A DNA stretch of 64,000 bases from Desulfomicrobium baculatum DSM 4028. Lineage in GTDB: Bacteria; Desulfobacterota; Desulfovibrionia; Desulfovibrionales; Desulfomicrobiaceae. Shown here in pieces: positions 1 through 64,000 of the stretch; position 1 is the stretch's first letter; the number at the start of each line of letters is the position of its first letter. The notes beneath the pieces are model-generated. The model searched no databases and was not told the origin of the DNA. It worked only from the letters and a program-made list of their open reading frames with translations. The position numbers and the translations under genes are program-made. The DNA lies in NCBI RefSeq assembly GCF_000023225.1, contig NC_013173.1:746501-810500 (forward strand), in the 5' to 3' direction.

Positions 1-537
1 TCCGTGACTGTCGGAGACCCGGCGGAAAAGGCCGGAATCAAGGCAGGAGACGTCATTGTCGCGGTGGATGGAGTGTCGGTGGCCGACGCCGGCGATCTGA
101 CCCGCAAGATCGGCGACCTCTTGCCCGGCGTGAAGATCACGCTTTCGGTCTGGCGCGAAGGCAAGACCGTCACGATCCCTCTGGTTCTGGGTGAGCGCAG
201 CGCGGAGAAGGTCGCTCAGGGCCGGCCCGGCGCTCCTGGCAGCCAGGGCGAGGATGTCCTGGGCCTGAGCGTTCGGCCCGTGGCCGAGGCCGAGGCGAAG
301 GCGCTGGAACTCGACCGGGCCCAGGGGCTTCTGGTGGTTGAAGTGAGCGAGGGATCCCCGGCTGCGCAAAACGACTTGAGCGCAGGGGATGTCATCCTTG
401 AAGCCAACGGCAAGGCCGTGAACACGGTCAAGGCCCTCAAGGACGTGATCGAAGGCGATGGCAAGGAAAAGGGCGTCGTCATGCTGCTGGTCAAGCGCCA
501 GGGTCGCAACGTGTTCCGCACCGTGCCCCTTTCCTAG
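1..537 (+). CDS. DegP/HtrA-family serine protease, C-terminal fragment (PDZ domains)
   Basis: The reading frame is open at the window edge, so only the last 178 codons are seen. They hold the end of one PDZ domain (roughly residues 1-75 of the fragment, with the KAGIKAGDVIVAVDG pattern) and a complete second PDZ domain (about 82-177, with SPAAQNDLSAGDVILEANG). Two tandem PDZ domains at the C-terminus are the layout of periplasmic DegP/HtrA proteases, which degrade or refold misfolded envelope proteins. The trypsin-like catalytic domain would lie upstream of the window and cannot be checked. ispE follows after 27 bases on the same strand. Confidence 0.85.
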   Translation, partial: SVTVGDPAEKAGIKAGDVIVAVDGVSVADAGDLTRKIGDLLPGVKITLSVWREGKTVTIPLVLGERSAEKVAQGRPGAPGSQGEDVLGLSVRPVAEAEAKALELDRAQGLLVVEVSEGSPAAQNDLSAGDVILEANGKAVNTVKALKDVIEGDGKEKGVVMLLVKRQGRNVFRTVPLS

Positions 538-564
538 TTCGGACGCGCAGGGAGTTTTGCTACG

Positions 565-1458
565 ATGAGCACGGTCTGGAAGCTGCACGCCGGGTGCAAG
601 GTCAACCTCTATCTGGACATCGTCGGGGTGCGGGAAGATGGCTATCATGAGATTGAGAGCCTCTTCTATCCGCTCCCCGCTCCCTGCGACATCCTGAATG
701 TGGGGCTGACTCGCGGCCAGGGTCTGCGCCTGACCTGCACGGCCGCGGTACTGGAAACCGAGGAGAACATCCTGGCCAGGGCATACTCCGGATTTGCCGG
801 GGCCACGGGCTTTGCTCCGGGCGTGTCGGTGCACCTCGATAAGAATATCCCCATGGGCGCAGGGCTTGGCGGCGGCAGCAGCGATGCGGCCGCTTTCCTG
901 TCCTGGCTCAATGCCCGGGCCGGCGAGCTGGCCCTGTCCACGACCGAGCTGGCCAGGCTCGCGTTGACCCTGGGGGCCGATGTGCCCTTTTTTTTAGGCA
1001 AGGAGCCGGCCTGGGTCACGGGAATCGGCGAAAAGATCACGCCGGTGTCCTGCGATTTGGCGGACTACACGATGCTGGTGGTCAGCCCCGGGGTGCACGT
1101 CGACACGAGATGGGCCTACAGGCGCTGGGACGAGATGTTTGAAAGCGCAAGGGTGCGTCCAAGAAAAGAGTTGACACCCGAAAACAGCCCTATTATGAGT
1201 CTTTGCTTCACGAAACCGCCCAAGCTTTGGAATGGATTTGAAGAAGTTGTTTTTCATGAATTTCCAACGCTTTACGAGGTTAAAAAACACATACTGAATC
1301 ACTTTCCGGACGCCTGCGTCATGAGTGGAAGCGGTTCGAGTTTTGTGGCTCTTTTTTCTTCTCCGCAGAGTGCTGTCCGATGTGCCGGCGACATGCGGGC
1401 CAGGGGACACGCCTGCTTCGCGAGCAGATCTGGAGAGCCGCTTGTCATGGACTCGTGA
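565..1458 (+). CDS. ispE: 4-diphosphocytidyl-2-C-methyl-D-erythritol kinase
   Basis: IspE phosphorylates CDP-methylerythritol in the MEP route to isoprenoid precursors. The 297-residue protein has the usual family length. The GHMP-kinase ATP loop is seen at about residues 97-110 (MGAGLGGGSSDAAA), the N-terminal substrate region carries KVNLYLDIVG, and the C-terminal GHMP motif reads SGSGSSFVALF. The ATG at 565 has a GGAG about 11 bases upstream. It sits directly before tRNA-Gln and prs, an order common in proteobacteria. The region around 1140-1340 is a little more AT-rich than its surroundings but stays in frame. Confidence 0.95.
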   Translation: MSTVWKLHAGCKVNLYLDIVGVREDGYHEIESLFYPLPAPCDILNVGLTRGQGLRLTCTAAVLETEENILARAYSGFAGATGFAPGVSVHLDKNIPMGAGLGGGSSDAAAFLSWLNARAGELALSTTELARLALTLGADVPFFLGKEPAWVTGIGEKITPVSCDLADYTMLVVSPGVHVDTRWAYRRWDEMFESARVRPRKELTPENSPIMSLCFTKPPKLWNGFEEVVFHEFPTLYEVKKHILNHFPDACVMSGSGSSFVALFSSPQSAVRCAGDMRARGHACFASRSGEPLVMDS

Positions 1459-1472
1459 AGGGTGAAGGTCGG

Positions 1473-1508
1473 GCTGCGGGTCTGAAAACCCGGCGCTCTT
1501 TTTCTTTT
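1473..1508 (+). terminator. Weak intrinsic terminator after ispE
   Basis: A short hairpin (CGGGT at 1477-1481 with ACCCG at 1488-1492) is followed within a few bases by a T-rich run from 1498. The stem is only five pairs and the T-run is offset by GCGC, so this is a weak candidate. It lies between the ispE stop and the tRNA. Confidence 0.35.
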
Positions 1509-1550
1509 ACTTGAGGAAGCCGCGGGCCGAACAGGCCGGGCGACCTATGT

Positions 1551-1626
1551 TGGGGCGTCGCCAAGCTGGCAAGGCAACGGATTTTGGTTCCGTCATCCGG
1601 AGGTTCGAATCCTCCCGCCCCAGCCA
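1551..1626 (+). tRNA. tRNA-Gln (anticodon TTG)
   Basis: A full cloverleaf can be folded. The acceptor stem pairs TGGGGCG (1551-1557) with CGCCCCA (1616-1622). The anticodon stem pairs ACGGA (1577-1581) with TCCGT (1589-1593) around the loop TTTTGGT, giving anticodon TTG at 1584-1586. The T arm holds GGTTCGAAT. A discriminator G and an encoded CCA end at 1626. TTG reads CAA glutamine codons. It lies between ispE and prs. Confidence 0.96.
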
Positions 1627-1647
1627 TTTTTTATCAAAGGACAGATT

Positions 1648-2592
1648 ATGCCACGCATGGGCGAGCTGAAAATCGTCACGGGAACCGCCAATCCGGCTTT
1701 GGCTGCCCGCATTTGTGACCATCTGGGCTGCAAGTTGACTCATTCTCTGGTCGACAAGTTCAGCGACGGAGAGATCCGCGTCGAGATGGGCGATAACGTT
1801 CGGGGTGACGATGTGTACGTGGTGCAATCCACCTGCGCTCCGGTCAATCACAACCTCATGGAACTCTGTCTGATGCTCGACGCTTTGAAGCGTGCTAGCG
1901 CAGGCCGGGTCACGGCGGTGGTGCCGTATTTCGGCTACGCGCGTCAGGACCGGAAAGTCGTGCCCAGGGCGCCGATCAGCGCCAAGCTGGTGGCCGATTT
2001 CATCACCGTTGCCGGTGTCGATCGCGTGTTGACCATTGATCTGCATTCAGGACAGATCCAGGGCTTTTTCAACAAGCCCGTGGACAACCTGTACGCGGCC
2101 CAGGTACTGCTTGAATATATCCGCAAGCTCGGCGACAACCTGATCATCGTTTCGCCCGATGCGGGCGGCACGGAGCGCGCCAGGGCTTATGCCAAGCGAC
2201 TTGGCGTGGGACTGGCCATCGTGGACAAGCGCCGCGAAGGTCCCAACAAGGCCCACGCCATGCAGCTCATCGGCGACGTCAAAGGCAAGATCGCGGTTGT
2301 CCTCGACGACATGATCGATACCGCCGGCACCATGACCGAAGCCGGCAACATGCTGGCGGAAAACGGCGCCGAGGATGTCGTGGCTTGCGCTTCCCATGCG
2401 GTCCTGTCCGGACCCGCCGTGGAGCGGCTGAACAATTCGGCTTTTTCGCAGGTCATCGTGACCGACACCATTCCGCTCAACGCCCAGGCTCTGAGCAGTG
2501 ACAAATTCAAGGTAATTTCCGTTGGCAGTCTTATTGCCAAGGCTATACATAATATCCATTCCGAATCTTCCGTCAGTGTCCTGTTCAGCTAA
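1648..2592 (+). CDS. prs: Ribose-phosphate pyrophosphokinase (PRPP synthase)
   Basis: Prs makes 5-phosphoribosyl-1-diphosphate from ribose-5-phosphate and ATP, feeding nucleotide, NAD, histidine and tryptophan synthesis. The 314 residues match the usual length. The N-terminal FSDGEIRVE, the ATP-binding [21 protein letters not shown] and the PRPP loop [13 protein letters not shown] (about 217-230) are all present. The ATG at 1648 has AAGGA about six bases ahead. It is 21 bases beyond tRNA-Gln, and rplY follows after 53 bases. Confidence 0.97.
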
Positions 2593-2645
2593 GTCCGAAC
2601 AGAACACGTGATTGATTTTTTAGTTGATGAATAAAGGAGAAAAGC

Positions 2646-3236
2646 ATGTCTGAAGTCACAAGTTTGCAGTTAACGCCTCGTGAAGAAAGGGGAAAAGGCC
2701 CTTGCTCCCGTTTGCGTTCCAATGGTTTGGTTCCCGGCGTGTTCTACAATGCCAAGGGTGAAAACATCTCCTTTGTTGTAGAGAACCTGGCTTTGGGCAA
2801 GGCTTTCGAGAAGGTCCGCTACTCAAAGATGATTGAGTTGCAAATCGAAGTCGATGGTCAGTTGCAGACGCGCAACGCCCTGTTCAAGAAGCTTGTGAAG
2901 CACCCGGTCAAGCGTCGCTATGACCACGTGGACTTCATCGGCATCGATCTTGACAAGGAAGTGCAGGTCACCATTCCCGTCGAGACCGTCGGCCGCGCCA
3001 AGGGCGTCGTGCTGGGCGGCAAGCTCGAAATTCTGGAGGAGCGGGTCATGGTGCGTTGTCTGCCTACCGCCATTCCCGATTCCGTCGTTGTCGAGGTGAC
3101 CGAGCTCGAGATCGGTGGCAAGGTGCTTGTCGATCAGCTCGTTCTGCCCGAAGGGGTCAAGGCCGTTTACGATCGCAACTTCCCCGTCATCGCGATTCAG
3201 ACCGCTCGTGGCGCCAAGACCGGCGAAGAAGAATAG
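2646..3236 (+). CDS. rplY: 50S ribosomal protein L25 / general stress protein Ctc
   Basis: L25 binds the 5S rRNA in the large subunit. At 196 residues this is the long two-domain TL5/Ctc form rather than the short E. coli form: an N-terminal 5S-binding beta-barrel (RxRGKGPCSRLRSNGLVPGV at the start, to about residue 95) and a C-terminal beta domain. The ATG follows an AAGGAG at about 2634-2639. It lies between prs and pth, the standard neighbourhood, and ends in a strong terminator. Confidence 0.95.
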   Translation: MSEVTSLQLTPREERGKGPCSRLRSNGLVPGVFYNAKGENISFVVENLALGKAFEKVRYSKMIELQIEVDGQLQTRNALFKKLVKHPVKRRYDHVDFIGIDLDKEVQVTIPVETVGRAKGVVLGGKLEILEERVMVRCLPTAIPDSVVVEVTELEIGGKVLVDQLVLPEGVKAVYDRNFPVIAIQTARGAKTGEEE

Positions 3237-3248
3237 TCTGACATTCCT

Positions 3249-3286
3249 GGGGGCCTTGCCTAGGCAGGGCCCTCTTTTCTTTTTCG
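3249..3286 (+). terminator. Intrinsic terminator after rplY
   Basis: A ten-pair stem (GGGCCTTGCC at 3251-3260 with GGCAGGGCCC at 3263-3272, one G-T pair) around a tight two-base loop is followed by TCTTTTCTTTTT. It ends the prs-rplY unit before pth. Confidence 0.85.
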
Positions 3287-3312
3287 TCCATCCTCTTTTC
3301 TGACGGTTCCCC

Positions 3313-3909
3313 ATGACATATGAAGGCCTGATAGTAGGTCTGGGCAATCCGGGCACAAAGTACGCCCGGACCCGGCACAATTTCGGTTTCATGCTCGCGG
3401 ATCATCTGCTCGAGCACTGGGCCGGTCAGCCCGGGACTGCCTGTACCGCCCGTAGCGGGCGCTTGAACGCACAGCTGTGGGACGTCAGCGAAGACTACGG
3501 GGCGCGGCGCTGGATCGTCGCCAAGCCGTTGACCTTCATGAACCTGAGCGGTCAGGTCGTGGGGGAACTCAGCAGAAAAAACGAGATTCCCGCGGACCGC
3601 ATTCTCGTCGCCCACGACGAACTCGATCTCGCGCTCGGCACGGTGCGTCTCAAGTTTTCAGGCGGACTGGCCGGTCACAATGGACTCAAATCCGTGGCCG
3701 CGCATCTGGGTACCCGGGATTTCGCCCGGATTCGTCTGGGGATCGGGCGCCCGGAGGGCAGCGAGGCCATGGCCGATTACGTGCTGCGCTCCTTTATGCC
3801 GGCCGAATGGGAGCAGGTCGCCCAGGCTCTGGGCATCGCGCGCGACGCGGTACTGCATTATTGCAGTGAAGGTTTGACAGCGGCCACAAGCCGTCTTCAC
3901 TCTCGCTGA
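3313..3909 (+). CDS. pth: Peptidyl-tRNA hydrolase
   Basis: Pth cleaves peptidyl-tRNAs released from stalled ribosomes. The 198-residue protein has the family signature at its start (GLGNPGTKYARTRHNFGF), including the catalytic His22. KPLTFMNLSG, AHDELDL with the catalytic-site Asp, and GGLAGHNGLKS follow. It sits downstream of rplY, the usual pairing, separated from it by a terminator, so it may have its own promoter or be read through. Confidence 0.96.
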   Translation: MTYEGLIVGLGNPGTKYARTRHNFGFMLADHLLEHWAGQPGTACTARSGRLNAQLWDVSEDYGARRWIVAKPLTFMNLSGQVVGELSRKNEIPADRILVAHDELDLALGTVRLKFSGGLAGHNGLKSVAAHLGTRDFARIRLGIGRPEGSEAMADYVLRSFMPAEWEQVAQALGIARDAVLHYCSEGLTAATSRLHSR

Positions 3910-4006
3910 CGCTTGGATCCATCACAGGTCCTAGTGGACGCCGTCTTGATTTTGATCTATAGTCATCTTCCTTTGCAGCTCGATTACGTATTTCTGGAGG
4001 TCACTT

Positions 4007-4537
4007 GTGTTTTCAGTTGATGAACTTGTCGTCTATCCCGCTCAGGGGGTCGGTAAGGTCGAAAGGATTGAGACCCAGGAGATCGGCGGCGTTGCCACTG
4101 AACTGATCATCGTGCGTATATTAAGCAATAACGTCACCTTGATGGTTCCCGTGAAAAACGCCCGCAATGTCGGACTGCGTGGTGTCTATACTCCTGAGCA
4201 GGCAGATGAGATTCGCGTCTACCTCCAAGACAGAACCGATTTTACAGGTTATTCCGGCCAGAACTGGAATCGTCGCTATCGCGAGTATTCCGAAAAACTT
4301 AAAAGCAGCGATTTGCGTGATGTCGCATACGTGCTTAAAGAACTCATCCTCATCGGCAAGGACAAGGAACTGTCCTTTGGCGAACGACGTTTGCTGGAGC
4401 AGGCCATGGGGCTCATCTCCCTTGAGCTGTCCTTTGCCTTGAAGCAGGATCAGGCCGAGGTGAAGAAGTCCATTGAAGACTTGTTTGCCGATATTCTGCA
4501 TGCCAAGGACGCAGAAAATGAAGCCGAGGTTGATTAG
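4007..4537 (+). CDS. CarD/CdnL-family transcriptional regulator
   Basis: A 176-residue protein starting at GTG 4007, chosen because TGGAGG stands seven bases upstream. The N-terminal 60 or so residues (DELVVYPAQGVGKVERIE) form the Tudor-like RNA-polymerase interaction domain shared with TRCF. The rest is the helical C-terminal domain. CarD and CdnL proteins bind the RNA polymerase beta subunit and stabilise promoter open complexes, mainly at rRNA promoters. It is monocistronic, closed by its own terminator, and followed by rho. Confidence 0.9.
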   Translation: MFSVDELVVYPAQGVGKVERIETQEIGGVATELIIVRILSNNVTLMVPVKNARNVGLRGVYTPEQADEIRVYLQDRTDFTGYSGQNWNRRYREYSEKLKSSDLRDVAYVLKELILIGKDKELSFGERRLLEQAMGLISLELSFALKQDQAEVKKSIEDLFADILHAKDAENEAEVD

Positions 4538-4564
4538 GGGGCCCTTGGCCCCTTGTTTTTTATT
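4537..4564 (+). terminator. Intrinsic terminator after the carD-like gene
   Basis: The stem GGGGCC (4538-4543) pairs with GGCCCC (4547-4552) around a CTT loop, followed by TTGTTTTTTATT. It overlaps the stop codon. Confidence 0.88.
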
Positions 4565-4789
4565 CTGTGATCAGCTAAATATTCAATTCATTCCTGCCTG
4601 ACACTACAAGTCCGTAAGCAGATGATCATATTTTCCTTTTGATCCCTTGAAGGGCTTCATATTCATACCAGAGTATTCCAATATTCCATTATTTTTTTTG
4701 AATTTTGCATTGTAGATGCTTTTTCCTTTTTGTCTGCTCCATTCCAGCGGTCTCAGGTCCCAGCCATTTCATTGTTATGAGGGTTTGTT

Positions 4790-6037
4790 ATGAATCTTTC
4801 TGAGTTGAAAACCAAGTCCATGTCCGAACTTATGGACATTGCCGGCGAGTATCAGATTGAAAATATGAGCGGTCTGCGCAAGCAGGAGCTTATTTTCGCC
4901 CTGCTTCAGGCCTGCGCTTCCCAAAACGGTTCCATTTTCGGCGAGGGCGTACTCGAAATCCTGCCCGACGGCTTTGGTTTTCTGCGCTCGCCCATGTACA
5001 GCTACATGCCGGGCCCGGACGATATTTACGTCTCGCCCTCGCAGATCAGGCGTTTCGGACTGCGCACCGGTGACGTCATCTCCGGCCAGATCCGTCCGCC
5101 CAAGGAAGGGGAGCGTTACTTCGCGCTGCTGCGGGTCAAGGAGATCTGCTTCCGCGAACCCGAGGAAGCCAAGCGCATTGTTCTTTTCGACAACCTCACC
5201 CCCATCTATCCCGACGAGCAGTTCCGGCTGGAAAACGGTGACAAGAACTACTCCGCCCGCATCCTCGACCTCATGACCCCCATAGGCAAGGGCCAGCGCG
5301 CTCTGATTGTTGCCCCGCCGCGCACCGGCAAGACCATGCTGATGCAGTCCATCGCCAACTCCATCAGCGTCAACCACCCCGACGCCTATCTCATCGTGCT
5401 GCTGATCGACGAGCGACCCGAGGAAGTCACGGACATGGAGCGCACGGTCAGGGCCGAGGTTATCAGCTCCACCTTTGACGAACCGCCGCAGCGGCATGTG
5501 CAGGTGGCCGAGATGGTGCTCGAAAAGGCCAAGCGCCTGGTTGAGCGCAAGGTCGACGTGGTGGTTCTGCTTGACTCCATCACCCGTTTGGGCCGTGCCT
5601 ACAATGCGACCACCCCTTCTTCGGGCCGGGTTCTGTCCGGCGGTCTGGACGCCAACGCCCTGCAGCGGCCCAAACGCTTTTTCGGCGCGGCCCGCAACAT
5701 CGAAGAGGGCGGCAGCCTGACCATCATCTCCACCGCCCTGGTCGATACCGGCTCGCGCATGGACGAGGTCATCTTCGAGGAATTCAAGGGCACGGGCAAC
5801 TCGGACATCTATCTTGATCGTCATCTGTCCGACAAGCGCGTCTTCCCGGCCATCGATCTCAATCGTTCCGGCACCCGCAAGGAAGAGCTGCTGCTTGCGC
5901 CCGATGTTTTGAACAAGGTTTGGATCCTGCGCCGTATCATGGCCTCCATGAATTCCGTGGACAGCATGGATTTTCTGTTGGACAAAATGCGCGGCACCAA
6001 GAGCAACAAGGATTTTCTGGACATGATGAATTCCTGA
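4790..6037 (+). CDS. rho: Transcription termination factor Rho
   Basis: Rho is the hexameric RNA helicase that ends untranslated transcripts. The 415 residues include the Rho N-terminal helical domain (about 1-45), the cold-shock RNA-binding domain (about 50-125, GFGFLRSP), Walker A (APPRTGKT, about 175-182), Walker B with [13 protein letters not shown], and the Q/R-loop regions SSGRVLSGG and [16 protein letters not shown]. The 225-base AT-rich leader before the ATG (4565-4789) holds no gene. Long leaders are used for Rho autoregulation in other bacteria, which is an inference here. nadE follows after 12 bases, so they are probably co-transcribed. Confidence 0.97.
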
Positions 6038-6049
6038 AGAGGAGGTTGA

Positions 6050-6952
6050 ATGGCTGCCTTGCCCCGCATGGAATGTCCGCGCGACGCTGATTTTGATTTG
6101 TGGCTTGAGCTGCTTGCCATCAAGCCGTCGGAACAGCTTCTGGATGCCTTGGGCGATTTTTTGCAAGAATACCTGAATGCTTCAGGTCTGAAGGCGTATG
6201 TCATGGGACTGTCCGGTGGGATCGATTCATCCTTCCTCGCGGCCTTGCTCTATCATCGACGCATTCCATACCTTGGCTTTTGTCTGCCCATCGCCACCAA
6301 CACCCCCGAAGAGACCGCCCGGGGACTGAGCGTGGCCCGGGCCTACGGCAACCCTCCCCAGGGCGCTTCGTTTGCGCATCTTCAGGATTTCACCGCGCTC
6401 TATCAAAAGATCTCAAGCACCTTCGCAGGCATCTGTCCCAATTCCACCCCGGTGGCCGAAGGCAATCTGAAAGCCCGCACCCGCATGCTCTTTCTCTATC
6501 ATATGGCCCAGATTCATGGCGGATGTGTCCTCTCCACGGACCAGCTTGACGAACTGCTGACAGGCTTCTGGACCCTGCATGGCGATGTGGGAGATGTCAG
6601 CCCCATTCAGCTTATACCCAAGAGCGTCGAATACGACCTAGCCCGCATGCTCTGCGCGCGGCTGTCCGATCCCGCGCCCCTGCAGGCGGCCATAGAGGCC
6701 GTGCCCACGGATGGGCTCGGCATCAGCCGGTCCGATCTGGACCAGCTTGGGGCCGAGTCCTATGCCCAGGTCGAAGACCTCTTCCGGGAATATTTTCAGT
6801 TGCGTCTGAGGGAGCACGATTCCGCGCTTTCCGAGGCCGAAGCGCTGCGCCGGGCGGAGCTTGAACAGACCGGGCCAGTGCGGCGTTTCCTGCTCAGCGG
6901 CTTCAAGAGGGGCGGAGCGGTGCTGGTGGATCCACGGAGGGCCGTGTCGTGA
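6050..6952 (+). CDS. nadE: NAD+ synthetase, ammonia-type
   Basis: NadE amidates nicotinic acid adenine dinucleotide to NAD. The 300-residue protein has the N-type ATP pyrophosphatase loop LSGGIDSS (about residues 53-60) and the deamido-NAD binding segment around STDQLDELLTGFWTLHGDVGD. It lacks the N-terminal nitrilase/glutaminase domain of the longer form, so ammonia is the expected nitrogen source. The ATG has GAGGAGG just ahead. It completes the pathway begun by nadB-nadA-nadC at 15.8-19.3 kb, and its stop overlaps the next start (GTGA). Confidence 0.93.
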   Translation: MAALPRMECPRDADFDLWLELLAIKPSEQLLDALGDFLQEYLNASGLKAYVMGLSGGIDSSFLAALLYHRRIPYLGFCLPIATNTPEETARGLSVARAYGNPPQGASFAHLQDFTALYQKISSTFAGICPNSTPVAEGNLKARTRMLFLYHMAQIHGGCVLSTDQLDELLTGFWTLHGDVGDVSPIQLIPKSVEYDLARMLCARLSDPAPLQAAIEAVPTDGLGISRSDLDQLGAESYAQVEDLFREYFQLRLREHDSALSEAEALRRAELEQTGPVRRFLLSGFKRGGAVLVDPRRAVS

Positions 6953-8367
6953 TTTGTGTCCGGGGCATGCGCGTGCGGGCGATAGTCCTTGCCTGCCTGA
7001 TCGCCCTGGTGTTTCCCGGTTCGACCTTTTCAAGTTTTGGCGAATTCACCATTCGCGACGAACTGGAGCTTGCGCGCAAGTTCGATCTGGTCATCGAGAC
7101 CCGCTTTCCCGTGATCCAGGACACCCGGATCACCGGTTACGTGGAGTCTCTGGTCGATCGTCTCGTCGCCGCCATGCCTCCTCAGCCCTTTCCCATCAAG
7201 ACGACTGTTGTCCGAAATGTCGCCCTGAATGCTTTTGCCTCGGCGGCAGGGCATATCACGATTTTCACGGGACTGATCGCCAACATGGACAGCGAGGACG
7301 AACTTGCCAGCGTCATCGCCCATGAGCTGGCCCATGTCTCCGAGCGGCACATCGCCAAATCCATTGAAAAGAGCCAGTTGGTCGGGGCCGGGTCCCTGCT
7401 CGGGATTCTGGCGGGCGTGCTGGTCGGCTCCCAGGGAGGCGGCGATGGCGCCGGAGCCCTGGTGCTTGGGTCCGTGGCCGGGGCAAGGGCCATGCAACTG
7501 AAATACACCCGCGAAAACGAGAAGGACGCGGACCAATACGGGCTCGGCTACCTCGTCGATGCGGGCTTTTCTCCGTCGGGCATGACCAGCGCCTTCAACA
7601 AAATCCGGAAATTGCAGTGGCTTGGCGGCGGGGGGGATGTCCCCTCGTATCTGTCCACGCATCCGGGCATGGATGACCGCGTGGTCTATATGCAGGAGCG
7701 CATCGCCCGCTTGCCGGAGAACGTGCGGGATCGCTCTTCCGACAATGCGTCTTTCGAGCGTGTCAAGCTGCTGGTACAGGCCTGGTATACGGATCCGAGC
7801 ACCGCCAAAGCCATATTCACGTCCGCTGAAAAATCCGCATGCCCGGTTGTGCTGGGTGAAGCCATCGCCCTCAGCAGGCTGCACCAGATTGAGGCGGCCA
7901 AGGCCCGCTTTGAAGATGCGCTGGCCTGCAATCCCCGTGAGCCGTTATGGATGCGTGAATATGGGCGATTCGCTTTCGAGTACGGAAACCTCGAAACCGC
8001 AGTCAAATATTTGCAGGAAGTTGTGCTGCGCGACCCGGACGATCTTTTTGCGCTCTTTTTTTATGCGCGGGCCGTGGCCGAGCAGGGGAATCATGCCGCC
8101 AGCGTTTCAGCCATGGAGAGAGTGCTGAGGGCCGTCCCCCGCGATGCCGAAGTTCTGGAGTACCTGGCCCGCTATCAGGCGGCCACTGGTCGCGCTTTCG
8201 AGGCGCACTTGAATTTCGCCAAGTCCTTTGCGTATAAGAGAAAATTCAGCAAATACGACTTTCATATGCAAAAATCCGAAGTGTTGGCCCAATCTGCCCC
8301 GCAGCAGGAGCAACTGCGCGCGGTGCGCGAGGAAATAGCCGAGTTTCGGGAGATTTTGGGGATCTAG
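6949..8367 (+). CDS. M48-family periplasmic metalloprotease with TPR tail (BepA-like)
   Basis: The 472-residue protein starts at GTG 6949, overlapping the nadE stop by four bases, with GGAGG nine bases upstream. Residues 1-28 or so form a signal peptide. The zinc motif HELAH is at 125-129, with the third ligand in ENEKDADQYG. The C-terminal 200 residues look like TPR helices. This is the BepA/YfgC architecture, a protease and chaperone that tends outer-membrane protein assembly. A glycine-rich stretch after the HExxH motif is typical of the family. It may be co-transcribed with nadE. Confidence 0.9.
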   Translation: MICVRGMRVRAIVLACLIALVFPGSTFSSFGEFTIRDELELARKFDLVIETRFPVIQDTRITGYVESLVDRLVAAMPPQPFPIKTTVVRNVALNAFASAAGHITIFTGLIANMDSEDELASVIAHELAHVSERHIAKSIEKSQLVGAGSLLGILAGVLVGSQGGGDGAGALVLGSVAGARAMQLKYTRENEKDADQYGLGYLVDAGFSPSGMTSAFNKIRKLQWLGGGGDVPSYLSTHPGMDDRVVYMQERIARLPENVRDRSSDNASFERVKLLVQAWYTDPSTAKAIFTSAEKSACPVVLGEAIALSRLHQIEAAKARFEDALACNPREPLWMREYGRFAFEYGNLETAVKYLQEVVLRDPDDLFALFFYARAVAEQGNHAASVSAMERVLRAVPRDAEVLEYLARYQAATGRAFEAHLNFAKSFAYKRKFSKYDFHMQKSEVLAQSAPQQEQLRAVREEIAEFREILGI

Positions 8368-8448
8368 TCCGCTTTGACCTTGTATTTCAGGTCGTGCCAG
8401 TGTAGCAAAACCGCGAGTTTTCGCGACAATTCGTAATGGAGGAACACC

Positions 8449-8805
8449 ATGTTTTTTGAAAATCTCGCCCATGCCATGGGACAGGCCCCCGCGGCCGGAG
8501 GTCAGCCCGGCAATCCGCTGATGACCTTTATGCCCCTTATCTTGATGTTCGTGATCTTTTATTTTCTGCTTATCCGTCCGCAGCAGAAAAAACAGAAAGA
8601 GCACAAGCAGATGCTTGAGAACCTGACCCGTGGCGACCGCGTGGTCACCGCCGGTGGACTTTACGGCCGCGTGGTCGAGGCCAAGGAAGATGTCCTGACC
8701 ATTGACCTCGGCAACGACATGCACGTGCAGGTCGGTCGTGGTTTCATTTCCGGTCTTGTCCCCGCCGACGGTGGCGTCAGCAAGGCCAAGGACAAGAAAA
8801 AGTAG
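8449..8805 (+). CDS. yajC: Sec translocase accessory subunit YajC
   Basis: The 118-residue protein has one transmembrane helix (about 22-42, FMPLILMFVIFYFLLI) followed directly by the conserved RPQQKKQKEHKQM and a beta-rich cytoplasmic domain (GDRVVTAGGLYGRV). YajC joins SecDF in the holotranslocon at the inner membrane. A GGAGGA stands before the ATG. secD and secF follow, the classic order, with a hairpin terminator in between. Confidence 0.95.
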   Translation: MFFENLAHAMGQAPAAGGQPGNPLMTFMPLILMFVIFYFLLIRPQQKKQKEHKQMLENLTRGDRVVTAGGLYGRVVEAKEDVLTIDLGNDMHVQVGRGFISGLVPADGGVSKAKDKKK

Positions 8806-8829
8806 CCTTTTCATACGGCATACGATAAG

Positions 8830-8869
8830 GCAGGCCTGTTTCCGTAACCGGGAACAGGCCTTGTTTTGT
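8830..8869 (+). terminator. Intrinsic terminator between yajC and secD
   Basis: A twelve-base stem (AGGCCTGTTTCC at 8832-8843, GGGAACAGGCCT at 8850-8861, one mismatch) is followed by TGTTTTGT. It could lower secDF expression relative to yajC, or secD may have its own promoter. Confidence 0.75.
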
Positions 8870-8953
8870 GTGCGCGCCCGGGGCTTTGGGCGCCGGACGT
8901 CATTGTGATTTTGGCAACATTCAACCTGTTTGATTTGGATAAGGATGATGCTC

Positions 8954-10549
8954 ATGGGTAGTTTACGCTGGAGGGCATTGCTTGCCGCGTTCGTGATTTT
9001 TTTGGCCTTGATACATGTCCTGCCCTCAATACCTTCGGTTCGGAATTCCTCGCTGGGGGCGCTGCTGCCGGGCGATGAAATCGGCCTTGGTCTTGACCTC
9101 AAAGGCGGGATCCATCTGACTCTGGGCGTCGACCTTGATGCCGCCCTGTCCAATGCCGTCACCAGCATTGGACAGGATCTGCGTCTTGAAGCCAGGGAAA
9201 AGAAAATTCTGGTCCTGCGTCCGCGTCTGCTGGACAGCCGCAGGCTTGAATTCACGCTGCTCAAGCAGGAACAGCGCGCAGAACTCGATGAGCTGCTTGG
9301 CAGCCGGTTTGCCACCATGCAGATCATATCCGCCGAGGATGGCGGAAATGGGCAGCTGCGCTACGTGCTCGGCGTCACCCCGGACTATGTGAAGTATCTC
9401 CAGGATCTGACCATGGATCAGGCCCTCAAAACCATCCGCAACCGCATCGACCAGTTCGGCGTGGCCGAACCCGATATCCGCAAGCAGCAGGGCAACCGCA
9501 TCATCGTGCAGTTGCCTGGTCTTGACGATCCCAAGCGGGCCATCAACATCATCGGCCGCACCGCGCATCTGGAATTCAAGCTGGTCGACGACGGCGCCGA
9601 TGTCCAGGCCGCCGTGGCCGGAACGGTTCCGGCGGAGAGCGAGCTGGCCTACATGCAGGACAAGCGGGGCGTCTCCGAAGTCAAAACGCCCATCGTGCTC
9701 AAATCCGAGGTCGTGCTGACCGGCGAGTACATCACCGACGCCAACGTGCAGTTCGATTCCTACGGACAGGCGTACGTGGGCATGAATTTCAATGCACGCG
9801 GCTCCCGTATTTTCGAAGAAGTGACCGGCGCGAATATCAAAAAGCGTCTGGCCATCGTCCTTGACGGCACGGTGCACTCGGCCCCCGTCATCCAGGACCG
9901 CATCGGCGGCGGCCGCGCATCCATCACCGGCCAGTTCACCACCGAAGAGGCGCATGACCTGGCCGTGGTGCTCAGGGCCGGTTCCCTGCCCGCTCCGGTG
10001 AACATTCTCGAAGAACGCTCGGTCGGTCCTTCCCTCGGACAGGAATCCATCGATAAAGGCATGATGGCCGCATTGATCGGCGGCCTGATGGTGGTGGTCT
10101 TCATGTCGATTTATTATCGCCGGGCCGGCCTCATTGCGGCTTTTGAGATCATCCTCGACGTTTTTCTCATCCTGGCCGGCCTTGCGGCATTTGGCGCCAC
10201 GCTGACCCTGCCCGGCATCGCGGGCATTATCCTGACGCTCGGCATGGCGGTTGATGCCAACGTGCTCATCTACGAACGCATCCGTGAAGAACTCCGGCAC
10301 GGCGAATCCGTGGCCGCAGCGATCAACAACGGCTTCAGCCGGGCGACCCAGACCATTATCGACTCCAACGTGACCACGATCATCGCCGCAGTCATCCTGT
10401 ACCAGTTTGGCACGGGCCCGGTGCGCGGCTTCGCCGTCACCCTGACGCTCGGTATTCTGGCCTCCATGTTCACGGCCATCTTCGTGTCCCGTATCTTCTT
10501 CGACTCCTGGCTGGCCAGACGGCAGCCCGGCACCCAACCGAGCATTTAA
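8954..10549 (+). CDS. secD: Protein translocase subunit SecD
   Basis: SecD and SecF use proton motive force to help preproteins leave the Sec channel. The ATG at 8954 is chosen because AAGGA (8941-8945) is eight bases upstream. In-frame ATGs at 8945 and 8948 and a TTG at 8930 are alternatives. The 531 residues show TM1, the large periplasmic P1 region with GLDLKGGIHLTLGVD, and a C-terminal block of five membrane helices with GMAVDANVLIYERIREE. secF follows after ten bases. Confidence 0.95.
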   Translation: MGSLRWRALLAAFVIFLALIHVLPSIPSVRNSSLGALLPGDEIGLGLDLKGGIHLTLGVDLDAALSNAVTSIGQDLRLEAREKKILVLRPRLLDSRRLEFTLLKQEQRAELDELLGSRFATMQIISAEDGGNGQLRYVLGVTPDYVKYLQDLTMDQALKTIRNRIDQFGVAEPDIRKQQGNRIIVQLPGLDDPKRAINIIGRTAHLEFKLVDDGADVQAAVAGTVPAESELAYMQDKRGVSEVKTPIVLKSEVVLTGEYITDANVQFDSYGQAYVGMNFNARGSRIFEEVTGANIKKRLAIVLDGTVHSAPVIQDRIGGGRASITGQFTTEEAHDLAVVLRAGSLPAPVNILEERSVGPSLGQESIDKGMMAALIGGLMVVVFMSIYYRRAGLIAAFEIILDVFLILAGLAAFGATLTLPGIAGIILTLGMAVDANVLIYERIREELRHGESVAAAINNGFSRATQTIIDSNVTTIIAAVILYQFGTGPVRGFAVTLTLGILASMFTAIFVSRIFFDSWLARRQPGTQPSI

Positions 10550-10559
10550 GGAGCAGATC

Positions 10560-11633
10560 ATGTCCTTTGAAATTATCAAACGCGACACAAACATCGACTT
10601 TGTCGGGATGCGTAAGTACGCGTATGTCCTTTCCGCCGCGCTGCTTCTGGCCGGGTTTCTGTCCCTTCTCGTCAAGGGCGGTCCACAATACGGCATCGAT
10701 TTCGCCGGCGGCTTCAATGTTCAGGTCAAATTCAGTCAGTCCGTCGAACTGGACAAAATCCGCATGGCTCTCGACAGCCCTGCCCTGACGGGTCTTGTGG
10801 TCCAGGATTTCGGCGATGTCGGGGACAATGAGGTCCTGTTGCGCGCGTCCTTTTCCGAGCAGAGCGCCAATGAGGTCCGTGAAGCCGTTGAAAGCGGGCT
10901 TGAATCCGCCTTTCCCGGGGTGACCCATGAAATTCAGCGCCTGGAAATGGTCGGCCCCAAGGTGGGCGCAGATCTGCGGGAGAAAGCCCTGGAGGCTATC
11001 TTCTATGCGGTTCTGCTCATTGCCACCTACATATCCGGTCGTTTCGAGCAGAAGTGGATGGTCGCAGGCCTCATGGCCGCAGGCCTGGCTTCGGTCGTCT
11101 ACGTTCTTGATCTGCTCAATGCGCCCACAAGCCTGTCCGTGATCGTGGCGACCATCGCCGCCCTGGTATTGTGTGTTGTGTTGCGGCTCAAATATGCTCT
11201 TGGGGCCATCGTAGCCCTCATCCATGACGTCATGATCCCGCTGGGGCTTTTCTCCTTGCTCAACAAGGATGTCGACCTGACCATCATCGCGGCACTCTTG
11301 ACCATTGTCGGCTACTCCCTGAACGACACCATCATCATCTACGACCGCATCCGCGAAAATATCCGGGCCAAGGTTTCGCCGTCCCTTGACGTCGTCATCA
11401 ACAAGTCGGTCAACCAGACCATGTCCCGCACGCTCATCACTGCCGGCACGACCTTTGTGGCGGTGTTTTCCCTGTATATCTTCGGTGGCGGGGTCATTCA
11501 TGATTTTGCCTTGACCATGCTGGTCGGCGTGGTCGCCGGAACCTATTCGTCCGTTTTCGTGGGCGCTCCGATCCTGGCCTTCTTCAAGCCCCGCATCGAT
11601 CTCGAAGAGCGTGTGGAACAGGCTGCGGCTTAA
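10560..11633 (+). CDS. secF: Protein translocase subunit SecF
   Basis: The 357-residue partner of SecD begins with an N-terminal cytoplasmic segment and TM1, then GIDFAGGFNVQVKF (the D4-like motif), a small periplasmic domain, and five C-terminal helices with GYSLNDTIIIYDRIREN (the D5/D6 region). AAGGAGCAG stands just before the ATG. It ends the yajC-secDF group with a textbook terminator. Confidence 0.96.
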   Translation: MSFEIIKRDTNIDFVGMRKYAYVLSAALLLAGFLSLLVKGGPQYGIDFAGGFNVQVKFSQSVELDKIRMALDSPALTGLVVQDFGDVGDNEVLLRASFSEQSANEVREAVESGLESAFPGVTHEIQRLEMVGPKVGADLREKALEAIFYAVLLIATYISGRFEQKWMVAGLMAAGLASVVYVLDLLNAPTSLSVIVATIAALVLCVVLRLKYALGAIVALIHDVMIPLGLFSLLNKDVDLTIIAALLTIVGYSLNDTIIIYDRIRENIRAKVSPSLDVVINKSVNQTMSRTLITAGTTFVAVFSLYIFGGGVIHDFALTMLVGVVAGTYSSVFVGAPILAFFKPRIDLEERVEQAAA

Positions 11634-11661
11634 TTGGGTTCTTATCCTTTTGGCTCGTAAC

Positions 11662-11690
11662 AGGCGCTCTTCGGAGCGCCTTTTTTTTAT
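11662..11690 (+). terminator. Intrinsic terminator after secF
   Basis: A perfect eight-pair stem (AGGCGCTC 11662-11669, GAGCGCCT 11674-11681) with a TTCG tetraloop is followed by an uninterrupted run of seven more T. Confidence 0.95.
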
Positions 11691-12001
11691 ATCGTAATTT
11701 CGGGTTGTTGTGATTTATCTTAAGCAAGCTGTCGGCAGGGGCGTGGTTTGCGAGCGTATCGTTTGTGAAATTATGAACATAATGACGGGGTTTGGGAGGG
11801 GGATTTACGAGAAAATCAGGTGAAAAATGTGACAAAAGGAGCAAAGCCGGCGCTGAAAATTCTAGATTTGCCTTTTTCCTCGAAACAGTGATAGGCGAAG
11901 CGATCTTTAGAAACGAGCTTTGTCTGGGGTTGAAATCCGATAACTACTCGGAAAATTTCAGTTTAGTGTCATTTTTTTACAATGGGAGAAAGGGAGGATT
12001 T
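11691..12001. other. Intergenic region ahead of the TauE/SafE gene
   Basis: About 310 AT-rich bases without a convincing gene. The frame of the downstream exporter stays open back to 11792 but has no ribosome site or signal-like start there. Promoter elements are likely, but no convincing pair stands out. The last bases hold the GGGAGGA ribosome site of the exporter (11993-11999). Confidence 0.5.
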
Positions 12002-13243
12002 ATGTCAAAACGTTTTCGTGTCCTGGTCTTGTCCGCTCTGTTTGTACTCGTGAGCGTTGTCGGCCCCCTCTGGGCTCAGGAAGCCGCCGCGCCGGCCGCG
12101 ACGCAGACAGAAGTAGCCGCACAGGCCGCTGCAGCTCCTGAAGCGCCCAAGGCTGCCGCCACCGGTTCCAAGTTGGAGAAGGCTATCGCCATGGCTCCCG
12201 TTGGCACTGAAGCCGGCCAGATCGATCCGGCCAAGCCCGCAGGATTTCTCGGCATCCCCGGGGCTCCCCAGATCAATCCCATCATTGCGCTGCTGTGGGC
12301 GGTGTGGGTAGGCTGGATTTTCTCCACTGTCGGCGCTTTCGGCGGCGTCATGGCCGGTGTCGGCCATGTGACGGTTTTCGGCCTGGGTGCCTACGCCAAG
12401 GGCTTCAAGTCCACCGCGCCCGACCTGAACAAGACCGTGACCGACTCCATCCGCGCTTCCAACCAGTTCCTGGTAGGTCTGTCCGCACTTATTTCTTCCA
12501 TCAACTATGGGAAGATGGGACGCCTTGTGTTGCCGCTGGGCCTGGCTCTGGGCGCAGGCTCCCTGCTCGGCGCCTGGGGTTCCGCGACCCTGTCCGCCGG
12601 CAAGGTGTCTTTCTCCGCATACCAGGGATGGTTCGGTTTCTTCGTTCTGGCTCTGGGCTGCTACCTGTTCTGGGAGACCTCTCCTGCCGGTCAGGCCAAA
12701 AAGGTCAAGGCCAAGCAGGCCGCCCAGGCTTTTGAAGCCGCTGTGAAGGCCCAGAAGACCGGCGGCGGCCCCGCCCCGACCGGCGTCAAGATTCTCGGTA
12801 TCACCTTTTCCAAGGTTCAGTTCACGTTCTGCGGCGTCGAGTTCAGCTTCAATCCCGTTCTGCCCGTGGTCGGCGGCGTCGTCATCTCCGCTCTGGCGGC
12901 CTTCCTGGGTGTCGGCGGCGGCTTTCTGCTGGTGCCCTTCCTGACCAGCATCACCCAGCTGCCCATGTACCTGGCTGCCGGCACCTCCGCCCTGGCCGTT
13001 CTGGTCAGCATGATCACCAGTATCCTGACCCTCATGACCAAGGGTACCCCCGTTGATTGGGTCCTGATCGGTACGGAAATGGTTGGCGTCGCCATCGGCT
13101 CCATTGTCGGCCCGCATACGTCCAAGTATTTTTCCGACAAGCTGCTGAAGCGTCTGTTCATCGTCCTTGCCTTCTATGTGGGCATTGACTATGTTTTGAA
13201 GGGTTTCTTTAACATCCGTGTTATCGAAATGCTGTTCGGCTAG
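12002..13243 (+). CDS. TauE/SafE (DUF81) family anion exporter
   Basis: The start at ATG 12002 is set by GGGAGGATTT just upstream and by a clear signal-like N-terminus ending in PLWAQ. The 413-residue protein has an alanine-rich linker (about 26-60), then two sets of membrane helices. The C-terminal half carries the DUF81 repeat FLGVGGGFLLVPFLTS. A cytoplasmic KVKAKQAAQAFEAAVKAQK segment lies between the halves. TauE/SafE proteins export sulfite, sulfoacetate or related organosulfonates. The substrate here is not shown, but sulfite is plausible for a sulfate reducer. The next gene begins just nine bases after its terminator. Confidence 0.85.
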   Translation: MSKRFRVLVLSALFVLVSVVGPLWAQEAAAPAATQTEVAAQAAAAPEAPKAAATGSKLEKAIAMAPVGTEAGQIDPAKPAGFLGIPGAPQINPIIALLWAVWVGWIFSTVGAFGGVMAGVGHVTVFGLGAYAKGFKSTAPDLNKTVTDSIRASNQFLVGLSALISSINYGKMGRLVLPLGLALGAGSLLGAWGSATLSAGKVSFSAYQGWFGFFVLALGCYLFWETSPAGQAKKVKAKQAAQAFEAAVKAQKTGGGPAPTGVKILGITFSKVQFTFCGVEFSFNPVLPVVGGVVISALAAFLGVGGGFLLVPFLTSITQLPMYLAAGTSALAVLVSMITSILTLMTKGTPVDWVLIGTEMVGVAIGSIVGPHTSKYFSDKLLKRLFIVLAFYVGIDYVLKGFFNIRVIEMLFG

Positions 13244-13271
13244 GCGCCACATACTCAAAACGAACTCACCC

Positions 13272-13302
13272 AATGGCCCCGGCTTTGTCGGGGCCATTTT
13301 TG
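13272..13302 (+). terminator. Intrinsic terminator after the TauE/SafE gene
   Basis: A ten-pair stem (AATGGCCCCG 13272-13281, CGGGGCCATT 13289-13298) is followed by TTTTGTT. It ends only nine bases before the ATG of the next gene. Confidence 0.88.
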
Positions 13303-13306
13303 TTGC

Positions 13307-13966
13307 ATGGAAACATTACGTAATATTCTCTTGATGATGGACCCCCTGTTCATTTGGGGATTTCGCCTGTTCGACCACCCCTGGGGCGGCTTTATGGCCG
13401 GCCTGGCCGTGCTGAGTCTGCTCTGCGTGGTCACGGGGGATTTCACATCGCATCTGGCCCGCAGGCTCAACCGCAAGGTGTACGGCAAATACCGTGATGA
13501 GATGGTCCGCCAGCACAACCTCTCCGTGGAGGCTTTGAAGCATTCCGACAAGGATGCATACAAGGCCGTCAACAGACAGGCGCACGAGGCCTTCGGAAAG
13601 TATTTTTTCAGCCAGGCCGGGGCGTTTACCCTGTCCATCTGGCCGCTGCCTTTCGCCATGGCCTGGCTGGACATCCGTTTCGGGGGCATTCCGATAACGT
13701 TGCCTTTCTCGGTGCCGGGCGTCGGAGACAGCGTTTTTTATCCGTTTTTCTTTTTTCCCATATACATTGCCTTGCGGATTCTCTACGGGAGAATAATGTG
13801 CCGTTTTCCATTCTATCAGCGCATCCTGGGCTGGAGCAAGCACGGTAACGACACGCAGATGGTTCCCTTCATGGATTTGCTCAAGCCTTCGGCTGGCGAA
13901 TCCCCCGGGAAAGCGGAAGGGGATCTGCCGCCCGCGAGCGAGCACAAGGATGCACCGCGAACATGA
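13307..13966 (+). CDS. Membrane protein with EMC3/DUF106-like layout
   Basis: A 219-residue protein of unknown role. Seen: one membrane helix at about 25-45, a charged helical cytoplasmic stretch (about 48-100, rich in K, R, E and Q), a second helix near 104-122, and a third near 143-165, then a hydrophilic tail. This spacing and the LPF...PG loop before the third helix resemble DUF106/EMC3/TMCO1 proteins of the YidC/Oxa1 insertase superfamily. That is my inference from pattern, not a confirmed match. No good ribosome site precedes the ATG at 13307, and 13334 is an alternative. It lies between the exporter and a second protein of unknown role. Confidence 0.7.
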   Translation: METLRNILLMMDPLFIWGFRLFDHPWGGFMAGLAVLSLLCVVTGDFTSHLARRLNRKVYGKYRDEMVRQHNLSVEALKHSDKDAYKAVNRQAHEAFGKYFFSQAGAFTLSIWPLPFAMAWLDIRFGGIPITLPFSVPGVGDSVFYPFFFFPIYIALRILYGRIMCRFPFYQRILGWSKHGNDTQMVPFMDLLKPSAGESPGKAEGDLPPASEHKDAPRT

Positions 13967-14048
13967 TCGCGCCGCGTCGCGGCAGCGCTCCGGCATGGGC
14001 CGCGTTCTCGCGGAAACGCCGCCTGGTGGATGTGGCGAAGGGAGATAG

Positions 14049-15749
14049 ATGATGCGACAGTCAGGACTTTTTTCGCACTGGAGTTTCGAGTCGTTCGCAC
14101 CCGGATCGATCCCCCGGCCCAAATACAATGCCTTTTGCCGGATACATCGTCAGGCCGGCATCTGTTTCGAGCTCCTGGCCCACTTCGAGGACTTGTCCAT
14201 GGGCGGCTCCGTGGTCGACTGGTGCCGGGTTTCGGGATTGGCGAATCAACTGAGCGCCGCCATCCGCGATCTTGTGGACCAGTTGCAGGTCATGAACCCG
14301 GTGGAATTCATGGACGCCCACGACTGGGTCGCGAAACTCAGTTTTTATACCCGCCTGTCCACCGAACACGCGCCCACGCCCGCCAACCCTCCGTATCTGC
14401 TGCCGCTGGATTCGCCGGAGGGCAGCGCCTCCTTTTCCTGGATTTCAAAGCATATTGGCCCTTCGCAAGCCGGTCCGGTTCTCGTGCTCACGCCATCGCT
14501 GTACCAGTATTTCATCGAAGCCAACGACATGCGTCACGGGCTTGACGAATTGCTGCGCCTGTTGGACCTGACAAACGTTGACGCCACCGACGAGCTTGGC
14601 GGCCGTGCACGCGATCTGATTCGCGGGGGATCGCTGCCGCAACGGCTGCTCACCGAAATGGAGATTGCGGCTGTGGAGCTTGCCCCGGGCGGGAAGTTTC
14701 TGGAGATTAGGGTTTTTGCCGGCAACGGGGCCGATGCCGTCATGATTGGCGAGTACGGGGGAGTGCGCCCCCTGGAGTTCATCGCGGCGTGGCTCGAAGC
14801 CGTGGCCTGCAAATTTTCGCCCTCTGCGCTGGCCTTGCGCCTTTCCCAGGGGCTCGCCGACGAGGAACACCTGTTGACCGTGGCCGTCTTTCCTGCGGCC
14901 ACGGTCTCGGACACAAAAAACTGCGCCCTGTGGGAAGGCGTCCCCGATGCCACGGCTCTGGTAGCGCGACTGGATCAGATTCTGCCCCGCGTCACCACGC
15001 TGCATGTCTTCAAGGCGCAGGGCGAGGCCTTGCGTCCAGAGCATTGCCGCTCCCTGCACGATCTGATCTGCTTGTGCATGGAACGCGGGCTGGCCCAGAT
15101 TTTCGCCTTTGCCGGGGAACCCGCCCGCGGCCTGGCCGGGATCAAGCAGTTGCGCCTGGAGATTCCCGTGGTCATCAACATCTTCAATCTGGGCGGGGGG
15201 CTTTTCCCGTCGGCGGCGGAACGGGCCGTGATCTCCATGGAGGACGTCCGTTCCATTCCCGCCTGGTCCCTGCTCCTGGGGCTGGTCTGTCCGGCCGTGT
15301 CCTGGTCGGGCGCACGGCACGAAGAGACGCCGCTGGTTCCTCATTACAGCAGCTACGCGGTTCTTTCCCAGTTTTTCATGCATTGTACCCTGCGCCTTGA
15401 GCAGAATTTGTATGTGGCGGAATGCTCGTGCGAGGATGGCGTGGAGAAGTACGTCCAGTTCCGGTTCAAGGGCGGGACCGGAACCAAGGTGCAACGGCGG
15501 AGCAGGCTGGAGATCATGCGGCTGATTCTTGAAGGAGAGGGCTTCGCGGTCGATTCCTGCGGGGATTATCTGGAGGCCGTGCGCAGCGGCGAGGAAGACG
15601 TCTTCCTGCAACGCAATCTGGTTTGTCTGGGGCTGCTCATGGCCTGGGTGCAGGCGTCCGGAGTGGAAGCCCTGGGGAGCATGACCCCCGTGCAGGGACG
15701 CGACCTTTTCCGCGACGTGTTTGCCGACTCCCTCTCCGATCCGAATTAG
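14049..15749 (+). CDS. Large protein resembling the C-terminal half of PEP/pyruvate-binding proteins
   Basis: A 566-residue soluble protein starting at ATG 14049, with GAAGGGAG just upstream. I recall the same end module in deltaproteobacterial PEP/pyruvate-binding (pyruvate, water dikinase-like) proteins: a block around residues 375-420 with NIFNLGGGLFPSA and WSLLLGLVCPAVSWSG, then YVQFRFKGGTG and RSRLEIMRLILEGEGF toward the C-terminus. The N-terminal 100 residues resemble the front of those proteins, but I see no glycine-rich ATP-grasp region. It may therefore be a regulator or a cut-down member. Function unknown. It follows the DUF106-like gene by 82 bases. Confidence 0.7.
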   Translation: MMRQSGLFSHWSFESFAPGSIPRPKYNAFCRIHRQAGICFELLAHFEDLSMGGSVVDWCRVSGLANQLSAAIRDLVDQLQVMNPVEFMDAHDWVAKLSFYTRLSTEHAPTPANPPYLLPLDSPEGSASFSWISKHIGPSQAGPVLVLTPSLYQYFIEANDMRHGLDELLRLLDLTNVDATDELGGRARDLIRGGSLPQRLLTEMEIAAVELAPGGKFLEIRVFAGNGADAVMIGEYGGVRPLEFIAAWLEAVACKFSPSALALRLSQGLADEEHLLTVAVFPAATVSDTKNCALWEGVPDATALVARLDQILPRVTTLHVFKAQGEALRPEHCRSLHDLICLCMERGLAQIFAFAGEPARGLAGIKQLRLEIPVVINIFNLGGGLFPSAAERAVISMEDVRSIPAWSLLLGLVCPAVSWSGARHEETPLVPHYSSYAVLSQFFMHCTLRLEQNLYVAECSCEDGVEKYVQFRFKGGTGTKVQRRSRLEIMRLILEGEGFAVDSCGDYLEAVRSGEEDVFLQRNLVCLGLLMAWVQASGVEALGSMTPVQGRDLFRDVFADSLSDPN

Positions 15750-15816
15750 CCCCGGGTTCAGATCCGGTCCTTTCCCGGGACCGGCCGAATTCCGTTTGGA
15801 CCTCCCGGGGGGAGGG

Positions 15817-17400
15817 CTAGTCCTTGCGGAAGTGGCAGCCGCGGCTGGTCTTGTTGCGCAGTGCCGCCGTAGTCACGATATAGGCGGTCTGGCAGCCATG
15901 AAAGAGGTCCACCGACTCCTTGCAGACGCGGATGGATTTGTAGAAGGAGTGCAGCCTCTTGTTCAGGTTGCGCAGATCCTCGAAGGCCCGTTCCAGGCGC
16001 GGGGTGGTGCGCATGATGCCCATGTAGTTCCACATGGTGTGGCGGATGGTCGCCCAGTCCTGATTGATGAGAGCCGGGTCCTCCATCTCGGTCCTGCCTG
16101 AGGTGATCCAGTCTGCGATGGAATCCTGCAGGCGCCGGCAGAGCTGAGTCGATCCCTCATAGCGTTCATGGATGTCTTTAGCCGCGTTCATGCCCCATAA
16201 CAATCCTTCCAAAAGCGATGTCGATGCCAGCCGGTTGGCTCCGTGCACGCCCGTGCAGGCGATCTCGCCGGCCGCATAGAGCCCGTCGAGGGTGCTTCGC
16301 CCTCTGTTGTCGACCAGCACTCCCCCGCAGGAATAATGCGCCGCAGGCACCACCGGGATGGGGTTCTTGCTCATGTCCACCCCGACTTCCTTGCACTTTT
16401 GGTGGATGGTCGGAAAGCGTTTGTCCAGATCCTGGTCCACGTAGTTGGCCGCGTCCAGAAACACGCAATCCTCTCCGGTTTTCAGCAATTCGTCGACGAT
16501 GGCCCTGGTCACGATGTCGCGGGGGGCCAGTTCCATGCGCTCGTCGTAGCGGGCCATGAAGCGCTCGCCCTTGGCGTTGAAGAGGCGGGCGCCCTCGCCG
16601 CGAACGGCTTCGGAGATGAGAAATTTGCGGTCCGCGCGGTGAAAAAGGGAGGTGGGGTGAAACTGGATGTATTCCAGGTTCATGACCGTTGCCCCGGCAC
16701 GGTGGGCCATGGCCATGCCCGAGCCGATGGAGGCCGAGGTGTTGGTCGTGTGCAGGAATATCTGTCCCAGGCCACCGGTGCACAGGACCGTGTAATCGGC
16801 CAGGATGGTATTGGGTTCGTTTGTCTCCGCATTGAAAACGTAGGCGCCGACGCACTGGTTATTGAGCTGGTAGCGGAATTCGAGTTTGGTGGAGTGGTGG
16901 CGCGTGGCCAAAAGGTCGATGGCGGTCCGGTTGTAGAGGATGCGGATATTGGGATGGATCAGCACCTCCTTGACCAGGCTGTCCTGGATGGCCCGTCCGG
17001 TGTAGTCCGCGCAGGTCAGGATGCGATGCACAGCATGGCCACCCTCTTTGGTCAGATACCAGTCCCCCTGCTCCGTGCGGTCAAAAGGCACCTGCACGCG
17101 CTCGAAGAGGATCTTCTCCACCGCCCTCGGGCCGTCTTCGCACAGATGGCGCACCGCCGGTTCGTAGTTGTATTCCCAGCCGGCAGTGCCGATATCCTTG
17201 GCCAGTTTTTCCGGAGAGTCCTCGTTGCTGGTGTAGACGATGCCGCCCTGGGCCAGGGCGGTGTTGCCGTTGTCCAGAGAGGCTCCCGAAGAGAGCAGGG
17301 TCACTTCGTGTCCCTTGTCGGCCAGACAAATGGCTGCGGTGCAGCCGGCGATTCCGGAACCGATGACCAGGACTTCGGTCTTCATGCGGGTGGGGGTCAT
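15817..17400 (-). CDS. nadB: L-aspartate oxidase
   Basis: NadB oxidises L-aspartate to iminoaspartate with an FAD cofactor; fumarate can serve as acceptor in anaerobes. The 527 residues begin with the FAD loop VIGSGIAGCTAAI (about 10-22). They contain QGGIVYTS, the HPTSLF substrate region, SEAVRGEGARL with the catalytic arginine, and YSCGGVLVD near the end. AGGAAA stands seven bases before the ATG at 17400. It is the last gene of the nadC-nadA-nadB unit, ten bases after nadA. Confidence 0.96.
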   Translation of the reverse strand: MTPTRMKTEVLVIGSGIAGCTAAICLADKGHEVTLLSSGASLDNGNTALAQGGIVYTSNEDSPEKLAKDIGTAGWEYNYEPAVRHLCEDGPRAVEKILFERVQVPFDRTEQGDWYLTKEGGHAVHRILTCADYTGRAIQDSLVKEVLIHPNIRILYNRTAIDLLATRHHSTKLEFRYQLNNQCVGAYVFNAETNEPNTILADYTVLCTGGLGQIFLHTTNTSASIGSGMAMAHRAGATVMNLEYIQFHPTSLFHRADRKFLISEAVRGEGARLFNAKGERFMARYDERMELAPRDIVTRAIVDELLKTGEDCVFLDAANYVDQDLDKRFPTIHQKCKEVGVDMSKNPIPVVPAAHYSCGGVLVDNRGRSTLDGLYAAGEIACTGVHGANRLASTSLLEGLLWGMNAAKDIHERYEGSTQLCRRLQDSIADWITSGRTEMEDPALINQDWATIRHTMWNYMGIMRTTPRLERAFEDLRNLNKRLHSFYKSIRVCKESVDLFHGCQTAYIVTTAALRNKTSRGCHFRKD

Positions 17401-17410
17401 GATGAATTTC

Positions 17411-18424
17411 CTAACTGCAGGCGGTCAACATGCGCTCAAGGGCGAGGCGCGCGGGCCGGGCTATGTGTTCCTCGACCCGAACCGGCTGGGCGGTGCCGAG
17501 TTCCTGCAACATGCGGGAAAGGTTTGCTTCGGTGACCTTGGCCATGTTCGAGCACAGCGCCGTGCGCAGGGGCCGGATGGTCTTGTCGGGATGTCTGGCT
17601 GCCAGGCGGTTGACCAGGCTGAACTCCGTTCCGACATACACAGTGCTGCCGCTTGGAGCCTCGGCCACGGCCTTGATCAGGTAGGTGGTCGATCCCGCTC
17701 CGTCGGCCATGCCGACGACTTCCGGGTCGCATTCGGGATGGACGTAGATCAATGCGTGCGGATCTTCCGCGCGGATGGCGCTGATCTGTCCGGGGTGAAA
17801 TTTGGCATGGACGGCGCACAGTCCCGGCCACAGGTACAGCTGGCGCGAGGGGTCGGCCGCGGGAACGAAGCGGCCCTGGCCGCGAATGTCGAGCCGCTCG
17901 ATCCGGTTCTCGTCCAGGCCGAGGATGCGGGCTGTGTTGCGGCCAAGGTTGGCGTCGGGCAGAAAGAGGACTCCGTCCCCCTGCCTAAGCGCCCAGCGCA
18001 GCATGGTCGGGGCGTTGGCCGAGGTGCATACGCTGCCGCCATGATTGCCGCAAACGGCCTTCACCGCGGCGGAGGAGTTGACGTAGGTCAGGGGGATGAT
18101 GCGCGCGCCGCCCCTGTTCAGCCGCGCGAGGACCTCCTCGGCCAGGGGGGCGGGAACCATATTGGCCATGACGCAGCTTGCTCCAAGGTCGGGTATGTGC
18201 ACTTTTTGTTCCGGCCGGGCCAGGATGGCTGCCGTTTCAGCCATGAAATGCACCCCGCAGAACACAATATGCTGCGCCTCAAGGCCTTTGATGTGCCGGG
18301 CCAGTTCCAGGGAATCTCCCAGTATGTCGGCGTGCCGGACAACGTCGTCGGCCTGGTAGTGATGGGCGAGGATGCACAGCTTTTTGCCGAGCCTGGCCCT
18401 GATGGCGGAAATTTCTTTGTTCAT
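17411..18424 (-). CDS. nadA: Quinolinate synthase
   Basis: NadA condenses iminoaspartate with dihydroxyacetone phosphate to quinolinate using a 4Fe-4S cluster. The 337-residue protein shows LAHHYQADDVVRHADILGDS and the three expected cluster cysteines in FCGVHFMAET, HPECDPEV and LCSNMAKVT. Its ATG overlaps the nadC stop as ATGA, so translation is probably coupled. Confidence 0.97.
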   Translation of the reverse strand: MNKEISAIRARLGKKLCILAHHYQADDVVRHADILGDSLELARHIKGLEAQHIVFCGVHFMAETAAILARPEQKVHIPDLGASCVMANMVPAPLAEEVLARLNRGGARIIPLTYVNSSAAVKAVCGNHGGSVCTSANAPTMLRWALRQGDGVLFLPDANLGRNTARILGLDENRIERLDIRGQGRFVPAADPSRQLYLWPGLCAVHAKFHPGQISAIRAEDPHALIYVHPECDPEVVGMADGAGSTTYLIKAVAEAPSGSTVYVGTEFSLVNRLAARHPDKTIRPLRTALCSNMAKVTEANLSRMLQELGTAQPVRVEEHIARPARLALERMLTACS

Positions 18425-19293
18425 GCATTCTCCCGGGGGCTTTGTGTCAGGCGCATGGAGAAGTCCGCAACGGGGGCGGAGTGGGTGATGGCGCCGGTTG
18501 AGATGAACGTCGGACGCAGTTCGGCCAGGGCGCGGATGTTTGCAAGCGTGACATTGCCGCTGATTTCCGACTCGATATGGGCGGGAATGAGCTTCAAGGC
18601 TGCGGCCGCGGTCTCCACCGGCATGTTGTCGAGCATGATGCGCTGGGGAGCGAGGCTGACGGCCTCGCGCACATGCTCAAGCGTGCGGCATTCCACTTCC
18701 AGGGGCGGGCAGACCTCGTAGGCGTTTCTGAGTGCCTCCACGGCGGCGGTGATGGAGCCTGCCTGGTCGATGTGATTGTCCTTGAGCATGAGCATTTCTT
18801 CGAGGTTGACCCTGTGGTTGTGTCCTCCTCCCATGCGCACCGCGTATTTCTCCAGATAGCGCTGGCCGGGCGTGGTCTTGCGGGTATCGAGCACCCGCAC
18901 TCCAGTCCCTTCCACCGCCTGCACGAAGCGTCTGGTCGCGTTGGCCACGCCGGAGAGGTGGCAGATGAAATTCATGATGACCCGTTCAGCCTTGAGCAAG
19001 ATGGGTGCCGAACCCTGGATGCGGGCGACCTCCTGGCCGCGGCCGACCGCATCCGCGTCCGAGGAAAGGAGGGTCACGCAGGGCCTCGGGCAGCGCATGC
19101 GTTCAAAGACGATGTCGATGAGCGGCAGGCCCGCGACCAGGGTCTCTTCCTTGGCCACGATGGACGCATGCAGCAGCGAGGAGGAGGGGAACAGGGCTTC
19201 GGAGGTCAGATCGCGCCCGTCTTCTTCCAGGGCGAGGTCCACGAGGCGGTGCAACAGGGCCAGTCGGTCGTCATTGAAATAGAGAGAAAACAT
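18421..19293 (-). CDS. nadC: Nicotinate-nucleotide pyrophosphorylase (carboxylating)
   Basis: NadC turns quinolinate and PRPP into nicotinate mononucleotide. The start at 19293 (MFSLYFND) follows AAGGA by about seven bases; the frame is open farther upstream but without a ribosome site. The 290 residues contain ERVIMNFICHLSGVAN, the PRPP-site segment LDTRKTTPG, MGGGHNHR and LMLKDNHI, all family hallmarks. It is the first gene of the minus-strand NAD unit. Confidence 0.96.
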   Translation of the reverse strand: MFSLYFNDDRLALLHRLVDLALEEDGRDLTSEALFPSSSLLHASIVAKEETLVAGLPLIDIVFERMRCPRPCVTLLSSDADAVGRGQEVARIQGSAPILLKAERVIMNFICHLSGVANATRRFVQAVEGTGVRVLDTRKTTPGQRYLEKYAVRMGGGHNHRVNLEEMLMLKDNHIDQAGSITAAVEALRNAYEVCPPLEVECRTLEHVREAVSLAPQRIMLDNMPVETAAAALKLIPAHIESEISGNVTLANIRALAELRPTFISTGAITHSAPVADFSMRLTQSPRENA

Positions 19294-19472
19294 GCCGGAT
19301 TCCTTGCGGGGCGCGTGGTTGGTTTGGCTGTTGACTAGGAAAAGGACCACCCGTCGTCAAGCCGTAACTGGACTATATCCGGGTTGCGCTTACGAGTGCT
19401 GCGTGTCATGTTGGCGCATATGCTGTATCCAAAAGAACCAGTTGCTTTAAGCGTGCGCGAATGGGGAGTGAA

Positions 19473-22070
19473 ATGACCTGTATCGAGCCTCTCCTGGCAA
19501 AGGTGACAAAGCCCGTCGCGCCCAGACTGCTGTGCAATGGCTTCGTCTGCTGGCTGGCTCATTCCCAGCCTCTGCCCGTCAGTTTTCTGCAGACCCTGAC
19601 GGATATAGGCGGCTGGTCCTTGGCGGAAGAAAATTCGCAGACCCTGTGGTTTTTTCCGTCCTCCGAAGTCATGCTCGGCTTGGCCCGGCTTTATAACTGG
19701 GCCAGGCTTCATCCCATGGGCACGAGCGTGACCGTCTTCGAGGGCAGCCTCATTGTGGACGACAAGCTCGGGCAGTCCCTCAAGGTCAAGTCGGAGCTGC
19801 ACTCTCTTTGCGTGGAATTCCCCAAGCGGCTCGTTGTGCGCGTCAGCGCGCGCATGCGGGAACTCGGACGAACCTTGACCGGCCTCTCCTTCAAGCATGT
19901 GCAGAACCCGGACGGGCTGGCCGGCGAATGGTTCGAGCTGGAAGGCAGCGAGCAGGTCAGCGTATCCTACAAGCTGAACTGGCTTTGGGTCATCCGCCCC
20001 CTGGGCGCCCGGCAGGACAAGACCTTCACCAAGGGCTGGCGGGCCTACTACGACCGTCTGGAAGCGATCTTCCAGCAGTACAAGGTTTCCTATCTGCTGG
20101 CCGAGGATCAAAATCTGGTCCTGCGCGTGGCGTCGCCGCGCGTCATGGGCGCCCTGACCTCGGAGTTGCTGGCCATGATCGACGACAAGGGATCTCCGGC
20201 CTGGCCATGCAAATACATGGCCGTGGAGATGGGCGATCAGCCCTTTACTCCGGAATTCGCGAGCAAGGTCCGCTACGTCATGGATTCCCTTGAATCCAAT
20301 GCCCTGCACCTGCCCCTGGCCACGATCTTCCAGATCGCCGATTCCAGGATCATGCCGGTGGACTCGCGCGCCTCCATGGATAATTCCAAGTTGACCGACC
20401 TCTTTCAGGTCCGCTTTCATTCCAGCAAGAGCGGGCGGCGGCGCGGCAGCCTGAATATTTTTCTGCCCTCAAGCCTGATTTCCGGCGGCGAGAGTCCCTG
20501 TTTTTATTGCGGGCTGCGTTCGCACCAGCCGAGAAAATGTCCCTCACGAATGCTGCAGCCCGGGAACGTGCAGGTCACGGACATGTCCCGTTTTGCCCGC
20601 ACGGATCTCAATGCCTTGCCTGCGATCCTGGCAGGGCTTGAAAAGCAGGTCGCGCCGGACATCATTCGCGGGCTGACCGGGTTGCTGGGGGAAAAGACCG
20701 ACTCGGGCCTTGTTGTCCGGTCCATGTTCGAGGTCAACATGGTCTGCCAACTGCGCACCATGGCCTCTGTCTGGCGCGCCAAGGGCAAGGAGTGGCCGCG
20801 CGGCATAGAAGAGCAGCGGCCGCAAAGCGATGCGCAACTGTGGGAGGCGTTGGAGGCCATGCGCACGGGGAGTCTGGAGCGGGCCATGGAGAAGGTCGAC
20901 CATGTCGTGCTCAGTTCGCCCAAGAATTATCAGCCACGGGTGCTGCTGGGCTTCATGGCCATGGAGCGCGACGAGTTCAAGCGGGCCCTCGGGTTCTGGG
21001 ATGAAGCCGAGAGCCTGGCCTATACCAGCCTGCAGCGCTCCTACATTCAGCTCCTTCAAGGCCGCCTGCGGGAGGTCACGGGCGATTTTTCCGAAGCCAT
21101 CCGCCTTTACGGACGGGCGCTCGGAGAATCCCCGAGGTTCAGTCAGGCGCGCTACAGACAGGCCGTCTGCCTGATCAAGTCCGGATACCTCAACGAGGCC
21201 CAGGCGCTCATCCGCGAACTGATCAAGGACAATCCCGATTACTTCAGCACCGTGCTGCTCGACACCGAACTCGAAGGAGGGCGTTCCCACCTGCTGAGCG
21301 ATTTGTGGGAGATCTGGGACGATGCCAAGACCAGGTCCGCAGAGGTTATCGGCGCGGTGGAGCATCTGCCGGACCTCTTGGCCAAATGGCTGCCCTCGGA
21401 TCACGATGCCTACAACATGTTCCATGTGCGTATCGAGGATCTGAACACCTACGCCGGAGTCAACAATTATGCCTCCATTGCCAAACTGCTGCGTGGCACC
21501 ATCGCCATCCGCGCGGACATCCAGGCCCGGGTCAAGAAGGATATCCAGGAGCTGGCCAACCGCCGAACGGCCATTCGGGAGCGGCTCAAGAAAATTCAGC
21601 GGGAGGCGTCCTGGTTTCCTTTTCCCTCGATGCTCGGGTCTTTCAACAAACTTTTCAATTCATGCGGTGAAGGGGTGAGCCTCATCGGTCATCTTGACCT
21701 CTACGTTCCGGAAAAATTTCGGCAGGGCCACGAAGCCATGCGCCAGGCCGAACAGAACCTGGACAAACTTGAAAAAAAGCTCCTGCTGCTGCAAGGCGTG
21801 CGAAACGGCATTCTTTTCCTGCTGCTGTCCGGCAAATATCTGCTCATCTTCGAGATCATCGCCCTCATATTGGCCGGGGGCGTGTCCGTCGGGCTCTACT
21901 ATCTGGCTCCGGATCAGGTCATCATGGGCCGCAACCTGCGTCAGGAACGGTGGCTGATCCTCAATATCACGCTCATCTTCTTTTCCTTTCTCGCCTTTGT
22001 GGCAACGGCCATCAAGGCCGCGTCCAACTTCGAAACCTACAAGAACGAGATTCTGGACAAGGGGGATTGA
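19473..22070 (+). CDS. TPR membrane protein with a CCHC zinc-knuckle-like motif
   Basis: An 865-residue protein of unknown role. The ATG at 19473 is chosen because GGGGAG precedes it closely; 19461 is four codons earlier. Seen: an N-terminal domain of about 300 residues with no family I recognise; a cysteine motif at 343-356 with the spacing CX2CX4HX4C; TPR-like helices from about 450 to 600 (LYGRALGESPRFSQARY and neighbours); a lysine- and arginine-rich coiled segment; and two C-terminal membrane helices near 790-812 and 830-850. The soluble part should sit in the cytoplasm, anchored at its C-terminus. The family-9 glycosyltransferase follows after 90 bases. Confidence 0.8.
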   Translation: MTCIEPLLAKVTKPVAPRLLCNGFVCWLAHSQPLPVSFLQTLTDIGGWSLAEENSQTLWFFPSSEVMLGLARLYNWARLHPMGTSVTVFEGSLIVDDKLGQSLKVKSELHSLCVEFPKRLVVRVSARMRELGRTLTGLSFKHVQNPDGLAGEWFELEGSEQVSVSYKLNWLWVIRPLGARQDKTFTKGWRAYYDRLEAIFQQYKVSYLLAEDQNLVLRVASPRVMGALTSELLAMIDDKGSPAWPCKYMAVEMGDQPFTPEFASKVRYVMDSLESNALHLPLATIFQIADSRIMPVDSRASMDNSKLTDLFQVRFHSSKSGRRRGSLNIFLPSSLISGGESPCFYCGLRSHQPRKCPSRMLQPGNVQVTDMSRFARTDLNALPAILAGLEKQVAPDIIRGLTGLLGEKTDSGLVVRSMFEVNMVCQLRTMASVWRAKGKEWPRGIEEQRPQSDAQLWEALEAMRTGSLERAMEKVDHVVLSSPKNYQPRVLLGFMAMERDEFKRALGFWDEAESLAYTSLQRSYIQLLQGRLREVTGDFSEAIRLYGRALGESPRFSQARYRQAVCLIKSGYLNEAQALIRELIKDNPDYFSTVLLDTELEGGRSHLLSDLWEIWDDAKTRSAEVIGAVEHLPDLLAKWLPSDHDAYNMFHVRIEDLNTYAGVNNYASIAKLLRGTIAIRADIQARVKKDIQELANRRTAIRERLKKIQREASWFPFPSMLGSFNKLFNSCGEGVSLIGHLDLYVPEKFRQGHEAMRQAEQNLDKLEKKLLLLQGVRNGILFLLLSGKYLLIFEIIALILAGGVSVGLYYLAPDQVIMGRNLRQERWLILNITLIFFSFLAFVATAIKAASNFETYKNEILDKGD

Positions 22071-22160
22071 TGCCCTTTGCCCGCACTCCTCATGCGTCCG
22101 TCGCCGTGTCCGCAGTGCGCAGCCCCGTGTTTTTGGCACGGCTTTTGTTCATTGCCTAGG

Positions 22161-23696
22161 ATGCATACTCTGGTCATCAATTTGACCCGCTTCGGCGATC
22201 TGCTGCAGACCCAGCCTGTCTTCAGCGGATTGCGACGGCGGGGCGGCAGCGCGGGGCTGGTCTGTCTGGACTCTTTCAAGGGTGCGGCCGATCTCTTGCG
22301 CGATGTGGAGCAGGTCCGGGTTCTGCCCGGAGCGCGTCTTCTGGCGCAGTTGGACCGGGGCTGGCCTCTGGCCGTGGAGGAATTGACCTCCTGGCTGGAC
22401 CACACGCCGCACACGCCCTTTGACCAGATCGTGAACCTCACCCCGACCCTGTCCGCCCGCCTCTTGAGCCGCGCCATGCACGACGGAGGGATAGAGGGCT
22501 TTGGACTCGATGACCATGGCTTTGGCGAGTATTCCACTCCCTGGGCGACTTTTCTGCAGGCGGCCTCCGCTCATCGCGGGTGCAGTCCTTTCAATCTGGT
22601 CGATCTGTTTCAGCGCGTGGCCGGTCTTGACCCCGGAGAATTCCGGCTGCAAACGCCGAAGGCTCCGGCGCTGGCCTGCGCGGATGCGTTGCTTGGAGAC
22701 CGGGCCGAAAGGCGGGTCGCCTTTCAGCTCGGGGCCAGCCAGGATTACAGGCGCTGGCCCGTGGCCTCCTTCGTGCGGGCCGGGCGCGTGTTGTGGGCAA
22801 AGACCGGCCGCATGCCCGTGCTCCTGGGCACAGCCTCCGAGAGCCATCTGGCGCGGGAATTCATGGATCTGGCCGACTACCCCTGCACGGACCTGACCGG
22901 CCGGACAGACCTGACGACTCTGGCAGCGGTGCTGACGCGCATGGACCTCTTGCTGACCAACGACACGGGCACCATGCATCTGGCGGCAGGGCTTGGCGTG
23001 CCGGTGGCGGCGGTGTTCCTGGCCACGGCCCAGCCCTTCGACACCGGGCCGTATCTGGAGGGCAGCCTCAGCCTGGAGCCGGATCTGCCCTGCCATCCGT
23101 GCTCCTTTGGGGAGAAGTGCCCCCATGGGCTGGTTTGTCGCGATTCCATCGAAGGCGGGGCCGTCGGGGACATGCTGGCCGGGTATCTGGATCTGAAATC
23201 CTGGAACGTCGCACCAGGCTTCAAGGGAAGGGTCTGGCAGGCCCGGCGCGACGAAGCCGGATTCATGGATCTTTTTTCCGTGTCCGGTCATGAGGGGCAG
23301 GATCGCAGCCGATGGATCAGGATCCAGCGCGAGGTCTATCGTCAATTTCTTGACCAGAAACCGGGGGTGGGAAATTTTTCCTGGCACGCGTCCGATTCCG
23401 ACTTCCGGGACGCCCTTGTGCGCGATCTTGAGCGCGGCGCCCTCATGCTGACCCTGGTCGAAGAGCAGGGCCGTGTTCTGGCGCTCCGTCCGGATGCGCC
23501 CATGAAGCCGAAATTTCTCGTCAACTGTCAGAATTTAGAGGACTTTTTTTCCAGTAGCCCGTCTTTTGGGATACTTGGCCCCATGTGGCGATTTCAGTCC
23601 AGAGCCGAGTCCGTGAGCATGACGGCCTTCCTGGAATTGTGCGTCCGGTATCGCGGTCTGCTCGATGTTTTCAAGCGTCGGCTCATGCTGGCATGA
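22161..23696 (+). CDS. Glycosyltransferase family 9 (heptosyltransferase-like) protein
   Basis: A 511-residue protein. The start at 22161 is set by the family N-terminus NLTRFGDLLQTQPVF; the open frame before it is not protein-like. The first 350 residues are a family-9 transferase, with FQLGAS and the nucleotide-sugar site LTNDTGTMHLAAGLGVP. A cysteine-rich CHPCSFGEKC follows. The last 150 residues are an extra domain I do not recognise. Family 9 includes LPS heptosyltransferases; the neighbouring FlgN/FliT-like gene makes a role in flagellar or surface glycosylation possible, which is inference. Confidence 0.82.
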   Translation: MHTLVINLTRFGDLLQTQPVFSGLRRRGGSAGLVCLDSFKGAADLLRDVEQVRVLPGARLLAQLDRGWPLAVEELTSWLDHTPHTPFDQIVNLTPTLSARLLSRAMHDGGIEGFGLDDHGFGEYSTPWATFLQAASAHRGCSPFNLVDLFQRVAGLDPGEFRLQTPKAPALACADALLGDRAERRVAFQLGASQDYRRWPVASFVRAGRVLWAKTGRMPVLLGTASESHLAREFMDLADYPCTDLTGRTDLTTLAAVLTRMDLLLTNDTGTMHLAAGLGVPVAAVFLATAQPFDTGPYLEGSLSLEPDLPCHPCSFGEKCPHGLVCRDSIEGGAVGDMLAGYLDLKSWNVAPGFKGRVWQARRDEAGFMDLFSVSGHEGQDRSRWIRIQREVYRQFLDQKPGVGNFSWHASDSDFRDALVRDLERGALMLTLVEEQGRVLALRPDAPMKPKFLVNCQNLEDFFSSSPSFGILGPMWRFQSRAESVSMTAFLELCVRYRGLLDVFKRRLMLA

Positions 23697-23753
23697 ATGT
23701 TGATTAGTCCAGGCATACGGTAAAATTATTCCCAGTAGGCGGAGGACAGGAAA

Positions 23754-24371
23754 ATGATCATTATAGACGGCCAGCAGAGTCCACTAGAGGTTCGGCATTT
23801 CGACAACCTCGAGCAGATCATCGAAAAAGTCATGGAAGACGTACGCATGAACAGTCGTATCGTGACCGATGTTCTGGTTAACGATGAGGCCTTTTCGGAG
23901 ATCTACCCTCATCAGGCCGAGGACATGGACGCCTCGCATATCAATCGGGTGGAAATCGTTTCCGTACCCACTTCGGAAATGGCGCAGGACATCACCCGCG
24001 AACTGTACAAGGTCGTGACCCTGATGGGCAAGGCCGGTCGGCAGGTGGCGGATTTCTTCCGTCAGGCCGATGACGATCAGGCTCTGGAGCTTTACGGAGA
24101 CTTGCTGGAAGTGAACCGCGATTTTCTGAACATGGTCGGCGTGCTCCGCAATGAGTTCGCCACGGACACGTCCGCGGAATTCGAAGCGTCGCTGTCGGAC
24201 CTTTCGTCCCTCTTCTCGGAGATGATCGAGATTCAGGAGAACGAGGACTGGATTCTGCTCGCGGACCTGCTCGAGTATGAATACCTGCCCGTGGTCGAGA
24301 AGACCAAGAACATGGTCGCCCGCTTGCGCGAGTCGGTCAGGGCTTCGGTCAGGAAGGAAAAAAATGGCTGA
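23754..24371 (+). CDS. Conserved acidic helical protein of unknown function
   Basis: A 205-residue, acidic, mostly helical protein without signal peptide or membrane helix. GGCGGAGGACAGG lies before the ATG. I do not recognise a family. The last eight bases overlap the next gene, a FlgN/FliT-like chaperone, so the two are translated together and probably act in the same process, perhaps flagellar assembly. Confidence 0.8.
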   Translation: MIIIDGQQSPLEVRHFDNLEQIIEKVMEDVRMNSRIVTDVLVNDEAFSEIYPHQAEDMDASHINRVEIVSVPTSEMAQDITRELYKVVTLMGKAGRQVADFFRQADDDQALELYGDLLEVNRDFLNMVGVLRNEFATDTSAEFEASLSDLSSLFSEMIEIQENEDWILLADLLEYEYLPVVEKTKNMVARLRESVRASVRKEKNG

Positions 24372-24714
24372 GTCACGCGACACCTACGAGCACATCATGG
24401 CCCTTGGCCAGGAAGAGCTGGGGCTGATCGCAAGCCAGGATGCCGATCGTCTCGGGACGGCGGTGCGGGAGCGGGAGACAGCCATCATGGCCTTCATGAA
24501 CATCGACATGGGTGAGCAGGACAAGGTTTTTCTGGAAAAGCTCAAAAACATTCAGGAAATGAATACGCACCTGCGCCATGAGGCCAGGGCCTTGCATCAG
24601 TCCTTGAAGGAAGAGCTTTTGAAGGTGCGCCAGGAGAACAAGCGGATCGGGGGGTATAAAAACGGCGCCCTGATCACGCCCCTGGGACGCCATGCCTTGA
24701 GCCGCAAGGGTTGA
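24364..24714 (+). CDS. FlgN/FliT-like flagellar export chaperone (putative)
   Basis: A 116-residue, fully helical protein starting at ATG 24364 inside the end of the upstream gene. The long amphipathic helices with LEKLKNIQEMNTHLRHEAR and the terminal KRIGGYKNG resemble FlgN/FliT chaperones, which hold hook-associated proteins or the filament cap before export. No other flagellar gene is in the window, so the assignment rests on length, helix pattern and the tail motif. Confidence 0.6.
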   Translation: MAESRDTYEHIMALGQEELGLIASQDADRLGTAVRERETAIMAFMNIDMGEQDKVFLEKLKNIQEMNTHLRHEARALHQSLKEELLKVRQENKRIGGYKNGALITPLGRHALSRKG

Positions 24715-24745
24715 GCCGAGTGAGCCGCTCCATCGAAGGGGCGGC

Positions 24746-25483
24746 TTACCTTATCCAGATGACGCCCACCTGACGGCCGGTGACCTTGTCCCTGCGGTAG
24801 GAAAAGAACTGCGGGGACGAAGCCGTGCACAGGTCCAGGGAAAAGATGTTGCAGGCGCGGATGCCCGCGCTACGAAGCTGCTCGCGGGTCAGGCTCCAGA
24901 GATCCATGCAGCGGGTGGCCGGGTTGAAGCAGGGTTTGAAGCCGGGGTCCCACTCGGCTTCGAAATTTACGAATTCGCTCCTGCCCGGGCCAAGGCTCGG
25001 GCCGCGCACGGCCAGAACATCGGATGGATCAAGGCCGTAGGCCGCGCAGAAGTCACGCACTCCGGCAGCGGGAAAGTTGACGGCGTTCCCCCTCCATCCG
25101 CAGTGCAGTGCGCCCACATGCCGTCCGCTGCTGTCCGCCAGCAGAATGGGCTGACAGTCCGCGGTCTTGATGATCAGGGCATGGCCCGGCCGGCTGGTGC
25201 ACAGCCCATCACCCTCCAGTTTTACTCCGTCAAAAAAATCATCCTCCAGATTCATGTGCATTGTCTGTCCGTGCACCTGCCTGAGTTCCTGCCAGACCTG
25301 AAAGCCCAGAGCGTTGCGCAGTTCCGCGCGGTTGGCCCGCACGGTTTGTTCATCATCGCCAACCTCCAGCGACATGTTGGATGCGGCGTAGGCGCCCGCG
25401 CCGTGACCGCCCAGGCGGGTGGTGAAGGCGCAGCGCACGTTGTCAAGGCCAGGAAAATGAAAATCAAGGTACTTCAAAGGCAT
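24746..25483 (-). CDS. Multicopper-oxidase-like laccase/purine nucleosidase YfiH (PgeF) family protein
   Basis: A 245-residue protein. The start at 25483 is placed at MPLKYLDF, just ahead of which lies GGAG; it begins three bases past the stop of the upstream cyclo-ligase gene. Metal-site signatures are visible: QVHGQTM, KTADCQPILL and HCGWRGN. The family (DUF152) covers proteins acting on purine nucleosides and PgeF, a peptidoglycan-editing enzyme. Which activity applies here is not shown. Confidence 0.88.
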   Translation of the reverse strand: MPLKYLDFHFPGLDNVRCAFTTRLGGHGAGAYAASNMSLEVGDDEQTVRANRAELRNALGFQVWQELRQVHGQTMHMNLEDDFFDGVKLEGDGLCTSRPGHALIIKTADCQPILLADSSGRHVGALHCGWRGNAVNFPAAGVRDFCAAYGLDPSDVLAVRGPSLGPGRSEFVNFEAEWDPGFKPCFNPATRCMDLWSLTREQLRSAGIRACNIFSLDLCTASSPQFFSYRRDKVTGRQVGVIWIR

Positions 25484-25485
25484 TT

Positions 25486-26076
25486 TTACGGCTCCGCAGG
25501 GATGTGCAGGATGGATTCCGGGGTGACGACCATTTCCACGGGCCTGTCCCATGGTTCGACTGGAAGGCTTTCCAGAACCTGGAAGGCGTAGGCCGGTCCG
25601 ACCAGCAAAGGGGCGCAGCCGAGGGTGGGCAAGAATCTGTCATAATAGCCGCCTCCGAAACCAAGGCGGTATCCGCGCTGGTCAAAGGCCAGGGCAGGGA
25701 CAATGATGACTTCGGGCTGCGGGGCCGGGACCAGCAGCGCGCGCTGCGCTCGCGGCTCGATCAGCCCGAAGCAGCCGGGCCCCAGGTCCTCGCGGGAGGT
25801 CACGGCGTAAACATCCATGATGCCGGGGCTGCCGTCGCAGCAGCGCGGCAGCAGGATTTCGCTGCCGCGTGCCCAGAAATGGTCCAGCAGCGGCCACGTA
25901 TCGACTTCGCCCCGGGCCGGCAGATACAGCATGACGCTGCAGGCGGCGCGGATGCGCTCCAGGGACAACAGGTTATCCCGGATGCGGGCGCTGTCTTCCT
26001 GCACCAGATTCAGGGGCAGATTTTGCCGACGCGTGCGCAGGGCAATCCGCAGAAGTTTTTTGCTGGGCTCTTGCAT
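25486..26076 (-). CDS. 5-formyltetrahydrofolate cyclo-ligase
   Basis: This enzyme turns 5-formyl-THF into 5,10-methenyl-THF using ATP. The 196 residues show the N-terminal basic helix with KKLLRIALRTRRQ, the middle LPARGEVDTWPL, and the hallmark GFGGGYYDRFL near residue 150. It is the first gene of a minus-strand pair with the YfiH-family gene, two bases apart, and is divergent from the phosphodiesterase at 26144. Confidence 0.93.
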   Translation of the reverse strand: MQEPSKKLLRIALRTRRQNLPLNLVQEDSARIRDNLLSLERIRAACSVMLYLPARGEVDTWPLLDHFWARGSEILLPRCCDGSPGIMDVYAVTSREDLGPGCFGLIEPRAQRALLVPAPQPEVIIVPALAFDQRGYRLGFGGGYYDRFLPTLGCAPLLVGPAYAFQVLESLPVEPWDRPVEMVVTPESILHIPAEP

Positions 26077-26143
26077 GACGTGGTGTGCTCCTTTACCATG
26101 CCGTGAAAACAGGACAATTACTCAAAGAGGGGATGACAGGCAA

Positions 26144-26812
26144 ATGGCAAACCGCTTTTGGATAGTTTTTGGGGACATTCACGAACGCATCACAGCCGTG
26201 GAACGAATCGACAACCTTGCTCTCGCCGACGGGGTATTCCTGTCCGGAGACCTGACCAATCTGGGCTCGCGGGAGAGCGCGGGGCGCATCGTGTCCGCCG
26301 TGACGAAGATCAACCCGCGCGTCTACGCCCAGATCGGGAACATGGACACCCCGGCCGTCGAGCGGGTGCTCACCGAGCAGGGGATCAACGCGCACGGCCG
26401 GGTCGTGGACCTGGGTGATGGGGTCTGTCTGGCCGCCGTGGGCTTCTCCACTCCCACCCCGTTCGGCACCCCGTCCGAGGTCGACGAGAGTCAGATCTGC
26501 CAGTGGACCCATGACGTGCTGGAGCGGGCGGGAGCCTTTGCGCATGTCATCCTCATGGTCCACACCCCGCCCCGGGCGGACGTGGTCGACAAGCTGCCCT
26601 CGGGCGCCCATGTCGGCAGTCCGGGGGTGCGCGCGCTGATCGAGAAATACCAGCCCGCCATCGTCGTCACCGGCCATATTCATGAAGGGGTCGGAGAGGA
26701 AAGGATCGGGCGATCGCATGTGCTGAATCCCGGCGCTTTCGCCCAGGGCGGGTATGTGCGCATCGATGAGACCCCGTCCGGCCTGATGGCGGTTTTGCGG
26801 AGCGTGGCATGA
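26144..26812 (+). CDS. Metallophosphoesterase (calcineurin-like)
   Basis: The 222-residue protein starts at ATG 26144 because the catalytic fold begins right there (FGDIHE). The metal-ligand series is complete: GDIHE, SGDLTN, GNMD, VHTPP and TGHIHEG. Similar proteins act as phosphodiesterases on small substrates. Its stop overlaps the exonuclease III start (ATGA), so the two are probably an operon. Confidence 0.88.
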   Translation: MANRFWIVFGDIHERITAVERIDNLALADGVFLSGDLTNLGSRESAGRIVSAVTKINPRVYAQIGNMDTPAVERVLTEQGINAHGRVVDLGDGVCLAAVGFSTPTPFGTPSEVDESQICQWTHDVLERAGAFAHVILMVHTPPRADVVDKLPSGAHVGSPGVRALIEKYQPAIVVTGHIHEGVGEERIGRSHVLNPGAFAQGGYVRIDETPSGLMAVLRSVA

Positions 26813-27582
26813 TCCTGCGCATGCATTCCTGGAATGTGAATGGATTTCGGGCCGTCCTCGGCAAGGGTTTTCGCGACTGGCTCGAGCGGGCCGCACCCGA
26901 CGTGCTCGGGCTGCAGGAGGTCAAGGCCGAGGAGGGACAGGTCGGCGGGGATCGCCTCTTTGACGGCTATCACTGCTACTGGAACGCGGCGCGCAGCAAG
27001 AAGGGCTATTCCGGCACGGCTTGCTACAGCCGCCTTGAGCCCTTGGCCGTGCAGCGGGGCCTGCCCGACACCCGCTTTCAGGGCGAGGGGCGGGTCATTC
27101 GCCTTGAGTTCGAGAAATTCCACTATTTCAACGTCTATTTTCCCAACGGCCAGATGAGTCCGGATCGTCTGGACTACAAGCTGGGCTTCTACGACGCATT
27201 TCTGGCCTACGCCCAGGAACTGCGGCGGGACAAGCCCATCGTTGTCTGCGGGGATTTCAACACCGCCCACCGCGAAATCGACCTCAAGAACGCCAAGGCC
27301 AACGAGAAGACCTCCGGCTTTCTGCCCATCGAGCGGGCCTGGATGGATCGTTTCGTGGCGCACGGTTACGTGGACACGTTTCGCCGCTGCCATGGGGATG
27401 TGGAGGACGCCTACTCGTGGTGGACGTACCGTTTCGGAGCCAGATCACGAAATGTGGGCTGGCGTATCGATTATTTTTTTGTTTCCGAGGAACTGAGCAG
27501 CGCGGTCAGGGACGCATGGATCGAGGCCGATGTGCCCGGTTCCGATCATTGCCCGGTGGGGCTTGCGCTTGAATTGCCGTAA
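26809..27582 (+). CDS. Exodeoxyribonuclease III (AP endonuclease)
   Basis: An Xth-family repair nuclease of 257 residues that cuts at abasic sites. Seen: SWNVNGFRA at the start, LGLQEVKA with the metal-binding glutamate, CGDFNTAH, WRIDYFFVS, and the catalytic SDHCPV at the C-terminus. It overlaps the phosphoesterase stop by four bases. An internal ATG at 26821 is an alternative start. Confidence 0.94.
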   Translation: MILRMHSWNVNGFRAVLGKGFRDWLERAAPDVLGLQEVKAEEGQVGGDRLFDGYHCYWNAARSKKGYSGTACYSRLEPLAVQRGLPDTRFQGEGRVIRLEFEKFHYFNVYFPNGQMSPDRLDYKLGFYDAFLAYAQELRRDKPIVVCGDFNTAHREIDLKNAKANEKTSGFLPIERAWMDRFVAHGYVDTFRRCHGDVEDAYSWWTYRFGARSRNVGWRIDYFFVSEELSSAVRDAWIEADVPGSDHCPVGLALELP

Positions 27583-27618
27583 CATGATGGACAGCTCTTA
27601 CGAGAAGGATGGACGCAG

Positions 27619-28188
27619 GTGAGTAAACGTGACGAGATTTTGGCGGCGGCCCAGGCCCTTTTTGCCGAGTACGGCTACGCCGGCACGACCATGCGCATGA
27701 TCGCCGAGCGCGCGGGGGTGGCGTTCGGGCTTGTGTCCCATTACTTCGGAAACAAGGAGAAGCTGTTTCTGGTGGCCGGGCACGAGATGATCGACGCCAT
27801 GCTGCTGGGTATCAGGCGGGATATGGAGGTGGCCAAAAACGGGCTGCAGGCCGTGGATATTTTCGTGAATTCCTATCTCTCCTACACCCTGGCCAACCGG
27901 GCGACCTTTCCCACCCTGATCCGCTGCTCGCCGTTCAGTGACGACAATCCGCATCTGGATCGCCAGAAGATCGGCGTGAAGTTCGAGGAATTGATCAGGG
28001 AAATCGAGGTCAATCTGGAGCGCGGCATCGCCGACGGGACCATCGTCCAGGTTCCGGTCAAGGACTGCGCCCTCATGATCTACGCGGCCATGGTCGGGGC
28101 GGTGCGTACGGTTTTTCTCAGTCCTTTCGGACAGCCGGGACTTTTCGAGGAGACCAGGCGCTTTATCCAGCGGTCGTTACGGAGATAG
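27619..28188 (+). CDS. TetR-family transcriptional regulator
   Basis: A 189-residue protein starting at GTG 27619, with AAGGA nine bases upstream. The N-terminal helix-turn-helix (about 5-50) reads FAEYGYAGTTMRMIAERAG then GLVSHYFGNKEKL. The C-terminal domain is helical and would bind an effector. The neighbours do not reveal its target. It lies between exonuclease III and a minus-strand DsrE-like gene. Confidence 0.93.
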   Translation: MSKRDEILAAAQALFAEYGYAGTTMRMIAERAGVAFGLVSHYFGNKEKLFLVAGHEMIDAMLLGIRRDMEVAKNGLQAVDIFVNSYLSYTLANRATFPTLIRCSPFSDDNPHLDRQKIGVKFEELIREIEVNLERGIADGTIVQVPVKDCALMIYAAMVGAVRTVFLSPFGQPGLFEETRRFIQRSLRR

Positions 28189-28204
28189 GCCGTCACCGGT
28201 CTTT

Positions 28205-28555
28205 CTAGAAATTGAAGACCCTGGATTCGGCGGCCAGGTCGATGAGGTGCGGAGCTCCGTCGAGCTGCATGTTCGGGAAGAAGCGGGCTTCATCCATTCC
28301 CCGGTTCGTGGCGCAGGGCGTGCAGATCCCGATCCCGACCTCTTTCTGGACAAGATAGGGCAGATAGTCCCCCGGACAATCGCCGGTCACGGTCCTTTGT
28401 CCGAGATCCCTGGCCGTGTCCGCCCAGCGCACCCCTTCGTCGATGAAGAACAGGTTCACATGGTGTCCCTTGGAGTGGGCGATGCGCGCGAACTGGAAAC
28501 AGCGGGTCGCCGCTTCGTTGTCGTCCTTGCCGAGAATAAACAGGAATTTGGCCAT
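28205..28555 (-). CDS. DsrE-like sulfur-relay family protein
   Basis: A 116-residue protein with the alpha/beta DsrE/DsrF fold pattern: KFLFILGKDDNEAATRCFQFARIAHSKGH, then VNLFFIDEGV, and a cysteine pair in GICTPCATNRGM. Members carry persulfide sulfur or are soluble accessory proteins. AAGGGGGG precedes the ATG. It is divergent from the RtcB-like gene across a 159-base region. Confidence 0.88.
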   Translation of the reverse strand: MAKFLFILGKDDNEAATRCFQFARIAHSKGHHVNLFFIDEGVRWADTARDLGQRTVTGDCPGDYLPYLVQKEVGIGICTPCATNRGMDEARFFPNMQLDGAPHLIDLAAESRVFNF

Positions 28556-28627
28556 TTCATCCCCCCTTGTTTCGAATGCGCTTCACTAGAATGCTTTATT
28601 CACAAAATCAATGTTTTCAGAGAAGGA

Positions 28628-28700
28628 CTGTTTGGAAATTGTGGTTGATTGCGTGAGTCATTCGGTGTTTCGTGGAGACGTGGTTGGTATTTCCAAACAG
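28628..28700. repeat. Interrupted palindrome between the dsrE-like and rtcB-like genes
   Basis: CTGTTTGGAAAT at 28628-28639 is matched perfectly, in inverted orientation, by ATTTCCAAACAG at 28689-28700, with 49 bases between. Flanking AGAA and TTCT extend it with mismatches. It ends about 14 bases before the first start candidate of the RtcB-like gene, so it could be an operator or a structured leader. Confidence 0.75.
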
Positions 28701-28714
28701 CTTTTCTTGGAGAA

Positions 28715-30139
28715 ATGTCAAAAAACGGATACGCCATTTTCATGTCCATGAACAGCGGGAAAATGAAAGACAGACTGCCGTTTCGTCTGACGGCTCTAGG
28801 CATCCCCGAGCGCCTTCTGCCCGTGGTCCGTCTTTGCGTGCGGCAAATGGAAGAGGATGGGGTGCGCGGCAAGGCGTTGCGCCGTCTTTTCGGCCGTTTG
28901 GCGCAAGAGCCGGGGGCGTTCGCCGATCATCCGGTTTTGGGCGGCCTGGCCGGGATGCTTGGCGGCGAGTCGAAGCAAGGCGTGGCCGGTTCCGTGCGGG
29001 AAGTTCCCTGGCGGGTCTGGGGTGAAGGGCTGGACCCCAAGGCGGTGCAGCAACTCCGTGACGGCTGCAGCCTGCCGGTGGCCGTGGGCGGGGCGCTCAT
29101 GCCCGATGCCCATGTCGGCTACGGCCTGCCCATCGGCGGGGTCCTGGCCGTGGACAATGCCGTCATCCCTTACGGCGTGGGCATGGATATCGCCTGCCGC
29201 ATGAAGATGAGCGTCTTTGCCGTGTCCCCGGACCTGGTCGATTCCCATGGCGATGAGCTGGCGCGGGCCATCGAGCAGGAGACCTGCTTTGGCGTGGGCG
29301 GACAGTTCCGGGCGCGCCGGGACCATGCTGTCATGCGCGAGGACTGGGGTTTCTCGCCGGTGACGCGGCGCATGCAGGACACGGCCTGGGCGCAGCTCGG
29401 CACCAGCGGTGCTGGGAACCATTTTGTCGAGTGGGGCGTGCTGGATGTGACCCAGGCCATGCCCGGTCTGGCCGAAGGGACGTATCTGGCCCTGTTGTCT
29501 CACAGCGGCAGCCGGGGCACGGGCGGGGAGGTGGCCAAGCACTACAGCGCGCTGGCCGGGCGAATGCACCCGGAACTGCCACGCGCTCTGGGGCACCTGG
29601 CCTGGCTTGGGCTCGACACGGACGAGGGCCGTGAATACTGGGACGCCATGGAACTCATGGGCCGATACAGCGCGGCCAACCACGCCATCATCCACGCTGC
29701 CGTGGCCGGGCATCTGGGCCTGAACCCCCTCACAAGCATCGAGAACCACCACAATTTCGCCTGGAAGGAGACCTTTGACGGACGGCGGGTCATTGTGCAT
29801 CGCAAGGGCGCGACACCTGCCGGCGCGGGATTTTTCGGGATCATACCAGGCACCATGGTTGATCCGGCCTTCGTGGTCGAGGGCCTTGGCAACCCGATGT
29901 CCCTGAATTCGGCGGCCCACGGCGCGGGACGGGTCATGAGCCGCAAGGAAGCCTTGAAGCGGTTTCGCAGGTCCGATGTGGAGCATGTCCTGCGTGAGCG
30001 CGGTGTGCGCCTCCTGTCGGGAGGGCTTGACGAGGCGCCCATGGCCTACAAGAACATAAGGGACGTCATGGCCGCGCAGGCCGATCTGGTGCGTATTCGC
30101 GGTACTTTTTGGCCGCGCATCGTGAAAATGGCGAAATAA
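28715..30139 (+). CDS. RtcB-like RNA ligase family protein
   Basis: RtcB joins RNA ends carrying 2',3'-cyclic or 3'-phosphate to 5'-OH using GTP and manganese. From ATG 28715 the protein has 474 residues; starts at 28742 or 28766 are also possible and the ribosome site is weak. All core motifs are present in altered form: LMPDAHVGYG (metal-binding His and Asp, about 129), GVGMDIACRM (metal Cys161), TSGAGNHFVEWG, HSGSRGTG, ENHHNFAW, HRKGATPAG (GMP-linked His) and HGAGRVMSR. The front part lacks resemblance to canonical RtcB. No RtcA or RtcR lies nearby. lysC follows after ten bases. Confidence 0.88.
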   Translation: MSKNGYAIFMSMNSGKMKDRLPFRLTALGIPERLLPVVRLCVRQMEEDGVRGKALRRLFGRLAQEPGAFADHPVLGGLAGMLGGESKQGVAGSVREVPWRVWGEGLDPKAVQQLRDGCSLPVAVGGALMPDAHVGYGLPIGGVLAVDNAVIPYGVGMDIACRMKMSVFAVSPDLVDSHGDELARAIEQETCFGVGGQFRARRDHAVMREDWGFSPVTRRMQDTAWAQLGTSGAGNHFVEWGVLDVTQAMPGLAEGTYLALLSHSGSRGTGGEVAKHYSALAGRMHPELPRALGHLAWLGLDTDEGREYWDAMELMGRYSAANHAIIHAAVAGHLGLNPLTSIENHHNFAWKETFDGRRVIVHRKGATPAGAGFFGIIPGTMVDPAFVVEGLGNPMSLNSAAHGAGRVMSRKEALKRFRRSDVEHVLRERGVRLLSGGLDEAPMAYKNIRDVMAAQADLVRIRGTFWPRIVKMAK

Positions 30140-30149
30140 GGAGAAAAGC

Positions 30150-31247
30150 ATGGCTCTGGTCGTTCAGAAATACGGTGGCAGCAGCGTGGCCACTCCGGAC
30201 AAGATCCGGGATCTGGCGCGGCGCATCGTGGCCCGGCACGAGAGCGGCGACAAGGTGGTCGTGGTGGTCTCGGCCATGGGCAAGAGCACCGACGCGCTGG
30301 TCAGCCAGGCCCGGGAGCTGGCCCAGATCCCTGATCCGCGCGAAATGGACATGCTCGTGTCGGCAGGGGAGCGCATTTCCATAGCCATGATGAGCATCGC
30401 CATAAACGGTATCAGGCCCGGCCTGGCAATGTCCTTCACCGGCTCGCAGATCGGACTGATCACCGACTGCAATCACGGGGACGCACGGGTTCTGGAGGTC
30501 AAGGGCGACCGCCTGCGCGAAGCCCTGGATCAGGGCCGCATCGCCGTGGTGGCCGGTTTCCAGGGCGTGTCCACGACACGGGAGATCACCACCCTTGGCC
30601 GGGGCGGCTCAGACACCACGGCCGTGGCGGTGGCGGCGGCCTTGGCGGCCGATGTGTGCGAGATCTATTCGGATGTGGACGGGGTCTACACCTCGGACCC
30701 GCGCCTTGCGCCCTCGGCCCGCCTTCTGGACACCGTGGACTACGAGACCATGCTCGAGATGTCCGCCGCCGGAGCCAAGGTCTTGAAGGACGACGCCGTG
30801 GAGTATGCCCGCCGTCTGGGAGTGCGCATCGCCGCCGGGTCGAGCAGTTCCGGTCTGATCGGAACCATCGTTTCCAGCGAGAACCTGAACCGCGACACCC
30901 TGCAGGCCATGGTCTACAATGACCGGCTACGCTGGGTCGCGTTCGGGGCCGGCGTGCCGCTGCCGCCGGACTGTCGCCTGTGCCAGTCCGTGGAGGGACG
31001 AAGCGTAGTGGTCGTGGACGAAAAGCACGCCGGGGCCATGGAAGGAGTCCCGTGCGTAAGTCTGTCTCTCATCGGTGCGCGCGTGGCTGCCCAGCGTGAG
31101 CGGGTCGGCGAGGTTCTGGCGCGGCTGGAGGAAGTGGGAAACCGCGTCCTGGCCATCAGCAGCACGTCCTCGAAGTATGAGATTTTTCTTGAAGATCCGC
31201 TTCCACCTGCCCAGGTTTCCGCTATTCACGACATGCTTTTCGTCTGA
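30150..31247 (+). CDS. Aspartate kinase with reduced regulatory region
   Basis: Aspartokinase starts the aspartate family pathway (lysine/DAP, threonine, methionine). The 365 residues begin with VVQKYGGSSVA. They include VVVVSAMGKSTDAL, SAGERIS and TLGRGGSDTTAVA, so the kinase domain (about 1-245) is complete. The C-terminal part is only about 110 residues, against about 150 in two-ACT enzymes, and the usual ACT signatures are not evident. It starts ten bases after the RtcB-like gene, with AAGGAG upstream. dapL at 36.2 kb acts later in the same route. Confidence 0.9.
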   Translation: MALVVQKYGGSSVATPDKIRDLARRIVARHESGDKVVVVVSAMGKSTDALVSQARELAQIPDPREMDMLVSAGERISIAMMSIAINGIRPGLAMSFTGSQIGLITDCNHGDARVLEVKGDRLREALDQGRIAVVAGFQGVSTTREITTLGRGGSDTTAVAVAAALAADVCEIYSDVDGVYTSDPRLAPSARLLDTVDYETMLEMSAAGAKVLKDDAVEYARRLGVRIAAGSSSSGLIGTIVSSENLNRDTLQAMVYNDRLRWVAFGAGVPLPPDCRLCQSVEGRSVVVVDEKHAGAMEGVPCVSLSLIGARVAAQRERVGEVLARLEEVGNRVLAISSTSSKYEIFLEDPLPPAQVSAIHDMLFV

Positions 31248-31270
31248 AGTCAGAGGGGTAGATAAGGAAT

Positions 31271-31314
31271 TTGACCCCGCGTCCAAATTTGGTCGCGGGG
31301 TCGTTTGCTTTTAA
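31271..31314. terminator. Bidirectional intrinsic terminator
   Basis: A nine-pair stem (GACCCCGCG 31273-31281, CGCGGGGTC 31294-31302) lies between the converging aspartokinase and universal stress genes. T-rich sequence follows on the plus strand (GTTTGCTTTT) and AAATT gives T-rich sequence on the other strand. Confidence 0.75.
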
Positions 31315-32177
31315 TGGCAGATCCACAAGGTCGCGGATTCGAGGTGCTTGAGCAGGTTCATGCTGACCGAGCCCAGGAGGTGCAAGGTCCTGCTTTCTCC
31401 CCGCCCCGTGCGTCCGGTGGCCAGGACTCCATATTCGCCTTCGCGGGCCACGCGCAGGATGGCCTCCGCGATGTTGCTACATGTGATGATCTTCTGATGA
31501 ATGCGGCGGCTGGCAACGCCGTTTTCTTCAAGCATGCGCCGGGCCTGGGCGATGGCGTCTTCCGGGACTGCCGGAGACGAGCCGCAGGCCACGTGCAGCA
31601 AGGTGATTTCGTGTTCGGGGGCGTTTGCGAGCATGAAGCCGACATGGTCGGCACAGCGCAGGCTGGCGGGAGAACCGTCGGTGCAGAGCAGCACGCTGGA
31701 TGCGGGTTTCTCGTGACTGCGGCAGATCCACAGGGGGATTTCCATGGGCGTGGTGAAGACCTGCTTGCTTACGCTGTCGTCGATCAATTCTTCCAGACGC
31801 GACAATCCCCTGCGTCCCAGGGCGATGGCGTCGTAAATGCCGGTGATGCCTTCCTGGATGATGTCGTTGGCCGTGCCGAGTTGTTTGAAGGTGATCTTCT
31901 TGTGGATGTTGGCTTTGGGGAAATGCTTGCTCACCAATAGTTCTTCGGCTCTGTCGAGGGCGGTCTGCGCCAGACTCTTGATCTGGGCTTCCCTGCGGCT
32001 TAAGTTTCCGTAATCCTGGATGATCTCCGATTCGGTCAATCCGGCCTTGGGATTGGGGGCGACGTAGAGCAGGGTCAGGTGCGGTTTCTCTTGGCCGGCA
32101 AAGAAACCGGCGACGAAGCGCACGGCTTGCAGTGAGCTGGAGTCGTCGCTAACGATCAGCAGAATATGTCTGTCCAT
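31311..32177 (-). CDS. Universal stress protein, tandem UspA domains
   Basis: The 288-residue protein starts at 32177 (MDRHILLIVSDDSSS). Two UspA domains are seen: about 1-150 with ALGRRGLSRLEELIDDSVS, and about 155-288 with TGRTGRG followed by LLGSVS. These are the glycine-rich ATP-binding loops of the ATP-binding subfamily. Such proteins are raised in stress or growth arrest. It has its own promoter region against the transglutaminase gene. Confidence 0.92.
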   Translation of the reverse strand: MDRHILLIVSDDSSSLQAVRFVAGFFAGQEKPHLTLLYVAPNPKAGLTESEIIQDYGNLSRREAQIKSLAQTALDRAEELLVSKHFPKANIHKKITFKQLGTANDIIQEGITGIYDAIALGRRGLSRLEELIDDSVSKQVFTTPMEIPLWICRSHEKPASSVLLCTDGSPASLRCADHVGFMLANAPEHEITLLHVACGSSPAVPEDAIAQARRMLEENGVASRRIHQKIITCSNIAEAILRVAREGEYGVLATGRTGRGESRTLHLLGSVSMNLLKHLESATLWICH

Positions 32178-32269
32178 ATGTGATCCTCGCGCAGTGGGTT
32201 TAATACGCTGTAATGTAGAGCAAAGCACGGGGTCTTGCAATCGTGCGGACTTAATTTGCGTCTTTCTTG

Positions 32270-34363
32270 CTACTCCGCCCCGATTTGAACGACCGTTGTC
32301 TCTTTGTCCGCGACGTTGAAAGGAATCAGGCGCACCAATACCCCGTCGTTCTCGCGCTTGGGTTCAAGCAGCAGGTAGTTGCCAGGCTGCATGGCGCAAG
32401 TCAGGACGCCCTGGGTTTCCTTCCAGGGCAGGTCGTCGAGGGCGCGCAGATGCCCGTCCTCGATTCTGGTCACGCCAAAATCCTTCAAGGGCTGCACGTC
32501 GTTGCCGCCCGTGACGTGCAGAGCGCCGCTGGCCGGTGCGGCGGTCTGCATTTCCCAGAATTGCCAATCCGTCCCGTCAAAATACTCCACGCCGCCAAAA
32601 TCGATTTCGCAGCGGGCCGGAACGCCCATGGTGCGCAAGGCTGCCGTGGCCAGCACCGCTTTGTCCGAATTCGAGGCGCAGAAGCCGCCCTGAAGAGTCT
32701 GCAGCGGGGTCAGGGGCGGGCCGAAGAGGGTCTGCGGCAGAATGGGGAGTTTGTCTATATCTTCCCGGATGGATTGCACTTTTCTGGCAAGGGGCAGGGC
32801 GATGGATTTCTTCACCCATGGGTGCAGCTGAGCGCGCCAGGACGACCAGGGTTCAAGGTGCAGGCGAGGTGAGAGCACGAAGCGAGTGAAGGTCTCGTCA
32901 TCATAGGAAAGTCCGGCCTTGGCCGAAGCCTCTCTGGCGTCGACGGCAAGTTCGATGTCTCGGGGCAGGGTCTCGGGGTCGGCCTGTAAGAGGTCCTTGT
33001 CGTCGAGACCGGTCATCAGGGGCAAAATCCAGGGCGTGGCCGGGCCTTGCGGCTGCCGCAGCAGACGCAGCCAAAGTGGCGCGCGTTCGCCCGCCAGGGG
33101 CAGGCTTTCCTGCAGTGCGGACGGCAGGTCGCGCAGGAATGGTTCCCAGCGCCGGGCCCGCTCTTTGCGCAGCCGCGCGAGCTTTGGGCTGGTGGTGGCC
33201 TTGAAGGCGTTTTGGGCTGGGCCTGGATGAGAAAACCTGACGGACTCGGGGAGCGCGCGGGGAGAGCCTGCCTGGAGGCGGACGCGCGTTTCGTCCATGT
33301 CCCGGGTGTCGAGCAGGGTCCAGGCGAGTCCGTCTTCAGCGGCGCATGACGCGAAAAAGATGCCGGGGCCGAGGATGACCCTGGCCATGCCGTCGTCGTT
33401 GGTGACGGCCTTGGTCACGGGCCTGAATCCGCCCAGGGAATAGACGCTGAAGAAGACGTCTCGCCCGGGAGCTGGCTGATCGTCCGCCAGACGCACGCTG
33501 ACCTGAACCGTCGTGCCTCGTGTATAGGCGGCCGTGTTGTCGAGCAGGGCGAAGCCGGTGCCCGTACGGTAGACTGACGGGTCCTCAGGCTGGCCAAAGG
33601 CATAGGCCACGACCTTGGCCATGCGGGGGGCTTGGGCCGCGAACCAGGTCTGGTTCAGGGCGGAGAATTCAGTCCCGCTTTCCAGGAATTTCCAGCCGTC
33701 TTTTGTCCAGGCTTCGACCCAGGCATGGTTGCCGTCGGTGTGCTGCCACCACGGAACCATGGCTTGGCGCACGGGCAGACCCACGGCGCGGGCTGCCGCC
33801 AGGAAGAGGATGTTGGTCTCCTCGCAGCGTCCGTATCCGGCGTCGAGGATGGACATGACGCCGAGGTCGCGGCGGGAGGTGGAACGATATTCAGCCCTTT
33901 GCGCGCACCACTCTCCCACGAGCGCAAGCGCTTCTTCCATGCTCCCGGCTGTGGCGCACAGCGGGGCCAGCTCCTTGAAAAGCATGGCCCGGTGGGGCTC
34001 GAAAGGCTCCTGGCTGGCGCGGTGAGGCAGGACATAGTGCAGAAATGTGTCCCAAGGCACGGTTTCGCCCCAGGGCATGGATGCACGCGCCAGGAAGGCG
34101 TAGTCCAGATTTTCGCTTAACTCGTCGGCGCTCATGGACAATCTGTCGGCCGGGGGCAGGTTGTCGAGCAGAAACCGGGCGGCGAGGGATTTGTCTGTGT
34201 CCCCGGCATACATCTGCTCGAAAGCGTTCAACTCACCGGAGTTGGGATTGGCGGCGTCGGTGATGGAGAGCGGCGTGGTGATGCCCGGACCAGGCTGCCG
34301 CCCGGCGCAGCCCCCGAGAATGGCCAGAAGGACGAGAAATGTGAGAAGTCGTGCGGTGTTCAT
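32270..34363 (-). CDS. Lipoprotein with two transglutaminase-like domains
   Basis: The 697-residue protein starts at 34363 and has a lipoprotein signal with lipobox LGGC at about residue 24. The first transglutaminase-like core (about 150-230) holds GYGRCEETNILF with Cys180 and GNHAWVEAW with the His, matching the Cys-His catalytic pattern. A middle beta-rich part follows. A second core-like segment around 562 has GGFCASNSDKAVLAT, but I see no matching HxW histidine. Such proteins are thought to act on envelope peptides or cell-wall material. No partner gene is adjacent. Confidence 0.85.
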   Translation of the reverse strand: MNTARLLTFLVLLAILGGCAGRQPGPGITTPLSITDAANPNSGELNAFEQMYAGDTDKSLAARFLLDNLPPADRLSMSADELSENLDYAFLARASMPWGETVPWDTFLHYVLPHRASQEPFEPHRAMLFKELAPLCATAGSMEEALALVGEWCAQRAEYRSTSRRDLGVMSILDAGYGRCEETNILFLAAARAVGLPVRQAMVPWWQHTDGNHAWVEAWTKDGWKFLESGTEFSALNQTWFAAQAPRMAKVVAYAFGQPEDPSVYRTGTGFALLDNTAAYTRGTTVQVSVRLADDQPAPGRDVFFSVYSLGGFRPVTKAVTNDDGMARVILGPGIFFASCAAEDGLAWTLLDTRDMDETRVRLQAGSPRALPESVRFSHPGPAQNAFKATTSPKLARLRKERARRWEPFLRDLPSALQESLPLAGERAPLWLRLLRQPQGPATPWILPLMTGLDDKDLLQADPETLPRDIELAVDAREASAKAGLSYDDETFTRFVLSPRLHLEPWSSWRAQLHPWVKKSIALPLARKVQSIREDIDKLPILPQTLFGPPLTPLQTLQGGFCASNSDKAVLATAALRTMGVPARCEIDFGGVEYFDGTDWQFWEMQTAAPASGALHVTGGNDVQPLKDFGVTRIEDGHLRALDDLPWKETQGVLTCAMQPGNYLLLEPKRENDGVLVRLIPFNVADKETTVVQIGAE

Positions 34364-34515
34364 GGGCGCAGTGTAGCGGCTAAGCAAAGGCCATGTCCAG
34401 AACGTCTTGGCTTCGTTGTGGATTTTCAGGGTTTGAGGGCCGAGGACTGTTTTTTCAAGGACCGCGGCGGTTGATGGGCGGATGGTTCCGACACGCTGAA
34501 AAATAAGGAGGCTTC

Positions 34516-34542
34516 ATGATTTTCCCTCGTAAATCCTGGTAG
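34516..34542 (+). other. Nine-codon open frame with strong ribosome site ahead of murJ
   Basis: AAGGAGG (34505-34511) stands five bases before ATG, followed by eight codons and TAG, giving the peptide MIFPRKSW. It is 80 bases upstream of the murJ GTG. It may be a leader peptide or chance. The rest of the 34388-34622 gap holds nothing else I recognise. Confidence 0.35.
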
Positions 34543-34622
34543 ACGCGCATGGGCGCGGCGGATACACAAAGGCGTTTCATAGAGGATCCACCCCAATTTC
34601 TTCAGCATTCCGGAAAATTTTC

Positions 34623-36158
34623 GTGTCCACCAACCGAACCATCGCCAAGAACGCCTCCATCGTCTCCGGGGCCACCATGCTCAGTCGGGTGCTTGGGCTC
34701 GTGCGCGATTTGATCATGGCCTACGCCCTGGGCGCGTCCGTGCTGGCCGACGCCTTTTTTGTCGCCTTCCGCGTGCCCAACCTGCTCAGAAGCCTCTTCG
34801 CCGAAGGGTCCCTGACCATGGCCTTCGTGCCCACCTTCGTCAAAATCCGGCAGAGCGAGGGGGACACGGCCGCCTTCACCCTGGCCCGTTCCATCCAGTT
34901 CTGGCTGCTGATCATCCTGGGCCTGCTTACGATCTTTGTTCTGCTTTTTCCCAAGGCCGTGACCCTGCTCATCGCCTCCGGTTTCGCGGCCAAGCGGCCC
35001 GAGCTTTTCGAACTGACCGCGAGCCTGGTCCAGATCTGTTTTCCCTATATCCTGTTCATTTCCGGCGTGGCCCTGTGCATGGGCATTTTAAACAGCATGG
35101 GCCATTTTCTCATCCCCGCCCTGGCCCCGTGCATCCTCAATATCGTGCTCATCGCCGCGAGTCTCCTGGCCATCAATGTCGGCGGGAACGTGGCCGTGTA
35201 CCTGGCCTGGGGCGTGCTCGTGGCCGGGATCGGGCAGTGGCTTCTGCAGCAGCCCATGCTGCGCTCCAAAGGCTTTTCCTGGGTCGGGCCGGTGGAACCG
35301 ACCGGCCCCGGCGTGCGCCGCATCGGCACGCTCATGCTGCCCACCATTCTGGGTTCGGCCGTATACCAGATCAATATCCTCATCAGTACGGGCATGGCCT
35401 CCTTTCTGCCCGAGGGTTCCGTGTCGTATCTCTATTACGCGGACCGGCTGTTCCAGTTCCCTCTGGGCGTCTTCGGCGTGGCCGTGGGCGTGGCCACTCT
35501 GCCGTCGCTCTCCCTTTTGGCCGCGCCGGAGAAGCGCGCCGAGTTCAAGGACACCCTGGCCACATCCCTCGGCCTGACCCTGTTCGTGAACCTGCCCGCC
35601 GCCGCCGGCCTGGCCGGATTGTCACTGCCACTGGTCGATCTGCTCTTCGGGCGCGGGGCGTTCTCCGATGCCGCCGTGCACGGCACGGCCATGGCCCTGC
35701 TAGGCTATGTCATCGGCCTGCCCGCGTTTTCCAGCGTCCGCTCCCTGGCTTCGGCCTATTATGCGCTGGGCGACACCAGGACTCCCGTGCGCGCGGCCGT
35801 GGGCAGCCTGTGCGTTTTCGTGGTCGCGGGGTACTCAGGCATGCAGGTGCTGGGGCATGTGGGGCTGGCCCTGGCCTCGTCCGTTTCGGCCTGGTTCAAC
35901 GTCGTGCTGCTGGGATTTTTTCTGCGGCGGCATTGCGGAGCGTGGTTCAGGCTCAACCGCGACCTGGCCATCTCTTTTTTCCTGAGCCTCGTCCTGCTCG
36001 CGGGATGCTGGCTGAGCACCCGTTTGGGGCCCGTCTGCCTGCTTTTCATCCCCGTCTGGGTAGCCCTGTACATGGGCGCGGGGTTGCTATTGAACGTAAG
36101 CCAGGCAAGGCTTTTCGCCGACGTGCTGGGGCGGCGGTTATGGCGCAAAAGGGCCTGA
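34623..36158 (+). CDS. murJ: Lipid II flippase MurJ
   Basis: MurJ moves the peptidoglycan precursor lipid II across the inner membrane. The 511-residue protein starts at GTG 34623 and has about 14 membrane helices. The N-terminal signature SGATMLSRVLGLVRD is clear, along with LPTILGSAVYQIN and YYADRLFQFPLGVFGVAVG, typical of MviN. There is no strong ribosome site. dapL follows after 76 bases. Confidence 0.95.
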   Translation: MSTNRTIAKNASIVSGATMLSRVLGLVRDLIMAYALGASVLADAFFVAFRVPNLLRSLFAEGSLTMAFVPTFVKIRQSEGDTAAFTLARSIQFWLLIILGLLTIFVLLFPKAVTLLIASGFAAKRPELFELTASLVQICFPYILFISGVALCMGILNSMGHFLIPALAPCILNIVLIAASLLAINVGGNVAVYLAWGVLVAGIGQWLLQQPMLRSKGFSWVGPVEPTGPGVRRIGTLMLPTILGSAVYQINILISTGMASFLPEGSVSYLYYADRLFQFPLGVFGVAVGVATLPSLSLLAAPEKRAEFKDTLATSLGLTLFVNLPAAAGLAGLSLPLVDLLFGRGAFSDAAVHGTAMALLGYVIGLPAFSSVRSLASAYYALGDTRTPVRAAVGSLCVFVVAGYSGMQVLGHVGLALASSVSAWFNVVLLGFFLRRHCGAWFRLNRDLAISFFLSLVLLAGCWLSTRLGPVCLLFIPVWVALYMGAGLLLNVSQARLFADVLGRRLWRKRA

Positions 36159-36234
36159 CTTGAACTGCGCGCTCTTTGGCGTTAGGCTTTTCGCTTCCAT
36201 CCAACACACAAAAAAACAGCAGTGAGGACCACAT

Positions 36235-37458
36235 ATGATCCGCATCAATGAAAATTATACGAAACTTAAAGCCTCCTATCTTTTCGCCGACATCGCCCGC
36301 CGCGTGAATGCCTTCCAGCAGGCAAGCCCCGACAAGAAGGTCATCCGCCTCGGTATCGGGGACGTGACCGAACCTTTGCCCGAAGCCGTGGTCGCGGCCT
36401 TTCATCAGGGCGTGGACGAGATGGCCAGCGCCGGAACCTTTCGCGGGTACGGCCCAGAGCAGGGTTATGACTTTTTGCGCGAACTTATCGCCAAAGAGGA
36501 TTTCCAGTCTCGCGGGGCGGATATCGCCGGGGACGAGATCTTCGTCAGCGACGGAGCCAAATGCGACACGGGCAACATCCAGGAGCTCTTTGCCGGGGAC
36601 ACCCGCATCGCCATCCCGGATCCGGTCTATCCGGTCTACGTCGACACCAACGTCATGGCCGGCCGTACCGGTGCCAACGTGGACGGCCGCTACGAGGGGC
36701 TCGTCTATCTCGATGGGACCATGGAGAACGGGTTCATCCCTGCCCTGCCGCAGGAGCCCGTGGACCTGATCTACCTGTGTTACCCCAACAACCCCACGGG
36801 CGCGACCATCACCAAGGCCCAGCTCAAGGCCTGGGTGGATTATGCCCGCGAGAACAAGGCGCTGATCCTCTTTGACGCCGCCTACGAGGCCTTCATCCGC
36901 GACCCCGAGCTGCCCAGGTCCATCTACGAGATCGAAGGCGCGCGCGAGGTGGCCATCGAGTTCCGTTCCCTGTCCAAGACCGCCGGCTTCACGGGCACGC
37001 GCCTAGCCTTCACCGTGGTGCCCAAGACCTGCATGGCCTACGACAGCCAGGGTAACGCGCACAGCCTGCATGCCATGTGGAACCGCCGCCACACCACCAA
37101 GTTCAACGGCGTGTCCTATCCGGTGCAAAAAGCCGCGGCGGCCGTCTATTCGCCCGAGGGCAAGGCGCAGGCCAAGGCGCTGGTGGACCATTACCTGAAC
37201 AACGCGGCCATCATCCGCAAGGAAATGACCGCGCTTGGCTATGATTGCGTGGGCGGGGAGAATTCTCCGTATGTCTGGATCGACGGCAAGATGGGTTCGT
37301 GGGAGTTTTTCGACATGCTGCTGACCAAGGCCGCCGTGGTCTGCACGCCGGGCGCGGGCTTCGGAACCTGCGGGGAAGGCTACATCCGTATCTCCGCGTT
37401 CAACAGTCTGGCCAACGTCCAGGAAGCCATGGAGCGGCTGCGCTCCGTTCTGAAGTAG
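36235..37458 (+). CDS. dapL: LL-diaminopimelate aminotransferase
   Basis: DapL converts tetrahydrodipicolinate directly to LL-diaminopimelate with glutamate as amino donor, bypassing the succinylase branch. The 407 residues are the usual length, with the N-terminal [31 protein letters not shown] and the PLP-lysine segment [23 protein letters not shown] precedes the ATG. The methyltransferase gene begins just one base after its stop. Confidence 0.97.
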
Positions 37459-37459
37459 G

Positions 37460-38266
37460 ATGACAGCTGCGGCCGTGGATCAGGCCCGGCGGAATTTTCC
37501 GCGCGGGCTCTCCCAGCCGGAGTCGGGTTTCCGTTTTTCCATGGACGCGCTGTTGCTGGCCGCTTTTGCCGGACGGGAGCAGGTGCGCGGCAGGGTCCTT
37601 GATCTGGGAACCGGATGCGGGGTGGTGGGGCTTGGCTTGGCCCTTGACCACCCCGATTTTTTTGGGATCGGCTTGGACCTTAATCCGGACATGCTGTGCC
37701 ATGCCCGCGAAAATGCCTGTCGTCTGGGTTTCGCGGAGCGCTTCGCCCTGCTTCGGGCCGACGCGTGCGGGCCATGGGGATTTGCGCCCGAAAGCATGGA
37801 TCTGGTGCTCTCGAATCCGCCGTACCGTGATCCGGGCCGGGGGCGGATCTGTCCGGACGCGGCCAGGACTTTGGCGCGTTTCGAACGCCGGGCCGAGCTT
37901 AAGGATTTTGTTCGCGCCGCCGCGTATCTGCTGCGCAACCGCAAGAGCTGCGTCTTCATTCATCTGGCCGAGCGGGTCGATGAGTTGCTGGATTTGCTGC
38001 GCGCCTCCCGGCTTCAGCCCAAGGAGGTGCTGTTCGTGCATCAGCGTCAGGATACAACGGCCCGGCTGGTGCTTGTGCGCAGCCTCAAGAACGGCGGGCC
38101 GGGCCTGACGGTGCAGCCGCCCTTGATCCTGCACGAGGGCCGGGGCGGCGAGACGCGCCTGAGCGCAGCGGCACTGTCTTTTTGTCCGCGTCTGGCTTGC
38201 AACGCAGGCTCCACAAACAGGAATTCCCGCACAAATGGCGGGAATTCCGAAAGCTCTGGAACCTGA
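37460..38266 (+). CDS. SAM-dependent methyltransferase, TrmN6-like
   Basis: A 268-residue class-I methyltransferase. It has FSMDALLLAAFA at the start, the SAM loop LDLGTGCGVVGLGLA (about 50-65), and the amino-methylating motif LSNPPYRDPG. This set resembles TrmN6/YfiC, which makes m6A37 in tRNA-Val; the substrate here is inferred. The start is two bases from the dapL stop. The C-terminal dozen residues are encoded by an inverted repeat, see the separate feature. Confidence 0.85.
   Translation: MTAAAVDQARRNFPRGLSQPESGFRFSMDALLLAAFAGREQVRGRVLDLGTGCGVVGLGLALDHPDFFGIGLDLNPDMLCHARENACRLGFAERFALLRADACGPWGFAPESMDLVLSNPPYRDPGRGRICPDAARTLARFERRAELKDFVRAAAYLLRNRKSCVFIHLAERVDELLDLLRASRLQPKEVLFVHQRQDTTARLVLVRSLKNGGPGLTVQPPLILHEGRGGETRLSAAALSFCPRLACNAGSTNRNSRTNGGNSESSGT
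38220..38248. repeat. Perfect inverted repeat inside the methyltransferase 3' end
   Basis: GGAATTCCCGC (38220-38230) and GCGGGAATTCC (38238-38248) flank a seven-base loop and encode an NSRTNGGNS tail. There is no T-run after it on the plus strand, so a terminator role is doubtful. It may be a mobile palindrome that lengthened the gene. Confidence 0.7.
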
Positions 38267-38279
38267 CGGGGCGCAGACC

Positions 38280-38420
38280 TTATTTGCTCATGCGGCCGAT
38301 AATGAAGGAAATGAGGGCCGTCGCGAAAAGCAGGCCAAGGACATATTCCGTATCGAAGGCCGCCTGCAGGGTGTTGGTGATTTCGACGAAAGTGTCCTTG
38401 ATGGGATAATGCTCTTCCAT
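38280..38420 (-). CDS. Small single-helix membrane protein (46 residues)
   Basis: This short gene starts at ATG 38420, with AGGAG seven bases upstream, and stops with TAA. Residues 1-26 are hydrophilic (MEEHYPIKDTF start) and about 27-42 form one membrane helix (YVLGLLFATALISFIIG), followed by RMSK. The charge pattern suggests the N-terminus outside or the C-terminus inside the cytoplasm. I recognise no family. It follows the CBS-ACT gene on the same strand, with a strong hairpin in between. The ribosome site and clean helix argue for a real gene. Confidence 0.75.
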   Translation of the reverse strand: MEEHYPIKDTFVEITNTLQAAFDTEYVLGLLFATALISFIIGRMSK

Positions 38421-38444
38421 GGGGGTGCTCCTGCCTACATAGGC

Positions 38445-38471
38445 AAGACCCGTGAAGACTCCACGGGTCTT
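38445..38471. terminator. Hairpin between the CBS-ACT gene and the small membrane protein gene
   Basis: A perfect ten-pair stem (AAGACCCGTG 38445-38454, CACGGGTCTT 38462-38471) has no T-run on either strand. It may process or partly stop minus-strand transcripts leaving the CBS-ACT gene. Confidence 0.5.
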
Positions 38472-38489
38472 GGGTAAAGGCGGTCCGGT

Positions 38490-39155
38490 TTAGTTGATGT
38501 TGTCCCGGACCCAGAAGGTCAGGTTGTATTTTTCGGTCAATTCTTTCTGCAGCTCGTTCAGCGCGGACTTGTCCATGTCCATGATGCGAATGAAGACCTG
38601 GCGATAGCCCTTCTCGACCTTGTCGTAGGAGGTGAGGATGGAACTGATGCGGGCCTTGTGTCCGCGGATGCAGTCAAGCACTTCCTTCAGGCTGCCGCGC
38701 TCGTCGGTCAGTTTGATGCCGATCTGCACGCCGCCGTGGTAGATGCCGGTGATGCTTAAGAGCACGCTGTAGACCTCGTTCTGGGTCATGATGCCGACCA
38801 GTTCGTCCTTGTCGTTCAACACGGGCAGGCCGGAGATTTTCTTGTCGTGCATGATGGCCGCGCACTTCACCACCGTGTCCGTTTCCCTGATGGTCAGGGG
38901 GCTTGGGGTCATGATGTTTTTGACCTTGATTTCGGAGAGCAGGTAGTAAAGCTCGTGTACGTCAAGGGTCGTGGCCTTGGAGGGCGAGGCTTCCTTCACG
39001 TCGCGGTCGCTGAGCATCCCGAGCACCTTGCCTTTGTCGTCGACCACGGGCAGGCGGCGGATGCCTTTTTCCTTCATCAGCTTGGCCGCTCTCATCATGG
39101 AGGTTTCGGGATCCACGGTGATAACGTCCTTGGTCATCCAATCTTTTATGATCAT
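38490..39155 (-). CDS. CBS-domain pair plus ACT domain protein (AcuB-like)
   Basis: The 221 residues hold two CBS domains (about 5-60, KDWMTKDVITVDPETSM, and 75-135, VKNIMTPSPLTIRETD) and an ACT-like domain from about 140 to 215 (GGVQIGIKLTDERGSL). This is the AcuB-like layout; CBS pairs sense adenine nucleotides and ACT domains bind small metabolites such as amino acids. AAGGAGAAA stands before the ATG. It is followed by a small membrane protein gene. Confidence 0.88.
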   Translation of the reverse strand: MIIKDWMTKDVITVDPETSMMRAAKLMKEKGIRRLPVVDDKGKVLGMLSDRDVKEASPSKATTLDVHELYYLLSEIKVKNIMTPSPLTIRETDTVVKCAAIMHDKKISGLPVLNDKDELVGIMTQNEVYSVLLSITGIYHGGVQIGIKLTDERGSLKEVLDCIRGHKARISSILTSYDKVEKGYRQVFIRIMDMDKSALNELQKELTEKYNLTFWVRDNIN

Positions 39156-39262
39156 GTTATTTCTCCTTGGAGGCGGGATGTCCGCCTTGAAGCCGTGTTG
39201 CTTTCAAGGCAGTGAAAATTGCATGTAAGTTGCTCATGCTATAATATCTTTTCGGCATTCCG

Positions 39263-40075
39263 TCAAAGGCTCTCTGTCGAATTGTCCACGACTTTGGCAT
39301 AGAGCTCGGGGCGGCGATGAGCCAGGGCCGGGATGTTTTGACGGATGGCGGCAAGTTCGGCCAGGTCGACCGTGCCTGTGATCACACCTTCTTGATCCGC
39401 GCTTGCCAGCGTGATTTCGCCGCCAGGCGTGACGAAAAGGGAACGGCCGCCGAAGGGGAAGGCCCCCTGGTCGCCGATCCGGTTTGCTCCCAGGAGAAAG
39501 CATTGGTTTTCCAGCGCCCGGGCCGCGCAGAGCGTCTGCCAGATGTCGATGCGCCTCTTCGGCCAGGCCGAAGCCAGCAGCATGGCCTGGCAACCGTGTA
39601 GGGCCTGCACCCGGTACAGTTCGGGAAAGCGCAGGTCGTAGCACACGGAGAGGCCGAAACGGACTCCCTCGAAATCGAAACAGACGATTTCGCTGCCGGG
39701 GCTGAAGACTTCGGTTTCGTCGGCATCCGTGGCCGTGAAGAGATGGATTTTGCGGTACCGGGCCAGTATGTCGCCGGTTGGTCCGAAGGCGACCAGCGCG
39801 TTGGCCAGTCCATCCGGCCCGGGCAGGCACACGCCGCAGACCAGGCAGATGTCATGTTCCCGCGCCAGAGCCATGAGCCTGTCCCGGACCCGCGGCCACC
39901 AGTCGCGGCCGGCCAGGGCGATGGACGGCATGTCGTAGCCGAGGTCCGAGATTTCAGGGAAAAGCAGCAGGCGGCAGGAGGCTTTGGCCCCCGTCTGGAC
40001 CGCAGCGCTGATCTTGTCCAGATTGCCGCTGACATCTCCTGGAAGTCCGGACAGTTGAACTGCGGCGATTTTCAT
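39263..40075 (-). CDS. Carbon-nitrogen hydrolase (nitrilase family)
   Basis: The start at 40075 (MKIAAVQLSG) follows AAGGGG by about seven bases. The 270 residues contain the Glu-Lys-Cys triad in LLFPEIS, RYRKIHLF and CYDLRFPE. These enzymes cleave amides such as omega-amides or N-carbamoyl groups. The substrate is not evident; similarity of layout to omega-amidase is noted. It is divergent from larC. Confidence 0.92.
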   Translation of the reverse strand: MKIAAVQLSGLPGDVSGNLDKISAAVQTGAKASCRLLLFPEISDLGYDMPSIALAGRDWWPRVRDRLMALAREHDICLVCGVCLPGPDGLANALVAFGPTGDILARYRKIHLFTATDADETEVFSPGSEIVCFDFEGVRFGLSVCYDLRFPELYRVQALHGCQAMLLASAWPKRRIDIWQTLCAARALENQCFLLGANRIGDQGAFPFGGRSLFVTPGGEITLASADQEGVITGTVDLAELAAIRQNIPALAHRRPELYAKVVDNSTESL

Positions 40076-40119
40076 GTGATACCCCTTGTTCCAACACGTC
40101 ACGAATTGTGAGGAAACAC

Positions 40120-41262
40120 ATGCCCGAGTTGCATCTTGATTGTCCAGCCGGGATCGCCGGCGACATGTTCCTGGCGGCCATGGCCGATCTGGGAGTGGAT
40201 CTGGCCCCGTTGCGCGCAGCCTTCGCCAAGGCCGAAGTTGATGTCGAAATCACGGCCCTGGACGCCCAGGACAAGGGCATACGGGGCAAGCGCCTGGAGA
40301 TTCTCGCTCCTCATGCCCAGCCCATGCGCCATCTGGCCGAGCTGACCGCGATTGTCCGCGCGCTACCGTTTTCGGAGCGGGTCCGGGAGCGGTCCGAGGA
40401 CGCCCTGATACGCCTGGCCGAAGTGGAAGCCGGGGTGCATGGCTGCGCGGTGGCGGATGTTCATTTTCACGAGGTCGGGGCCGTGGACACCCTGGTCGAC
40501 GTGGTCGGGGGGTTCTGGGCTCTGGAGACGCTGGGCATACGCCGCGTGACCTGCTCCCGCCTGCCCTGGTTTTCCGGCACGGTGCGCTGCGCCCACGGGC
40601 TCATGCCCCTGCCCGCCCCGGCGACCACGGTTCTTTTGCAGGGCAAACCCGTGTACCCGACGCAGTTTGAAGGGGAGCTGATCACGCCCACCGGGGCCTT
40701 GCTCCTGGACAGGATGGTCGATGAATTCACGTCGGGTCCGGCCGGGCACCTTGAACGGACCGGGCTGGGGCTTGGGACCATGGAACTGCCCACGGTCAAT
40801 GGTCTGCGACTTTTGCTTTTGGCGGGGGATGGGCCCGGGCTGGAGCGGATCATGGTGCTGGAGACCAATGTCGACCACCTCACCGGCGAGGAGATAGGCG
40901 GGGTTTTCGGAGTCTTGCTTGATGCCGGGGCGCTGGATGTGCTGTTCCTGCCCGGAGTGATGAAGAAGAACCGGCCCGGCGGGCTGTTGCAGGTGCTCTG
41001 CAAACCCGAGGACCTGGCCCGTATCCGCGACCTGACCTTTGCCCAGACCATGACCCTTGGCCTGCGCATGACCGAGACAACCCGCGCCGTGCTGCCCCGC
41101 GCCGCGTCCGTTCGGGCCACGCCCTGGGGAGAGGTGAACGCCAAGGAGACGGAAATCGAAGGGCAGCGCTACGCCCGTCCCGAATTCGAGGCCTTGCAGG
41201 CCCTGGCCAAACGTACGGGCCGGTCCGTGGCCCAGCTGCGCTACCTGCTGGGCGAGGAGTAG
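40120..41262 (+). CDS. larC: Nickel-pincer cofactor nickel insertase LarC
   Basis: LarC inserts nickel into the pyridinium-3,5-bisthiocarboxylate mononucleotide cofactor, using CTP. The start at ATG 40120 is picked because GAGGA sits seven bases before it. The 380 residues contain LDCPAGIAGDMFLAAM, VHFHEVGAVDTLVDVVG, ITPTGALLL, LETNVDHLTGEEIG and the C-terminal KPEDL and RYLLGEE parts. Neither larA, larB nor larE is in the window, so the cofactor target is unknown. Confidence 0.93.
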   Translation: MPELHLDCPAGIAGDMFLAAMADLGVDLAPLRAAFAKAEVDVEITALDAQDKGIRGKRLEILAPHAQPMRHLAELTAIVRALPFSERVRERSEDALIRLAEVEAGVHGCAVADVHFHEVGAVDTLVDVVGGFWALETLGIRRVTCSRLPWFSGTVRCAHGLMPLPAPATTVLLQGKPVYPTQFEGELITPTGALLLDRMVDEFTSGPAGHLERTGLGLGTMELPTVNGLRLLLLAGDGPGLERIMVLETNVDHLTGEEIGGVFGVLLDAGALDVLFLPGVMKKNRPGGLLQVLCKPEDLARIRDLTFAQTMTLGLRMTETTRAVLPRAASVRATPWGEVNAKETEIEGQRYARPEFEALQALAKRTGRSVAQLRYLLGEE

Positions 41263-41315
41263 GCGTCAGTCTGTCCGGCCCATGACGTTCTTTTATCCTG
41301 TCGCCAACGTCCTGA

Positions 41316-41780
41316 TCAGTATCCCCGCCCGGTGAGCAGCCGGTCCAACTGGTTGGCGAACTCCTGCCGATCCCTGGCGCCAAGGGCGGATGGCCCGCCG
41401 GTCATGACTCCACTGCCGCGCATCTCGTCCAGAAAATCGCGCATGGTCAGGCGGCTGCGGATATTGTCCGGCGTGAACAGTTCGCCCCGGGGGCTCAGGC
41501 CGAGGCCCCCCTTCTCGATGACCCCGGCGGCCAGCGGGATGTCGGTGGTGATGACCAGATCTCCGCTTCGCGCCTGCTCCACGATGGCCAGGTCCGCCTT
41601 GTCGAAGCCCGCGCCGACCTGCATGAAATCTATGAATTCCGATTTGGGGACAGGGAAGCGCGAGTTGGCCACCAGAATCAGGCGGATTTTGCGCCGTTCG
41701 GCCGCGCGGTAGAGGATGTCTTTTATGACTCTGGGGCAGGCGTCGGCGTCGACCCAGATGCGTAGTGGTGTCTCGGCCAT
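41316..41780 (-). CDS. YaiI/YqxD (DUF188) family protein
   Basis: A 154-residue protein with the family start [16 protein letters not shown], then [23 protein letters not shown] and [14 protein letters not shown]. It has a PIN-like nuclease fold in the family; no reaction is proven. It lies three bases downstream of the U32 gene on the same strand. Confidence 0.92.
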
Positions 41781-41783
41781 GGG

Positions 41784-43037
41784 TCAGCCGGCCTGACTGT
41801 TGTAGACGCCGGGGTGGTGGGCGCGCAGGAACATGCCCGCTTCAAGGCCCGGATAGGCGCAGCGCAGCACTACCCGCATCCCGCCGTGGACCGTGGGCAG
41901 AAGCTCGCCCTCGGCGTTTTCCACGCCGTAGTCGTCCGCGCCCAGAACCGGGCGGCGCAGGCCGGGGAACAGGATTTCAAGGGGCGATCCGGTCTCGAAG
42001 CGGTGCTTGACGTCCATGACCCAGCGGTCATCTCCGGTGGGCTCGACCAGTCTGCCGACAATGTTCTTGGTCAGGGATCTGGACAGGGCCGGGAGCAGGG
42101 TCACGGGCTGGGGCGTGAAGAAGGCCGAGGTCAGGGGGCGGGTGGCCAGCTGCTGCAACTCCTCCAGGTAGAGTCCGGGGCGGAAGGTTCCGGCGGCCAG
42201 GTCGTCCAGGGCCGTGCGGTACACGTCCGTGACCTGGGCCAGGTAGGAGGGCGTCTTCATGCGGCCTTCGATCTTGAGGCTGGCCACGCCGTTGTTGCGG
42301 AACCAGTTCAGGTACTTGATGAGGCAAAGGTCCTCGGCGGCCATGACCTGGCTGAACTCCCCGCCGCACTGGATCTCCCAGGTGTCCTCGCCGGGGCGCA
42401 GGCGCTCTTCCAGACGCACGGCGGTGACCTTGTAGTCGAAGCGGCAGGGGTGGGTGCATTGGCCCAGGTTGCCCGAGCGCCTGGTCAGGTGGGAGGAGAG
42501 CAGGCAGCGCCCCGACACGGCCATGCACATGGCTCCGTGCACGAAGACTTCGAACTCCAGGTCAGGGACGTTTCGCACCATGGCCCGGATGCGGGCGGCC
42601 CCCAGTTCGCGGGCCACGTTGATGCGGCGCGCGCCCAGGTCGCGCCAGAACGCGGCCGTGGCGGAATTGGAGGTGCTTACCTGGGTCGAGACGTGGATCG
42701 GGATGTGCGGGACGCGTTTCATGGCCATGCTCATGATGCCGGGATCGGCGATGATGAGCCCGTCGACGTCGATGCCGGCAAGCTCCTCCAGATAGGCTTC
42801 CACGCCGGGCAGATGCTCCTCCCAGGCCAGCAGGTTCATGGCGAAATAGACTTTTGTTCCGCCTGCGTGAGCCAGGTTCACGGCATCGCGGAGCTGGGAG
42901 AAGGAGAAACCGTCGGTCTTGGCGCGCAGGCTAAGGGCCTGACCGCCCAGATACACGGCGTCGGCTCCGTAGCGCAGGGCCGTGGCCAGTTTATCCGGGC
43001 TTCCGACAGGGACGAGGAGTTCGGGTATTACGTGCAT
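41784..43037 (-). CDS. Peptidase U32 family protein, TrhP/YegQ-like
   Basis: The 417 residues contain the U32 signatures ELLVPVGSPDKL, YGADAVYLGG, HVSTQVSTSN, and FVHGAMCMAVSGRCLLS with the cysteines later in GNLGQCTHPCRFDY. The last about 80 residues form the extra C-terminal domain. The closest resemblance I know is TrhP (YegQ), which hydroxylates U34 of tRNA with an Fe-S cluster. The assignment to that reaction is by family. It lies three bases after the PHP gene. Confidence 0.9.
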   Translation of the reverse strand: MHVIPELLVPVGSPDKLATALRYGADAVYLGGQALSLRAKTDGFSFSQLRDAVNLAHAGGTKVYFAMNLLAWEEHLPGVEAYLEELAGIDVDGLIIADPGIMSMAMKRVPHIPIHVSTQVSTSNSATAAFWRDLGARRINVARELGAARIRAMVRNVPDLEFEVFVHGAMCMAVSGRCLLSSHLTRRSGNLGQCTHPCRFDYKVTAVRLEERLRPGEDTWEIQCGGEFSQVMAAEDLCLIKYLNWFRNNGVASLKIEGRMKTPSYLAQVTDVYRTALDDLAAGTFRPGLYLEELQQLATRPLTSAFFTPQPVTLLPALSRSLTKNIVGRLVEPTGDDRWVMDVKHRFETGSPLEILFPGLRRPVLGADDYGVENAEGELLPTVHGGMRVVLRCAYPGLEAGMFLRAHHPGVYNSQAG

Positions 43038-43040
43038 GGT

Positions 43041-43913
43041 TCAGGAGCAGAGCGGAAGTTGAAGACCGAGCTTGCTGCGCGCTTCTTTCATGCGCAGCAC
43101 CAGTTCGTAGGATGGCCGCAGTCCGCCCTTGCCCCGGCCCAGGGCGATGCCCCGCTTGTTGTCGCCATGGAAGTCCGAGCCCGCGCTCTGGAGCAGGTCC
43201 AGCGTGCGACAGAGGTTCGCGTAGAAATTTGTCTGGGCCTGAGTGTGCATGGAATAGAAGACCTCCACGCCGTCGAGTCCGTAGTCCTTGAGCTCGCGCA
43301 GCACATTTTCGGTCTCGTCTTTTTCGAGTTTCAACGTGCAGGGGTGGGCCAGGATGACCGTGGCCTGCTCGTCTTTGAGGAGCTCGATGGCCTGGCGGGG
43401 CGAGAGCTTTTCCTTGGGCGCGTAGCCCTTGGTTCCCGGCCGCAACCAGTTCATGAATGCGTCCTGGAAATTGACGGCGAACCCTTTTTGCACCAGCAGT
43501 TGCGCGAAATGGGGCCGGCCGATGGACCCGCCGGTGGTGATGTCTTCCAGTTCGGCGCGGGTGATGTCCACGCCGTAGGCGTTCAGGTTCGCAATGATGT
43601 TTTCGTTGCGCGCCGTGCGCAGGTCGCTCAGGTAATCTAAGGTGGCCTGCAGGCGCAGCGGGTGCTGAGGCAGCCAGAGACCCAGCAGATGCATGCTGCC
43701 GCGTTCGAATTCAACGCTCAGTTCGCATCCCCCGATGACTTCCAGGCCGAGTTCGCGTCCGGCGGCGCAGGCTTCGGGCAGCCCGATGACCGTGTCGTGG
43801 TCGGTCAGGGCGATGGCTTTGAGGCGTGCCGCCACGGCCGCAGCAACGAGTTCCGCAGGACTCAAGGTGCCATCGGAAGCGGTGGAGTGGGTGTGCAGAT
43901 CTATTTCCGGCAT
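43041..43913 (-). CDS. PHP-domain phosphoesterase (RNase AM-like)
   Basis: The start at 43913 is at the first metal motif, MPEIDLHTHSTASDGTLSP; no strong ribosome site is seen. The 290 residues show further PHP ligands in ALTDHDTVIG, ILAHPCTL and GSDFHGDNK. The layout fits the YciV/RNase AM type, which removes 5' nucleotides and phosphate from short RNAs and nucleoside 3',5'-bisphosphates. It is followed by the U32 gene. Confidence 0.9.
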   Translation of the reverse strand: MPEIDLHTHSTASDGTLSPAELVAAAVAARLKAIALTDHDTVIGLPEACAAGRELGLEVIGGCELSVEFERGSMHLLGLWLPQHPLRLQATLDYLSDLRTARNENIIANLNAYGVDITRAELEDITTGGSIGRPHFAQLLVQKGFAVNFQDAFMNWLRPGTKGYAPKEKLSPRQAIELLKDEQATVILAHPCTLKLEKDETENVLRELKDYGLDGVEVFYSMHTQAQTNFYANLCRTLDLLQSAGSDFHGDNKRGIALGRGKGGLRPSYELVLRMKEARSKLGLQLPLCS

Positions 43914-43976
43914 AAGCTCATGGGTACGGCAGGGGCCGGGTGATGACAAGGTTATTTGCCCGGCCGGATCCGGCAA

Positions 43977-44009
43977 TAAAAAACGGCACGCGTTTAAAGA
44001 CGCGTGCCG
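43977..44009 (-). terminator. Intrinsic terminator of infA
   Basis: A ten-pair stem (CGGCACGCGT 43984-43993 with ACGCGTGCCG 44000-44009) is followed on the minus strand by a T-run, read from the A-run 43977-43983. Confidence 0.88.
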
Positions 44010-44029
44010 GGAATTCTCGACAGGGGGGA

Positions 44030-44248
44030 TTATTTGAAGCGGTAGGTGATTCTGCCGCGGGTCAGGTCATAGGGAGAAAGCTCCAGCTTGACCCTGTCAC
44101 CGGGCAGGATGCGGATGTAAAACTTGCGCATCTTTCCGGAGATATGTCCGAGCACCTGATGGCCATTTTCCAGACGAACCAGAAACATGGCATTGGGCAT
44201 GGCTTCCTCGACGACACCTTCAACTTCGATAGACTCTTCCTTGGCCAT
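44030..44248 (-). CDS. infA: Translation initiation factor IF-1
   Basis: IF-1 binds the ribosomal A site in initiation. The 72-residue OB-fold protein has the usual length and the conserved [34 protein letters not shown] and RITYR. It is monocistronic with its own terminator and points away from the histidine kinase gene. Confidence 0.97.
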
Positions 44249-44530
44249 ATAAAACGAATACCTTCTCTGTTTACAGTAGTTTTTTGTTTAAAGACAGAAC
44301 TCCTTACCCGCTTGATTCATAAATGACAAGGCCGGATATCCTGTTGCACTGGATGTGGCCTCGCGCAGGGCGATCGACACGTTTGTCCAGCAGTCAAAAT
44401 TTTGAGGCCGGACGCGAAAGTGTGAGGAATATTTTCCTCGAAAGATGAGCGTCTTTGCGATACTGAAAAGTACGTAACCAGCTTTGTTTCGTAACGACAT
44501 GGTTGTCTTTTCAAAAGGAACGGTCCCCGC

Positions 44531-46765
44531 ATGGCTCCCAGGAAATCCCTCTTCAGGCGGCTCTCTCTTTCTCTTGGTCTCTTGAGCACGGTCATCATCC
44601 TTGTCGTTTCGACGCTGGTTTTCTTATTTCTTTCGTGGCGGGTGGGCAATCAGATGCAGGAACGGGCCGAGGACACCATCACGTTTTTGGCTCAGGCCCT
44701 GGAGACGCCGTTCTGGGCCCTGGACCGGGAAAGCGCGGCCGCAGTGGCAAAGGCCACGAGCATGGACGTCAACGTCGGCCTTCTGGAATTGCGGGACTCC
44801 CGGGGCGAAGAATGGTTCGGCTACAACACCGGCAATTCCCTCTTCATCATCCGCGAGGCCGAGGTCAGCCATGAAGGGCAAGTTATCGGCTCTATCCGCC
44901 TGGGCCTGGAGGATTCCGTTCGACAAAAGTCGTTGGCCGGCATTGGTCTTGTCGGCGGCGGCATAGCGCTGCTTGTCATTCTTGCGCAGTATTGCCTGGC
45001 CAAAAGGCTCCTGCGCCATTATTTCCAGCAGCCCTTTGCGGCTTTGGATTCCCTGGTCGGAGCCTATGCGCGCGGGAATTACACCCAGGTCGACCCCGGT
45101 GTTTACTATACGGAGTTCGAGCCGCTGGTGAATGCATTTCTGGGCATGGGGCAAACCATCGAACGGCAGGTCAGCACCCTGGCCGAGAGCGAAGAGAAAT
45201 ACCGGGTGATTTTCAACAATTCCCCTGTCGGAATCTTCCGCTCGACCCTGGATGGTGAGTTGCTGGAAGGCAATGCCGCCTTGGGGAACATGTTCGGCTA
45301 CGCTTCACGGGACGATTTCTTGGTCTCCAGCGGGCTTCGAGTCGAACCTGTCTATGCGGATTCTTCGGCTCGCGAGGCATATTTGCGGGAGCTTTTGGCC
45401 GCTTCGGGGGCGCTGAGCAGTGAAATGAAGTTTGTGCGCAAGGACGGCACGCATTTCGAGGGGGTGCTGACCGCGTCGATTCAGCAGGACGCGGAAGGCC
45501 GTCCGGTTTTTCTGAACGGCGTGGTCGAGGATGTCAGCGCCCGCAAGAAGGCCGAGAAGCGTCTGCGGCAGTCGGAAGAGAAGTTTTCGCGTCTGTTCAG
45601 GCTTTCGCCCGACGTCATCGTTGTCATGAACATGACCGAAGGGCGGATCATCGACGTCAACGAGGCCTTCAGCCGCCTGACGGGCTTCGCCTACCACGAG
45701 GCCGTGGGCAAGACCGCACAGGAGCTTGGCCTGTACGCAGATCCTGCCATGCGCGAGTTGGTGCGGCGGCGTATGCAGACCAGTGGGCAGATCGACAACG
45801 TCGATTTTTCTCTTGGCTGCAAGGATGGAAGAACCATCTCCTGCGTGCTGTCGAGCCAGTTGCTGACAGTGGGTGACGAGTCCTGCGTCATGGCCGTGTT
45901 GCGTGACGTGACGGAATTCAAGCGCATGCAGGAGCTCATGATCCAGAGCGAGAAGATGATCTCGGTCGGCGGCATCGCGGCGGGCGTGGCCCACGAGATC
46001 AACAACCCGCTCGGCATCATCATGGTCAGCAGCCAGAATCTGGTGCAAAGGACCCGGCCGGATTTTTCCAAGAATATCGAGGCGGCCGAAAATATCGGTC
46101 TCGATATGAATCTATTCGACCGGTACATGCGGGTCAGGGGCCTGTATGACTTCGTCAAAAATATCCAGGACGCCGCTGTGCGAGCCGCGGACATCATCCG
46201 TCACATGCTTGATTTCAGCCGCCGCAGCGAATCGAGGCGCACGATTTGCGATCTGCGCACCGTCATCGAACGGGCCGCGCATTTGGCGGGGAATGATTTC
46301 GAACTCAAAAAAAGCTATGATTTCAAAAAAATAGATATTCAGTGGGAATGTGCTGAAAATTTTCCCCCCGTCAGTTGCACGGAAACCGAAATCGAGCAGG
46401 TGTTTTTGAACCTGTTTCGAAATGCGGCCCAGGCCATGGCCTCGGCCCAGCCTCAGATCATGGCGCCGCGCATCGTGGTGCGCATGAAGGCCGAGGCCGA
46501 TCGCGTGGTGCTGGAGGTGGAGGACAACGGACCCGGCATGCCGCCCGAAGTGCAGCGCCGGGCCTTTGAACCGTTTTTTACGACCAAGCCGCCGGGAGTG
46601 GGGACAGGTCTTGGCCTTTCCGTGTCCTACTTCATCATTACCCGCAGCCACGATGGGCAGATGCGGCTGGAATCGCGTCCGGGTCAGGGCACGCACTTTA
46701 CCATCGAACTCCCGGTCCCTGAGCCCGGTGGGCAAAAGGAGGACGAGTGCATTCACGACTCATGA
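44531..46765 (+). CDS. Membrane-bound PAS histidine kinase
   Basis: The 744 residues have a membrane helix at about 11-34, a periplasmic sensor of about 100 residues, a second helix near 136-158, a HAMP-like linker, and two PAS domains (about 225-340 and 345-470, ending in [12 protein letters not shown] and [10 protein letters not shown]). A HisKA region with [13 protein letters not shown] gives His488. The HATPase follows with [21 protein letters not shown] and GTGLGLSVS. An insert of about 30 residues separates the two HisKA helices. Its stop overlaps the start of a response regulator, so it is one operon. Signal unknown. Confidence 0.94.
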
Positions 46766-47121
46766 TCATCGACGACGAAGAGCATATCCGCAGCGCCTTG
46801 GCCTGTTTTCTGGAGGACTTTGAAGATTTTCACGTCCGTTCGGCGCATTCGGCGGAATTGGCCCTGCAGGAGTTGCGGCGGGAACAGGCGGACCTCTGCA
46901 TTGTCGACATCCGCCTGCCGGCCATGAACGGGCCGGAGTTCATTCGAGTTTGCCGGGAGCAGGGGCTCTGCCGTCACCATATCCTGCACACCGGCTCCAC
47001 GGACTTCCGCCTTTATGTCGACATCGAAACGCTGGGAATGTGCGATGCCGACGTGTTCCAGAAACCCTGCGACAGCATGGTCATGCTGGAGCGGATTCGC
47101 AAGGTGCTGCGCGATAGGTGA
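46747..47121 (+). CDS. Single-domain response regulator
   Basis: A 124-residue receiver from GTG 46747, overlapping the histidine kinase by 19 bases. Acidic pocket DDEE at 9-12, phosphoacceptor Asp54 (VDIRLPAMNG), a Thr/Ser at HTGST, and a lysine in FQKPCDS are in place. There is no output domain, so it may act through protein contact or as a phosphate sink. Confidence 0.92.
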   Translation: MHSRLMIIDDEEHIRSALACFLEDFEDFHVRSAHSAELALQELRREQADLCIVDIRLPAMNGPEFIRVCREQGLCRHHILHTGSTDFRLYVDIETLGMCDADVFQKPCDSMVMLERIRKVLRDR

Positions 47122-47169
47122 ACGTGAACCCTCTTTTTTTGCATTTTTTCATTATTCCAAACAAATGCG

Positions 47170-48645
47170 TCATGTGCCGCAGAACGTCCGGTAGCCCGCG
47201 TCGAGCAGGCCCGGTGCGCGGTAGGACGCGTGCTCAGGCCGGTCTTCATAGGGGCTCGATAGGGCGTCCAGAAGCCGTTTCACGGGCTCGAAGTCATTTT
47301 TGAGGGTCGCCGCTTCCAGCGCCTCCTCCACGTGGCGGTTGCGCGGTATGACTGCCGGGTTGTGCGCGCGCATGAGGCTGCGCGACTGCTCAGGCGTCTC
47401 ATGCTGTCGCGCCAGTCGCGCTTTCCATTGCTCCTGCCAGCGCAGAAAGCCGGGGTCGCGGAAGAATGCACCCTCGGGAGTTTCCACGGTGAGGCCGCGC
47501 AGGGTCAGGGTATAGTCCGCGCCGTTGTCCTGCATGAGTTTCAGAAGATTCTGCGCCAGCGCCGCGTCTTCGTCTTCAGCCGTGAAGAGGCCAAGCTTGT
47601 CCCGCATGCCCCGGATCCAGTGCCGTCTGAACAATGCCGGGAATTCTTCCAGGGCCTCCTGTGCCATCTGTGTGGCCTCTTCCTCTTTTTCGTGCAGCAG
47701 CGGGAGCAGGGTTTCGGCCAGGCGGGTCAGGTTCCATTGGGTGATGGAGGGCTGGTTGCCGTAGGCATAGCGGCCGTCGCGGTCGATGGAACTGAACACC
47801 GTGGCCGGGTCGTATGCGTCCATGAAGGCGCACGGTCCATAGTCGATGCTTTCGCCGCACAGGGCCATGTTGTCGGTGTTCATGACCCCGTGGATGAAGC
47901 CGACGTGCAGCCAGCTGGTCACGAGTGCGGCCTGACGCTCCATGACCGCGCGCAGCAGTTCAAGGAAGGGGTTTTCGGCCTCGGCAAGTTCCGGATAATG
48001 GCGGCGGATGGTGTATTCGGCCAGGATGCGCAGGTCGTCTGTCTTGCTGCGCGCCGCAAGGTACTCGAAGGTTCCGACGCGGATGTGGCTGCTCGCTACG
48101 CGGGTCAGCACGGCTCCCGTCTGGGTCGTTTCGCGGTACACGGGTTCGCCGGTGGTCGCCACCGCGAGGCTGCGCGTGGTCGGGATGCCGAGGGCGTGCA
48201 TGGCCTCGCTGATGATGTATTCGCGCAGCATGGGACCAAGGGCCGCGCGCCCGTCGCCGCGACGGGAAAAGGGGGTCTGGCCCGAACCCTTGAGCTGGAT
48301 GTCGAAACGCTCACCGCCGGGCGTGATGTGTTCGCCCAGTAAAATGGCGCGGCCGTCGCCGAGCATGGTGAAGTGCCCGAACTGATGTCCCGCGTAGGCC
48401 TGGGCGATGGGGTCCGCGCCTGTAGGGAGGCGGTTACCGGTAAAAATGGCGGCACCGTCCGGGCCATCAAGGCTGGCCGCATCAAGGCCCAGGGACGCTG
48501 CCAGTTCGGGATTAAAGAGTGCAAGACCGGGTTTTTTCACCGGAGTGGGCCTTTGGCGCACGAAGAGCGATTCCGGCAGCAGGGCGTAGGTATTGTCGAA
48601 GTTCCAGCCTTGGCCGGTGAATGAATTGTGATCTTGAGGAAACAT
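47170..48645 (-). CDS. Protein adenylyltransferase SelO family (YdiU)
   Basis: SelO transfers AMP to protein hydroxyl groups, using an inverted pseudokinase fold. The 491 residues match the family. Clear motifs are YAGHQFGHF, LGDGRAILLGE, QLKGSGQTPFSRRGDGRA, LREYIISEAMHALGIPTTRSL, HVGFIHGVMNTDNMAL and DYGPCAFMDAYDP. GGAG precedes the ATG. Its C-terminus points toward the two-component pair. Confidence 0.94.
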   Translation of the reverse strand: MFPQDHNSFTGQGWNFDNTYALLPESLFVRQRPTPVKKPGLALFNPELAASLGLDAASLDGPDGAAIFTGNRLPTGADPIAQAYAGHQFGHFTMLGDGRAILLGEHITPGGERFDIQLKGSGQTPFSRRGDGRAALGPMLREYIISEAMHALGIPTTRSLAVATTGEPVYRETTQTGAVLTRVASSHIRVGTFEYLAARSKTDDLRILAEYTIRRHYPELAEAENPFLELLRAVMERQAALVTSWLHVGFIHGVMNTDNMALCGESIDYGPCAFMDAYDPATVFSSIDRDGRYAYGNQPSITQWNLTRLAETLLPLLHEKEEEATQMAQEALEEFPALFRRHWIRGMRDKLGLFTAEDEDAALAQNLLKLMQDNGADYTLTLRGLTVETPEGAFFRDPGFLRWQEQWKARLARQHETPEQSRSLMRAHNPAVIPRNRHVEEALEAATLKNDFEPVKRLLDALSSPYEDRPEHASYRAPGLLDAGYRTFCGT

Positions 48646-48821
48646 GGCGCTCCAGTGGGCTTGGATGCAAAAATGGGGGATGCTTTTGAGAGTGATTACT
48701 GTTTTTGGCCGCCTATCGCAATGGCGACATGGCGGTGCGGGCTGGCATGGACCTTGGGAGGACGGATTTACGGCAACGGCGCAGGTCCGTCGTGATCGAA
48801 AGCGTGGATGATTGCGAAGCG

Positions 48822-48850
48822 AAAAAAGGGCTGGCCGGGGGTTTCGGCCG
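48822..48850 (-). terminator. Possible terminator downstream of the cheX-like gene
   Basis: On the minus strand a five-pair stem (GGCCG and CGGCC at 48845-48849 and 48833-48837) is followed by AGCCCTTTTTT. It is about 80 bases after the cheX stop. The rest of 48646-48927 shows nothing I recognise. Confidence 0.4.
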
Positions 48851-48927
48851 TAGCGGCCCAGGCGTTTTCCTGCCCGGGAAGAGATGTCGCCTGTGTCCGG
48901 ATCCGGGCAGGGCGTTAGCCGTCCGGC

Positions 48928-49386
48928 CTAGTCGAAACAGAACTCCAGGGTGAATTTCCCGGCCTGACAGGAGAATGGAATGGCGATGGCCTGAGCCGAG
49001 GCGCGGTAGGAGATGGAGTGGTTGTCTCCCATGATGACCGACGGGGTAGAGCCTTGCAGCTTGAGGCCCATGCTCACCATGCCGACTCGGGCATGACCGG
49101 AGATCATGTTCGTGATTTCGCCCATGGCATCCTGCACGTCCTGTACGACATCCTCGATGGCGTCTCCGAGCATGTGCCTGACTATGTGAACGGCGGTATT
49201 TTTGTCGAAAGAGATGCAAAATGTCCCTTTTTTGTCTCCGGTGATGCCGATCAGCGCAGAGACACAACCGCAGGCGATTTTGTCTTTTTTCACATAGGGA
49301 GGCCCGGCTACAACCTCAAGAGCCGCAGTGGCGGAGAGTACATGCTTGGTTGCATTGATGAAAGGTTTGGCCAGGTCGGGGCTCAT
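48928..49386 (-). CDS. CheX-like chemotaxis phosphatase family protein
   Basis: The 152 residues have the CheC/CheX fold pattern, including the motif ending ITNMISGHAR, with the E and N residues used for dephosphorylation in CheX (GEITNM). The N-terminus starts MSPDLAKPFINATKHVL. CheX removes phosphate from CheY-P. A partner kinase is not next to it, but single-domain regulator and chemoreceptor genes lie nearby. AAGGAG stands near the ATG. Confidence 0.85.
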   Translation of the reverse strand: MSPDLAKPFINATKHVLSATAALEVVAGPPYVKKDKIACGCVSALIGITGDKKGTFCISFDKNTAVHIVRHMLGDAIEDVVQDVQDAMGEITNMISGHARVGMVSMGLKLQGSTPSVIMGDNHSISYRASAQAIAIPFSCQAGKFTLEFCFD

Positions 49387-50075
49387 TGATCACTCCTTGG
49401 GTGATGAGAAATAGAAAATACTGTTTTGCAGGCTGCGAAATATTCTACCTTGACCAGCAGCCCTTTGTGCATCGTGTGTGAAGACCAGCATTTCAACATT
49501 CAAAATTAAAATCTTAATACTGGTGAATGTCAATAAGTCTTTCTGTAAGACAATCGAATCGTAACATGGCTCTTTGTGCTGTGGGGGATCGAGGCGTCAT
49601 ACGGGAGGGCGAATCGTTGCAAAAACGTTCATGGTTTTTTGCAGGGCCGATTTGATATGCCTTCGGCGAGCTGCGCATTTTTACGGTCTCGGTCTTGCGC
49701 ATAAGAGAATTCAGCGGCGATCGCGAAATTCGAATGTCCCTAAGCCTCAATCTTATGAGAAAGTACTGCGAAAAGTCCTGAGGCATGATGAAAAGTCATG
49801 AGCAGGTGCCCGTTTGGGCAGAGGGCTTGTAGCGCCGGGGGCTTTTTTTCGCGGAGTTGGGACAGCCTTTGGCCCCCAAATTTCAGGGGGCGCCTTTTGC
49901 GGTGAAGCGTATCATTTGCTGAAGGTCATTGAATATGAATCAGGTTTGACTATTTCTCCCGAAGCGCTGTAAGAAGTGAATATGATTCCCCACGTTTGTC
50001 GCCGTCAGACAGTTGCTCTCGCTGTTTGCCAGGGAATCGCGGTGCTTGTGAGCAATAATTATGGAGGTTTACAGC
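49387..50075. other. Long intergenic region between the cheX-like and PA2779-like genes
   Basis: About 690 bases. No gene is supported; short open frames here lack ribosome sites and protein-like composition. A GGCCCCC/GGGGGC hairpin at 49871-49891 followed by CGCCTTTT is a weak terminator-like structure. The final part contains the ribosome site of the PA2779-like gene (GGAGG 50063-50067). Confidence 0.5.
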
Positions 50076-50474
50076 ATGAATAGCCAAAAGTGGTTTTTCA
50101 GAACTCAGGTGTGTTGGCCGATTCTGGTCGCCTATCTCTTCCTCGCGCTCATTCCTTCCAACGCCGATGCCTTCCTGGCGCAAAGCCGCCTGTCTTCGGG
50201 CGAGATCATTTCCGAGCGAAGCGCCGATATCGCTTCCATCCAGACCGCTCTGGAGAATAAGGTCGTGACCCAGCGACTGGCGGATTACGGATTGACCCCG
50301 GATGAGGTGAACGCGAAACTCGGTTCGCTTTCCGATGAGCAGCTGCACCAGCTGGCCAGCCTGTCAGGTGACGTGGGCGGCGGTATTGTCGGTGCGGTCG
50401 TCGCGGTGCTGGTGGTCATTTTGCTGGTGGTCCTCATTCTGCACTTCAGCGGTAAGCGCATTGTCGTCAACTAG
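50076..50474 (+). CDS. PA2779-family small membrane protein
   Basis: A 132-residue protein at ATG 50076 with TATGGAGG ten bases before. It has a signal-type helix (about 8-31), a short middle domain with the TALENKVVTQRLADYGLTPDEV helices, and a C-terminal helix with GGGIVGAVVAVLVVILLV. This matches the PA2779 (DUF6627) family, found next to PA2778-type cysteine peptidases, as here. Function unknown. Confidence 0.82.
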   Translation: MNSQKWFFRTQVCWPILVAYLFLALIPSNADAFLAQSRLSSGEIISERSADIASIQTALENKVVTQRLADYGLTPDEVNAKLGSLSDEQLHQLASLSGDVGGGIVGAVVAVLVVILLVVLILHFSGKRIVVN

Positions 50475-51006
50475 GCAGCGTTGTCTGCTGGGACTGATGG
50501 CGGTGCTTGTGATGGTGGGGTGCGTGCAGCGCCCCGCTTTTCAGCCGGATCGGGAAATAACCGCCCGCACGGTGCGCCTGGAAGTGCCCTTTATCCCCCA
50601 GACCCAAAACAACGACTGCGGTCCGTCAGCCTTGGCCGCCGTGCTGGCGTTCCATGGCCGGGACGTGTCCCTGGATGAGGTGACGCGACGCGTCTTCACC
50701 CCGGTGCTGGAGCGGACGCTGCTTCCGGACATGGAGAACTACGCCAGGTCGCTGGGCTTCTCGACCCGCTCCGGTCGCGGGGATCCGGTCCTGCTCCGGG
50801 ACTGGATCAACGCAGGCAATCCCGTTATCCTTATGCTCAACATGGGCGGAAGGATGTTCAGCCAAGGCCATTACGTGGTGGTGTATGGTCATGATCCGGA
50901 CGGATTCCTGATGCATATCGGGACCAGAGCGGAGATGTACCTGCCGGACCAGGCGCTGCTTGAGGGCTGGGAGCCCATGAACCGTCTTTACCTTGTCGTG
51001 GAGTGA
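50461..51006 (+). CDS. PA2778-type C39-like cysteine peptidase, lipoprotein
   Basis: The frame is open from 50335, but the likely start is TTG 50461, giving a lipoprotein signal with VMVGC around residue 21 and 181 residues. It overlaps the PA2779 stop by 14 bases. The fold has NDCGPSALAAVLAFHG with the active Cys, and GHYVVVYGHDPDGFLMHIG with His and Asp. In PA2778 proteins I recall that a TPR part is fused; here it is a separate gene. It probably acts on PA2779 or another envelope substrate. Confidence 0.78.
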   Translation: MSSTRQRCLLGLMAVLVMVGCVQRPAFQPDREITARTVRLEVPFIPQTQNNDCGPSALAAVLAFHGRDVSLDEVTRRVFTPVLERTLLPDMENYARSLGFSTRSGRGDPVLLRDWINAGNPVILMLNMGGRMFSQGHYVVVYGHDPDGFLMHIGTRAEMYLPDQALLEGWEPMNRLYLVVE

Positions 51007-51009
51007 ACC

Positions 51010-51570
51010 GTGCGTCGTGCATTCTTTCTTGTCTTCTTTTTGGTCCTTGCGCTGGCCGGTTGCGCCACGCCCAGGATCGTCGTGCTTTCCGACCCGCTGG
51101 ACGCCCGCGAACACAACGATCTGGGTGCCTCTTACGAGACCTCCGGAGAACTGGACCTGGCCCTCAAAGCCTATGAAACGGCCGCGGCCAAGGATCGTTC
51201 CTGGGACCAGCCGCTTATCAATCTGGGTAACGTGCATTCGGCCCAGGCTGATTGGACGCAGGCTGCGGCCAGTTACCGGCAGGCCCTGAAACGCAATCCC
51301 GAAAACTCCGAGGCCATGAATAATCTGGCTTATGCGCTCGTGAACCTGGATGAGCCGCGCGAGGCCCTGGAATGGTCCTCCAAGGCAGTGCAGGCCGAGC
51401 CCGGCAACCCGCTCTTCCGGGCGACCCTGGCCCAGGCCTTGGCGGGAACCGGCGAGAGGGAGAAGGCGCTCGCGCTCCTTGACGAAACCCTGCAAACCCT
51501 TCCTTCCGATGATCCCCTGCGTGAGAAGATAGCCGCTCTGCGCGACCAGATCGAAAACTCCGCCCCCTGA
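51010..51570 (+). CDS. TPR lipoprotein
   Basis: From GTG 51010, three bases after the peptidase stop. It has a signal peptide with lipobox LAGC (residue 18) and four TPR-like repeats (HNDLGASYETSGELDLALKA onward) filling the rest of the 186 residues. It is probably the split-off TPR half of the peptidase gene. A bidirectional terminator follows. Confidence 0.85.
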   Translation: MRRAFFLVFFLVLALAGCATPRIVVLSDPLDAREHNDLGASYETSGELDLALKAYETAAAKDRSWDQPLINLGNVHSAQADWTQAAASYRQALKRNPENSEAMNNLAYALVNLDEPREALEWSSKAVQAEPGNPLFRATLAQALAGTGEREKALALLDETLQTLPSDDPLREKIAALRDQIENSAP

Positions 51571-51625
51571 GGCTGCGTCATGGGCGTTGCTGCCTGTGCC
51601 GGGCTGTATCTTTGATGGTTATACG

Positions 51626-51668
51626 AAAACGCCGCCTTCCATTTGCAAAGAGAAGGCGGCGTTTTCTC
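51626..51668. terminator. Bidirectional intrinsic terminator
   Basis: A 13-base stem (AAAACGCCGCCTT 51626-51638 with AAGGCGGCGTTTT 51653-51665) serves the PA2779 trio on the plus strand and the channel gene on the minus strand. Confidence 0.9.
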
Positions 51669-51689
51669 GTCTTTGTCATGCCTAAAAGA

Positions 51690-52226
51690 CTAGAATGGCA
51701 GCTTGCCAAATCCGATGAGGTCATACGCGGGTACGAGCAGGCCGAGGAATGAAAGAACAATAAGGAGTGCGCCCAATACCTTGGGTGACAGTTTTCCATA
51801 CGTCACGGCCCAGACCGCGACCGTCAGCACCACAAAGGCAATCATCATGCAGCCAAGGTAAAGACTCTTGCCGATGAATGACGTTCCGTCGGGCTTGATG
51901 CCCCCGCCGGTGAAGTAAAAATACGCGGCGATGGCCAAAATGAATGCCATCATCAAGCTCAGGTTGCCCAGAGAGCGCAGGTCTTCGATTCCGTTCAGCA
52001 TGCAGTACGAGATTGTAAGATACACAATGCCGAAGGGAATCAGCAATGTCGCCGTAAAAGCGTCGCTCCCAAACAGAGGCGTTGCATGAATTATCCCGCC
52101 GATACACGTTATTATGCCCACGAACCCGGCAATCGCGCCGCAGGTTTTTGCATCCCCTTGGCCAAAGTAAAAGAGTCCGATCGGAAACCACAACATGGCA
52201 ATTGTCACAAGCAGTACCAAAGTCAT
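51690..52226 (-). CDS. AmiS/UreI-type urea or amide channel
   Basis: The 178-residue protein starts at 52226 with CGGAGG eight bases upstream and has six membrane helices with the family start MTLVLLVTIAMLWFPIGLFY. AmiS/UreI proteins let urea or short amides through the inner membrane. No urease or amidase gene is adjacent, which is unusual for the family. It lies next to an AT-rich region that may have come by transfer. Confidence 0.82.
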   Translation of the reverse strand: MTLVLLVTIAMLWFPIGLFYFGQGDAKTCGAIAGFVGIITCIGGIIHATPLFGSDAFTATLLIPFGIVYLTISYCMLNGIEDLRSLGNLSLMMAFILAIAAYFYFTGGGIKPDGTSFIGKSLYLGCMMIAFVVLTVAVWAVTYGKLSPKVLGALLIVLSFLGLLVPAYDLIGFGKLPF

Positions 52227-53019
52227 TACTTTTTCCTCCGTCTGAGATAAATTTCTCCAATCAAGACATGCTTGAAATTGAAAAAACATGAAAACGGCCT
52301 GATCATCGCAAGAGTGTAGTAGCCCTCCTTGTTGATTTTGAAGTAAAAACCTATAATGAGTAGAATAATGCTAACATGCCATTACTATTCAATTAAATGG
52401 ATTGAGCCAAAGAAGTCACCAATGAGCATGTCTGATTATGGTACTCTGAAACATAATCAAAGCTCATATTGAGCAAAATTGAGACCATAAAAAATAATAT
52501 TGCATCATATTGTGTGAATTTAAATAATATTAATGTGTAATAAGTGTGCGAATATGAAATTTTTTTGAATTTAACCAGTATTGATAAGAACTTAGTAGAT
52601 GGAAAATATGTTTAAAATAATGAGGAATTATTTAATTATCGGTGCCGGTGCTTAGGATAATAGGTATAGTGATGGGTCATAATGTCTCGCGGGCGTGTCA
52701 TTATTATACAAGGAGTATGAATTGTGAATCGCCCCAAATTTTTTGGGACGTTGGAGCGTGCACCTTGGTGATGGCATCCACGGGCAGGTTGTCCTTTACT
52801 CGTTGGGGCATGATCCTTTGGATTTTGCCCTTTGAACCTGATTGGAAAATTTCAGCGCAGGAAAAGCGAAAAACAGAGTGTGTCTAATGTGCCTCAAATT
52901 GATTGAGCACGTTATAAATGCGCCCCGCGCCCTGGCTTTCCCGAGGACGGGGGGCAGGACGCGGGACGTTTTGCAGGGATGGCGAATCAGTTTTGCGCGC
53001 TGCTGATCAGGCGCGGCGA
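52227..53019. other. AT-rich intergenic region
   Basis: From 52290 to about 52660 the base content is very AT-rich, unlike the surrounding 60% GC. No gene is supported. A short hairpin CCCAAA/TTTGGG lies at 52733-52747. An open frame at 52708-52887 has a ribosome site one base from its ATG, so it is doubtful. The region leads into a GNAT remnant. Confidence 0.5.
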
Positions 53020-53288
53020 GGCTGAAGGCCGCGTAGGCGACGATCTCGCCGTATGGCGCGGCGTCTCCGAGTTGCAGAGCCGGGACGTACTGTGGGGGCA
53101 CGCCCGCGTAAGTCACGCCTAGGTATTTTTTGCACCCGAGTCGGGTGTAGGAGCCGGGGTCGCCAACGAGGAAGATGCCTGCCGCCCCCTGCTTGCGCAT
53201 CCGGTCGGCGGCTTCGCGAACACGGGCGGAGCCGATGCCCTGTTCCTGCCTGTGCGGCGGCACGCCCACCGGACGGAGCGGAAACTAG
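53020..53288 (-). pseudogene. Remnant of a GNAT-family N-acetyltransferase (C-terminal part)
   Basis: The minus-strand frame has the acetyl-CoA loop (RQEQGIGSARVREAADR), then GAAGIFLVGDPGSYTRLG and a YhbS-type tail GVPPQYVPALQLG. The frame is open upstream only to a TAG near 53286, where an N-terminal half should be, and there is no start. Beyond the normal end it runs on to 52796 into unrelated sequence. It is a decayed gene with its N-terminal half missing. Confidence 0.75.
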
Positions 53289-53352
53289 CCGCTCGCTTTG
53301 ACTCTTTCGTTAAATAACGGCGCTTTATATTTCAAAAAAGTAAATGCGGGTT

Positions 53353-54708
53353 TCAGACCGCCTGTTGGTGGCGGGCCAGTTCGACGAGGCGACCAAGGTC
53401 CACATCGGCGCCGAGCACTCCGAGGAGCGCGCCGGAGGTGTCGAGGATGGGCGCGGAGACCGTGAGGCAATAGGCGTCGGTGGCGGCGGATCGGTAGAAG
53501 TCCGAGACATAGGTTTCCCGCTGTCCGGCAGGGTGGCGGAACCAGGGACGCTGGGACCAGTCCTTGCCGAGCCCGGTGTCGCCGTAGGCCGTCTTCACCT
53601 GACCCACGTTGTCCACGATCTGTCTGCCTTTGGCGTCGGTCACGTAGAGCAGTTCAAAGAGTCCCTGGCCCAGGGCGCGGCGCAGGGCGATTTCCACCCG
53701 GCGGCGCTCCATGGCGCTGACGTCGGCGTCGCGCACCAGAGTCTCCACGGCGCTCTTGGCCCGCTCATGGGCGGCGAAGCGCAGCCTGCCCACGGCCGCG
53801 AGCTGGCTCTCGGAAGTCTCGCTGACCTGCCGGGCATGGACGGCCAGAGTCTCGGCTTCTTTGGCCTGAGAGGCGCTGCCGTCGTGCAGGGCTACGAGGC
53901 TCTCCTGCACCGCGGCCACGTCCCGGACGATGCTCTGGCTTTCGCCGCGCAGGTCCGCGGCCAGCATGCCTCCTTCCTCGACGCATGGCCGGGCTACCCG
54001 CGCATCTTCGAGGCAGGCGCTCATGGACGCCTGCATCCGCCCCACAAAACCCTCGACCCGGCGCACGGCCTCCACCATGGCGGTGACATTCCTTCCGATT
54101 TCGTCGTTCTGTCCATCGACCCGCGTGGTGGCGTCCACGGTCTGGTGGGAGAGGGTCCGAATCTCGTTGGCGATGACGCCGAATCCTTTCCCTGCCGCCC
54201 CGGCATGGGCCGCCTCGATGGTGGCATTGAGGGCGAGCATGTTGGTGTTGGCGGCGATGTCGCGGATGGCGTGGGCAATGGAGCCGATGCCCTTGATGCG
54301 CGTCTCCACCGTGCCGACGAAGCCGAGCAGTTCGCCCATGGCGGCGGAGAGCTCATCCATGCGCAGCTCCACCTCGCCCAGACGGGCTTCCAGGCGGGCC
54401 ATGTGCCCCACGGCCGCCTGCGCCATCTCGGCCTGGCGCAACGCGTGGCCGTTCACGGTGTCGGCCCGGTTGACCACTGCGGCCGTATGTTCCTCGATGA
54501 CCGCAACCTGCCGCAGCCCGACCTCGGTAGTGGCCTTGAGCCGCTCCCCGAGGGCGTCAAGGGGCGATGATAAACGCTGCAAGGCGATGGCCCCGGCCAC
54601 GGCGTCAAGCAACGCGGCATCGGTGCGCGTATCGGCGGCGGGTTCATGTTCTGCGGATGAATCAGCGCCCGCTTTTTGTTTTTTTTTCCAAAATTGTAAG
54701 AAAAGCAT
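53353..54708 (-). CDS. Cytoplasmic methyl-accepting chemotaxis-type protein with C-terminal sensor domain
   Basis: The 451 residues have no membrane helix. A signalling region occupies about 40-310, with the hairpin tip [22 protein letters not shown] and GFGVIANEIRTLS. A C-terminal part (about 320-445) resembles a PDC/Cache sensor: WSQRPWFRHPAG, YVSDFYRSAATDAYCLTVSAPI, LGVLGADVDLGRL. Cache domains normally sit outside the cell at the N-terminus, so this order and place are unusual. AGGAGG stands before the ATG. Confidence 0.85.
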   Translation of the reverse strand: MLFLQFWKKKQKAGADSSAEHEPAADTRTDAALLDAVAGAIALQRLSSPLDALGERLKATTEVGLRQVAVIEEHTAAVVNRADTVNGHALRQAEMAQAAVGHMARLEARLGEVELRMDELSAAMGELLGFVGTVETRIKGIGSIAHAIRDIAANTNMLALNATIEAAHAGAAGKGFGVIANEIRTLSHQTVDATTRVDGQNDEIGRNVTAMVEAVRRVEGFVGRMQASMSACLEDARVARPCVEEGGMLAADLRGESQSIVRDVAAVQESLVALHDGSASQAKEAETLAVHARQVSETSESQLAAVGRLRFAAHERAKSAVETLVRDADVSAMERRRVEIALRRALGQGLFELLYVTDAKGRQIVDNVGQVKTAYGDTGLGKDWSQRPWFRHPAGQRETYVSDFYRSAATDAYCLTVSAPILDTSGALLGVLGADVDLGRLVELARHQQAV

Positions 54709-54890
54709 GGTCTTACCTCCTGTTGGAGCTAAGAAAGCAAGCGGTGTGCCGGAGAAATGTGGAGGTCCTGCAATGAGTGTGTGACGGGATTTGCACTCTG
54801 GGTGAAGAGATTCGGCGAATACGCAGTCTGCATCGAAAGGTGATGCAGGCAGGCGTGCTCAGGCCTGACCAAAAGTTCCATGAGCAGTGG

Positions 54891-54920
54891 AAAAAGGAAA
54901 AGGCCGCACGCGGCGGCCCT
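54891..54920 (-). terminator. Intrinsic terminator of the MCP gene
   Basis: On the minus strand, GGCCGC pairs with GCGGCC (54902-54907 and 54913-54918), followed by TTTTCCTTTTT. Confidence 0.75.
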
Positions 54921-54968
54921 CCAGTTGCGAATGATTGCGATGAACGGCTTCGGCGACAGTTTCGGGTC

Positions 54969-56645
54969 TCAGACCTTGAAATGTCCGACCAGTGTCTGCA
55001 ACTGTCCCGCCAGGTTGGTCAGATCCTCGACGTTGGTCCGGAGTTCGTGGCAACCGGACCGGATGTCCGAGGCCACCGCATCCACCCCGGCAATGTCGGT
55101 CGCGATTTTTCCGGAGGCGGAGGACATTTCCGAGGCCAGGGCGGTTGTGTCCTGGACTCCGCCAGTGGCTTCGGCGATGTTGGCGGCCAGTTCGCGGGTC
55201 ACGGCGGATTGTTGCTCAATGGCCGCCGCGATGGTGGACACGAAGGTGCTCAATTCGCGGATGGCCAGCACGATCTTGTCCATGTCTGCCACGGCATTGC
55301 CCGCAGCGTTCTGGATGCCGCCGATTTTGGCCCGGATATCGTCGGTGGCGTCGGCGGTCTGTTTGGCCAGTTCCTTGATTTCATTGGCGACAACCGCGAA
55401 ACCGCGCCCGGCTTCACCGGCCCGGGCGGCCTCGATGGTCGCATTGAGGGCCAGCAGATTGGTTTGGGATGAGATGCCGGAGATGGCCTCGGTGACCTTG
55501 CCGATATCCTGGGCGGAAGCGCCAAGGTCGCGCAGCAGGGCGGCGAAATTTTCGACCTGGCCCGAAAACTGGTCCGTGGTGGTGCGGGCGTGTTCGGTGT
55601 TTTCCGCGATCTCGGTGATGGTCGAGGTCATTTCTTCCGTGGCCGCCGCCACGCTGTCCAGGTTGGCGGAGGTCTGCCGCATGCTGGAAGCAACGGCGAC
55701 GGTGTCCTTGCTCAACTCGTCCGCCGCCGTCGTCGCGGTGGAACTCTTTTCGGCCAGGGTATGCACGCTGCGCGTCGATGCCTCGCTGAAAGCGGTGAGG
55801 CTGCCCACGGACGCCGAGACCGTCTGTATCCCGGTGTTCAGGCTCTGGATAAGGTCGCGGGTGTTGCCGATCATGGTTTGGTACGAGCGCGCCAGGTCGC
55901 CCAGTTCGTCGCCCCGGCGACGCATTTCTTCAGGCACTTGGCGGGAAAAGTCGCCTTGAGCCAGATGGTCCGTGAAGGCAGCGCAGTCCTTGATGGGGCG
56001 GACCATGCCACGGGCGAAAAAGAGGATTCCGGGGATCATGGCCAGAGTGATGATGCCAAAGGACATTGCCATGCGCCAGAGCAACTCACGGGACATGGTG
56101 TTGACCTTGTCCACGGAGATATCGACGCCCAGCACACCGTCCTGTCGCCCGTCGGCAGTGACGATGGGCGCGTAGGCGCTGAGGAACGTTCCCCATTGGT
56201 CCTCGTAGAATTCGTTTTCAACGGACGGTTCCGTCAGCCCAAGTACGGCCTGCTGCATCAGCGGCGACACATCCTCGTAGACTTCGCCGATATGCGACTT
56301 GTCCTCCTCGCTTTCCTCCGCATCGCCGACAAAAATGACCGACCCGTCCTCCCCCTTTCGCACCGTATAGACAAAGTGGAGGTCCGAACTGTTGTCGCGA
56401 ACGCGGCGCAATGCGCCAACCACCCGCGCATACGCTTCCGAGTTTTCATCCTCGGGATTGGCCAGTGCGGCGTGATCTTCCACCGGGAGGCTCATGGCCC
56501 CAAGCGCCGCATAATCGCGCACCCGAGTGCGGATGCTTTCCAATTGCTGATTGTTGGCTGTGTGATAAGAGAGCAGGACCAATAACGCAGATCCGGCAAC
56601 CCACAAGGAAAAGACGATGAGGACGAGCTTGTTTCTGATGTTCAT
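54969..56645 (-). CDS. Methyl-accepting chemotaxis protein with Cache sensor
   Basis: A 558-residue receptor. It has a first membrane helix (about 7-26), an extracytoplasmic sensor with [19 protein letters not shown] and [15 protein letters not shown] in the Cache manner (about 30-190), a second helix near 195-216, then HAMP and a signalling domain with [20 protein letters not shown] and [16 protein letters not shown]. Ligands of Cache receptors are often small organic acids or amino acids. It lies upstream of the cytoplasmic receptor-like gene on the same strand. Confidence 0.94.
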
Positions 56646-57157
56646 GTGTGTATTGATTGCGTTGTTGAAGTGGGTATGAGGTATTGTCTGCTTGGAAATG
56701 TATTGTAGCTGCCATGAATTGCGATTCTTGGATTATTGAGACGCATTCTTTTTTTTGATGCTTCATTTCAGTGCTCAATTTTGACGAGTATCAATTTTTA
56801 ACGCTTTCATACACAGGAGAACTGAGTAAGGCAATTGTTTGTTAACAATGTATGACATGAAGTGGGTGCGAAATAATTTTTTGCGATCGTGTATGACCTC
56901 GGAGCTGTGACCGGCTGGCGCTGTCGTTATATTTATGTCGTGGTGCTGCGCCGGAAGATGAGTTCGCTTCAAGATTGGAGGAATTCTTCTCGCTTTTTCC
57001 TGTCGAGATCATCAAGGACAATGGATGACTTGGAATTGCCACAGGATGTCACGGGAAAGACGGCATCCGGGAATTTTCTGCGGAAGGGTCTGGGTAAGGA
57101 GGGGCGATGCTCTAAAAATACAAGATTCTCGATTGACGCTCGTTTCTTGGCCCTCGT
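56646..57157. other. AT-rich intergenic region
   Basis: About 510 bases with no supported gene. Open frames here have no ribosome sites and unusual composition. It should hold the promoter of the chemoreceptor gene, but I cannot identify a convincing sigma-28 box. Confidence 0.5.
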
Positions 57158-57847
57158 CTAGTTCAGGTCGATCACTTGGTTTTGGCCGGAGATGCTGACG
57201 TCTTTTTGCGACACAAACCCGTCACCCACGATTTTCACGGAATATTCGCCGCAGGGCAGGGACGTGTTCGCAAGGTCATGGGGCAAGACGTTCTTCATGA
57301 GAACCAGCCTGCCGGACCTGCGGTTCCGCACGGTCACGCAGACGGGCCGCATGGAGGAGAAGAGGACGCTGGACACCTCGCCCGAGGTTTTCGTCTTGAT
57401 GGGGAAGCATTGTGGCGGGCCGCTTTCCGGCATGTCTCCGGGCACGGAGGGATACTGCGCGGCCACATGGGGCAGGGTTTTTGATTGCGTCTTTTGACGC
57501 TGGATTTCGGCCGGGTCCGCCCCGAGGACCTCGATCTGGATGATCTGCCACTGCCGGGAACGCTTCGTGGCCCTGAACCCGCCTTCGAATGTCTCGCCCT
57601 GACCGGAAAAAGCGGTTTTGCGGATGGTCACCCGGTGTGTTTTGCCTTCATCGTTCTGCACATGAATGACCGCCTGGAAGGGTGTCCTGACCGGCCCGCC
57701 GCTGACTCTCCCGCTGACCCGCACATCCGTCCCTTTCTGCCATGCATGGACATTGGAAAAAGCATGCCCTTTGACCCGCCAGACGCCCTCGGCAGCGGCG
57801 ACGGAGCAAAGAAGAAGGAAAAGGAGGGTGAAGCCGGCATGTTTCAT
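57158..57847 (-). CDS. Exported protein of unknown function
   Basis: The start at 57847 gives a good signal peptide (about 1-20, FTLLFLLLCSVAAAEG) and 229 residues. The middle part is beta-rich, with a FxxQVIHVQNDEGKTHRVTI-type strand pattern, and the end reads VSQKDVSISGQNQVIDLN. No family was recognised. It is probably periplasmic. AGGGTGAAGCC-like sequence does not give a strong ribosome site, so the start is moderately certain. Confidence 0.72.
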   Translation of the reverse strand: MKHAGFTLLFLLLCSVAAAEGVWRVKGHAFSNVHAWQKGTDVRVSGRVSGGPVRTPFQAVIHVQNDEGKTHRVTIRKTAFSGQGETFEGGFRATKRSRQWQIIQIEVLGADPAEIQRQKTQSKTLPHVAAQYPSVPGDMPESGPPQCFPIKTKTSGEVSSVLFSSMRPVCVTVRNRRSGRLVLMKNVLPHDLANTSLPCGEYSVKIVGDGFVSQKDVSISGQNQVIDLN

Positions 57848-58280
57848 CGGTGTCGATCCCGGTGTTGATGTTGTGCGGAAGGGCGGATCCAGAGACATTT
57901 TTGTTCGGGCTAAAAGAAGGTAGCGTGTTTCCTTCTTCGTGCATATCCGGACAGACCGGAGTTTCGTCATTTTTTGGGCGAGAATATATTAAGTGACAGG
58001 GTGTGTCATGTAGGCATTGTTACGAATCCGATCGTGCCATCCTGCGATGATGTATTCATTGCTGCGAGCATTCAGGAGTTTTTCGAGCGCGTTTTCCGGC
58101 AGAACGTGCTGGGTCCCGATGGCGAGCGCATTGCCGAAGGAGGCGGAAAGGCGGGCGGTATTTCGATACGCCCGTGGTGATAGCGACCGCGTTGTGAAGG
58201 GCTGCTTGCCATGGGACGCAAAATTGAAGGAGGGGGTTTGGCTCTATGAAGGCCGGCAGCTCAAGCCGCCAGCCCTTTTT
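57848..58280. other. Intergenic region with a start-less open frame
   Basis: About 430 bases. On the minus strand a frame is open from a TAG near 58243 to a TAA near 57992 with protein-like content (SLSPRAYRNTARLSASFGNA, ALEKLLNARSNEYIIAGWH) but has no start codon near its beginning. It may be a gene remnant. Nothing else is recognised. Confidence 0.45.
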
Positions 58281-58940
58281 TCAAGCAAACATGCGGCCTG
58301 TTTTCTTGCGCTGCATGCGGCCCAGAGCCAGACCGAGGAGCAGGCTGGCGCCGACGACGCCCGCGCCGGTGAGGAACCATCGGAACTGCGTGTCACCGCT
58401 CAGATCCCTGTTCTTCATCTCCAGGGCTTCCGCACGCTGCGCCGTTTCCGCCTGGAGCGCGAGGAGTTCGTCATGCGCTCTCTTCAAGTCCACATAGGCT
58501 TTTGATCCCTGTTCCAGCTCGGCATACCGCTGCTGCAAGGATGCCAGTTCCGTTTCGGCGCGGTTCAGGCGGTCCAGCAGGGCCTGGTTCTCTCCGGCCG
58601 TGGCGGAAGTCTTCTCGGTCATCTCGGCCATCTTGGCACGCAGGGTTTCAGTCTCCTTGGCAAACCGCTCCACTTGCAGGGCTGCCGGGGTCGTCCTGGT
58701 CAGATACCGCGCCAGCACCCATCCTTCCACGCCGTCGGCCCGCACAAGGGACCAGTCCTTGTCGGTCCTGAGCACTTCCACAGGTGTGCTGGACGGCAGC
58801 ATCTTCAGTATCTTGTTGCTGTTGGTCGGTCCCGAGCGCAGCGTTATCTCGAAAACGTCGGTCACGTAGGCGGACTGCGCGTGAGCTACGCCCACGACCA
58901 GCAACACCGCAATTATAACCAGCATCACACATCTTCTCAT
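58281..58940 (-). CDS. SH3-domain membrane protein, TIGR04211/YgiM type
   Basis: From ATG 58940 (AAGGGGATGAT before it), 219 residues. It has a signal peptide (about 1-22), a bacterial SH3 domain (about 24-88, YVTDVFEITLRSGPTNSNKIL and GWVLARYL), a coiled coil from about 90 to 185, and a C-terminal helix near 192-212. Such proteins are anchored to the inner membrane with the SH3 domain in the periplasm. Function is unknown in the family. Confidence 0.88.
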   Translation of the reverse strand: MRRCVMLVIIAVLLVVGVAHAQSAYVTDVFEITLRSGPTNSNKILKMLPSSTPVEVLRTDKDWSLVRADGVEGWVLARYLTRTTPAALQVERFAKETETLRAKMAEMTEKTSATAGENQALLDRLNRAETELASLQQRYAELEQGSKAYVDLKRAHDELLALQAETAQRAEALEMKNRDLSGDTQFRWFLTGAGVVGASLLLGLALGRMQRKKTGRMFA

Positions 58941-59182
58941 ATCATCCCCTTTCAGTTCACGGCCCGACAAGGCCACCTCTTTTATTGCCGTATAAGGTGA
59001 CACGACTGTTCATCCCTGCCAGATCAGGCATACCGAGTCAAAAGGCATGAAAGCGATTCATCAGCAGGATCGAGGTCTGGAGAAGTTCTTTAGCGCCTAG
59101 AAAAATCAGGTTGTTACAGCCTTGGACATCCCTTCTGGCCAGCCGATGCGTTTTTGTGTTTTCGAGTTGTGTTTCTGCTGGA

Positions 59183-60514
59183 TCAACTGCGCGGACCTGA
59201 CAAACGTTTCACCGGATTGCCCATCACCAGGAACTCTTTGAACTCCTGAGATAGCCTGCTGTCCTGGGCGACGCCGTCCCAGAAATGTTCGGCTGCACGC
59301 CGCACAGCGTCATATTCTTCCTCTGTTACGACGCGCCGCTCCGGATGCTTCGGTACGAACGCATATGGAGTCAGCTCGCCGCCGCTTTTCGGAGCAAAGC
59401 CCATGGCGCACATGTCGTAGGCCGGCAGCAGGTTGAACCTGGCGCCATCAATGGCGAAGCTCAGATTGCCCAGGTGCATGTCCGTGTTGTTGATCAGTTT
59501 GCCGAAGCACCACAGGCGTTCTGCGGTGGCGAAGTGTTCGCGTGCAATTCGCCCCGCGTCGCAGAGTCGTTGCAGAACGAGGGGCCAGTTGGAGCCCGCG
59601 CCGACAAACTCCGCGTCGATTGCTGCCAGCGAGACCATGGACGTGCGTCCGTGCTCGCCTGTCCGGTCAAAACGCCGGGACTCCAGAAACAACCTGTCGC
59701 CCACTTCGAGGAGTCGTGCTTTCGCAGCCGGGAGGCCATGTTTGCGCAACGTCTCCAGCGCATGGAATTCCGTGATCATGATGTCGCGCCAGCGTCGTGC
59801 GATTTCTGTGTCGCCGGGAGGTGAAAATTTGACGATGACGTGTTCGTTGCCGTGCTTGCTGAACACCGCGAATTTCGGCTGTTCGCCCCCGGCGGAGGAT
59901 CCGGGAATGTCACCGGCCATGACTTTCTCCGCCATGTGGGCATACTCCGACTCATCAACGGCTGGCGGCTTTTTGCGTACGCGCAGCGCCGACTGCTCGC
60001 CGAATATCAGGTTGCCCGGTGGGTCATCCCCATTGGAGAGGAGAAACCTGCCGATATGCTCGGTGGTCCACCACTTCGGATCGGGCGGAAAGTCTGCGAA
60101 ACGTTTATGCACTTCCCGGGCGATCTGCCGCCCCAGAAAACCCTGTGGCGCCATGTCGTAGAGAAAATAGGGGAGATCGTCGTGGAGTCCGTCGCCGGAT
60201 TCGCCCAGCAAGAGTGTGGGCGCGCCGGGAAGAGCTTCAACATAAAACCGCCCGCTGACCAGCGGCCGAATGTGCGCAGTTGTCGTGATGTTTCCATCGG
60301 CGTCGACCGTGAACAAGGGCAGCCTGTCGCCCCCGCCGAAAGCGTTTTTGGCCAGGTGATATATGGGCGTCCGGCCAGCGCGAACCGTGACTAGCCTGTC
60401 TGCCAGTTTCTGGAGCTGACGGGATACGGCAGCCTGCGACATCCCTGTCGCGGCTTGAATCTCCCTGGAGGACGCGGCTCCCTGTTCGAGAATTTCCGTC
60501 AGCGACAAGGGCAT
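59183..60514 (-). CDS. HipA-family kinase with N-terminal HTH, YjjJ-like
   Basis: The 443 residues match the length of E. coli YjjJ. It has an N-terminal helix-turn-helix (about 1-55, ATGMSQAAVSRQLQKLADRLV), a HipA N-lobe, and the catalytic part with SSAGGEQPKFAVF, FLESRRFDR, INNTDMHLGNLSF and PAYDMCAMGF (Mg-binding motif near the DFD position). HipA kinases phosphorylate aminoacyl-tRNA synthetases; HTH fusion suggests self-regulation. No HipB-like partner gene is adjacent. Confidence 0.9.
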   Translation of the reverse strand: MPLSLTEILEQGAASSREIQAATGMSQAAVSRQLQKLADRLVTVRAGRTPIYHLAKNAFGGGDRLPLFTVDADGNITTTAHIRPLVSGRFYVEALPGAPTLLLGESGDGLHDDLPYFLYDMAPQGFLGRQIAREVHKRFADFPPDPKWWTTEHIGRFLLSNGDDPPGNLIFGEQSALRVRKKPPAVDESEYAHMAEKVMAGDIPGSSAGGEQPKFAVFSKHGNEHVIVKFSPPGDTEIARRWRDIMITEFHALETLRKHGLPAAKARLLEVGDRLFLESRRFDRTGEHGRTSMVSLAAIDAEFVGAGSNWPLVLQRLCDAGRIAREHFATAERLWCFGKLINNTDMHLGNLSFAIDGARFNLLPAYDMCAMGFAPKSGGELTPYAFVPKHPERRVVTEEEYDAVRRAAEHFWDGVAQDSRLSQEFKEFLVMGNPVKRLSGPRS

Positions 60515-60902
60515 GTGGTTGCCTCGTATTCAGATTTGGATAAAATCATGAATAGAATAATGAATATTATAAATATAAAAAAATGTTTTAAATTGAATAG
60601 ATATAATTTTTATGAATGATAATATAGATAGGGCATTGAATAATAAATATGGATGAATAGTGCTGTTGTCAAATGCGACTGATCGCAAAGGGAGAAAGGG
60701 TGGGTTTGGCCGGGCGAGAGTGATGGGTGTGCCATCATCTTTCTTGGTGCAGGTTGGAGTTGAGGGGGCTTGCCGTTACACCCGTTCATCAAGAGATGAT
60801 TATTTTGTTTTTTCCACCAAGGTCAAAGGGAGATTTATTTACAACGTTTCCGAACGTACCCGAAAAATGAACGATTGGGGGAGGAATTCAGATAAGGAGT
60901 AA
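60515..60902. promoter_or_regulatory. AT-rich upstream region of the yjjJ-like gene with TGAAT repeats
   Basis: About 390 bases, very AT-rich from 60540 to 60660. Six TGAAT copies in the same orientation start at 60549, 60561, 60594, 60613, 60637 and 60654. They may be operator half-sites for the HTH of the kinase. No gene is supported in the rest. Confidence 0.45.
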
Positions 60903-61172
60903 TCAAGGATTGGGACGCTTAGCCACGTCGGCTTCCAGTAGCATGCGCACGTAGCGCGTATACGGAATCCCTTTGGCCTTGGCCTTGGCTTTTACCGCTT
61001 CCAGTAGCCCTACAGGTATGCGCATGTTCAGCGCCGCAGCCTTCGGTTCTATTTCAAATTGCATCGGCTTGAAGCCGGAAAGGTCATACTGTGACAGGTC
61101 AGCCTGTGCGACGAACTCTTCGGCCTCTGCATCGTTACGCAGGGATGGCATCTGTTTAGATTTGGTTTTCAT
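60903..61172 (-). CDS. brnA: BrnA-type antitoxin
   Basis: An 89-residue protein with the C-terminal RHH-type segment (LNMRIPVGLLEAVKAKAKAKG and YTRYVRMLLEADV), typical of BrnA, which binds and represses BrnT. It overlaps the end of the toxin gene by 17 bases, so the toxin comes first. No separate promoter is seen, so both come from the promoter ahead of brnT. Confidence 0.85.
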   Translation of the reverse strand: MKTKSKQMPSLRNDAEAEEFVAQADLSQYDLSGFKPMQFEIEPKAAALNMRIPVGLLEAVKAKAKAKGIPYTRYVRMLLEADVAKRPNP

Positions 61173-61440
61173 AGTGGCAGATCTCCTTCTTGTGCATGTA
61201 GCGGGCGCTGACAGGGCGCAGTTTTGTCCATCCGTCGATTTCCCTCAGCATGAAAACGAGGAAAACATAGCGTCCAGCTTGTGTTTTCCCGATGGCCCGC
61301 ATGCGCGGCTCATCGGGGCAAGGATCGGGCATTACGGCAGGTTCACCGAGCAACACCTGCTCAATTTCTTCGCGGGACACGCCGTGCTTGCCACACTTTG
61401 GCCAGTTGCCGCTATCCCAATCGAAGCCTGCGATTTTCAT
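61156..61440 (-). CDS. brnT: BrnT-type RNase toxin
   Basis: A 94-residue toxin of the BrnT family, a RelE-like ribonuclease fold. It has FDWDSGNWPKCGKHGVSREEIEQVL, MRAIGKTQAGRYVFLVFMLR and RPVSARYMHKKE, the last with active-site basic residues. Start ATG 61440 is six bases from a promoter -10 box, so the transcript may be leaderless. Confidence 0.88.
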   Translation of the reverse strand: MKIAGFDWDSGNWPKCGKHGVSREEIEQVLLGEPAVMPDPCPDEPRMRAIGKTQAGRYVFLVFMLREIDGWTKLRPVSARYMHKKEICHYENQI

Positions 61441-61446
61441 TTTTTA

Positions 61447-61475
61447 AGTATAGTCATTTGTGTAGACGGATGCAA
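61447..61475 (-). promoter_or_regulatory. Sigma-70-type promoter of brnTA
   Basis: On the minus strand TTGCAT (61470-61475) and TATACT (61447-61452) are spaced 17 bases apart. The ATG begins six bases after the -10. Two direct near-repeats GTATAGTC and GTGTAGAC lie inside and may be BrnA operators. Confidence 0.75.
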
Positions 61476-61491
61476 CCCAATCAGGGATTTT

Positions 61492-62067
61492 TTATAATCC
61501 TTGTCCATCGATATGACCTGCCGGGAAACTTCGGACCACCCAATTCTTGAGGGTTTCCCCACGGTTCAGGTTTTTCCCATACTGCCGACAGAAATGTTCT
61601 GGCGTCATGTTGTTCAGGCTTGAATGCGGACGAATGGAGTTGTAGTGCCGCCTCCATTCATCGATCACAACCCGCGCCTCGGACCGACACCGGAACCATT
61701 CCATCGACAGACACTCATCGCGAAATTTGCCGTTAAAACTCTCGTTCAAACCGTTCTGCCATGGCTTCCCAGGCTCAATCAGCGCCAGATTCAGAGACTC
61801 CCGAGCCGCCCATTTGAGCAGCGCCTTCGACACGAACTCCGGTCCGTTGTCAGAACGCAGGCTCAGAGGGACTCCACGTTCGCTGATCAGGCGGGACAGC
61901 ACCTCGATCACCCGGCCCGATCTGATACTGCCGTCAAAGGACGCCTTGATTGAAACGAGCAGGCGCCGGTCTTCACGCTGCCGTTTGCTCCCTCCTGAGT
62001 TGAGTTGAGCATAATAACGGCTCCGAGACACTCCCAACACGCGGCACATCTCCTTCACTCCGTACAT
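61492..62067 (-). pseudogene. IS3-family transposase OrfB with an internal deletion
   Basis: The 191-residue frame keeps the N-terminal helix region (VKEMCRVLGVSRSRYYAQL) and the C-terminal catalytic part (LRSDNGPEFVSKALLKW, WQNGLNESFNGKFRDECL), but jumps from IKASFDGS to RSGRVIEVLSRL. Complete OrfB proteins have about 270-290 residues, so about 90 residues, including the first catalytic Asp, are missing. The deletion kept the frame. OrfB is normally made by a -1 frameshift from OrfA. Confidence 0.85.
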
Positions 62068-62450
62068 GGAGCGGTGCTCGGTTATGAACCCGAATATCGA
62101 TGCGGGTCCGTCGAGAAGATGGCCACTGCTTTTTTTAAAATGTCACGCTCTCGCTGAAGTCGTTCGTTCTCTTTACGAAGACGCTTCAGTTCGGCTTCTG
62201 GTGATTCCGGCGCATGACTGCCCACGAAGGCTGCGTCTTGATGGTCTCGATGTTTCTGCACCCAGCCCTTTAAGACGCCATACGTGATGCCCAGACTGCG
62301 CTCGACCTCGCGGATTCCCATGCCGTCCTCGATAACCAGACGGACTGCCTCTCGCTTGAAATTAGGATCGTACTTGCGATGACTCCTCATGAACACACCT
62401 CTCGTTCCCATTAGGGTAGTTGGTGTGTCCGCTAAAGTGAAGATAGCTCA
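61514..62450 (-). mobile_element. Degenerate IS3-family insertion sequence
   Basis: Holds OrfA and the deleted OrfB on the minus strand. An end-like TGACCTGCC begins at 61514 and a partly matching GTGTGTCCG...TCA lies near 62424-62450, but the two inverted ends match poorly, so the boundaries are approximate. No target duplication is seen. It separates the toxin pair from the regulator remnant. Confidence 0.6.
62082..62390 (-). CDS. IS3-family transposase OrfA (HTH subunit)
   Basis: From ATG 62390 (MRSHRKYDPNFKREAVRLV), 102 residues. It has an HTH (GIREVERSLGITYGVLKGWVQKH) and a leucine-zipper part (LKRLRKENERLQRERDILKK). A slippery A7G run (minus strand, about 62129-62136) lies at ILKKA, where IS3 elements make the -1 frameshift into OrfB; both frames are open there. 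Confidence 0.9.
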   Translation of the reverse strand: MRSHRKYDPNFKREAVRLVIEDGMGIREVERSLGITYGVLKGWVQKHRDHQDAAFVGSHAPESPEAELKRLRKENERLQRERDILKKAVAIFSTDPHRYSGS

Positions 62451-62496
62451 CTTCGCTCTGCCCCTTCCTGATCTCCATACGGACCACCTCGGCGTT

Positions 62497-62752
62497 CTTG
62501 GTGGAGAGGGCAGTGGTTTTGGCGCTGGGGCAATATATCAGCAAAAGGGACCTGTTCCCGTAGCTGTCTGGAGCCGGGGGCGAATACGGGCGTCCGGACA
62601 GCGGATTCGTCAACATGACGCTTGGGGAGCTGGAGCGGCAGGTCATCCTCGACGCCATGGACGCAGTCGGCGGGAACAAGAGCGAAGCAGCCAAGCGCCT
62701 TGGCATCACGCGCAAGACGCTGCACGCAAAGATGACCACGTATGGAGAGTGA
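62497..62752 (+). pseudogene. 3' remnant of a sigma-54-dependent (NtrC-type) response regulator
   Basis: The plus frame matches the end of the AAA+ domain (VERAVVLALGQYISKRDLF), the linker, and the Fis-type HTH (LERQVILDAMDAVGGNKSEA, AKRLGITRKTL). An in-frame TAG at 62561-62563 breaks it, and the part coding the receiver and AAA+ core is absent. IS3 sits just upstream, so the insertion or a deletion with it probably removed the rest. Confidence 0.82.
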
Positions 62753-62792
62753 AAATTCTTCGTGCGTTACCTAAACAGGCGACCAGCCAGGA

Positions 62793-63131
62793 TCATAAAT
62801 CCTTTTCCATGTCGGTAATTATGAGTGTTCCCCCCTCTTCGACAGCTCGGAAACGGACCTTGTCCCCGGTGCGCACCCTGTCCAGCAGCGCAGCGTCCCT
62901 GACCTGAAAAACCATGGTCATGGGCGGCATGTTCAGGTCCCTGATTTCCTCGTGCCGGATGGTTATCTTCTTGTTCTCCTTGTCGATCCTTCTGACCTCG
63001 CCCCGCGTCATATCGCTTTGCGCCACCACAAGGACAGGCTCTTGCAGCACTTGGGAGGACGCGAATTTGACGGGCATAAAGAACGAAAAAACGCACAAAA
63101 TCATAAGTATGAAGCACACATATCTACGCAT
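62793..63131 (-). CDS. CusF-like periplasmic copper-binding protein
   Basis: The 112 residues have a signal peptide (about 1-25) and a CusF fold with GEVRRIDKENKKITIRHEEI, then LNMPPMTMVFQVRD. CusF of E. coli binds Cu(I) with His, two Met and a stacking Trp; here MPPMTM stands at the ligand place, so the Trp is replaced by Met. It belongs to a copper cluster with the two genes upstream on the same strand. Confidence 0.88.
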   Translation of the reverse strand: MRRYVCFILMILCVFSFFMPVKFASSQVLQEPVLVVAQSDMTRGEVRRIDKENKKITIRHEEIRDLNMPPMTMVFQVRDAALLDRVRTGDKVRFRAVEEGGTLIITDMEKDL

Positions 63132-63166
63132 GGCATTCCTCCTGGATCAGAGAATTTGAAAACAGG

Positions 63167-63646
63167 TCATTTCCCGACAACACGGATGACTCCGATCATG
63201 CCCGCCTGATAATGCCCGGCGATGAGGCAGGCAAACTCGAACTCTCCGGGCCGGTTGAAATGCCAGACGACCTCGCCTTCCCCGCCCGGCGCGACATGCG
63301 CCATGTACGCCGCTTCATGCTCCATGTTCGGGTATCTGAGCATGAGCGCCGCGTGGGCCTTGTTGTCGGCCTGCGTGCCGATGACGAACTCGTGCATCAT
63401 GAGGCCTTCGTTCCTGACGACAAAACGCACGGTCTCTCCCAGCCGCACTTCGATTTCATCCGGCACGAAGCGCATGGTGTCGAGCATGCGCACCTCCACG
63501 GTCCGGGTCACGGCGGACGCGTCGCCCGCGATTCCCCATTCCTGCTGTTCGCGCAGGTCGGGCGTGGGCGATTTGTGCTCCGATTCGTGACTCCATGCCG
63601 TGCCCGCACAGAACAGCAGGATCAAGGCCGCTCGCAACATAATCAT
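63167..63646 (-). CDS. Cupredoxin-domain copper protein
   Basis: From ATG 63646 with AAGGAGG six bases before it, 159 residues. A signal peptide (about 1-20) is followed by a plastocyanin/azurin fold: MRFVPDEIEVRLGETVRFVV, LMMHEFVIGT, and the copper ligands in FACLIAGHYQAGMIG (Cys, His, Met). Such proteins serve copper resistance or electron transfer. Ten bases separate it from the multicopper oxidase gene. Confidence 0.9.
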   Translation of the reverse strand: MIMLRAALILLFCAGTAWSHESEHKSPTPDLREQQEWGIAGDASAVTRTVEVRMLDTMRFVPDEIEVRLGETVRFVVRNEGLMMHEFVIGTQADNKAHAALMLRYPNMEHEAAYMAHVAPGGEGEVVWHFNRPGEFEFACLIAGHYQAGMIGVIRVVGK

Positions 63647-63656
63647 GGTCGCCTCC

Positions 63657-64000
63657 TTATTCGTGCCCGGCGTGGCCGGGTTTGCGCACCTTAAGCTCGA
63701 TCCCGTCGCCGGGTTCCTGCGCCCTGGGCATGGATGTGCCGCCTGGCGAAAAGTCCCTCGCCGGCTCGGCCAATGCACCGCCGAATTCATAGGCCTGCGT
63801 TCCGGGCGGGTGCCTGAACCACTCGGGATTTGAATAATCGCCGCGCTTCTGGTTCCGGCGCACCTTGACCACGCTGAACATGCCGCCCATCTCGACGCTC
63901 CCGAAAGGCCCGCGGCCGGTCATCATGGGGATGGAATTGTCCGGCAGCGGCATCTCCATCTCGGTCATGTCGGCCATGCCGCGCTCGCCCATGACCATGT
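63657..64000 (-). CDS. Multicopper oxidase, C-terminal fragment
   Basis: The frame is open at the right edge, so the start is outside. The visible 114 residues have MADMTEMEMPLPDNSIPM and RGPFGSVEMGGMFSVVKVR, which I know from the last part of periplasmic CopA-type multicopper oxidases. The usual copper-site HCH motifs are not in the visible part, so this may lie outside the window. First gene of the copper group on the minus strand. Confidence 0.75.
   Translation of the reverse strand, partial: MVMGERGMADMTEMEMPLPDNSIPMMTGRGPFGSVEMGGMFSVVKVRRNQKRGDYSNPEWFRHPPGTQAYEFGGALAEPARDFSPGGTSMPRAQEPGDGIELKVRKPGHAGHE

Follow-up and report, generated by a model that had tools for sequence, protein, structure and literature searches.

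Peptide exporters are known to carry double-glycine peptidases as cytosolic domains, and the hydrophobic positions of known double-glycine leaders are -4, -7, -12 and -15. A class of stand-alone C39 enzymes that work in the periplasm was still called uncharacterised in 2017. It is represented by FapD of the Pseudomonas Fap amyloid system, a periplasmic enzyme that has no ABC transporter and needs its active-site Cys; GG and GA motifs have been discussed as its cut sites, and its target is unproven (PMC5557850). The PA2779 family (NF033919, DUF6627) and the PA2778 family (NF033920, a model of a fused peptidase-TPR protein) are already catalogued. A literature search for PA2779/PA2778 returned passing mentions only and no functional study. 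In P. aeruginosa, PA2779 and PA2780 (bswR) are divergently oriented (PMC3985676), and in P. stutzeri a PA2779-family gene belongs to a set of 39 whose transcripts rank in the top 3% under four conditions (PMC10155442).

The window, a stretch of 64,000 nucleotides from Desulfomicrobium baculatum DSM 4028, carries both families in one unit of three genes, all at the coordinates where a sequence-only reading had placed them. Peptidase and PA2779 each occur once in the genome. The unit and the hairpin that closes it are as follows.

50076..50474, + strand: small exported protein of the PA2779 family (NF033919/DUF6627), 132 aa, the proposed substrate (NF033919 82.7 bits, PF20332 29.2 bits)
50461..51006, + strand: C39 cysteine peptidase lipoprotein, the peptidase half of PA2778 (TTG start, 181 aa, PF03412, NF033920)
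51010..51570, + strand: TPR lipoprotein, the TPR half of PA2778 (GTG start, NF033920, TPR_2)
51625..51666, + strand: terminator-like hairpin closing the unit (-27.1 kcal/mol, z -4.25)

The PA2779 gene begins with an ATG that is preceded by GGAGG at 8 bases. The peptidase TTG lies within it, giving a 14-bp overlap, and a TTG in the same place, 14 bases short of the upstream gene's end, is seen in the genus relatives inspected (six sequences parsed including the window, two more by eye). The GTG of the TPR gene follows three bases past the peptidase TGA with GGAG ahead of it, and a hairpin with a 15-bp stem stands 3' of this gene. The tight packing described from the letters, with a TTG inside the previous gene and the TPR gene three bases later, is therefore what the coordinates give. 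Chance reading frames or a wrong start are ruled out by the family scores and the conserved TTG. Across 60 loci no neighbour beyond the trio is conserved, which rules out a larger operon with a hidden fourth gene. An AmiS/UreI-family transporter gene (51690-52289, - strand) faces the trio from the far side of the hairpin, in convergent orientation.

The assignment to the PA2779 and PA2778 families was likewise borne out. The small protein passes the curated NF033919 cut-off of 40 bits, the peptidase scores 48 bits against PF03412 (cut-off 22), and an NF033920-type gene adjoins the PA2779-family gene. NF033920 is matched in two halves, by the peptidase at positions 4-143 (76.9 bits) and by the TPR protein at positions 165-255 (41.6 bits), so that neither alone reaches the cut-off of 150 bits. 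The TPR protein also matches TPR_2 at 66 bits, and its lipobox Cys18 is invariant in 41 relatives, in agreement with a separate TPR lipoprotein. Fusion of peptidase and TPR parts, stated beforehand for Pseudomonas, is found in the sampled Pseudomonadota and in one part of Desulfobacterota; the fused-type model NF033920 is matched in 57 of 232 Gammaproteobacteria genomes, in 56 of them above the cut-off. Two further fused pairs occur on plasmids of Azoarcus and Eleftheria. Most Desulfobacterota have a separate TPR gene. When fused and split forms were compared on a tree of the peptidase domain, the label changed about 4 times as against about 50 in shuffles, on an unrooted FastTree tree of 153 rows and few columns in which many forks are unresolved. 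The split form is the prevailing state in Desulfobacterota, and fused proteins of the Pseudomonas type make up a deep group of their own. The TPR part is thus a gene of its own as had been proposed, and the idea that it departs from a Pseudomonas norm gives way to a deep division.

The trio arrangement recurs in dozens of families, well above chance, and this wide distribution rules out a local oddity of one genus. Among 394 Desulfobacterota genomes, PA2779 was found in 101 and the peptidase, counted at 120 bits or more, in 100, with both in 97 (Fisher p 4e-83, genomes counted without correction for ancestry). Seven genomes are discordant. Four have PA2779 only, of which one is cut by a contig end (G108), one is broken (G365), one lies on a 5.6-kb contig (G332) and one is real (G258); three have the peptidase only, and two of these begin at a contig end. 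In the 232 Gammaproteobacteria genomes, PA2779 was found in 60 and the peptidase in 57, and all 57 of the latter have PA2779. A failure of the genes to co-occur, which had been named beforehand as an outcome that would speak against the sequence-only reading, was thus not observed. Four genomes (G105, G303, G374, G396) hold PA2779 and a complete peptidase on different contigs, clear of contig ends, and have kept both. No PA2779 is found at thirteen loci with more distantly related C39 proteins (about 50-77 bits), and these can be ruled out as the same system. The retention of unlinked pairs and the absence of PA2779 from these distant loci indicate a link that is confined to this group of peptidases and goes beyond operon hitchhiking alone. 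No viral relatives of the peptidase were confirmed among viral contigs.

The gene order is PA2779-peptidase-TPR nearly everywhere. The order peptidase-TPR-PA2779 was seen in one genome, which has two copies of the unit; the peptidase gene is broken in one (L059, G092:C7) and intact in the other (L066). Tandem PA2779 pairs stand before a single peptidase at a few loci (L029/L040 in G049, L076 in G308, and L137), and a second PA2779 paralogue with the tail PAGGN... and no adjoining peptidase is present in Pseudomonas (L153, L156, L157, L158). One of these Pseudomonas genomes (G421) also has a second, TPR-less peptidase elsewhere (L243). Two further loci, L107 and L108 (G078:C64 and G182:C77), place a diverged PA2779-like protein near a second, TPR-less peptidase, and this combination is possibly a sub-system of its own.

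The peptidase is a stand-alone protein with no ABC transporter fused to it, and the following residues can be assigned.

50521..50523, + strand: lipobox Cys21 (recognised lipobox in 128 of 152 relatives)
50599..50601, + strand: Gln47, oxyanion residue (145 of 153)
50617..50619, + strand: Cys53, catalytic nucleophile (153 of 153)
50869..50871, + strand: His137, catalytic (153 of 153)

Loss of the His in relatives had been named as a point against the sequence-only reading; with Cys and His both invariant in the 153 sequences, a dead or His-less peptidase is ruled out. The position aligned to the triad Asp of ComA is Ser in 113, Thr in 15 and Asp in 4 of the 153 sequences, and Ile in the window, which suggests that catalysis probably relies on a Cys-His pair. 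Across the domain the pLDDT of the predicted model is about 89-98, and the best Foldseek matches of this model are the peptidases of ComA, LahT150 with bound leader peptide (6mpz) and PCAT1 (TM to target 0.82-0.85; rmsd 1.7 for 6mpz). The sequence profile result agrees with these double-glycine peptidase matches. Relatives lacking a recognised lipobox mostly show one by eye or have a plain Sec signal (about ten are plain Sec). By the E. coli rule, a lipobox Cys that is not followed by Asp directs a lipoprotein to the outer membrane; the next residue is never Asp in the relatives, and an outer membrane placement of the peptidase is predicted on this basis.

The small protein had been described as a signal or anchor protein. 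It carries a candidate processing site where the periplasmic helices give way to the C-terminal membrane helix, as laid out below.

50076..50171, + strand: Sec signal peptide, predicted cut after Ala32 (ADA|F; Ala in 98% of 176 sequences)
50334..50372, + strand: leader-like amphipathic helix before Gly-Gly (helix 87-99 in models; bulky hydrophobics at -5, -8, -12 and -15)
50376..50381, + strand: Gly101-Gly102, with the proposed cut after Gly102 (154 of 176 sequences have G-[G/A/S])
50385..50450, + strand: C-terminal membrane helix, residues 104-125 (predicted helix, hydrophobic in all relatives)

In 176 unique sequences, the three most conserved positions of PA2779 are a core Gly, the Ala of the signal peptidase site and the first Gly of the pair. 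Gly occupies P2 in 95% and Gly, Ala or Ser occupies P1 in 93% (n=176), which corresponds to the P2-P1 pattern seen in double-glycine processing. GT, GQ, GE or GK takes the place of this pair in a minority of the sequences. The predicted helix with its hydrophobics terminates right before Gly-Gly, and the -5/-8 spacing is one off from the canonical -4/-7. PA2779 modelled alone gives a poor fold prediction. The part before the pair is conserved, whereas the tail after it varies freely and conserves mainly its hydrophobicity. The diverged copies at L107 and L108 keep GG despite a membrane helix that starts about ten residues later, which argues against a mere hinge at the membrane edge. The one real genome with PA2779 only (G258; L098, 4992-6129) has an intact PA2779-like gene and a TPR gene, with no peptidase between them or elsewhere, and has GN in place of the GG of its relatives. 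This is a single event, in the direction expected if PA2779 is the substrate. A search of ten genomes found no other protein with a GG-membrane tail; further substrates of this kind were set aside on that count, and the substrate looks dedicated. Several genomes have more PA2779 copies than peptidases, which counts for PA2779 as the substrate, and the very high transcript level of a family member in P. stutzeri is easier to reconcile with an abundant substrate than with a protein that regulates the protease.

A model can be proposed that draws directly on the gene order, the catalytic residues, the predicted fold, the co-occurrence and the conservation of Gly-Gly. In this model the peptidase cuts PA2779 after Gly-Gly within a self-contained periplasmic processing module, a reading to which we give a probability of roughly 0.55. 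Sec would export PA2779, whose C-terminal helix would keep it in the inner membrane while a small helical domain projects into the periplasm. The C39 lipoprotein, predicted to lie in the outer membrane and to face the periplasm, would bind the amphipathic helix ahead of Gly-Gly and cut after the pair with its Cys-His pair and Gln oxyanion residue. A domain of about 70 residues ending in ...GG would be set free and a membrane stub of about 30 residues would stay behind. The TPR part, a protein of its own here but joined to the peptidase in Pseudomonas, probably keeps the substrate or a client next to the active enzyme. We infer the cut at Gly-Gly and its products, the membrane placements, the TPR role and any use of the released domain from these features taken together. 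The dedicated envelope processing system suggested by the sequence-only reading is retained as a unit; the small protein is probably the substrate of the peptidase, more than an anchor, and this likely role with its predicted Gly-Gly cut site is what the present analysis adds. If PA2779 is the substrate, the periplasmic class gains a protease-substrate pair whose cut site is predicted exactly and which is widespread, occurring in roughly one in four of the species sampled from Desulfobacterota and Gammaproteobacteria. Two families that lack an assigned function would become one testable reaction, and a role would be given to a protein whose gene ranks among the most transcribed in P. stutzeri.

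The main rival casts PA2779 as a partner, adaptor or inhibitor, with some other envelope protein as the true substrate. PA2779 might recruit the peptidase and the TPR part to the inner membrane, or it might sit in the active site, as staphostatin sits in that of staphopain. A partner would be expected to show co-transcription and co-occurrence too, and the ten genomes gave no second GG-tail protein that would reveal a substrate class. The weaker fold matches of the peptidase include staphopain-staphostatin complexes, and Gly at P1 can serve inhibition too. However, the peptidase is already anchored by a lipid, the pair varies as Gly / Gly-Ala-Ser in the manner of a cleavage site and is not a single fixed residue, and the high P. 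stutzeri transcription and extra unlinked copies suit a substrate better. A partner role is accordingly considered unlikely, though it deserves to be kept in mind.

Two other readings keep PA2779 as the protein that is cut and differ in what becomes of the products. Sortases, exosortases and rhombosortase recognise signals made of a motif, a membrane helix and a short basic tail, and the layout of PA2779 matches them. Since a Cys enzyme goes through a thioester, the new C-terminus left by a cut after GG might be passed to an amine (of a lipid, peptidoglycan or protein) in place of water, and PA2779 would remain attached in the envelope. This would be a new kind of C-terminal sorting system, in which a papain-fold C39 lipoprotein acts on an abundant small protein and another fold does the job of sortase, exosortase and rhombosortase. 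Such transfer appears improbable, as the 60 loci show no conserved acceptor or partner gene in the vicinity, a single substrate family was found in the ten genomes, and related double-glycine peptidases hydrolyse. Least probable is a bacteriocin-like role in which the hydrophobic tail of about 30 residues is the released active peptide. The leader, GG and short peptide do follow the layout of class II bacteriocins and come with a C39 enzyme, but it is the part before GG that is conserved and the part after it that varies freely, no exporter or immunity gene recurs in the 60 loci, and the tail comes after a Sec-exported domain.

Cleavage of PA2779 by the C39 lipoprotein can be set beside several known systems. 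FapD is the closest characterised analogue; as described, it too is a Sec-exported stand-alone C39 enzyme, the signal peptide here having a lipobox. FapD differs in acting in Fap secretion, and its description includes neither a TPR part nor a PA2779 partner. FapD is encoded with fapA-F, and in the 60 loci compared here no gene beyond the trio recurs as a neighbour. ComA, PCAT1 and LahT150 share the fold, the Gln-Cys-His residues and a GG/GA site after an amphipathic helix. In contrast to them, the enzyme here is a periplasmic lipoprotein with no transporter and without the triad Asp, and its proposed substrate is anchored by a membrane helix after GG. The GlyGly-CTERM/rhombosortase system resembles this one in having a motif at the periplasmic face, a membrane helix and a short basic tail; unlike in that system or sortase, the linked protease here is a papain-fold C39 enzyme with one substrate family in ten genomes. 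The PA2779 and PA2778 families are the very proteins found here, in the same PA2779-then-PA2778 order as in Pseudomonas, Azoarcus and Eleftheria, whereas the peptidase and TPR halves joined in PA2778 of Pseudomonas are two lipoproteins in D. baculatum.
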